Positions 1 to 31,914 of a DNA stretch of 31,914 nt are shown one piece after another. The stretch lies in the IMG/VR virus record IMGVR_UViG_3300025112_000100, positions 1 through 31,914 of that record; one strand, 5' to 3'. Position 1 is the first letter of the stretch. Every line of letters starts with the position of its first letter. Position numbers and translations under genes: made by a program. This DNA is from a virus. Under the pieces are notes generated by a model. That model had not been told where the DNA came from and made no database searches. It worked only from the letters and a program-made list of their open reading frames with translations.

Positions 1-867
1 CCAACAGTTACAGGTTTTTTAAATGCATTGGGGAATGTTAAAGCATATGAAGTTATCCACCCGGATGTTGTAAGTTCAGTGATGCCTGACTTCCCCCAAG
101 AGCAAGACTCTATGGTGCAATTACCGACAGAGGCTAATACTCCTGGGGAGTACGGCCACTTTCAAAACATGATTGAGTTCTTCCCGTCAGGCACTGCTTG
201 GGATTACAACGCCAGCACTACTGAGCACATCCCAACGTACGAAAAGGCGGTAGGTTTGGGAGCCTACCTACCAGGGAGTGGTATTGTATTTTCTGCCGGA
301 ACGTTCGGATATAACGGAGCCGAGGCTGATAAATGGAACAGCACTGTGTCCAGCATATCAGGCACGCTTAACCAGTATAGTACTATTACTCCGAAAGGTC
401 ATATCCTTAGAAACTATAACGCAGACCGACAGGTCGGTCAAACTTCCCTGATAGGGGGAGAAGACAAAGATGATTGGATTTTTGAAACTAGTGCTGGATT
501 GTGCGTTTCTGGACCGATGCCTGAGAGTGGGCTGGAGGGTGATATTAATACTAGAATTGTTAAGTATGGCCTAACGCTCACGAGGGAGGAGTTTGAATAC
601 CTCAATTTTTATGGAGGGGGTATCGAGTCCGCAGGACTGTGGACTATTGACAGGCCCCGGTCGGCTAAAAAACTAGATACCAACTATGGAGGCCCTCCAT
701 ACTTGGTATCTGGAACTGGCACTCCGTATACAGACAGCATATATAATCTGAAGGATTACATTGAACCAGATTGGGATTTGTTTGCTAAGAAAATATTTTT
801 TGCTGGTGGACTACAAATGGACCCAGATTCCAAATATCTGACTATAATATGGAGCTTGAAATTTTAA
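1..867 (+). CDS. Virion appendage/structural protein, 5'-partial
   Basis: The frame is open from the first base of the window, so this is the 3' part of a longer gene; the TTG at 28 is unlikely to be the true start. At least 289 residues are visible. The C-terminus has a pattern seen again in the next gene: an ESAGLWTID-like strand, an LFAKKIFF segment, then a last beta strand ending in an aromatic residue (WSLKF). Such C-termini occur in baseplate- or fibre-associated phage proteins (family-level inference). It starts a run of five same-strand virion genes, the next beginning 1 nt after its stop. I do not recognise a named T4 homologue. A virion role rests on context and on this C-terminal pattern. 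Confidence 0.7.
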   Translation, partial: PTVTGFLNALGNVKAYEVIHPDVVSSVMPDFPQEQDSMVQLPTEANTPGEYGHFQNMIEFFPSGTAWDYNASTTEHIPTYEKAVGLGAYLPGSGIVFSAGTFGYNGAEADKWNSTVSSISGTLNQYSTITPKGHILRNYNADRQVGQTSLIGGEDKDDWIFETSAGLCVSGPMPESGLEGDINTRIVKYGLTLTREEFEYLNFYGGGIESAGLWTIDRPRSAKKLDTNYGGPPYLVSGTGTPYTDSIYNLKDYIEPDWDLFAKKIFFAGGLQMDPDSKYLTIIWSLKF

Positions 868-868
868 G

Positions 869-1492
869 ATGAGATTTACCGACGTTAACAATATTAAAGG
901 ACACTTAGAGGTTTATAAGGTCTATTCTGATGGTAGTGAGGAACTTCACTACAGCGACCACAATGTAATTACTAGTGGCATGGGGGTTAACCTTGCTCAT
1001 GCTTTTGCAGCGGATGCTGGAGTTGATGTTAGTTCCTTTCAAGCAAATTGGATGCAGATAGGTACTGGAGCCTCGTCAGCAGACATTCGAAACAACGCAA
1101 CAGTTCAGGTTTCATCACGAGCAGATTTGCTGTCCTCTATACCTGCTACTCAATACGGGGACGTTAACACTATAGGTCTTAAAGTGTCTTCGATGACCTA
1201 TATGACCTCGGCAGGTACAACTCTTACCAAAGATTTTATCAAGGTACCTTATGCGTTTGTGCATCGGGTTTCTGATAGGAAAGTTATGTGGAGGCTAGTC
1301 CTTAATGATAGCGCTTGCAATATTGTGGATGACGCAATCCATGGGGGTGCATTATGTGAGGTTGCTATCTTTTCCAACAATCCTACTCAAGCTACCCCTG
1401 ATGAATTATACATGATTGCTTATCGAGCTTTTGCTAATATCACTAAAACCAACGAATTCACCTTAGATTTTAGGTGGACCATAGAATTCTAA
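869..1492 (+). CDS. Virion appendage/structural protein with C-terminal module shared with preceding gene
   Basis: A 207-residue protein with no named homologue that I recognise. The N-terminal third (HLEVYKVYSDGSEELHYSDHN, then VITSGMGVNLAHAF) and an IGTG stretch resemble short beta-rich structural proteins of marine T4-like phages. The C-terminus (ALCEVAIFSNN, then a DELYMIAYRAFANITK segment, then FRWTIEF) parallels the end of the preceding gene, suggesting a duplicated attachment or oligomerisation module. ATG 869 follows the upstream stop by 1 nt. Its own stop overlaps the next start as TAATG, so the genes are probably translationally coupled. Role as a baseplate or fibre component is inferred. 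Confidence 0.7.
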   Translation: MRFTDVNNIKGHLEVYKVYSDGSEELHYSDHNVITSGMGVNLAHAFAADAGVDVSSFQANWMQIGTGASSADIRNNATVQVSSRADLLSSIPATQYGDVNTIGLKVSSMTYMTSAGTTLTKDFIKVPYAFVHRVSDRKVMWRLVLNDSACNIVDDAIHGGALCEVAIFSNNPTQATPDELYMIAYRAFANITKTNEFTLDFRWTIEF

Positions 1493-4400
1493 TGTCTTAT
1501 AATACTTACACAAATTTAGAGCCCGGGACGACAGCCCATAAAGAGCTGTTCCCTAGCGTAACAATGTTTGACGCTAGTACATTTTATAATTGGGAGCAAG
1601 ACAATGTCCCACTGCATGAATTAAAGCAAAGAACAGACACTCTTTTGAGGCACGCAGGGTTTAACGAGGGGGGTAAACCTACCGGAACAGTGACCTATAC
1701 GTTGTCTAGCACCGAGGATGCTGACATTGGTATCTATGATGATATGGACAGTATTTTGGATTTGATTCCAAAGCGTCTAACTTACCCTGTCTTGGTTGAG
1801 ATTTGTACATATGGTAAAATACCATCTTTTGAACTGGCAGACATTGTCACAGAAGGTGACGGACAGCTAGAGATTGTTAACAGGCAGTTCTCTTATTCTC
1901 CTGGCGCTAAGCTCATGATGGGATCATCAGTTCAGGGTGAAGGGACGTATGAGAATGTCTCCTTCACAACATCGGCAGGGAATGACGACGACGTGAACTC
2001 CTCAAAGGCTTATTGGAATGCGTATGATGCTAGCTCTCATAGGTTTGGGTGGAATATTTTTGATGAAACCGAGTGGGACACCACGGGTAGTAGGGGGTTC
2101 CAGTCAATCTCAAACAACAGTGCGTCGGCGCTCAAAACATATGCCTGTTTTACTGGAGGTATCCTTATTGGGGGAACTGGGTGCGTAGGTGTTAGTGGGT
2201 ATCCTTATGATGTTAATAATGACTCTACTATCCCATCCCATGACGTTAGCCCTTCGTCCCTAAGCAACTTAAACGACACAAGGGGTACGAGACTCGGAGG
2301 AGAGAGGGATAGTTACACAATAGCCACCACACGAATGACCAATGTGTTATACGGCAACCACTTTACCAACATCAACGTTCGGGGGTGTTTGGGTAAAATT
2401 ACCTTGCGGAATCTATGTGTAGATGGTGCAAATTATCTATATGGGGACGATTTGGTTCATATAGGTGAGTACGGTTTTAATATCTCCAATTCTAATATTG
2501 TTCTTGAGCACTGTGCTGCTATGAGATGTAAGAGGGCTGGAGTTTTTGTTAAAAATTCTGATGTTAGCATCGCAAGCGGTATGACTTGTTACAGGAATTA
2601 CGAAAAGGAAAGTGGCTCCGTTAGGGGTTTCTTAGGAAATGATGAGTACGGAATTGGGCTACACGCGGTCAACTCAGATATAAATTTTGCTACTATCAAT
2701 GAGGCTGGTGCCGGGTTTACTAATGCGGCGCAACCCAACGAGCGTGGAAATCCATATAACTTTGCTAAGAATGACGTTGGAATTTTCTTAGAGTCCTCGA
2801 AGCTACATGGAGGGACATTATGGAATGGCGCGAACAGCCCTCTAAGAACCCGAGGGACTGCTAATGATTTGGTTACCTCGTTTATTAGGACGTTCGGGAA
2901 TGACGTAGGTCTTAAAATGGAATCTTCTAATATCACCTATCTGGGGATTTTAGAATCTTTTTTAAATAATACAGGTATTGAGGCTAACAATTCTGTTCTT
3001 AAATTAACGCAGTTCGATATTCAGGATAATGCGATTGTAGGGTTTAATTTAGACAACTCGAAGTTAGAGTATGGGTACAAAGGGGACCTACTCTCTGGCG
3101 CCGCCGCTGGTCATAATTCAAACAGTATCAAGGAATATAAAAGGTCTTATACTTGTTCCCGAAATGGTCAAAATTTGATTATTAAGAACTCAAGCCAGGT
3201 AGTACCTTCTAACGTAGGGGATCTGACGACAAACCTGGGAAGTTGGGGTGGGCCTGGAACCAGCATACTTGCCGAAACTGGTACTCTAGGTCTCCTAGGA
3301 GATTACATGCACAGCGTCGGAGCCACCTCACGATTAGCTGACATGGTGGATATCGACTCATGTGATTTGCCTGCTATCGTGGTTAAAAATGGTTCTTTTG
3401 CCGAATTTGTAGGATTGGCCTGCGCAGCACGCACCGATGGAGCGTCAATTAAAGGCGCATGTGTCGCAGTTACGGATAACTCCAAAGTAGCTTTTCGTGG
3501 ATCCAAACACAGTTGGACAGCACTGACATGCGTCCCGCAAAACGGCTTCGCCGTAGACGAACAATTGCGTAATTGGGGTACCGCGGGGGTACTTGCCAAT
3601 AATAATTCAGTAGTAGAGTTTACGGGACCAACAAAAATATCTCGATTTGGAGTTCCAGTTCTTGCTGAAAATGGGTCCACTGTTAAGTTTGGCCCACCCA
3701 CAATTGATGGACAGGAAACGACTATGGACCTCAATAGGTTCCCTGTCTCATCCCTCCCCGATGGGGCTAACGATGTCAACCATACCAAGGTTGAGCTCCA
3801 CTCTACAAGAGCATGTTTAGTAGCCAATAACAATTCAAATATTATTATTAAACATATTGGAGGTTGGGCGAATGACGACTTTCAGGCTTGGACTACTGAT
3901 ACAACAATGCGAAGCACAAATCCGGACGAAGCCGACAAATCCTTGTCGGCTTGTACCTCTGCCGGATACTTTAGGTTTTTCCCCAATGGGTTCACCAGTG
4001 GAAATCTAGAGCGCGAATGTATTAAATTGGCAACAAACACATCAAACCAACTGAGGGGAGTGTCTCTGGTAACGAATGGTAGCACGGCCGCCGGGACTGG
4101 ATTAGGTAAATGGAACTGTACAAATTTTACTGACGGTGGAATGTGTGTTAGGGCTGTAGGTAATAGTACTGTAGACGTTAATGGCGTCAACTTTTCATTT
4201 GAGTATAGCCCGAGTAGTACCTCAGGAGTGTTTTATGATTTCCAAGGAACTCATCGAGCGAGGTATTCAGACGGAGCAGCAATCGGCACGGACCCTTATT
4301 TGGTTAACGGGGAGAGTTATTGGCCAGCTCCAGGCGGCACCTTAACTGGCCCTGTAAGAAGTCATTACTTGCCAGATACTTCATCCTTCAGCTCCTCGGG

Positions 4401-5415
4401 ATTGAGTTCGCTCGGCCTATATAGCAGAACAGACATGGACACTTACTCCTCAAGCGGCTATTTACCGCAGCCATCAGTATCTGGGTCGTTTTCAACCACG
4501 AAACACGTTATTTCTTATGGCTCCTATGCATCAAATTTGATGATGTGGAATATTGCGGACACGTCCCGGCTTCATGTGGCAAATGTAAAAATGTCTAAAG
4601 GAGATGGCGCGACCACAACCCAGAAGTTAGACCCGAGTGCCGCTTGTGAAGCACTTAGTATTCACGGTCCTCGAGGAAAGTGGGCTAATGGAGTTGCACT
4701 CGATTATTTCGGAGAGGGAGGGCTAGCAACAGGTTTTAGCCCCCGGCTTCGCACCTCCAACACTTTGCGACAGTTTGAAAATTATGGAATGTTTAGACTC
4801 CTTCTCGGGCACAGGGGGGATTTGAAGAGTTTAGTTGAAGTTAGTGCAGGCACCACGCCGGTTGGCCACTTCATGGCATCGCCCAATGCAATGGGTGGAG
4901 GAGCCGCCATTGACCAAATTAATGCGGCTGGGTATCAAGCATATACGAGCCAAGCTCTGCCATTGTCAGGTTCTGACGAGCGATTGGTCATGGGGCTCGA
5001 AGGTGGAGCGGACTGGTCTCTCAGTGGTGGGTCCATGCAATTTTCTGGAATGGAAGATGTTTTTGGACAAGGATGGGCTGCTTCTGCGATAAACGAGCCT
5101 GGGGGCATACAAAACGGTATAAACTGGTATGTAGATACTTCTGGCAATCGGCGAGGAGCTGTCCCGAACATGTCTATTCCCCCGTTGCATATGGACTGGC
5201 AGGGGTATATGAGAAATTGGCTAGATGAGTCCGCATCTAACTTGTTTACGAATGCTAAACACGCAGCGAGTAAAAAAGTTAACTCGCTTTCAATCTATCG
5301 TTCCTCAACAGAAGGTGACAGAGGGGGTGAGGGCCGCGACAGTGATAAGTGGAACGCTTCTTTCGGAGTAGGCTGTCGGTCTCTGAACTTGTTTGATTTG
5401 GATAGGTTATTGTAA
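1492..5415 (+). CDS. Large beta-helix tailspike/adhesin-like virion protein
   Basis: About 1307 residues. I chose ATG 1492, which overlaps the upstream stop (TAATG), over the in-frame GTG at 1474, which would lie inside the previous gene. The N-terminus carries the motif DNVPLHEL (residues 37-44) that recurs in the next two proteins and probably anchors the protein to the virion. From about residue 290 to 900 there are many short repeats of the type 'N-S-x-(I/V)-x-(F/L)' (for example NISNSNIVLEHC, FVKNSDVSIASG, LENNTG-like turns). This is typical of a right-handed parallel beta-helix as in tailspikes. The C-terminal ~400 residues are glycine/serine rich and unassigned. Likely role: host-surface binding or depolymerisation. 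No catalytic motif can be assigned by eye. Confidence 0.75.
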   Translation: MSYNTYTNLEPGTTAHKELFPSVTMFDASTFYNWEQDNVPLHELKQRTDTLLRHAGFNEGGKPTGTVTYTLSSTEDADIGIYDDMDSILDLIPKRLTYPVLVEICTYGKIPSFELADIVTEGDGQLEIVNRQFSYSPGAKLMMGSSVQGEGTYENVSFTTSAGNDDDVNSSKAYWNAYDASSHRFGWNIFDETEWDTTGSRGFQSISNNSASALKTYACFTGGILIGGTGCVGVSGYPYDVNNDSTIPSHDVSPSSLSNLNDTRGTRLGGERDSYTIATTRMTNVLYGNHFTNINVRGCLGKITLRNLCVDGANYLYGDDLVHIGEYGFNISNSNIVLEHCAAMRCKRAGVFVKNSDVSIASGMTCYRNYEKESGSVRGFLGNDEYGIGLHAVNSDINFATINEAGAGFTNAAQPNERGNPYNFAKNDVGIFLESSKLHGGTLWNGANSPLRTRGTANDLVTSFIRTFGNDVGLKMESSNITYLGILESFLNNTGIEANNSVLKLTQFDIQDNAIVGFNLDNSKLEYGYKGDLLSGAAAGHNSNSIKEYKRSYTCSRNGQNLIIKNSSQVVPSNVGDLTTNLGSWGGPGTSILAETGTLGLLGDYMHSVGATSRLADMVDIDSCDLPAIVVKNGSFAEFVGLACAARTDGASIKGACVAVTDNSKVAFRGSKHSWTALTCVPQNGFAVDEQLRNWGTAGVLANNNSVVEFTGPTKISRFGVPVLAENGSTVKFGPPTIDGQETTMDLNRFPVSSLPDGANDVNHTKVELHSTRACLVANNNSNIIIKHIGGWANDDFQAWTTDTTMRSTNPDEADKSLSACTSAGYFRFFPNGFTSGNLERECIKLATNTSNQLRGVSLVTNGSTAAGTGLGKWNCTNFTDGGMCVRAVGNSTVDVNGVNFSFEYSPSSTSGVFYDFQGTHRARYSDGAAIGTDPYLVNGESYWPAPGGTLTGPVRSHYLPDTSSFSSSGLSSLGLYSRTDMDTYSSSGYLPQPSVSGSFSTTKHVISYGSYASNLMMWNIADTSRLHVANVKMSKGDGATTTQKLDPSAACEALSIHGPRGKWANGVALDYFGEGGLATGFSPRLRTSNTLRQFENYGMFRLLLGHRGDLKSLVEVSAGTTPVGHFMASPNAMGGGAAIDQINAAGYQAYTSQALPLSGSDERLVMGLEGGADWSLSGGSMQFSGMEDVFGQGWAASAINEPGGIQNGINWYVDTSGNRRGAVPNMSIPPLHMDWQGYMRNWLDESASNLFTNAKHAASKKVNSLSIYRSSTEGDRGGEGRDSDKWNASFGVGCRSLNLFDLDRLL

Positions 5416-7319
5416 TGGCACGAGAACGAATAAACCCAAATATTAGATATTATCTCCCCGGAGACCCATATTACTATGAGGTTGATAATCTCCCCCTACA
5501 GGACTTGCAGGCTAATGATGCGTCTCTGCAAGCTCAAATAGATGCGTTAAATACTAGGATTGATTCCGCTTTAACAGCTCCAAGTAGGTATGGATTTAAT
5601 GAATTGCTTCCTTATTGGGACAAAAATCACGATGGCGCATTGCGGGTAATGGATGGAAATTTCATATCTAGGGTAAACACTAAAGCCACTTTTGAAAATG
5701 GTTTAATGGAGCGACTGCACGGCTCTGATGTGGACTCTAATTCCGTATGGCTGAACGACCAGTCGAGTGGTGAGATTAGGACTTTAGAAGCTGGTCGAGC
5801 TGGTCATGAGGAGTTTGAAGCTAAGGCAGCCGCAAGAACCGCAGTTATTCAGTACCGGGACGCACATAGTTTGCCAATCCCTACTTTCGATGATAGCGAT
5901 TTTACAGACGCGGATGCGCCGGATTACAGGATAGACCTTTTGTACATTCAAGCCTCCCCCTCGATGGACGAGTCTAATGAGTTTGTCCCAAGATTTGGTA
6001 ATACGGCTGAGACTGCTCGTTTGGGGTATGTGAAAGGCGCGTACTTTAGATTGGACACCTTGGCTGGAAACGACAGAAATGTGGGGAACATACTAGACTC
6101 TGAGGGATTGGAGGGTAAACTGCTAGGGCTCTCTCAGGTGGATGTTTATGGGAGGAGTGAAGGAACTATTCCTTCCCCGGATGATGTCGTTAATGGGTCC
6201 TGGAAAGGTGATATACCAGCCGGTGCTGTTTCGCACACGCCAGGGATTACAACCTTATCTTTAGACGTTTGGGCTGAGAATCAATTTGATAACTTAGGGG
6301 TCTTTTGCCTACCTGTTGCTTATGTTAAGGTTCCCAGGGGATATCTGGCAGGAGAGGTTCTTCCCCAAAATGCACTAATTGATATTAGACCTTTGTTTAG
6401 GTCTACGGAGCTTACTTTACCTGAAAGGCAGGCTATCGCAACTTCGCACGCACCAAGCCTGAATAACAGGTTCATGACTCTGCAGGACCCAGATTACAAA
6501 CATTTCAAAGATGTAGTGGTTAAAGGAGCAGGACTGGCGGAGCCCCACAATCATGAGGGCCGTATCCAGGAGCTAGAGCGAAAAATGCGAGCACAGGCGG
6601 ATATGGAAGTTTTTCAGCCTGTAAATATTTCATGTATGGAGGGTCAAGAAGAACAACCATATTATTTAGACCCAAATATCGAAAACCCTGATAGACTTGG
6701 GGGCTTTAGGGATTTTATGGAAACTACTGGAGACTGGCATACGAGGAGAAACAATGAAACCTATAAAAAGACTGTAAGAGCTTTTAGGTATAAAGTTGGT
6801 GAAGGGTCATGGATGTTGTACACAACCATTCATTTTAATATTGCCGATGAAGCTCGTCGAGGAGGTAATAAAGATTACTCTACGGAAACTGCGACTAGAG
6901 AAGGGGATGACTCTAATGCCCCCGAACTGCCAATGCCTTCTGGGTATTACAGATTGAATATTACCGAGCTGGGATATACTGGAGCTTCCGTAAATGCTAT
7001 TATTGCAACCCCAAACATGGAAATGAAATGGGGTGGGGATGCTTGGGCTATGGATATTTTTAGACATGATGATTGGGTAGACCCTAATAATCCTGAGGTT
7101 TACGAGCCTGGCTTTATTGATTGGGATTTTGGGTGTAGTGACACACATGAATACAAGAAAATTAAGAACTATCCTAGCTGGTCGTTTTGGAGAAAAGACA
7201 AGAAGGGGTGGGTCACCACCCAGGAAGGCTCTATGGCATGTTCTCTAACTTTGATTGGGCTCTCTACCGTTCCAGGTTTGTATGAGGGTGCGGAGATTGC
7301 AACTGATGTAATTTATTAA
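5415..7319 (+). CDS. Virion adhesin/appendage protein, paralogue A
   Basis: A 634-residue protein. ATG 5415 overlaps the previous stop (TAATG). Residues 24-28 are DNLPL in the shared N-terminal anchor, followed by a probable short coiled coil (LQANDASLQAQIDALNTRID). Residues to about 390 match the next protein throughout, for example PVAYVKVPRGY, then DIRPLFRSTELTLPERQA near residues 300-345, and HNHEGRIQELE. The C-terminal ~240 residues differ completely and contain a beta-rich segment around FRYKVGEGSWMLYTTIHFNI. It looks like one of two tandem duplicates with exchanged receptor-facing ends. A baseplate or fibre location is inferred from context. I recognise no named family. Confidence 0.75.
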   Translation: MARERINPNIRYYLPGDPYYYEVDNLPLQDLQANDASLQAQIDALNTRIDSALTAPSRYGFNELLPYWDKNHDGALRVMDGNFISRVNTKATFENGLMERLHGSDVDSNSVWLNDQSSGEIRTLEAGRAGHEEFEAKAAARTAVIQYRDAHSLPIPTFDDSDFTDADAPDYRIDLLYIQASPSMDESNEFVPRFGNTAETARLGYVKGAYFRLDTLAGNDRNVGNILDSEGLEGKLLGLSQVDVYGRSEGTIPSPDDVVNGSWKGDIPAGAVSHTPGITTLSLDVWAENQFDNLGVFCLPVAYVKVPRGYLAGEVLPQNALIDIRPLFRSTELTLPERQAIATSHAPSLNNRFMTLQDPDYKHFKDVVVKGAGLAEPHNHEGRIQELERKMRAQADMEVFQPVNISCMEGQEEQPYYLDPNIENPDRLGGFRDFMETTGDWHTRRNNETYKKTVRAFRYKVGEGSWMLYTTIHFNIADEARRGGNKDYSTETATREGDDSNAPELPMPSGYYRLNITELGYTGASVNAIIATPNMEMKWGGDAWAMDIFRHDDWVDPNNPEVYEPGFIDWDFGCSDTHEYKKIKNYPSWSFWRKDKKGWVTTQEGSMACSLTLIGLSTVPGLYEGAEIATDVIY

Positions 7320-7320
7320 A

Positions 7321-9984
7321 ATGAGTGGACTTTCTAGGATAAAAAACGTTAAACTACACGGTCCTATAGGGACCTACGAACACACTGACGACAATGCTCC
7401 TTTAGAAGTGTTGGCGCAAAATGACGTTATTCTACAAAGTCTGGTCGACGGTACATACGAAAGATTGCAAAACTCTATAGATTTGGATTTTGACAGAGAC
7501 AATTTTGTCTCCCTTTTACCTGAGCCCGTTAGCAGAAAGTTATATGTAAACCCAGGAACTTTTTTATGCCGCATGCCTACCCGTTCTGGCCCATTTGAAA
7601 ATATAGGCCGTGGGTCAGGTCTAAATACTAGAAGAGGAGGGTTGGAAGGTGATAAGAGTGTAGCGAACACTCTCGCTGGGCTTCCTTACCATGAGATGAG
7701 TGAAACTCACCGCTCCTCTGTTATTTTCTTTCAAGGGGGAGATGCCTATTTTGAGCCGTGGCGAGATACGGATTTTAACTGGACTGGTGAGTCTGGCACC
7801 TGGACCTCGGACGCGCCCAACCACAGGATTGATTTGGTCTGTATTCAAGGGTTTCCGTCCAATGACCAATTTGGACAAAATCCTACTGTACTTGCTAGTG
7901 ACTCCCCTAAATTAGTTGTCGTGAAAGGAGCCGGGTTTCGTAATGCTCCTTGGTTTGATGGTAAACAGGCGAATGAAGACGTAGACCTAACTTATTTTCA
8001 CGTTTGGGGTAATAGTGTCGGGGTTGATAAGTACCGGGAAACTTTAACTGGGAATTCAGAGGGAATTACCAAAGCAAAAACATATGGAATGGGGATGACG
8101 TCGATTGAAAAACGTAGCTCTACCCGTACTTTTGGTACCACGCCCGCTCCAGACGACATCATTAACCATGCATACCATATGATGCCTGGATTGTTGGACG
8201 AGTACTTTAACCCCCTTACGTCTAGCACCGCAGAACTTGCAGATGCGCAAAGTAATAACTCTCATGTTGGGCTTTTTTGCGTGCCTGTGGCTTATGTTAA
8301 AATACCAAAAGGTTACTCCGGAGGTACTATTCAAAAGTCTTGGGTATATGATATTAGACCCTTTTTCAGGTCCACAGAACTAACTTTACCCGAGAGGCAG
8401 GCTGTTGCAAATGCACATAACCCTGAAGCTGCCAACAGGTTTCTTACAATTTGGGATTCGGATTACCAGGCGCTTGTTGATTATGTGATGCGCGAGGACC
8501 AGTGGAATGCATTTGAAACTGCGACTGGGCAACGTAATATTATCCCTGGAAATCACGAGGGACGAATTAAGGCGATGGAAGCTGCATTATCACGTCCTCA
8601 GTTTCAAACTGCTCCTAGAACATCTTATGAGGATTCCATTCCTCAATTAAAACTTCGACCCAAGTACCCGAGGTCAACGGGGGATACCCCTGTTTGGGGT
8701 TGGATGTGGGGCAATGGGCCAAAACATTGGATGCACAGTGGGTCGACCGGAACTGGCATTGGGTACACGGGAGATTTATATTATGCTCCCGGGCAGCACA
8801 TTCCCGCGGTTAGGAATTACTTGGATAGGTTTTATTCCGATATTTATAACCTAAAAGAAAGATATCAGGAGATGAGTCTTCTTGAGCCTTCAAGAGTTTA
8901 CGGGGCGCATAACGTTATGGCTAGAAGAATTGTTAACCGCAGGAAGTTTTTAAGCTACAACACAAATGCCTGGGAAGGGTTTGAGTATGAGGGTGGGGAT
9001 ATCACTGAGTACCCCGCAGCCACATACCGAAACAAGCATGTTCGTGGAGCTACAAGAAATATACACAATACAAGTAAGGGAGCTAAGATGGATGATTCCA
9101 TGTTGGACCCTAATAATAAATATAAATTTCAGATGATAGAGCTAGATTTTGAATTTCCTCCGTTTGATGTGGATAGAGATGAGCATGAAGAGTGTGAACA
9201 AGTTTGGGTTCAAAGTTGTAGTCGCGGAAGAGGATGGTCAGGTTTTGGGCATGGTGGCGACTCAACTTGTACGGGTAAATATGTAACCCGTTGTGCAATG
9301 GTCGACGGGGGTAAAACACTTGAACAGGAGCTCCCCCACATGGGGATTCCTCTTGGGTATGTCCCATATTGGGTTGATGTTGATGCTCTAGGCTTCGCGC
9401 CGGGCACTATTGACGCACTACAGATTCAAGTTGTGAATTCGTTTGATACTAAAAATGATTATGGAACGTTTGTGTTTTACAGGTTTAATAATAGAAGGCC
9501 CCCCCATCGGGGTGGCCGTCCCTTTAACAGGCCGGAAGATGGCTCTGACTATGTAATCCAGGTTCCTGAAAGCCAAAAGTCCTTGGATGAGAGAGTGAGA
9601 GCCATGGATTGGGAAGAGTCGGATTGGGTGTATGGTGTTGTCGGAGAGACTCAAACGTGGACGAGGAATTATTTCGAAGACGAAGGGAAGGACCATCCTG
9701 AGACTAATTTTCGAGCACCTCAAGTTTCGTACGGGTATAACGGTTTCGTTTTAATGACCAACATGCCAATCAAAGCTACGAAGAACTCCAAAAGGCATGA
9801 ACACTGGGGAGGCTTGCTTAACCACACCGTAAACTGGTACAACCACACCCAAAGCTGGAGACCGAAGCGGTGTAAAATTAGAATTGCAGGTCCGGCGCAT
9901 AGATACTTTAATGGGGCTTTCCTACCCTCGTCTAGTAATTCTGATAGTGGGGATTCTAACGTTGGGTACGATTGGATTGATTAA
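7321..9984 (+). CDS. Virion adhesin/appendage protein, paralogue B
   Basis: An 887-residue protein starting 1 nt after the upstream stop. It carries DNAPLEVL at residues 24-31 (shared anchor motif). It is co-linear with paralogue A up to about residue 400, including HRIDLVCIQGF, TTPAPDDIIN, PVAYVKIPKGY, DIRPFFRSTELTLPERQA and GNHEGRIKAME. After that the proteins diverge: this one has a unique ~480-residue C-terminal part rich in Trp, Tyr, His and Gly, with a cysteine-containing segment (VQSCSRGRGWSGFGHGG). The pattern of conserved N-terminal chassis and replaced C-terminal domain is expected for host-range proteins. Function is inferred; no enzymatic motif is evident. Its stop overlaps the next start as TAATG. 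Confidence 0.75.
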   Translation: MSGLSRIKNVKLHGPIGTYEHTDDNAPLEVLAQNDVILQSLVDGTYERLQNSIDLDFDRDNFVSLLPEPVSRKLYVNPGTFLCRMPTRSGPFENIGRGSGLNTRRGGLEGDKSVANTLAGLPYHEMSETHRSSVIFFQGGDAYFEPWRDTDFNWTGESGTWTSDAPNHRIDLVCIQGFPSNDQFGQNPTVLASDSPKLVVVKGAGFRNAPWFDGKQANEDVDLTYFHVWGNSVGVDKYRETLTGNSEGITKAKTYGMGMTSIEKRSSTRTFGTTPAPDDIINHAYHMMPGLLDEYFNPLTSSTAELADAQSNNSHVGLFCVPVAYVKIPKGYSGGTIQKSWVYDIRPFFRSTELTLPERQAVANAHNPEAANRFLTIWDSDYQALVDYVMREDQWNAFETATGQRNIIPGNHEGRIKAMEAALSRPQFQTAPRTSYEDSIPQLKLRPKYPRSTGDTPVWGWMWGNGPKHWMHSGSTGTGIGYTGDLYYAPGQHIPAVRNYLDRFYSDIYNLKERYQEMSLLEPSRVYGAHNVMARRIVNRRKFLSYNTNAWEGFEYEGGDITEYPAATYRNKHVRGATRNIHNTSKGAKMDDSMLDPNNKYKFQMIELDFEFPPFDVDRDEHEECEQVWVQSCSRGRGWSGFGHGGDSTCTGKYVTRCAMVDGGKTLEQELPHMGIPLGYVPYWVDVDALGFAPGTIDALQIQVVNSFDTKNDYGTFVFYRFNNRRPPHRGGRPFNRPEDGSDYVIQVPESQKSLDERVRAMDWEESDWVYGVVGETQTWTRNYFEDEGKDHPETNFRAPQVSYGYNGFVLMTNMPIKATKNSKRHEHWGGLLNHTVNWYNHTQSWRPKRCKIRIAGPAHRYFNGAFLPSSSNSDSGDSNVGYDWID

Positions 9985-10397
9985 TGATTAAAAACTTAAC
10001 TATTTTACTTTTGCTTCTTCCCGGATGTTCAACCTTATTGACCGCAGCGGGAGCTGGTGGTGGGGCTGCTATAGGGAGCTTCGCTGGCCCCGGTGGTTCT
10101 GCGGCTGGAGCAATTGCTGGTGTTATCGCTACTGATTTGGCTACTGCTGAGACCCCCTTGGGGGAAGGCGCAGGGGTTCAACCTGACGGGCAAATAGCGT
10201 CCACTGTACATGAAACTGCGACCTTAATTGAAACTGTAGGGATGTGGTATCTCTTAATATTCGTGTTCTTACCCTTTCTTACAAAACGTGGTAGAGGTTG
10301 GTTAAAGAATTTAACACGGCTTCACGACAACGTATCTAAGAAGGAAGTTGAATCTTTAGTAGAAGAGTTAAAAAAACAAGTTAATTCTTCTAAGTAA
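9984..10397 (+). CDS. Predicted lipoprotein with glycine-zipper and membrane segment
   Basis: A 137-residue protein. The N-terminus is a short lipoprotein signal: positively charged MIKN, a leucine-rich core, then lipobox LPGC with the candidate lipidated cysteine at residue 15. Next is a Gly/Ala-rich stretch with glycine-zipper spacing (AGAGGGAAIGSFAG, continuing to AGAIAGVIA). A second hydrophobic segment near residues 86-100 (MWYLLIFVFLPFL) is followed by basic residues (TKRGRGW) and a charged, probably helical tail. It lies between the adhesin genes and the prohead module and is coupled to the upstream gene (TAATG). A holin, spanin-like or membrane-modifying role is possible but unproven. 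I do not recognise the family. Confidence 0.6.
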   Translation: MIKNLTILLLLLPGCSTLLTAAGAGGGAAIGSFAGPGGSAAGAIAGVIATDLATAETPLGEGAGVQPDGQIASTVHETATLIETVGMWYLLIFVFLPFLTKRGRGWLKNLTRLHDNVSKKEVESLVEELKKQVNSSK

Positions 10398-10430
10398 CTA
10401 CTAAATAAAATAGAAGAGTTGGACCTCTTC
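10384..10430 (+). promoter_or_regulatory. Candidate late promoter (CTAAATAAAATAG, 10401-10413) within alternative hairpins
   Basis: The motif at 10401-10413 resembles the T4 late promoter TATAAATA and recurs at 16965 and 19623. It lies in the loop of an inverted repeat: ATTCTTCTA (10384-10392) can pair with TAGAAGAGT (10411-10419), 9 bp including one wobble. The right arm GAAGAG (10413-10418) can instead pair with CTCTTC (10425-10430) across a TTGGAC loop. A late transcript starting just after the motif would keep only the second hairpin. This is inferred from sequence alone. Confidence 0.45.
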
Positions 10431-10439
10431 CAAAATATT

Positions 10440-10955
10440 ATGAAATATATCGAGAATGATGACCCCCTCGGCGTAAAACCAGCTTCGCCTGATATCGCTA
10501 ACATGATTATGGAGAACCTCGGGTACGATACTGTGAGGGAAACTCCTAGCATTATCGCAATTGACAGCGACCTCTTCGCTTTGTCCCCAGAGATTTGCAC
10601 TATTGAAGAAACTTTGTGTATCAAACTCGAGGAGCTCAACGACAGTCTGTTTGAATCTGTAAAGGAAGACCCTCTTCTAACCGAGAGTGTTGAGTTTGAT
10701 GAGTTTTCCTTTGATTTCGACGAAGTTGTTGAATGTGATGGAGACTTCTATGTAACTCTATGTGAAAGTGTTGAAGAAGATACTGAATCCCATGAAGATT
10801 TTGTTATGGAGCTTAACGGTGTTGAGTATGATGTAACTGAAGACGAAGATACTGCTGACTCATTTGCTTTCATCGTAGAAAACGATGAAGGTGAAATGTT
10901 CGTTGTGGACACTGAAGAAGAAGCAGACTTTGTAGTTTACCTTAACGAGAAGTAA
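10440..10955 (+). CDS. Highly acidic protein, candidate prohead core component
   Basis: About 171 residues from ATG 10440. The same frame also opens at a TTG at 10419, inside a hairpin and without a well-spaced ribosome site, so I prefer the ATG although its own Shine-Dalgarno is poor. The protein is extremely Asp/Glu rich, especially after residue 75 (FDEFSFDFDEVVECDGD, EEDTESHEDF, TEEEADFVVYLNEK), with almost no basic stretches. In T4 the small acidic core protein gp67 is encoded just upstream of the protease and capsid genes. Position and charge make a prohead-core role plausible, but I see no sequence match. The next gene follows after 2 nt. Confidence 0.6.
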   Translation: MKYIENDDPLGVKPASPDIANMIMENLGYDTVRETPSIIAIDSDLFALSPEICTIEETLCIKLEELNDSLFESVKEDPLLTESVEFDEFSFDFDEVVECDGDFYVTLCESVEEDTESHEDFVMELNGVEYDVTEDEDTADSFAFIVENDEGEMFVVDTEEEADFVVYLNEK

Positions 10956-10957
10956 CC

Positions 10958-12064
10958 ATGACGCAACAGACCATCGCGCAAATGGCTGATGACATTTTGG
11001 GCGGTATTTTGACCGACCCAGGAAAGTTGAAGTCTAAGTCTCATCTGCAGGAGAATCAGGAAGAACTTCCTGAGGTTTCTCCTGCGCAGCATGATATTAT
11101 TATGTCCCATATTCTGGATGAAGGCGTTAAAGACACTGCCGTGCGTGTGATGAAGAAGGTTAAGCGTTCGACGAAAGTAGCAGGCAATCGGGCTAAAGCT
11201 TATGTTACAGGCAAGGCTGGTCCTGACTCTTGGAGAAACGCGTCAAGAAAACCAGGGAAACATGGAGCGCCTGCTTTGCCAAGAACGCTTGGAGGAGATG
11301 TAAAAAAAGTTAGAAATAAAATATCTGGAATGCTTAAACCTATGTCCGATAAGGATTTCGATGCAGCTGGAATGCCGAGAAGAGGTGAACGCTACCTAGG
11401 ACCTCGTGAAAAAAACGAACACAAAATGGAAAACTTCACGCAAGACCAAATTGAGACCCTTAAAAAAGCTAAGGAAATCGTATCCGAAATGACTGGAGTT
11501 GGTTCTATCGGAGTAAACATGTCCGGTGGGGATGAAAGTTCTCACCACCCCGCATTACAGGTTAAACTTCCAGGAGATAAGGACCAAGCCAAACAAATTA
11601 AAGCTGCGTCTACCCCTCCTGCTATGCAACTGAAGGCTATTAAAGGACAATCCCCAAAAGGTCACTATGTGAATAATAAAGCGGGTGTGAAACGTAAAAG
11701 CAGTTCATCTAAAGATGATGAAACTCAAAGACGAGTTCACGACGATATGTCCGCGATGTACCACGAATCCTTTGATTCCTTTGTTGATGGTATTCTTCTT
11801 AAAGAAGACGCAACCGGCAAACGGTATAAAGGGGACGTAAGTGTTGCTGAGTTTGGACGGAAAGGCCCAGCCAATGACACCTTTGGAGGTGGTGGAATTC
11901 AAACTGGGGGAAGAGGTCCAGTTGTTAAGTTGACTAAGAACCAACTAATGACCGCTAAAAAGAAATCCGCAGGCAGCGGACAAGACAAAGGTGAGAATGG
12001 ATTTGGCAAAGCGTCTTCTCACTCTCGTAAACACCCACAAAACCCGTACGCGGGGGGTAAGTAA
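10958..12064 (+). CDS. Basic low-complexity protein, candidate prohead core/internal head protein
   Basis: A 368-residue protein rich in Lys, Gly and Ser, with basic blocks (MKKVKRSTKVAGNRAKAYV, GVKRKSSSSK) and a C-terminal Gly/Lys tail. It sits directly upstream of gp21-gp22-gp23, where T4 encodes core proteins gp67 and gp68. It contains the tract EMTGVGSIG (residues 177-185), almost identical to ESTGVGSLG (54-62) next to the presumed processing site of the capsid protein here. LDE|G at 53-56 also fits the T4 protease rule L/I-x-E|. It may therefore be packaged and cleaved by gp21 (inference). No named homologue is recognised. Confidence 0.65.
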   Translation: MTQQTIAQMADDILGGILTDPGKLKSKSHLQENQEELPEVSPAQHDIIMSHILDEGVKDTAVRVMKKVKRSTKVAGNRAKAYVTGKAGPDSWRNASRKPGKHGAPALPRTLGGDVKKVRNKISGMLKPMSDKDFDAAGMPRRGERYLGPREKNEHKMENFTQDQIETLKKAKEIVSEMTGVGSIGVNMSGGDESSHHPALQVKLPGDKDQAKQIKAASTPPAMQLKAIKGQSPKGHYVNNKAGVKRKSSSSKDDETQRRVHDDMSAMYHESFDSFVDGILLKEDATGKRYKGDVSVAEFGRKGPANDTFGGGGIQTGGRGPVVKLTKNQLMTAKKKSAGSGQDKGENGFGKASSHSRKHPQNPYAGGK

Positions 12065-12066
12065 TT

Positions 12067-12450
12067 ATGTATCAAAAAGGACTTCTCAACGAACTTTCTC
12101 AGAAACTTATTAAAAAAGTTGCTAAGCGAACCGTAGCAAAATATCAAAAAGAATCAGACGCTGCTAGAGCTAAAGCATGGAAAGACGAAAGAACTCAAGA
12201 CGCTCCGTCCGCACGCGTTTCTCTGGCCGGGTATGAAGATGCGGTAGAAAAAACATCACAAAAGCGGGAGCAGGCCAGACGAGTTTTAGCAAAAATGAAA
12301 GGTAAACACCAAAGAGGAGACGAATACAGTGGCGACAAAGACCACAGCTTAACCACAAGCTCGAAACATGGATTGTCTAGACAGAACATGCGAGGTGAAG
12401 GTGACAAGACGCTCTCTATCGCTCCAAAATACGTTCGCGACCCAAGATGA
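12067..12450 (+). CDS. Small basic protein, candidate prohead core protein
   Basis: A 127-residue, strongly basic and largely helical protein (LSQKLIKKVAKRTVAKYQKE, then KTSQKREQARRVLAKMKGK). It follows the 368-residue gene by 2 nt and overlaps the protease start by four bases (ATGA), so it is co-translated with gp21. Its place immediately before the protease matches T4 gp68, a core protein of similar size. I cannot see diagnostic sequence similarity, so that equivalence is positional only. Small basic helical proteins here could also be internal head proteins. Confidence 0.6.
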   Translation: MYQKGLLNELSQKLIKKVAKRTVAKYQKESDAARAKAWKDERTQDAPSARVSLAGYEDAVEKTSQKREQARRVLAKMKGKHQRGDEYSGDKDHSLTTSSKHGLSRQNMRGEGDKTLSIAPKYVRDPR

Positions 12451-13058
12451 CTAACCTACTTCGAGACTTCTACTCCTTTGGAGAAATACAAATCCTTACT
12501 GAAGGTAAGGGTGGTGGCCCTATGAAGATTCGTGGGCTGTTCTCCGAGGCTGAGTCCGTTAACGGTAATAAAAGAATTTATAGTAAGAAGCTTCTTGAGC
12601 GAGAATGCCAAAAGCTGGGCACTATGATTTCCGAGCGTAGATTGGTAGGTGAATTGGACCACCCTTCTAGTGAAGTTGTTTCTTTATCCAACGCTTCTCA
12701 CCTGATTACAGGGTTACAGTTTGAAGGGAACAAGATTATTGGGGAAGCTGAAGTGCTTAATACCCCGTCAGGCAAAGTCCTACAAGAGCTCTTGAAGTCA
12801 GGAGTACAAGTAGGTATTTCTTCCAGGGCTACTGGAAGTCTCGAACAGGATATGCATGAAGATTGCTATCGGGTTCAAGATAACTTAAAAATGATTACCT
12901 GGGATATGGTATCAGATCCGTCTTGCCAAGGTGCATTTCCAGCTCTAAAAGAAGGTATGCTTCATGAGAAGCGTGACCCTATTGTAGAAAAGATGGACCA
13001 CCACAAGCAGGAAAGAATTTATATTACAGCACTTAAGAATACGTTAAGAAATAAGTAG
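12447..13058 (+). CDS. gp21: Prohead core protease (T4 gp21-like)
   Basis: A 203-residue serine protease of the T4 gp21 family, which digests the scaffold and trims capsid proteins during head maturation. Recognisable features are RGLFSEAESVNGNKRIYSK (residues ~29-47), GELDHP with the candidate catalytic His at 72, and GISSRATGSL with the candidate nucleophile Ser at 125 or 126. The length matches the family (T4 gp21 is about 210 residues). The ATGA overlap with the upstream gene supports the start. It is followed by scaffold and capsid genes in T4 order. The acid member of the triad cannot be fixed by eye. Confidence 0.9.
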   Translation: MTNLLRDFYSFGEIQILTEGKGGGPMKIRGLFSEAESVNGNKRIYSKKLLERECQKLGTMISERRLVGELDHPSSEVVSLSNASHLITGLQFEGNKIIGEAEVLNTPSGKVLQELLKSGVQVGISSRATGSLEQDMHEDCYRVQDNLKMITWDMVSDPSCQGAFPALKEGMLHEKRDPIVEKMDHHKQERIYITALKNTLRNK

Positions 13059-13099
13059 GCTTATTGACCCTGTTTACATAGATATATTAGACTAAGATT

Positions 13100-13711
13100 A
13101 TGAGTAACACTCTTGACCAAATCGTAAAAGCACTGCCTAAGGACCTTTCTAAGAGCGGCGCGAAGGAAATCGATAAGCTCGTTAACGAGACTGTTGATTG
13201 CCGCGTTGCCGATGAAATGAAACTTTTAGAGTCCAAGGTTAGCAGTTTCCTACGGACAAAACTTGAACAACTGAAAGAGACTGCCCAAGAGGAGCTAAGA
13301 GCTACCGATGAGACTTATCGCGCTGTTAAAATTTACGAAGCGGTTAAGCAGTTGGTGGCTGGTGACATTGTTTCCGAAGATAAGGAAAGCATCGCTAACT
13401 CCTATGCTGCGCAAATTGCACAACTTGAAGAATCAGTTAGGGCTTTAAATGAAGCGCTTGAGCACGCAGCTCAAGAAAATCGCTTGCTGGAAGGCAAGCT
13501 CGGTTCTACCGAAATGGAGGTCACCTCCCTTGTAGAAGAGAACCAAAATCTACAAGAGCGAGTGGAACGTCCATTCCGCTCTTCTGAATCAGCAGTGGTT
13601 ATTACCAATGAAACTGATTCAGTAGAACATTTCACAAATGCGTCTTCGGATAATCATTTCCTCACCGAAGATGTAGTGCGCCTATCGCGTACTTTCACGG
13701 AGGATAAATAA
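13100..13711 (+). CDS. gp22: Prohead scaffold/core protein (T4 gp22-like)
   Basis: A 203-residue protein between the protease and the major capsid protein, exactly where T4 has scaffold gene 22. It is dominated by heptad-like helical sequence: residues ~38-75 (KLLESKVSSFLRTKLEQLKE) and ~107-160 (AAQIAQLEESVRALNEALEH, then a LLEGKLGSTEMEVTSLVEE segment). This predicts the long coiled coil of a head scaffold. It also has several L-x-E sites suited to cleavage by gp21. The C-terminal ~45 residues are Ser/Thr/Asp rich. Assignment rests on synteny and coiled-coil character, since scaffold sequences diverge quickly. Confidence 0.8.
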   Translation: MSNTLDQIVKALPKDLSKSGAKEIDKLVNETVDCRVADEMKLLESKVSSFLRTKLEQLKETAQEELRATDETYRAVKIYEAVKQLVAGDIVSEDKESIANSYAAQIAQLEESVRALNEALEHAAQENRLLEGKLGSTEMEVTSLVEENQNLQERVERPFRSSESAVVITNETDSVEHFTNASSDNHFLTEDVVRLSRTFTEDK

Positions 13712-13716
13712 TTATT

Positions 13717-15300
13717 ATGTTAAATAAAGACACTTCACGTACACTTACTGAGAAGTGGAATCCGATTCTGGAAGGGATTGAGGACTCGTCAACCCGTGAG
13801 AGTACCGCCGTCCTTCTGGAGAACCAAGCTCGTTCTATTATGAACGAAATGACTAAGGATGGAAATCGTCTTGACGAGTCCACCGGTGTTGGTTCTCTTG
13901 GCACATTCCAGAAGTTCGCATTCCCTCTCATTCGTCGGGTTTTCCCGGAATTGATTGCCAATAAGGTCTGTGGTGTACAACCTATGCAGGCACCTGTTTC
14001 CCAGGTGTTCTACCTGGGTTACTCCCGTACAGGGGGTCATGCAGGTGATAGTGCTAACACGTCAGAGACTGTGTATAGCCGCTACAACCTGACCTACGCC
14101 GGTCGTGATGCATCCGCTAACGATGCTGATGGTTGGGGTACAGGGTCATCTCTGGATCAGCAAATCCTAGATGGTGGTCCTTATGATGGTATGGGAACTA
14201 ACCCTGGTTTGTCCGGGCACACTCTCGCTGCTAACGATACTGCTGGCGGTAAGATTGCAGCTTGGCCGAATACCCAGCAAACCTACGCTCTTGATGTATC
14301 CAGTGGGGAAAGCCTAACTGGGTCTGCTATTCCAGAAATCAACTTCCATATCGAACAACAGGCTGTTATGGCTCGTACTCGTAAGTTCCGTGCGCTTTGG
14401 ACTCTCGAAGCTGCTCAGGACCTTCGTGCGTACCACAACTTGGACCTGGAGCGCGAATTGACCGACTTGCTCGGCAAGGAAGTTTCTTTGGAAATCGACC
14501 GTGAACTTCTAGAAGATATTCGTGGTATTGCATATGACTGGACTGCCAATGATGGCTGGAACCGTGATATGCTTTCCTTGGGTAACTCTAATCGTTTCCC
14601 TGATGACGGCACCGGTAACTTTAACCCATCTGGTTTCTACTACGAGTTGAACCAGTATAACGGCGGCACCCCTGGCCCCGGAGGGTCAGGACCAGATGCT
14701 GACGTAATTGGCTCTAACCCTGCTGGTAATCGCAGAACTAATGGTAACGTTTTCTTAGTTGATTTCGCTACCTCAGCGCTTGGTCTTGACCCTCGTCACG
14801 TTGGTCAAGTATACGCCAACCTGGTTGCTGTGCTAAATTTCGCTTCTCAAGATATCTACAAGACTACTTATCGTGGAGCTGGTAACTGGATTGTTACTTC
14901 CCCGATGGTTGCCGCTATCCTTTCTTCGGCTTCTAAGCTTGAAGGTGGCGTGCGTCAAGGTGAGTTTGAGGGTAAACTTGGTGCTAACATTCAGTACAAA
15001 GGCAAGTTGATGGGACAATTTGACGTTTACGTTGACCCACTTTGGCCAGAGGATGAAATCCTCATGGGCTACAAGGGTTCTTCCCCAATGGATTCTGGTT
15101 ATATTTACTCACCATACATTCCACTGCAGATGCTCCCAACCATCACAGACCCTGATACGTTCCAACCACGTAAGGGCTTGCTCACTCGCTACGGCAAAAC
15201 TGCTGTATCTCCTGAGTCTCGCTTCTTCCGGGTTATTCGTCTAATGGGCGCTAACGCTAACTTCCTACACCAACCATTCTCAACTGTGACTGGTTCGTAA
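13717..15300 (+). CDS. gp23: Major capsid protein (T4 gp23-like)
   Basis: A 527-residue precursor of the hexameric capsid protein. The hallmark block is RRVFPELIANKVCGVQPM (around residues 74-91), followed by PVSQVFYLGYSRTGG. Upstream, GNRLDESTGVGSLG contains a candidate gp21 cleavage site after E54 (L-x-E), so the mature protein would start near S55. Other family landmarks are FHIEQQAVMARTRKFRALWTLEAAQDL, a helix with LERELTDLLGKEVSLEIDRE, and the C-terminal SPYIPLQMLPTITDP and TRYGK segments. Size is typical of the family. ATG 13717 follows the scaffold stop by 5 nt, with AT-rich GATAAATAATT just before it. Confidence 0.97.
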   Translation: MLNKDTSRTLTEKWNPILEGIEDSSTRESTAVLLENQARSIMNEMTKDGNRLDESTGVGSLGTFQKFAFPLIRRVFPELIANKVCGVQPMQAPVSQVFYLGYSRTGGHAGDSANTSETVYSRYNLTYAGRDASANDADGWGTGSSLDQQILDGGPYDGMGTNPGLSGHTLAANDTAGGKIAAWPNTQQTYALDVSSGESLTGSAIPEINFHIEQQAVMARTRKFRALWTLEAAQDLRAYHNLDLERELTDLLGKEVSLEIDRELLEDIRGIAYDWTANDGWNRDMLSLGNSNRFPDDGTGNFNPSGFYYELNQYNGGTPGPGGSGPDADVIGSNPAGNRRTNGNVFLVDFATSALGLDPRHVGQVYANLVAVLNFASQDIYKTTYRGAGNWIVTSPMVAAILSSASKLEGGVRQGEFEGKLGANIQYKGKLMGQFDVYVDPLWPEDEILMGYKGSSPMDSGYIYSPYIPLQMLPTITDPDTFQPRKGLLTRYGKTAVSPESRFFRVIRLMGANANFLHQPFSTVTGS

Positions 15301-15323
15301 TAGAAGTTAAAATTTACTTAACA

Positions 15324-15358
15324 AAGAAGCCTATCCTTTTTACGAGGGTAGGCTTCTT
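15324..15358 (+). terminator. Hairpin after the major capsid gene
   Basis: A 13-bp stem pairs AAGAAGCCTATCC (15324-15336) with GGGTAGGCTTCTT (15346-15358), with one T-G wobble and a 9-nt loop. No long T-run follows on either strand, so it may be a weak terminator, a processing site or an RNA-stabilising structure that raises capsid expression over the neck genes. It is the only structure in the 81-nt gap between gp23 and gp13. Confidence 0.6.
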
Positions 15359-15365
15359 GCATTCC

Positions 15366-15373
15366 TATATAAT
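15366..15373 (+). promoter_or_regulatory. Possible -10-like element before gp13
   Basis: TATATAAT lies 8 nt before ATG 15382, just after the capsid hairpin. No convincing -35 box is seen. If used, the transcript would have almost no leader, so this is tentative. It could simply be AT-rich intergenic sequence. Confidence 0.2.
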
Positions 15374-15381
15374 GTGTAACT

Positions 15382-16260
15382 ATGACTGCCTATCGACCAA
15401 CAACCAAGTTCGGAAATACGTTCGCCCATAGGAAAGGAGTTTCGAACGATGCTTCAGCGTGGTCTGAGACTCTAGGGGACATACAGTACGATTCTATTAA
15501 TAGAAGGCTCTTTGCTGAGCAGATAGAATTTAATAGATTCTATACAATTATTCGGGATTTTATTAAAGCCCGCTTGGGTCATCCTGTGGTTCGAGTAGAG
15601 CTCTCCGATTTTCAAATATTAACAGCTATTGATGAAGCAATCGCAAAGCTAGACTACCACGCCCCGGATTGGTGTTTACAGTTTATGACGTTCCACACGA
15701 AAGCTGGGGAAAATTTGTATGAGTTACCTCAGTTTGTAATGAATAACTTTAGATTCGCGGCGTATAAAAAAACTCTTTTATCTGTAGCGCGCCAATCTAA
15801 TACTCTTGAGAATGATTTTTTTATTAAGTATTTTCAAGAAAACTTTTTGTTCAATCAGTTGGATATTGGTGAATTTCTATTGATGAAAATGCAGCTGGAG
15901 CAGATTAGAAAAGTCCTAAGTCGAGAGGGAACATGGAGCGTCGTGAACGGCAAGTACCTTGCAGTTTGGCCAGTCCCATCGGATGAGCAAGACCAAGAAG
16001 AAGTTGCTGTGGAGTTTAAAGCTTTAGACACAAACACCTTACACCCATATTTTGTTGGCTGGATACAAAGATTCGGCGCCGCGGTGTGTAAAGTTATCCT
16101 CGGACAGATTAGGGGTAAATTTGCTCAACTTCCCTCTCCCCAAGGGGGAGCTACGCTTAACGGGCCTGCTTTGGTACAGGAAGGAAATGCCGAGCAAGAA
16201 AAACTCGTTCAAGAGCTTCTAAATGAAATAGAAGAGCCCCCTGTATTTACTACATTCTAA
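15382..16260 (+). CDS. gp13: Neck protein (T4 gp13-like)
   Basis: A 292-residue protein of the T4 gp13 family, which completes the head and joins it to the tail. Family landmarks are FYTIIRDFIKARLGHPVVRVEL (residues ~53-74), then AIDEAIAKLDYHAPDW. Near the C-terminus are PYFVGWIQRFGAAVCKVILG, the IRGKFAQLPSPQGGATLNG block and a Glu-rich helix (EQEKLVQELLNEIEEPP). Length is close to T4 gp13 (about 309). It begins a neck and tail run after the capsid hairpin. Its stop overlaps the gp15 start (TAATG). T4 gene 14, expected next, is absent here. Confidence 0.88.
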   Translation: MTAYRPTTKFGNTFAHRKGVSNDASAWSETLGDIQYDSINRRLFAEQIEFNRFYTIIRDFIKARLGHPVVRVELSDFQILTAIDEAIAKLDYHAPDWCLQFMTFHTKAGENLYELPQFVMNNFRFAAYKKTLLSVARQSNTLENDFFIKYFQENFLFNQLDIGEFLLMKMQLEQIRKVLSREGTWSVVNGKYLAVWPVPSDEQDQEEVAVEFKALDTNTLHPYFVGWIQRFGAAVCKVILGQIRGKFAQLPSPQGGATLNGPALVQEGNAEQEKLVQELLNEIEEPPVFTTF

Positions 16261-16931
16261 TGGATAATATTCTGTACGCAAAGATTCAAAAGGATATAAA
16301 AGCTTTTGATGAGTCCCATCCCGCGACCACGGATTTTTATAGGAACTATACTAAATCCCTAATGGACCGTCTGGTTATTGAGGTAATGGACGCGGAGGAC
16401 AAACGGTCAACTGTTCCTATCATGTACGCGAACCCAGAGCGTGCAATCTCTAAGGTAAAAGAAGACCAAACGTTGCAGCTACCCTTAATATCTGTTGCGA
16501 TTGGTGATATTGAGGAAAACCTAAGAGCAAGGAGACCTGATTTACAACTTACACATTATAAATTTTTTGATGTGGAGAAGCAGAGAGCTTACCGTATCCT
16601 TAAAAAAACCTCAAAAGCAGTCTCCCTACAGTTTCAGATTACTTTTTGGGCTAAGTATACTGAAGATATAAACCAGATGGTCGAATCTCTTCAGTTACTA
16701 TTTATGCCTTCGATGGTTTTGAAAACGGAGCACGAGCAGTCAACCAAAGCATTCTTACTGGATATCCTGGATATGTCCTCCGTACAGGCTGGCGACAAAC
16801 AGGACCGTACTTTAAGAAAGCGAGCCACTGTTAGGGTAGAAGGATACATCCCAGGAAGGGAGTATTTATACTCTAATACGGGAAGAATTAAAGAGTTTAT
16901 TAATACTGAAATTGAGAATAAAGAAAACTAG
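16260..16931 (+). CDS. gp15: Tail sheath stabiliser/terminator (T4 gp15-like)
   Basis: A 223-residue protein with the layout of T4 gp15, which caps the tail and stabilises the sheath. It shows TVPIMYANPERAISK (~50-64), QLPLISVAIGDIE (~73-85), and QFQITFWAKYTEDINQMVE followed by SLQLLFMPSM. These correspond to the 'VPITYAS', 'LPRI' and 'ELSIFTRYEDDMFQIVEQILPYF.P' features I recall of T4 gp15. The C-terminal RATVRVEGYIPG strand is also typical. It is translationally coupled to gp13. The T4 family is 250-270 residues, so this member is somewhat short. Identification is by motif order, not alignment. Confidence 0.8.
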   Translation: MDNILYAKIQKDIKAFDESHPATTDFYRNYTKSLMDRLVIEVMDAEDKRSTVPIMYANPERAISKVKEDQTLQLPLISVAIGDIEENLRARRPDLQLTHYKFFDVEKQRAYRILKKTSKAVSLQFQITFWAKYTEDINQMVESLQLLFMPSMVLKTEHEQSTKAFLLDILDMSSVQAGDKQDRTLRKRATVRVEGYIPGREYLYSNTGRIKEFINTEIENKEN

Positions 16932-16961
16932 AAAAAAATACTATAATACTAGATTGGCGAC

Positions 16962-16980
16962 TCCTAAATAAGATAGGAGA
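16962..16980 (+). promoter_or_regulatory. Candidate late promoter (CTAAATAAGATAG, 16965-16977) inside an SD-sequestering hairpin
   Basis: CTCCTA (16962-16967) and TAGGAG (16975-16980) form a 6-bp stem around AATAAGA. The right arm contains the Shine-Dalgarno AGGAG for ATG 16991, so read-through RNA would hide it. The late-promoter-like motif overlaps the left arm and loop, and transcripts starting just downstream would lack the left arm. T4 genes such as e and soc use this design. Function here is inferred. Confidence 0.5.
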
Positions 16981-16990
16981 AAATCACAGA

Positions 16991-17254
16991 ATGCCACCTC
17001 GTAAAAAGCCTACCAAAGCACCGAAAAAAGCTGCGAAGGAGCCCACCCCTACAAAGACGGTTTCAAAGAGGCAATACGCCCTGTGCAATACCAGTAGTTC
17101 TGATTTTGAACTAATTGTATCTGAGCATGGAGTAGTAAATCATTATTGGATGACTCCTCACAAAACGATTCATATTCCCATCGGACCCTTAACCCCCCAA
17201 GTCCAGGAATTCCAAAGACGACACATGTTGTCCGTTACTGAAGTACAAATCTAA
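16991..17254 (+). CDS. Small hypothetical protein with basic N-terminus
   Basis: An 87-residue protein with a Lys/Pro/Ala-rich basic N-terminal 25 residues (PPRKKPTKAPKKAAKEPTPT) and a compact, likely beta-rich remainder (YALCNTSSSDFELIVSEHG, then NHYWMTPHKTIHIPIG). It has a good ribosome site (AGGAGA, 10 nt upstream) and its own candidate late promoter, so it is probably made in quantity late. It lies between gp15 and gp18, where T4 has terminase genes 16 and 17. It is far too small to be either. Family unknown; a minor virion protein is the simplest guess. Confidence 0.65.
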   Translation: MPPRKKPTKAPKKAAKEPTPTKTVSKRQYALCNTSSSDFELIVSEHGVVNHYWMTPHKTIHIPIGPLTPQVQEFQRRHMLSVTEVQI

Positions 17255-17259
17255 ATATT

Positions 17260-19626
17260 ATGCCTACCTACAACAGCCCCGGAGTTTATACTAGCGAGAA
17301 GGATTTCTCTAATTTCGACCCTGCGTCTAGCCCAACTACCCCTGGTATTGTTGGCTTTGCTTCCCAGGGTCCGGTCGATAAGCCAACCTTAATCACTAAC
17401 ACTGTTGATTTGGAACGGTATTTCGGCATGCCCACAGAAACTACTGGAGGTCAAGGACTTCTTGGAGCTTACGAGATTATGCGGGAAACGGGCCAACTAA
17501 TGTTTGTTCGCGCACAAACTACTGCTGCTTCTCGAGCTGAAGTTGACGTCCCTTTAGGGGGTTGTCCGTTTGTGTTGGTAGGCCACCCTGACAACGCAGA
17601 GACCGCAGTTAAAAACAATCTGTTTAACCCTGCCAATTCTGGCTCCACCACAAGCGGCTCTGTAGACTTTGTAGTTGCGGTATCAGGTTCTAACGGAACA
17701 GCAACAACCTCGAAACCCTATTTCCTGTCTATTGCTGATTGCAATTCCGTGGATACCGTGGTTTCCGCATTTCAACGGACTCTAACCGACCAAAATGATT
17801 TTAGTATTGAGAAACTTGACGATACTTATTGCGCGTTTGTTGGGGCTTACCCTGGCAGCAACGCGGTCATTGAAGTAAGCGCATTCCACCCTTCCGGCGT
17901 CTGCACGATTGCAAACTTTAAAGCTACTGAGCTTTCGGGACATGGTGCAATCGGGGGTGGAGGGAATCTGCTTTCAAGAACAGTAGGGGGCAACTACGTA
18001 CAGTATGATGGAACCTTTGCTGATGTCCGTGCTAAGACTGGCGTCGACGGTGCCGGGGGCTGGACTGACATTGGGTCCCCAGGTACCGGCGACCTTTCGG
18101 GCATGCAAGTCGTGAGTGGTATGTTTTATAACTCCTTTAACAGCTACAGCATAGCATCAAACGCAGACCTTTCGGGGACAAACTTTAAGATGAATGCAAC
18201 AACGACATCTTCACACGGAAGGGTCTCTGGTTGTGGAGTAACATTCGCAAAAGCCAACTCTGCCGGTGGGGCCTATACTGTTCGCGCACTCCATACGGGA
18301 CAAGGGTACAACGCTGTTAGCTCTTATAACGGAACCACACAAGTTGAGCGGGGCCTTTCACTGCGCGTGGAAAACACCGGGAAACTGCAGCAATCTCTAG
18401 TTTTGTTGCGAGGCGGTGGCGTGGAAGAGAGCTATAAAGTTCAACTAATTGAGGAAACTTCAGCAATGCCTACATGGCCTAGTTCTGTTATTAACAATAA
18501 ACAGTATGGTAGTGGTGAGACTTCAGATTACATATATGGAGCGTTTGAGAATACCGACACCGACGTAGCTGTTACTTGGACAGCTCCAAGTAGTATTTTT
18601 ACTGCAACTAATTCGTATGTTGCTTCCCCGTCAGGCACCTCAACAGGAAATAGCCGATTCTTGAAGTTCGAGTCCGCAACGTATGATTTCTCCGGAGGCG
18701 CCAACGGTGACGCGGGGGACCATGGGGGCTCTATGACCAATTCCGAGGTGGTTAATGCCTTGGCCGGTCCTACAGGCACGTACCGAGGAGTTAAAGCTTT
18801 CTCCCCAGAAACGGTTGACGTAGATATTGTCGCGATTCCTGGAGTACACGTTCAGGACGTACAGTCGGCTGCAATTACAGCAGCCGAATCTAAAGGAAAG
18901 TTCCTATATATCACCTCCCCTCCTGAGGGTTTATCCCCACAAGAAGCGGTTGACTGGCATAATGGAAATTACCCAGGGAGAACTGTTACAATGAACAGCT
19001 CCTATGCTGCCTTGTACTATCCTCACTGTAAATTCTTTAATACCTTTACAGGGGTAGACCAGTACATGGACCCTGCTGTCTTCGCAATCAAGGCTATGTC
19101 CAAAGCGGACAACGTCGCTGAGGTGTGGAACGCTACAGCTGGGGTTACAAGAGGAAAAATCTCCCCTACGGTAAAGGAAGTTGAAAAAGACTTGAACCAA
19201 GGAGACCGTGATTATGTTTACGGGGGAGGAAACGCTCTGAATCCGATTATTAATTTCAAGAGACATGGAATCTGTATTTGGGGTCAGAGAACAACACAAC
19301 GACTCGCGACTGCCTTGGACCGGATTAACGTCCGTCGTCTAGCTATCGCGATCAGGCAGAAAGTTCAAGACTTAGGTATGCCCTTTGTGTTTGAACCAAA
19401 CGACCCAATCACATGGTCCTTGATTGTAGGGGAGATAACTCCTATGCTGGAAGATATCCAAGGTAAACGAGGTATCCGCTCCTTCAGGGTGTTCTGTGAC
19501 GAAACCACAAACACACCTCTAAGAGTTGACAGAGGTGAATTGTGGGTTAAGATTGAGGTTGTTCCAACAAAGTCTGCCGAAGCGCTCATTTTTGAGATTA
19601 ACGTCTTAGGTCAAGAAGAAGCCTAA
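17260..19626 (+). CDS. gp18: Contractile tail sheath protein (T4 gp18-like)
   Basis: A 788-residue sheath subunit. The N-terminus YNSPGVYTSEKDFSNF and TTPGIVGFASQGPVDKPTLI is the conserved sheath start, followed by ERYFGMPTE and AYEIMRETGQLMFVRA. The middle (about 110-500) is a glycine/serine-rich insertion of surface domains, usual in this family. The C-terminal assembly core is well conserved: TAGVTRGKISPTVKEVEKDL, GICIWGQRTTQ, DRINVRRLAIAIRQKV, FEPNDPITW, FRVFCDETTNTP, GELWVKIEVVPTKSAE. T4 gp18 is about 659 residues, so this one is long. It polymerises around the gp19 tube, encoded next. Confidence 0.96.
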   Translation: MPTYNSPGVYTSEKDFSNFDPASSPTTPGIVGFASQGPVDKPTLITNTVDLERYFGMPTETTGGQGLLGAYEIMRETGQLMFVRAQTTAASRAEVDVPLGGCPFVLVGHPDNAETAVKNNLFNPANSGSTTSGSVDFVVAVSGSNGTATTSKPYFLSIADCNSVDTVVSAFQRTLTDQNDFSIEKLDDTYCAFVGAYPGSNAVIEVSAFHPSGVCTIANFKATELSGHGAIGGGGNLLSRTVGGNYVQYDGTFADVRAKTGVDGAGGWTDIGSPGTGDLSGMQVVSGMFYNSFNSYSIASNADLSGTNFKMNATTTSSHGRVSGCGVTFAKANSAGGAYTVRALHTGQGYNAVSSYNGTTQVERGLSLRVENTGKLQQSLVLLRGGGVEESYKVQLIEETSAMPTWPSSVINNKQYGSGETSDYIYGAFENTDTDVAVTWTAPSSIFTATNSYVASPSGTSTGNSRFLKFESATYDFSGGANGDAGDHGGSMTNSEVVNALAGPTGTYRGVKAFSPETVDVDIVAIPGVHVQDVQSAAITAAESKGKFLYITSPPEGLSPQEAVDWHNGNYPGRTVTMNSSYAALYYPHCKFFNTFTGVDQYMDPAVFAIKAMSKADNVAEVWNATAGVTRGKISPTVKEVEKDLNQGDRDYVYGGGNALNPIINFKRHGICIWGQRTTQRLATALDRINVRRLAIAIRQKVQDLGMPFVFEPNDPITWSLIVGEITPMLEDIQGKRGIRSFRVFCDETTNTPLRVDRGELWVKIEVVPTKSAEALIFEINVLGQEEA

Positions 19627-19635
19627 ATAATATAG
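19623..19635 (+). promoter_or_regulatory. Candidate late promoter before tail tube gene
   Basis: CTAAATAATATAG overlaps the gp18 stop codon and lies 9 nt upstream of ATG 19645. It matches the motifs at 10401 and 16965 at 12 of 13 positions. No Shine-Dalgarno and no hairpin are visible in the short remaining leader. Assignment as a gp55-dependent promoter is inferred. Confidence 0.4.
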
Positions 19636-19644
19636 AACAGAAAA

Positions 19645-20226
19645 ATGGCATTTAGCAACAACAAAATTACTAACGAATACTTCGACCAGTTCAGAGAGGG
19701 TGGTGACGAGCGTTTGAATACTTTATCCCAACAGTACGATTCACTTAGAACGTATAGTTGGTTGGTATCTATCGAAGGGTTGGGTATTAGTGAAGAAGGG
19801 GATAGCCCAAGGGACCAAACTAATGCTCTCACTCTAGCCTGTAAGCAAATCGGAGCCATTGGGTTTTCAGTAGAAGATATTGCCGTTGACCGTGTTAACG
19901 ATAAGTACTACTACCCTGGAAAGTACTCCGCAGATGAAACCACGTTCACGTTTGATAACTTGATTACTGGTAAAGCAGCGGCTGCACTTTTTGCTTGGAT
20001 TTCCGAAACTTACGACCCTCGGACAGGACAGCTAGGAACCTCCGAGATGAAGCGTAAGATTGTTATTACGCAACTAGACGCAGACCACACCCCAAAGATG
20101 ACCATTACTCTGTACGGCGCATATGCTAAGTTTTACCGCTTGGCTGAGCTAAACTACAGCACTAATGATTTTCACACAATTGAGGTTGGGGTACGCTATG
20201 ATTTCGCTGTCCAGGAGAAAATATAA
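19645..20226 (+). CDS. gp19: Tail tube protein (T4 gp19-like)
   Basis: A 193-residue tube subunit, close to the usual 160-200. Consistent features are a WLVSIEGLGI strand, LACKQIGAIGFSVEDIAVDRVNDK (about 68-91), a YYYPGKYSADETTFTFDNL block, KAAAALFAWISETYDP, and the C-terminal MTITLYGAYAKFYRLAELNYS and HTIEVGVRYDFAV strands. This is the single beta-sandwich pattern of T4-like tubes. It follows gp18 as in T4 and is closed by a strong hairpin. The identification is by strand pattern and synteny. Confidence 0.87.
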   Translation: MAFSNNKITNEYFDQFREGGDERLNTLSQQYDSLRTYSWLVSIEGLGISEEGDSPRDQTNALTLACKQIGAIGFSVEDIAVDRVNDKYYYPGKYSADETTFTFDNLITGKAAAALFAWISETYDPRTGQLGTSEMKRKIVITQLDADHTPKMTITLYGAYAKFYRLAELNYSTNDFHTIEVGVRYDFAVQEKI

Positions 20227-20258
20227 AAAAACCTCTATTTTTTATTAAACTATTTTAC

Positions 20259-20297
20259 AGACCTCTTTATAATGATATATAAAGGGGTCTTATTTTT
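20259..20297 (+). terminator. Strong hairpin and T-rich tail after tail tube gene; may also mask the next ribosome site
   Basis: AGACCTCTTTATA (20259-20271) pairs with TATAAAGGGGTCT (20278-20290) over 13 bp (one T-G wobble) around a 6-nt loop, followed by TATTTTTATT. This is a good intrinsic terminator. The right arm also holds AAAGGGG, the only Shine-Dalgarno-like sequence before ATG 20301 (13 nt away). The hairpin could therefore also block translation of the next gene on read-through RNA. Confidence 0.75.
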
Positions 20298-20300
20298 ATT

Positions 20301-22718
20301 ATGGAACTTAACAGCAATTCACTTAACATTTTCGAAACATATCTGGACACAGTCCTTTCGGAAGCTGGCACATCGGGGAAACACAACCGGTGGTTCTACG
20401 GCGCCGAACAGGGGTCTATAGATACCCTGGCAACGTTTGCTAGAACACCAGATGGGTTTAATACACCAGAATCGGCAAAGCAAAAAACCGCAAATGGCGC
20501 CGCTTGGAGGGACTACGCAACTGACCAAGGTGGGGAACAGGGAGGGGAGCACAAAGTTTACTGGGTAAGCCTTTCAGGTCCACAAAGTGCAAGCGCGAGC
20601 ACGTTGTTAGCTGCTATTGCAAAATGGAAGCCTGAAGAGGAGCCCGACGCTGAACAGTTTAAGAAAGAGGGAGAGGCGTTGCCTGCTCAGCAGGAATTCG
20701 ACGCGGAACAGCAAGCACTCGCGGAGGAAGAAGCTGAAGTACAACAGGAGAGGCAAACTGACCGCCAAACAGACCCAGAAACTGTAGAAAAGGTGGCTAA
20801 CATTTTAGCTGAGCGGTTAGAGTTAGACCCAAATAAAGCACGTAAGATGGCAGAGACTCTTGACGCTAATTGTAAAAAACCTACCGACCACAAGTTTGCA
20901 AAAGATTATAGAGCTCTCCTAGCCTATACCAGAACAGATGAGCACAAATTTGGACTTCCAGGAGAAGCCAACGCGGAAATGATGGATGCTTTTGTCGACC
21001 TGCTTGAAATTACGAAACATATTAAGCGAGACTCAGAAGGTGAGTATGTGTTAGAGGAAGATTTGACAGAACGACAAAAAGATATCCTAACAAGTGTTAG
21101 AGCAAGAGGGCAAAAAGGTCAGAACGGGGTCTACGTAGGGTATGACGGCGATAGAGCCCATAAAGTTTTTCCAAATATATCCCAAGCCCTCGTCGATATC
21201 CAAACTTCTTTGACTGGGCAAGCCTCTGAAGAAGCTCAGGAAGCTGCTGATATTGCTTCCCCGGACCTTTTCAAATATGGTGTATCTGTTAGGGGTTCAG
21301 AGCCTATTGGTGAGGCATTAGGAGGGGTAAAGATTAGGAAAAAGGATGGAAGCGAGGAGTTAATGTTAAATCTTACCTCTGCGGCAAAAACAACTGCCTC
21401 TAATAAATCCATAGGGGAGTTTACCGAGAAGTCCTGGGTTGGCATGGTTAATTTTATGACAACAGGTGCTGACGATGGAACCTTACAAGAGGGGATTCAA
21501 TCCTTTGCTAAACACTGCCAACTTATGGCTCAAGTTGCAGCCTCTAACCCTGACAAACTCCGGAAACAGCTCCCGGATGTCCCTTTTACCGCACAGGAGG
21601 AAGCCGAGCTTGAATGGTTTGATAGAGCCAATGATTTTTACAACACCCATGGACAGCCAAATGAGCTCGTTAAGGCTGTTTTTATGCAGAATGCAATGAA
21701 CCTAGCAAGAGTATTTCACCACGCTCAGGTGGCTCCTATAAGCGCCAGAGAACCGGATGGGGACGAGCCTCGCGGAAACGACTTAAAGTTTGGAGTTAAA
21801 CGAGATATTGTGTTTGATTTCGCAAACAATAGTGATGCCGTAAAGTTTTGTAAATCATTAGGGTTAGGTTCTGAGTACGCACATGGGACAGAGGTAGACC
21901 TTTCTTTAAAACAACTAACGAGGACAACAGGAAAAGTAAACAACGAAGGCGCAACTCTCCCCGTAGCTTTAGGCCAAAGCACAAACTCATCTAAGCAGCA
22001 GCAGTTTGAAGACCATAAGGAAAGTACTTATGATAAAATTCGTAAGATGAATCTGCCAAGTGGACGCAGTGAAAAGCTCGTAACAGCCATGGACAAAGCC
22101 CGAGACTGGGACACGGAACAATGGTCTACCATTTTTTCTGCTCTACACCCCAAAAACGGGAAAGTGCAAGGGTCTATGAGCACTCTTTTTAATAGTGTGT
22201 TAGATAAAAACTGCCCGCCAACACCTGAAGGGTTGAAAAGACGTGAGGGGTTTAATCAGTTGTGGAAGGATTATAAGGCTTCCATGGAGGGTTCTATAAA
22301 CCCAACTAAAGAATCATGGGTTTTAGCGCAAAAACTATTTGGCGCGTTAAAACATCATAGGTCTGAAACAGACGAGCAATACAGGCATGGTTCTTCCTTG
22401 AACGAGACAATGGGGTGCCTAACATCTTCTCACTCAGAAATTCTAATGAGGATGCACCAGGATAAAGTAGCCGCATATGGCGCTGATGGGGCTCTTGCTG
22501 ATACAGTAGACGCGTGTCAGAATGGTAATTTGGTCTCAAAACCTAATGGAGGATTTTACATCACGGACGACTCAGGAAATCGTATAAGCGAGACTAGTTA
22601 TGTTGTTGCTGTAGGTTCAAATGGTCAACCTTTTATAAGGCTTCGAGGGGGTTTTGAAGGAAAACGTTTCAATGACGAATCCTATCATATACCTCCAGAT
22701 ATGAAATCTACTCCATAA
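20301..22718 (+). CDS. Very large protein of unknown function (possible virion/internal protein)
   Basis: An 805-residue protein I do not recognise. It has four visible zones. The N-terminal ~110 residues are probably globular, ending near LLAAIAKWKPEEE. Residues ~110-160 are Glu/Gln-rich and helical (QEFDAEQQALAEEEAEVQQE). A long mixed region from ~160 to 720 contains SVRGSEPIGEALGGVKIRKK, GMVNFMTTGADDG and FARV-like helices (FMQNAMNLARVFHHAQVAP). The C-terminus is beta-rich (GGFYITDDSGNRISETSYVV). There is no signal peptide or membrane segment. It follows the tail tube hairpin and precedes a convergent minus-strand gene, overlapping it by 11 nt. T4 has the portal (gene 20) here, but nothing in this sequence resembles a portal. 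Confidence 0.75.
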   Translation: MELNSNSLNIFETYLDTVLSEAGTSGKHNRWFYGAEQGSIDTLATFARTPDGFNTPESAKQKTANGAAWRDYATDQGGEQGGEHKVYWVSLSGPQSASASTLLAAIAKWKPEEEPDAEQFKKEGEALPAQQEFDAEQQALAEEEAEVQQERQTDRQTDPETVEKVANILAERLELDPNKARKMAETLDANCKKPTDHKFAKDYRALLAYTRTDEHKFGLPGEANAEMMDAFVDLLEITKHIKRDSEGEYVLEEDLTERQKDILTSVRARGQKGQNGVYVGYDGDRAHKVFPNISQALVDIQTSLTGQASEEAQEAADIASPDLFKYGVSVRGSEPIGEALGGVKIRKKDGSEELMLNLTSAAKTTASNKSIGEFTEKSWVGMVNFMTTGADDGTLQEGIQSFAKHCQLMAQVAASNPDKLRKQLPDVPFTAQEEAELEWFDRANDFYNTHGQPNELVKAVFMQNAMNLARVFHHAQVAPISAREPDGDEPRGNDLKFGVKRDIVFDFANNSDAVKFCKSLGLGSEYAHGTEVDLSLKQLTRTTGKVNNEGATLPVALGQSTNSSKQQQFEDHKESTYDKIRKMNLPSGRSEKLVTAMDKARDWDTEQWSTIFSALHPKNGKVQGSMSTLFNSVLDKNCPPTPEGLKRREGFNQLWKDYKASMEGSINPTKESWVLAQKLFGALKHHRSETDEQYRHGSSLNETMGCLTSSHSEILMRMHQDKVAAYGADGALADTVDACQNGNLVSKPNGGFYITDDSGNRISETSYVVAVGSNGQPFIRLRGGFEGKRFNDESYHIPPDMKSTP

Positions 22719-23214
22719 AGTTTGTAGTATCCAAAGACAAAAAGTCCGTAAGCTTGTATATGTAGTATTCCTTGTTTACAACCACGACGGTCCCTAGGTT
22801 ATAAGGTTTACTCGTAATAACGAATGGTTTATGCCTAGTCTTCTTGTAAACTACCAGCCAGTCTTTGTCTGCTTTCTTAGCGTCTCGCCTTGCTTGTTCT
22901 ATAAATTTGTACAAATCACTTTTCGGTTTGAAGATATCTTCGAAAGTTACGTCGTATCCAGATTTACATTCTAAAATAAACTTGAATTTTTGTGGCGTTA
23001 TTAGGTCCCCATGGACTTTAATGTGTTGTGGTAGTTCGTGAGTAGTAGCAAAAGCTCCTGACCCTGGTGACCTGCAAAAGTCTTTTGTATCGAACCGAGT
23101 GTTGAAAAGCTTCGCTATTTCTCGTTCAAACGCGTTACCCTTTCGACGGCTGTTAACTCTTTTCTTTTTTTTGAAATCGCCGTGGTTCAAAATATCCTTA
23201 AGTATATCACCCAT
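22708..23214 (-). CDS. PD-(D/E)xK nuclease, Hjc-like Holliday junction resolvase candidate
   Basis: A 168-residue protein with an archaeal Hjc/RecB-type nuclease signature in order: RRKGNAFEREIAKLF with acidic E30, CRSPGSGAFATT (the 'R.pGSG' substrate loop, ~48-58), VHGDL with D70, and FILECKS with E82 and K84. This gives the E-D-ExK metal-binding set of the fold. The length suits a small resolvase. Likely role: cutting branched DNA before packaging, as T4 gp49 does with an unrelated fold, or trimming recombination intermediates with gp46/47. It is one of only two minus-strand genes here. A VRR-NUC-like or other PD-(D/E)xK nuclease remains possible. Confidence 0.75.
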   Translation of the reverse strand: MGDILKDILNHGDFKKKKRVNSRRKGNAFEREIAKLFNTRFDTKDFCRSPGSGAFATTHELPQHIKVHGDLITPQKFKFILECKSGYDVTFEDIFKPKSDLYKFIEQARRDAKKADKDWLVVYKKTRHKPFVITSKPYNLGTVVVVNKEYYIYKLTDFLSLDTTNFME

Positions 23215-23231
23215 AAAGTATAATAGTAACG
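23215..23231. promoter_or_regulatory. Short divergent start region with bidirectional -10-like sequence
   Basis: Only 17 nt separate the divergent start codons of the nuclease (minus) and the 108-residue protein (plus). The sequence AGTATAATAGTAAC reads TATAAT on the plus strand and TATTAT on the minus strand. No clear -35 boxes are visible within the flanking coding sequence. Promoter function is only a possibility. Confidence 0.25.
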
Positions 23232-23558
23232 ATGGAAGAAAAGATAATCATTAATCCTGAAAACGTAAAGTGTAAATTAAAAAACACAGGTAGACGAATG
23301 AAAATTTATATTAAATTAAATAAAGAAGAAACAGAAGGCTGGAATAACATTAAGAAAGGTTTTGAAGGGTTCCCTGGAACTCAAGAAGAACTTGTAAAGA
23401 TGATGTTTTTTCGAGGAGTGAATGCCTTCATGGAGGACCTTAAAAATCAAGTGGACGAGCTGTCTGAAGAAGAAAAGGAAAAAATCCTGAAAGAAGTTGA
23501 TGCCGAGAAAAGCTCTAAGGTTTCCGAAAAGGAAGCAACTGATGAGACAGATAATTAA
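23232..23558 (+). CDS. Small acidic protein of unknown function
   Basis: A 108-residue protein. The N-terminal half is lysine rich with a beta-strand pair (VKCKLKNTGRRMKIYIKLNK). The middle is helical (TQEELVKMMFFRGVNAFMED), and the last 40 residues are a charged, very acidic helix and tail (LSEEEKEKILKEVDAEKSSK). It overlaps the next gene by 17 nt, so the two are co-translated. T4 gp33, the acidic late-transcription coactivator that works with gp55, is of similar size, and a gp55 homologue lies nearby. I see no specific sequence match, so this remains a hypothetical protein. Confidence 0.65.
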   Translation: MEEKIIINPENVKCKLKNTGRRMKIYIKLNKEETEGWNNIKKGFEGFPGTQEELVKMMFFRGVNAFMEDLKNQVDELSEEEKEKILKEVDAEKSSKVSEKEATDETDN

Positions 23559-23859
23559 CATTACCTCTGAAAAAGACCTGACTGGGCTGTACGCTAAGAA
23601 AAAGAAAGGGTCTTTTTTCATCTTATACACTTCCCTGTGGGATGTCGCCTGCCAGAGGTTGCAGGCGCAAGTGGATAAGTGGAGGGAGCACGAGGGTGAG
23701 GAAACTCTTTACATTATTAACAGCTGGGACATGCCGGCTGCGTTTTCAATGTTTATGATTACTTCCGCGCCATCCTTGGTATCTGTTAAAAAGGGGAAAG
23801 TAAAAGTTAACGTGGAGTTCCCTACAATATATCGGTTTTTCGATGTTTCGGGGGAGTGA
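23542..23859 (+). CDS. Thioredoxin-fold protein lacking the N-terminal active-site cysteine
   Basis: About 105 residues from ATG 23542, chosen because an upstream in-frame ATG (23497) lies deep in the preceding gene. FFILYTSLWDVACQRLQAQV (residues 25-44) matches the thioredoxin strand-loop-helix with WDVAC where WCxxC is expected: the nucleophilic first Cys is Asp34 and the second is kept as Cys37. Residues 76-80 (APSLV) match the cis-proline loop. The C-terminal strand and helix (VKVNVEFPTIYRFF) complete a small fold. It is unlikely to be a normal dithiol oxidoreductase. It could be a processivity or assembly partner, as thioredoxin is for T7 polymerase, but that is speculation. Its 3' end overlaps the convergent sigma gene by 38 nt. 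Confidence 0.6.
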   Translation: MRQIINITSEKDLTGLYAKKKKGSFFILYTSLWDVACQRLQAQVDKWREHEGEETLYIINSWDMPAAFSMFMITSAPSLVSVKKGKVKVNVEFPTIYRFFDVSGE

Positions 23860-24229
23860 CGTATTCGTCACTGAATCTTTCCTCCATCATCGTTTGGTAC
23901 TTTTGGATTTTTTGGCGATACTTTTTATTCTTTGTAAAAATAAGCTTCAGGTTGTTTACAATAACTGTAGTAAAATAGTTAAAAGCTGCTCCATTATCTG
24001 GATTAAAATTCTTTAATGTTTTAATGGCTAACAAAAAACATTCCTGCTTGGCGTCATCAAAGTCCACGTTGAATTTAAACGACATTAAAATGTTTGTAAT
24101 TAGTAAGTCCAAAAGCTCTATGAGGCGTTCCTCATGTTTTGCGGGATTTTTTAAATATCCTTTGATTACCTTTTCAAACTCTGTATTATCTATATAATGG
24201 GTTTGTTTCTTCTTTTTAACCATAACCAA
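23822..24229 (-). CDS. gp55: Late-transcription sigma factor (T4 gp55-like)
   Basis: A 135-residue minimal sigma factor, expected to bind host RNA polymerase and recognise late promoters. The core sigma region 2-like block is FDDAKQECFLLAIKTLKNFN (~60-79), followed by GAAFNYFTTVIVNNLKLIF. The 'AF.YFT.I..N' pattern is diagnostic of gp55-type factors. The preceding helix (HEERLIELLDLLITNILMSF) fits the core-binding part. T4 gp55 is 185 residues, so this one is short. Translation may start at 24229 or at the second ATG (24223). The CTAAATA-type motifs in this window are its likely targets (inference). It is divergent from the polymerase gene, 9 nt away. Confidence 0.83.
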   Translation of the reverse strand: MVMVKKKKQTHYIDNTEFEKVIKGYLKNPAKHEERLIELLDLLITNILMSFKFNVDFDDAKQECFLLAIKTLKNFNPDNGAAFNYFTTVIVNNLKLIFTKNKKYRQKIQKYQTMMEERFSDEYVTPPKHRKTDIL

Positions 24230-24238
24230 TTATAGCCC

Positions 24239-25219
24239 ATGAGTTTAGATAGTTTACTTAATTCTTTCGAAAATGATGAAAAGAAGCAGGTCCACCGTGA
24301 AGATGTTGGGGACGAGAAAATTGTGTTCATTCATGATTCGTACCGCCAAAAGTACGGCAAGACCTACAGCTTCGACGACGAAGAGTATGGGATTTTGTCT
24401 ACTTTACTTGCTAAGACTAATGTCCCCTCCTCCTCTTACCAGTTTATACCCGCAATTGGAGGGTTTAACATACGAGAGGATGACGTAACAACTGAGCTCC
24501 TTCACATTCATAGGGAGAAACTTCTTGAGGACTTAAATGCCATCGGTCCCACTTTAATAATTCCGCTAGGCAATCTATCCTTTAAGACTTTAACTAAGAA
24601 GTCTGGGGTTTCTACTAAGAGAGGGAAGGAGTTCTTTGTTGACATCGACGGAAAGAGCACTCCCATCGTTCCTACGCTCCATCCCTTTTCTCTATACTCT
24701 GAGCCAAAACTTAGGAGATTGTTCGTCCAGGACGTTGACAATGCGTATGACAAGTTTGTGCTTAATGTGAACAAGTTCGACTCCAGCCCATATGAGTTAG
24801 TAACTGAGGTGGACAGGTTTGAAGAACTGATTACTGAGGCTTTAACGCATGAGGCTGTGGCTATGGACATAGAAACCAATGGTTTGGATTATAAATTAGG
24901 AAAGATTATGACTATAGGGTTTTCGTTCGGAGAACGCCAAGGATTTGTTATTCCAATATACCACAGCGAGTCTCAGTTTATAGAAAAAGATATAGTCCGT
25001 ATTAAGGGTTTGACCCAAAATCTTATTTCAGATGAGAACGTCGTCAAAATTTTTCATAATTCAAAATTTGATATAAAGTTTTTGCTTAATTGGGGAATTT
25101 CCGACTTTAATAATATCGAGGATACGCAAATTATGCACGCGCTTGTGGATGAAAATTTGCCACACTCTTTAATGGATTTAGTAAAACAATACTTTCCACA
25201 TGAACTAGAAAAATTTTAA
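24239..25219 (+). CDS. polA: Family A DNA polymerase, fragment 1: UDG-like domain plus exonuclease motifs I and II
   Basis: A 326-residue N-terminal piece of a split polymerase. Residues ~60-175 resemble a uracil-DNA-glycosylase fold: LIIPLGNLSFKTLT (106-119), TKRGKEFFV and VPTLHPFSLYSEPKLRR (144-160). The usual family 4 UDG N-terminal catalytic motif is not visible, so this domain is probably inactive. Residues ~205-326 start the DnaQ-like proofreading domain: ExoI AMDIETNGLD (D210, E212), ExoII FHNSKFDIKF (N274, D278), then DTQIMHALVDENLPHSL. The frame stops at LEKF, before ExoIII. ExoIII appears about 1 kb later, after the glutamine synthetase gene. Upstream it is divergent from gp55. Confidence 0.93.
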   Translation: MSLDSLLNSFENDEKKQVHREDVGDEKIVFIHDSYRQKYGKTYSFDDEEYGILSTLLAKTNVPSSSYQFIPAIGGFNIREDDVTTELLHIHREKLLEDLNAIGPTLIIPLGNLSFKTLTKKSGVSTKRGKEFFVDIDGKSTPIVPTLHPFSLYSEPKLRRLFVQDVDNAYDKFVLNVNKFDSSPYELVTEVDRFEELITEALTHEAVAMDIETNGLDYKLGKIMTIGFSFGERQGFVIPIYHSESQFIEKDIVRIKGLTQNLISDENVVKIFHNSKFDIKFLLNWGISDFNNIEDTQIMHALVDENLPHSLMDLVKQYFPHELEKF

Positions 25220-25220
25220 A

Positions 25221-26192
25221 ATGATTACAGTAGAATACATTTGGTTAGACGGCACGGAATGGATGCCGCAGTTGCGCTCGAAAACACGAGTGTTTAAAGA
25301 AGCTCCTTCTAAATTGCCCGATTGGTCTTTTGATGGTGGAAGTACAAATCAGGGAACTGTTGAAGATTCAGACCGCATCTTAAAGCCCGTGCGTTTGTAT
25401 AAGAATCCTTTTAAGCCTGGAGATAATCACCATCTTGTATTATGTGAAGTTTGGGACTCTAGTTCTGTGCCCCATCCCACAAATCACCGCAATATGTTAA
25501 CAAAGATGGGCTCCGATGCTGCTTGGTTTGGGTTTGAGCAGGAGTACACCTTTGTACGACCTGACGACAGTCTCGTCGTTCCTGAGGACCTAGGTCAGGG
25601 AAGATTTTATTGTGGTGTCGGTTGTGGCAATGTCCTTGGGAGAACTATTTCAGATGCGCATTTAGAACTATGTGAGAAAGCCGGGATTACTTTGTTCGGG
25701 ACCAATGCGGAAGTAATGTTGTCCCAATGGGAATTCCAAACCCAGCCCGAAGAAGCGGTGAAAGCCTCTGACGACCTATGGATGGCTCGGTATATTTTGG
25801 AGAGAGTTGCAGAAGGAATGGATATTAGAATTTCATACCATCCAAAACCAAGTCCAAATTATAATGGAGCTGGGTGCCATACCAACTTTTCTACCAATTG
25901 GACTAGGAAGAGTTGGGATGGAGTATTGGAAGTGCTGGACGCTTTGGAAGGGACACATGAAGCGCATATGAAAGTGTATGGAAGCGATAATCAGTTGAGG
26001 ATGACTGGAGCCTGCGAAACCTCGGACTACAACTCTTTCACATACGGCGTAGGGGACCGCTCGGCTAGTGTTCGAATTCCCCTAGCTACGCATGACGCTG
26101 AATGCGGATATCTAGAAGATAGACGCCCCGGGGCAAATTGTGACCCTTATCTTGTTACCTCTAGACTCTTAGAAACTTTAATAGTATGTTAA
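25221..26192 (+). CDS. glnII: Type II (eukaryotic-type) glutamine synthetase
   Basis: A 323-residue, apparently complete GSII, which makes glutamine from glutamate, ammonia and ATP. Motifs in order are WSFDGGSTNQ (35-44), GFEQEYT (104-110, metal-binding Glu), YCGVG (130-134), NAEVMLSQWEFQ (162-173), NGAGCHTNFST (215-225), DNQLRMTG, GVGDRSASVRIP (276-287) and YLEDRRPGANCDPY (297-310). The length fits bacterial GlnII (about 330). It starts 2 nt after the stop of polymerase fragment 1 and its end overlaps a 30-codon gene by 7 nt. It therefore sits inside the polymerase operon, splitting the exonuclease domain. Bacterial GSII occurs in rhizobia and actinomycetes. As a phage metabolic gene it would supply nucleotide synthesis. 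A PG-to-LS change in the EVMPGQWE motif is the only oddity I see. Confidence 0.95.
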   Translation: MITVEYIWLDGTEWMPQLRSKTRVFKEAPSKLPDWSFDGGSTNQGTVEDSDRILKPVRLYKNPFKPGDNHHLVLCEVWDSSSVPHPTNHRNMLTKMGSDAAWFGFEQEYTFVRPDDSLVVPEDLGQGRFYCGVGCGNVLGRTISDAHLELCEKAGITLFGTNAEVMLSQWEFQTQPEEAVKASDDLWMARYILERVAEGMDIRISYHPKPSPNYNGAGCHTNFSTNWTRKSWDGVLEVLDALEGTHEAHMKVYGSDNQLRMTGACETSDYNSFTYGVGDRSASVRIPLATHDAECGYLEDRRPGANCDPYLVTSRLLETLIVC

Positions 26193-26278
26193 GTGATTGC
26201 AAAGTTTGTGGGGGAACTGGTATTATCCTCGTCGATGACGGAGGAGAAAGAAAGTTTTGGAAGTGCCGTAAATGCTAA
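26186..26278 (+). CDS. 30-residue four-cysteine zinc-ribbon-like mini-protein
   Basis: A 30-codon frame reading MLSDCKVCGGTGIILVDDGG then ERKFWKCRKC. It has two CxxC pairs (C5/C8 and C27/C30), the first in the DnaJ-type context CxxCGGTG, separated by a short beta-hairpin-like stretch: a minimal zinc ribbon. It overlaps the end of glutamine synthetase by 7 nt and the start of polymerase fragment 2 by 7 nt, fitting tightly into the junction, which argues that it is real. It may be a relic of a larger domain or a genuine micro-protein. Function unknown. Confidence 0.5.
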   Translation: MLSDCKVCGGTGIILVDDGGERKFWKCRKC

Positions 26279-26745
26279 CAGTACCTGATGGAGCGAAGCA
26301 CGATTGGGGTAGCATGCCCCTGGATGAAATGGCAATTGGCAATGCCATGGATTGTGATTTTACGTTGCGATTCTGGCACATTTTACGTAAAGAGATGCGT
26401 AAGAAGCAGTTAAACTTTGTATATGATAATCTCCTCAAAGACATTGCATTGGAGCTCGCGGGTGTTGAAAACTTTGGAATTTCAGTGGACACTGATTACC
26501 TGGATGAGTTGGAGGTTAAATTAGAGAAAGAGATTGGAATTCTTGAAAAAGAGCTACAAGAGTTGTCACCTATTGATGAGGTTAACGTAAACTCTAATGT
26601 AGATTTACAACGAATTTTGTTTACAGAGGATGAAGGGTTAAACCTTTACCCTGTAACCTTTACTAAGAAAACTAAGAAACCCTCGGTAACTGACGCCGAC
26701 CTTCAATTAATTTTGGAGGAGATAGATAAAACATTAGCTGGATGA
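26272..26745 (+). CDS. polA: Family A DNA polymerase, fragment 2: exonuclease motif III and thumb region
   Basis: A 157-residue middle piece. SMPLDEMAIGNAMDCDFTLRF (14-34) is the ExoIII region, with the metal-binding Asp at 27; the usual Tyr four residues before is Gly23. It continues with the helical thumb segment GVENFGISVDTDYLDELEVK and the NVNSNVDLQRILF block (equivalent to 'N..S..QL...LF'), ending with TKKTKKPSVTDADL. ATG 26272 has GGAAG about 9 nt upstream and lies within the mini-gene. It overlaps fragment 3 as ATGA. With fragments 1 and 3 it accounts for essentially the whole of a phage PolA, so the split seems to lose little or nothing. Confidence 0.92.
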   Translation: MLTVPDGAKHDWGSMPLDEMAIGNAMDCDFTLRFWHILRKEMRKKQLNFVYDNLLKDIALELAGVENFGISVDTDYLDELEVKLEKEIGILEKELQELSPIDEVNVNSNVDLQRILFTEDEGLNLYPVTFTKKTKKPSVTDADLQLILEEIDKTLAG

Positions 26746-27857
26746 AGAAAGAAATATACCAAAAAGTAATAGCCGAGAAGAAAAAAGCAGAACTCAAAGC
26801 AGCCAAAGAGTTTATTGAAAAGCTCGTTGAGTATAAGAAAAAGTGTAAGCAACACAAGACGTATGTGAAGGGTGTTAAAGACGCCATCGCGTACAATGAA
26901 GAGGACCGCATTTACTCCAGCTATAACTTCTCACAGACCGTTACTGGACGTCTGAGCTGTTCCACGTATGTGTGTGGCCCAAAGATGAAGAAAGGGGTTT
27001 CCTTTCACACGTTACCGCGACCTACGGAGGATAATGTAAACATTAGACGGCTTATGAAAGCCGATGGGGGTAAAGCATTTGTTGCTGCCGACTTTTCCCA
27101 AGCTGAACTGCGGGTTCTTGCGCAATGCTGTAAGGATAAAAATTTGATTAAAGCGTTTACATCAGGTCAAGACCTCCACAGCTTTACCGCATCTTTGGTG
27201 TTTGGTAAAAAAGTTGAGGATGTTACAAAAGCGGAACGCCAGATTGCAAAAAGCGTTAGCTTCCTTATCGTGTATGGCGGAGGTCCTAACAAGTTGGCAC
27301 AACAGATTAATAAACCTGTTTCTTATTGTAAGGGTATTTTTAAAGCGTACCAAGACTCATTCCCAAACGTTTTTAAATGGATTAATCTTATCCATAAGAG
27401 CGTCAAGGAGAATGGCCACGCCGTAAGCCTTTTTGGTAGGCGCAGAAACTTGCCAAATGTTAATAGCCCCATTAAACGATTCCAGTTCAGGGCTTTAAGG
27501 CAAGGCTTGAATTTTGTTATTCAAAGTTCAGCTTCCGACCTTATGCTACATTCAATTACTCGTTTATGTAAAGATTTAAAGAAGGAAGGAGTTGAATATG
27601 ATTTGTTAGCTACTGTGCATGACTCAGTAGAGTTGCAGTGCGAAACTAAAGATGTGGATAGGTGCGTAGAGATTATGCGAGAAAGCTTAACCTCCACTGC
27701 TGATTTGAAATCCTATTACGGTTTGGATTTTGTAGTCCCTTTTGAGGTAGATATCGAGGTTGGCCCCTCTTTTGGGGACGGGTTGGAAGTAGATTTTGAT
27801 TCCGCAGGGAGCCCTCTAAACACAAGTGAGCTAATTGCCCATGTCCAGAACAACTAG
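26742..27857 (+). CDS. polA: Family A DNA polymerase, fragment 3: thumb, palm and fingers
   Basis: A 371-residue catalytic piece. It has a Lys-rich start (residues 1-45), then SQTVTGRLS (64-72), motif A AADFSQAELR (catalytic D117), O-helix RQIAKSVSFLIVYGGG with R167, K170, F174 and Y178, RQGLNFVIQSSASD (253-266), and motif C TVHDSVEL (catalytic D294). F174 aligns with E. coli Pol I residue 762. Phe there is linked in virioplankton studies to virulent rather than temperate phages. Motif C reads HDS, not HDE. The start overlaps fragment 2 (ATGA) in a different frame. An undetected one-base error could merge fragments 2 and 3, but not fragment 1. The 3' end overlaps gp47 by 17 nt. Confidence 0.95.
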   Translation: MKKEIYQKVIAEKKKAELKAAKEFIEKLVEYKKKCKQHKTYVKGVKDAIAYNEEDRIYSSYNFSQTVTGRLSCSTYVCGPKMKKGVSFHTLPRPTEDNVNIRRLMKADGGKAFVAADFSQAELRVLAQCCKDKNLIKAFTSGQDLHSFTASLVFGKKVEDVTKAERQIAKSVSFLIVYGGGPNKLAQQINKPVSYCKGIFKAYQDSFPNVFKWINLIHKSVKENGHAVSLFGRRRNLPNVNSPIKRFQFRALRQGLNFVIQSSASDLMLHSITRLCKDLKKEGVEYDLLATVHDSVELQCETKDVDRCVEIMRESLTSTADLKSYYGLDFVVPFEVDIEVGPSFGDGLEVDFDSAGSPLNTSELIAHVQNN

Positions 27858-28860
27858 AGCCGTAATACTTACTGACCTCCACTTAAGAAGTGATTATGTT
27901 CCTGGGTACTTGGAGGCCCAAATGAAAACGTTAACAACTTTGGTTAATCAAAAACCTACTGATGTTGTTATCCTTAATGGAGATATTTTCCATAAAAGAA
28001 ACCCACGTGGAGCTGAGTTACTTGCCTTTCGCAAGTTATTAGAGGGCTTCAAATGCGCGAAAATCTATATTAATAGAGGAAATCATGATACAGTATCCAA
28101 AGACGGGTCAACCCGTACTACGTTATCTTTGTATGGCGATATCGCTACAGTTTTTACAGAAATGGGCCATGCTCATATTGGCGGTGCCGACTTTGATTTC
28201 ATCCCGCACTTTGAAGATGAGCAACAGATTATACGATGCGTTAAGTCCTCAAAGAATCACCTCTTTGGACATTTTGGCTTTGATGGTTGCGTGGCCAATG
28301 GTAATTATAAGTTTGATTCTTATCTTAAAAGGTCTCATTTTAATAAGGATAAGTTTGCCTTTTTAGGACATATACATAAACCACAGCAGAACAAAAATCT
28401 ATACATCCTGGGGACTCAGTACTCTACGTCCTTTGGGGAGTCTAACGCACAGAAGTTTGTACACGAGCTTATTATTAGAGATGGCAATGTGCAAGTTGTA
28501 AAGAAACCTATTGATTTTGGCATTCGCCATATCGTGTCACGGATTGATGAGTTACCCTTAATGTCTAAAAGGTATAGGTTTGATAGCTTCTTTACTATTT
28601 TACGATTGAAATTAGATTACCTGGATTCGTCCACCGAGCAGGCTCTCAGGGATGATGTTTTGGAGAAATACCCCATTAACCATTTAGAGTTTGCTTTTGA
28701 CGATATCCTTCCAAAATTTGATTCGGATTATGCCCCAGCTGGAGATGTATTTCGAATAGATGATGATATTATTTCTAAGTATTTGGACGAGGCGGATACT
28801 ATTTTTACTGAAAAAGAATTACGAAGTGCATTAGAGGACATTAGAAGTTATGAAAATTAA
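27841..28860 (+). CDS. gp47: Recombination endonuclease subunit (T4 gp47/SbcD/Mre11-like)
   Basis: About 339 residues from ATG 27841; a TTG two codons earlier is less likely. A calcineurin-like metallophosphoesterase with motifs in order: DLHLRSDY (D12, H14), NGDIFHKR (D48), NRGNHDT (N81, H82), GHFGFDG and GHIHKPQ. These bind two metal ions. Partnered with gp46 it processes DNA ends for the recombination-dependent replication of T4-type phages. Length equals T4 gp47 (339). It overlaps the polymerase end by 17 nt and the gp46 start by 11 nt, so all are one operon. Confidence 0.92.
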   Translation: MSRTTRAVILTDLHLRSDYVPGYLEAQMKTLTTLVNQKPTDVVILNGDIFHKRNPRGAELLAFRKLLEGFKCAKIYINRGNHDTVSKDGSTRTTLSLYGDIATVFTEMGHAHIGGADFDFIPHFEDEQQIIRCVKSSKNHLFGHFGFDGCVANGNYKFDSYLKRSHFNKDKFAFLGHIHKPQQNKNLYILGTQYSTSFGESNAQKFVHELIIRDGNVQVVKKPIDFGIRHIVSRIDELPLMSKRYRFDSFFTILRLKLDYLDSSTEQALRDDVLEKYPINHLEFAFDDILPKFDSDYAPAGDVFRIDDDIISKYLDEADTIFTEKELRSALEDIRSYEN

Positions 28861-30457
28861 TAAGATTAGGATAAAAAACTTTCTATCAATCAAAGATGTA
28901 GAAATCGATTTTGAATCTTACAGTGATATTGTTCGCATCATAGGAGTTAATAAAGATACAAAGCCGTGGAGTTCAAATGGGGCGGGGAAGAGTAGCGTGA
29001 TTGAGGCGATTGTGTTTTCATTGTTTGGTAGAACAATTCGTAAGACCACTGATAAGAGTTTAAAAAACCACTACACTAAAGGGAAATGTGAGGTCGAAAT
29101 TGTTGTAAACGATAGCATTGTTATTAATCGAGTAAAAAAACCTCCAATGCTAAAGGTAGTAGTAGACGGGGAAAACGTCACTCAAGACTCTATACAAACA
29201 ACACAAAGATATCTTGATAAGATTTTAAATACAAATTTTTCCGTGTTTCTTGCCTCTATGGTATTCGGGCAATCTAATAAGATGAATTTTCTGACCGCTA
29301 CTGCCGAAGAAAAAAGAAACATAATTCAAAGTTTTTTAGACATTGGTGATGTCTTTCAATATCGGAAAGCTATAAAATCTAAAAAGGCTAAGGCTTATTC
29401 TAATAAAAAGATTTCCGAAACATTATGTTCTGAAGTGCTTTCTAAAAAAGAAAAATTGGAAGAGCAAATATCGAAAACAAAAAAGAATAAGAGGGCGGCA
29501 AAGGTTTTAATGGATTCGGACGTCGCCAAGAGGTTCATAAAATATTCTATAGCAGAACTACAAGAGAACGAACAGCTTAGATACTCTGCGGCGGTAGAAT
29601 TTGAGTCTGCCAGCCATTCTCTTAGTAAAACCAAACAACGCATGGCCGATGTTCGTGCGAAGCTAAAAACTTTTAAAATTTCTGAATGTGAGTTTTGTGG
29701 CGAGGCCCCAAGAAAAGAGAGGGGTTTAGTTTCTGGATGGAATATAGAGATAGGTAAACTCGAAGAGGACCTCGTAGCAAAACAAATACACATTAAAGAA
29801 CAAGGGCAATTACTTGAAAATTTTGGCCCTGTAATATCCCCTAACGATTTCGAACTGTTTGAGCAGTATAAAACTTTTGATACTGAGTTTAAAATACTAA
29901 AATCCCAACGAAAGGAACATACTAAGCTTTTAAGAAAACATCAGAAAGCGGTTGAGAAATCCCAAAAATATTATGATATGATGAGGTTCTGGGAGCAAGC
30001 CTTTTCAGAGCAAGGACTTATAAGATTTGTTATTCGAAATATTCTTTCATTTTTCAATGACCGTGTAAACTACTATTTAAAGTTTTTAAGTTCTTCAAAT
30101 TTTTCCGTAACTTTCGATGAAACTTTGAAGGAACAAATCTATAATAAGGGGACCCTAACTTTTTTCGATGCTCTCTCCGGGGGGGAAAAGAGAAAGGTTT
30201 CCGTAGCAATTATGCTAGGTCTTAATGATTTGCTTTTATTGTCTGGAAAAGAAAGGTCTAATCTTATCTTTTTTGATGAGGTTGCTGATTCGCTCGATGA
30301 GGGCGGAGTAAAGGGTCTATTCGAATTAATTATGGACATTTCAAGTACCAAAAAAGTATTTGTAATTACCCATAATGACTATCTAACATCACTCCTTGAA
30401 GATGAGTCTGAAAATCTTCACGTCACTAAAAAATCAAACATAACTACGGTAAAATGA
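28850..30457 (+). CDS. gp46: Recombination ATPase subunit (T4 gp46/SbcC/Rad50-like)
   Basis: A 535-residue SMC/Rad50-type ATPase. Walker A is SSNGAGKSS (41-49). The two coiled-coil arms (about 175-275 and 300-380) flank a zinc-hook CEFC near residues 280-283. The ABC signature DALSGGEKRKVSVAIMLGL (~440) and Walker B NLIFFDEVADSLD (~470) follow, then the ITHNDY H-loop. Arms are short, as in T4 gp46 (560 residues). It overlaps gp47 by 11 nt and the co-chaperonin by 4 nt (ATGA). Role: ATP-driven end resection with gp47. Confidence 0.93.
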   Translation: MKINKIRIKNFLSIKDVEIDFESYSDIVRIIGVNKDTKPWSSNGAGKSSVIEAIVFSLFGRTIRKTTDKSLKNHYTKGKCEVEIVVNDSIVINRVKKPPMLKVVVDGENVTQDSIQTTQRYLDKILNTNFSVFLASMVFGQSNKMNFLTATAEEKRNIIQSFLDIGDVFQYRKAIKSKKAKAYSNKKISETLCSEVLSKKEKLEEQISKTKKNKRAAKVLMDSDVAKRFIKYSIAELQENEQLRYSAAVEFESASHSLSKTKQRMADVRAKLKTFKISECEFCGEAPRKERGLVSGWNIEIGKLEEDLVAKQIHIKEQGQLLENFGPVISPNDFELFEQYKTFDTEFKILKSQRKEHTKLLRKHQKAVEKSQKYYDMMRFWEQAFSEQGLIRFVIRNILSFFNDRVNYYLKFLSSSNFSVTFDETLKEQIYNKGTLTFFDALSGGEKRKVSVAIMLGLNDLLLLSGKERSNLIFFDEVADSLDEGGVKGLFELIMDISSTKKVFVITHNDYLTSLLEDESENLHVTKKSNITTVK

Positions 30458-30759
30458 CTAACGACAAATTTAATTTAGAACCAATCGGAACCAATCTGGT
30501 AGTCCGCAGAGCTACAGTGGAGCTTACTTCTGAGCACGGTATCCTCATGCCTGCGTCTGTAACAAGTACAAAGCTTAACGAAGGGGTGGTTATGGCAGTG
30601 GGCCAAGGCTCTCGGGATTCCAGCGGAAATAGAATCCCCCTTGATGTTGAAGTAGGTGATGAGATTTTGTGGGGAGACTTTACTGGGAGCGATATCGTTC
30701 GTGGTGGTGACACTTTCTGCATTTTAAATGAACAAGATATTCTCGTAATTGTACGATAA
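30454..30759 (+). CDS. groES: GroES-like co-chaperonin (functional analogue of T4 gp31)
   Basis: A 101-residue protein with the Cpn10 layout: LEPIGTNLVVRRATVE (7-22), a mobile-loop region with HGILMPAS (28-35), LNEGVVMAVGQGSRDSSGN (41-59), VEVGDEILWGDFTGSDI (66-82) and the C-terminal strand LNEQDILVIVR. Bacterial GroES is about 97 residues. T4 replaces GroES with gp31 to fold its capsid protein in GroEL, so the same role for gp23 here is likely. The mobile loop contains the hydrophobic ILM triplet that docks to GroEL. ATGA overlap with gp46 and TAATG overlap with nrdJ tie it to this operon. Confidence 0.88.
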   Translation: MTNDKFNLEPIGTNLVVRRATVELTSEHGILMPASVTSTKLNEGVVMAVGQGSRDSSGNRIPLDVEVGDEILWGDFTGSDIVRGGDTFCILNEQDILVIVR

Positions 30760-31914
30760 TGGGCTACATCCTACCTAAAAATTCTCTAGGGGAGACTATC
30801 TTTATGGATAAGTATGCTTATCCTGGGGAATCCACGTGGAAAGAGCTTTCCAAGCGTGTTGCTAAGGCAGCCGCCGACCCCGAGTTCCCGGAGATGAGAG
30901 AGAAGACCGAGGCTAAATTCTTCGAGGCTATTCATTCCGGAGATTTCTGCCCAGGAGGTCGTATTCTGTTTGGCTCGGGAAGAAGCAAACAGAACATGCT
31001 CAATTGCTATGTTCTAGACCCAGAGGATTCTGTTGAAAGTATTGGTAAAGTAATCTCCGATATGTATAAGATTTCTTGTGGGGGAGGAGGGATTGGATTC
31101 AATTTCTCTAAGGTCCGTCCGAAAGGAGACAATATTCAAAATATTAAGAATTCAGCTCCTGGGTCTATCAGTGTGATGCGCATGATTAACGAGATTGGTA
31201 ATCATGTACGTGCCGGAAAAAATCGTCGCACGGCGCTCATGTCTATCCTAGATATAACTCATCCGGATTTCCTGGAATTTCTTCACGTTAAATTAGATAG
31301 AAATGAACTAACCAATTTTAACATCTCAGTGGCCATTACTAAGAGATTTATAGAGGCTGTTGAGAAGGACGAAGAGTGGTATTTTACATTTGGAGGCAGA
31401 CAGAACACATATTTTGTATATGAGGTAGAGAGAATCTCTGAGTTAGGCAACGACGGCATTGATGTGGTCGCTCGAAACGAAGAAGATGCTCTGGATAGAG
31501 CTCGACTTCACCATTTAAAACATTATGCGGATACATTTACAACAGCCAAGAAAAAGGAAATCCGCGCTCGTGAACTCTGGGAGCGTATCGTAGATAACGC
31601 AATTGAATCAGGGGAACCGGGAATTTTCAACATAGATTTTGCTAACGAATATACTAACGTTTCTTACTTTGAGCATATGCCTTCTACTAACCCGTGCGGG
31701 GAGGAGGTTCTGCCTGCATACGGTAACTGCTGTCTTGGCCATGTCAATCTTGCTAATATGGTTGACCTTGACGGGACTATTGATTGGCGCAGGATGGCTC
31801 GTACTGTTCGCACGGGGGTTAGGTTCTTGGACAACGTCCTTACTACGAACCATTTTCCGATTCCGGAATGTGAAGAAGCAGGAATGCGCTCCCGACGTAT
31901 CGGCTTGGGAATTA
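30759..31914 (+). CDS. nrdJ: Class II (adenosylcobalamin-dependent) ribonucleotide reductase, 3'-partial
   Basis: The frame is open to the window edge: 385 residues of a longer enzyme that reduces ribonucleotides using B12. Features are CPGGRILFGSGR (64-75), NCYVLDPEDSVESI with redox Cys83, CGGGGIGFNFSKVRPKG (107-122), RRTALMSILDITHPDFLEF (156-174), FNISVAITKRF (187-197), GEPGIFNIDFANE and TNPCGEEVLP with thiyl-radical Cys313. The absence of an ATP-cone and the GGGIGF/LRPKG-type context favour class II over class I. An insert of about 55 residues (211-265) is unusual. ATG overlaps the groES stop (TAATG). C-terminal cysteines are outside the window. Confidence 0.9.
   Translation, partial: MGYILPKNSLGETIFMDKYAYPGESTWKELSKRVAKAAADPEFPEMREKTEAKFFEAIHSGDFCPGGRILFGSGRSKQNMLNCYVLDPEDSVESIGKVISDMYKISCGGGGIGFNFSKVRPKGDNIQNIKNSAPGSISVMRMINEIGNHVRAGKNRRTALMSILDITHPDFLEFLHVKLDRNELTNFNISVAITKRFIEAVEKDEEWYFTFGGRQNTYFVYEVERISELGNDGIDVVARNEEDALDRARLHHLKHYADTFTTAKKKEIRARELWERIVDNAIESGEPGIFNIDFANEYTNVSYFEHMPSTNPCGEEVLPAYGNCCLGHVNLANMVDLDGTIDWRRMARTVRTGVRFLDNVLTTNHFPIPECEEAGMRSRRIGLGI

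Follow-up and report, generated by a model that had tools for sequence, protein, structure and literature searches.

A type II glutamine synthetase (GSII) is encoded at a fixed joint within a split family-A DNA polymerase gene (polA) in the stretch of DNA analysed here, from an uncultivated T4-like phage (the window; 31 914 nt, IMG/VR record IMGVR_UViG_3300025112_000100). We consider it probable that this gene is a replaceable cargo of the joint, most probably active as an enzyme, and that it supplies glutamine during genome replication. The features of the locus are summarized in Table 1.

Table 1. Features of the split polA locus, in window coordinates
Feature	Position	Strand	Evidence and remarks
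polA piece 1: UDG-like N-terminus and 3'-5' exonuclease motifs I and II	24239..25219	+	PF01612 8.7e-20; phrog_17 3.7e-38
Cargo junction: stop TAA / A / ATG	25217..25223	+	Sequence
Type II glutamine synthetase (GSII)	25221..26192	+	323 aa, ATG start; Pfam, PDB, AlphaFold, Foldseek
30-aa CxxC...CxxC ORF, zinc-ribbon-like, second cargo gene	26186..26278	+	Sequence; kept in L002 and L003
polA piece 2: exonuclease motif III and start of polymerase domain	26272..26745	+	phrog_17 1.3e-15
polA piece 3: palm/fingers	26742..27857	+	PF00476 9.3e-75
Ribonucleotide reductase (RNR) large chain, start; cut by window end	30759..31914	+	Continues as L002:15539-17443

The GS product matches Gln-synt_C (PF00120, 6e-20) and Gln-synt_N (PF03951, 1e-9) in Pfam, both above the curated cut-off. 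Its match to GSII is much stronger than to GSI or GSIII, and it was assigned to type II because GSII structures in the PDB (phmmer, up to 8.2e-86) far outscore those of GSI (3e-9 or weaker). The AlphaFold model of the monomer, built with 27 aligned sequences, has a mean pLDDT of 93.8 and a pTM of 0.93; Pfam, AlphaFold and Foldseek all indicate the β-grasp and catalytic domain fold, and the best Foldseek match is Streptomyces coelicolor GSII (4bax; TM 0.96, r.m.s.d. 1.5). This fold is common to the GSII enzymes of Streptomyces (4bax), yeast (3fky), maize (2d3a) and human (2ojw) (TM 0.91–0.96), which are ~41–44% identical to the window GS and share all of its catalytic residues, whereas the window GS reads FDGGST where they have FDGSST, has shorter loops and belongs to a separate virus-only clade.

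The full set of metal-, ATP-, glutamate- and ammonia-site residues is present, with D38, S41, E106, E108, Y130, E164, E171, H220, R260, E266, R280, R285, E299 and R301 invariant among 27 phage and cellular GSII sequences. We take E106, E108, E164, E171, H220 and E299 to be the metal ligands, R260, R280, R285 and R301 the phosphate/ATP/glutamate arginines, E266 the flap glutamate, and D38, S41 and Y130 the ammonia-site residues, with E164 also counted at the latter site. Ser65 of human GS, in the ammonia-site region, presumably corresponds to Gly40 in the window GS, which counts against our main reading. From its intact active site and fold, the window GS is most probably enzymatically active. 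The initial annotation, made from the DNA letters, had described a complete GSII in a 323-residue frame; the Pfam and PDB matches and the active-site residues bear this out. The protein search and structure prediction that it proposed show a GSII fold and the phylogeny a virus-only clade, and none of the metal- or ATP-binding residues whose loss it named as a possible refutation is missing from the 27-sequence alignment.

Alignment with contiguous polymerases places the break in polA within the 3'-5' exonuclease domain. Piece 1, which has a weak UDG match (PF03167) at its N-terminus and ends in HELEKF, carries motif I (D210 and E212) and motif II (D278) upstream of GS, and piece 2 carries the motif III aspartate (D27, in NAMDCD) downstream; we assign the motif names after Klenow. 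With motifs I and II on the opposite side of GS from motif III, the codons of one active site are divided by GS, and the exonuclease, if active, must assemble from two chains. Piece 2 also matches Taq/Klenow and PF00476 (9e-6, below the cut-off), and it overlaps piece 3 by ATGA (26742–26745), so that the polymerase comprises three ORFs and not the two parts first described. Most clade members (e.g. L021–L032) have pieces 2 and 3 fused; this second split is confined to the subclade of the window (window, L004, L008 and L010). Two distances in the initial annotation also needed revision. GS starts 1 nt, not 2 nt, after the exonuclease stop codon (25217–25219), and the statement that the polymerase resumes within ~80 nt holds for the 79 nt gap before 26272, but this gap contains the 30-aa ORF, which had been missed. 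That ORF overlaps both the end of GS and the start of piece 2 and has a weak match to A2L_zn_ribbon (PF08792, E=0.058, below the cut-off).

The phage context and the nearby RNR gene that had been noted were confirmed: the major capsid protein (13717–15300) is homologous to T4-like capsids, replication genes flank GS, and the RNR gene, which lies ~3 kb downstream of polA piece 3, matches PF02867 (2e-116) in L002. Directly upstream of the polymerase operon is a divergent sigma-like gene (23822–24229, minus strand; Sigma70_r2 1.8e-5, weak late-sigma PHROG match). An 805-aa protein encoded at 20301–22718 has no PHROGs match and is 34–40% identical in L010 and L005, where its neighbours are >80% identical.

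The layout is not peculiar to one assembly. L002 (51 kb) and L003 have the arrangement of the window, with GS differing by 0 and 6 nt, respectively, and in L004–L006, whose polA pieces are 85–88% identical to those of the window, a GS of 58–60% identity occupies the same position. In all, about 31 non-identical loci have GS at this polA junction. The search of related phage genomes for the same insertion site, which had been suggested at the outset, thus found GS there repeatedly, diverged contigs included, and because the layout recurs in independent as well as diverged contigs, the chimeric assembly at the GS borders that had been named as a possible refutation is ruled out. A group I or II intron was likewise rejected, since the window contains no Rfam intron and the empty site in L008 is a clean TAATG; nor is there a nuclease in the window insert that would mark a gene split by a homing endonuclease. 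An artefact of either kind is therefore practically inconceivable.

Related contigs bear L numbers; a scan with polA piece 3 gave 80 loci. polA is split at this point in every clade member in which both parts are visible, and the distant outgroups L250–L255 have a single contiguous exonuclease and polymerase ORF. Among 49 non-duplicate clade rows the junction holds GS in 31, other cargo in 12 and nothing in six. In L008, in which polA is 90–96% identical by piece to that of the window, GS is absent and the exonuclease and polymerase ORFs meet at TAATG, a junction also found in most relatives. The description of GS as embedded inside the polymerase is therefore correct as to location, but GS broke no gene here, the split being native to the whole clade, empty junctions included. 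Alternative cargo includes the thymidylate synthase ThyX (PF02511, 1e-49), PDDEXK_11 nucleases (L200:4082–4558 and L213:4070–4552; 4e-26 and 9e-29), an 80-aa ORF in L010 and recurrent unnamed ORFs of 60–85 aa; in L004 a DUF3310 protein adjoins GS. A 659-aa protein without Pfam or PHROGs match (L031:9748–11727) lies in the joint beside GS and ThyX. Mapped onto the polA tree, the presence of GS requires 11 changes, compared with ~17.7 in shuffles, so that cargo came and went repeatedly. The junction is a slot for interchangeable cargo, of which GS is the commonest. No GS was found elsewhere in 23–101 kb fragments of GS-less relatives; GS is thus dispensable at least there, which counts against our main reading.

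In a 90-row GS tree the window GS falls in a 33-row viral-only clade (SH-aLRT 99), and the virus-only clade has support of 100/100 in a careful 38-row tree. The 33 rows comprise 28 polA-junction GS, four GS of another phage group and L038. The GS of the other group lie next to or near RecA; in two of these loci (L033:7563–10010 and L036:2293–5843) GSII is near a dUTPase-like gene and directly precedes the RecA-like gene. Huge-phage and other viral GSII fall outside the clade, and this scatter indicates repeated acquisition of GSII by viruses. Among the matches listed, the cellular GS nearest to that of the window come from marine bacteria, SAR86 included, and are 48–50% identical to it; nothing closer was found in two phyla sampled at 398 and 296 genomes. 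Within that coverage, the trees and genome searches speak against recent capture from a host, and with its deep virus-only clade this GS does not qualify as a host-derived AMG of recent cellular acquisition.

The GS genes of the relatives are under purifying selection, with a dN/dS of ~0.05–0.13, low like that of the flanking polymerase. GS and polA identities conflict in several pairs (60% versus 85–88% for window–L004, 73% versus 91–92% for L231–L239, 61% versus 85–88% for L234–L238), and the view that GS and polA were inherited together in a strictly vertical manner is unsupported, although an AU test of the sisterhood of the window and L004 GS did not reject it (p=0.088). GS alleles may have been swapped at the joint, or GS may have evolved faster. 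The incomplete match between the GS and polymerase histories counts against our main reading.

The exonuclease part, the cargo and the polymerase part are separated by gaps or overlaps of 1–4 nt, and this operon spacing suggests that translation of GS would be tightly linked or coupled to that of the replication proteins; SD motifs are uninformative on coupling, as a clear one is missing from most genes in the window. During infection, phage GS would form glutamine from glutamate and ammonia, and the extra glutamine could supply host glutamine amidotransferases of purine, CTP and amino-sugar synthesis, after which RNR, ThyX (in relatives) and the polymerase would turn the nucleotides into phage DNA. 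GSII enzymes lack the adenylylation control typical of many GSI, and phage GSII could thereby escape this control and make the glutamine supply independent of host nitrogen control. A glutamine-for-nucleotides role is plausible from placement, namely the replication operon, RNR, ThyX as cargo, and dUTPase and RecA in the second lineage. In 11 related contigs, all fragments, no phage glutamine-dependent amidotransferase (GATase) or QueC was found, so that host enzymes would have to be the consumers of the glutamine; this too counts against the reading.

Alternatively, GS may serve mainly to restore or boost host ammonia assimilation in nitrogen-poor water with no special nucleotide link, the polA joint being merely a permissive, strongly expressed site. 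This nitrogen-economy role is a real possibility that falls somewhat short of probable: unrelated junction cargo such as DUF3310 and the small ORFs is consistent with it, as are PII and amtB in the marine viral AMG literature (PMC8115048) and a GS gene among the AMGs of predicted SAR86 viruses (PMC10721903), while ThyX and RNR nearby and the dUTPase–GS–RecA neighbourhoods of L033 and L036 suggest a nucleotide or replication context instead. Quite improbable is a changed substrate, with GS acting as a γ-glutamyl ligase on another amine, for example in DNA base modification or on polyamines. The deep virus-only clade and the position within a DNA polymerase operon would fit such a role, and GS-fold amidoligases are numerous in phages and are nearly the sole named viral matches in BFVD, where the window GS found partial and distant matches only, mostly amidoligases. 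Against it, the ammonia-site residues D38, S41, Y130 and E164 and all the others are conserved, true GSII are its closest matches, with GSI-like ligases far removed, and no modification genes were identified.

How the split arose is a separate matter, compatible with the functional readings. Insertion of GS may have split polA in an ancestor, the empty and other-cargo junctions being later losses and swaps; GS is the commonest cargo, and polA is contiguous in the outgroups and split in all members. We consider this unlikely, as the junction is empty in L228 and L241, the members that diverge most, and there are several other junction genes, including PD-(D/E)XK nucleases in keeping with a split of homing-type origin; long branches weaken any reading of the root and the order of events. 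The nucleases of L200 and L213 are a possible engine of cargo exchange. A broader proposal, which we regard as possible though doubtful, is that the exonuclease joint is a recombination-active cargo dock into which PD-(D/E)XK nucleases import genes, that the phage GSII lineage and ThyX circulate as swappable replication-coupled modules and that the exonuclease is reassembled in trans.

To return to GS as replaceable cargo, the locus presents a metabolic gene in a fixed, exchangeable slot of a phage replication operon. Its empty, GS, ThyX and nuclease versions are directly comparable, so that the gain from phage-made glutamine and the spread of cargo become testable. It also offers a proofreading exonuclease that is naturally divided, its catalytic acids lying on two separate proteins, and an old branch of GSII that is known here from viruses only. 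Split polymerases occur elsewhere, as T4-like gp43 polymerases are also split. The OM43 phages MEP401 and MEP402 have a small ORF between the two ORFs that make up polA (PMC10580990); there the break follows the start of the polymerase domain, whereas in the window clade it lies inside the exonuclease domain and holds GS, ThyX or nuclease cargo. The initial annotation did not regard GSII as a common phage gene, but at least 569 GSII-encoding stretches in IMG/VR (some probably non-phage), huge phages and GOS data from 2007 argue otherwise. The huge-phage GSII (LR756501, LR745206 and LR756502) are 41–45% identical to the window GS and lie outside its clade, with no polA recognised beside GS in the ORF lists. 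A viral type II GS was already reported from GOS data in 2007 (PMC1821046), and GS or glnA figures in later AMG lists for putative SAR86 viruses (PMC10721903) and jumbo phages (PMC13037316). These are, like the window, cases of GS in marine or large viruses; the passages compared from the three sources, unlike the window clade, present no polA-junction location or alternative cargo. The literature covered, which is partial, nowhere reports GS at a polA junction, and while the separate elements are known, a virus-only GSII lineage in a conserved, exchangeable slot of a split polA, inside its exonuclease domain, is, within that coverage, apparently new.
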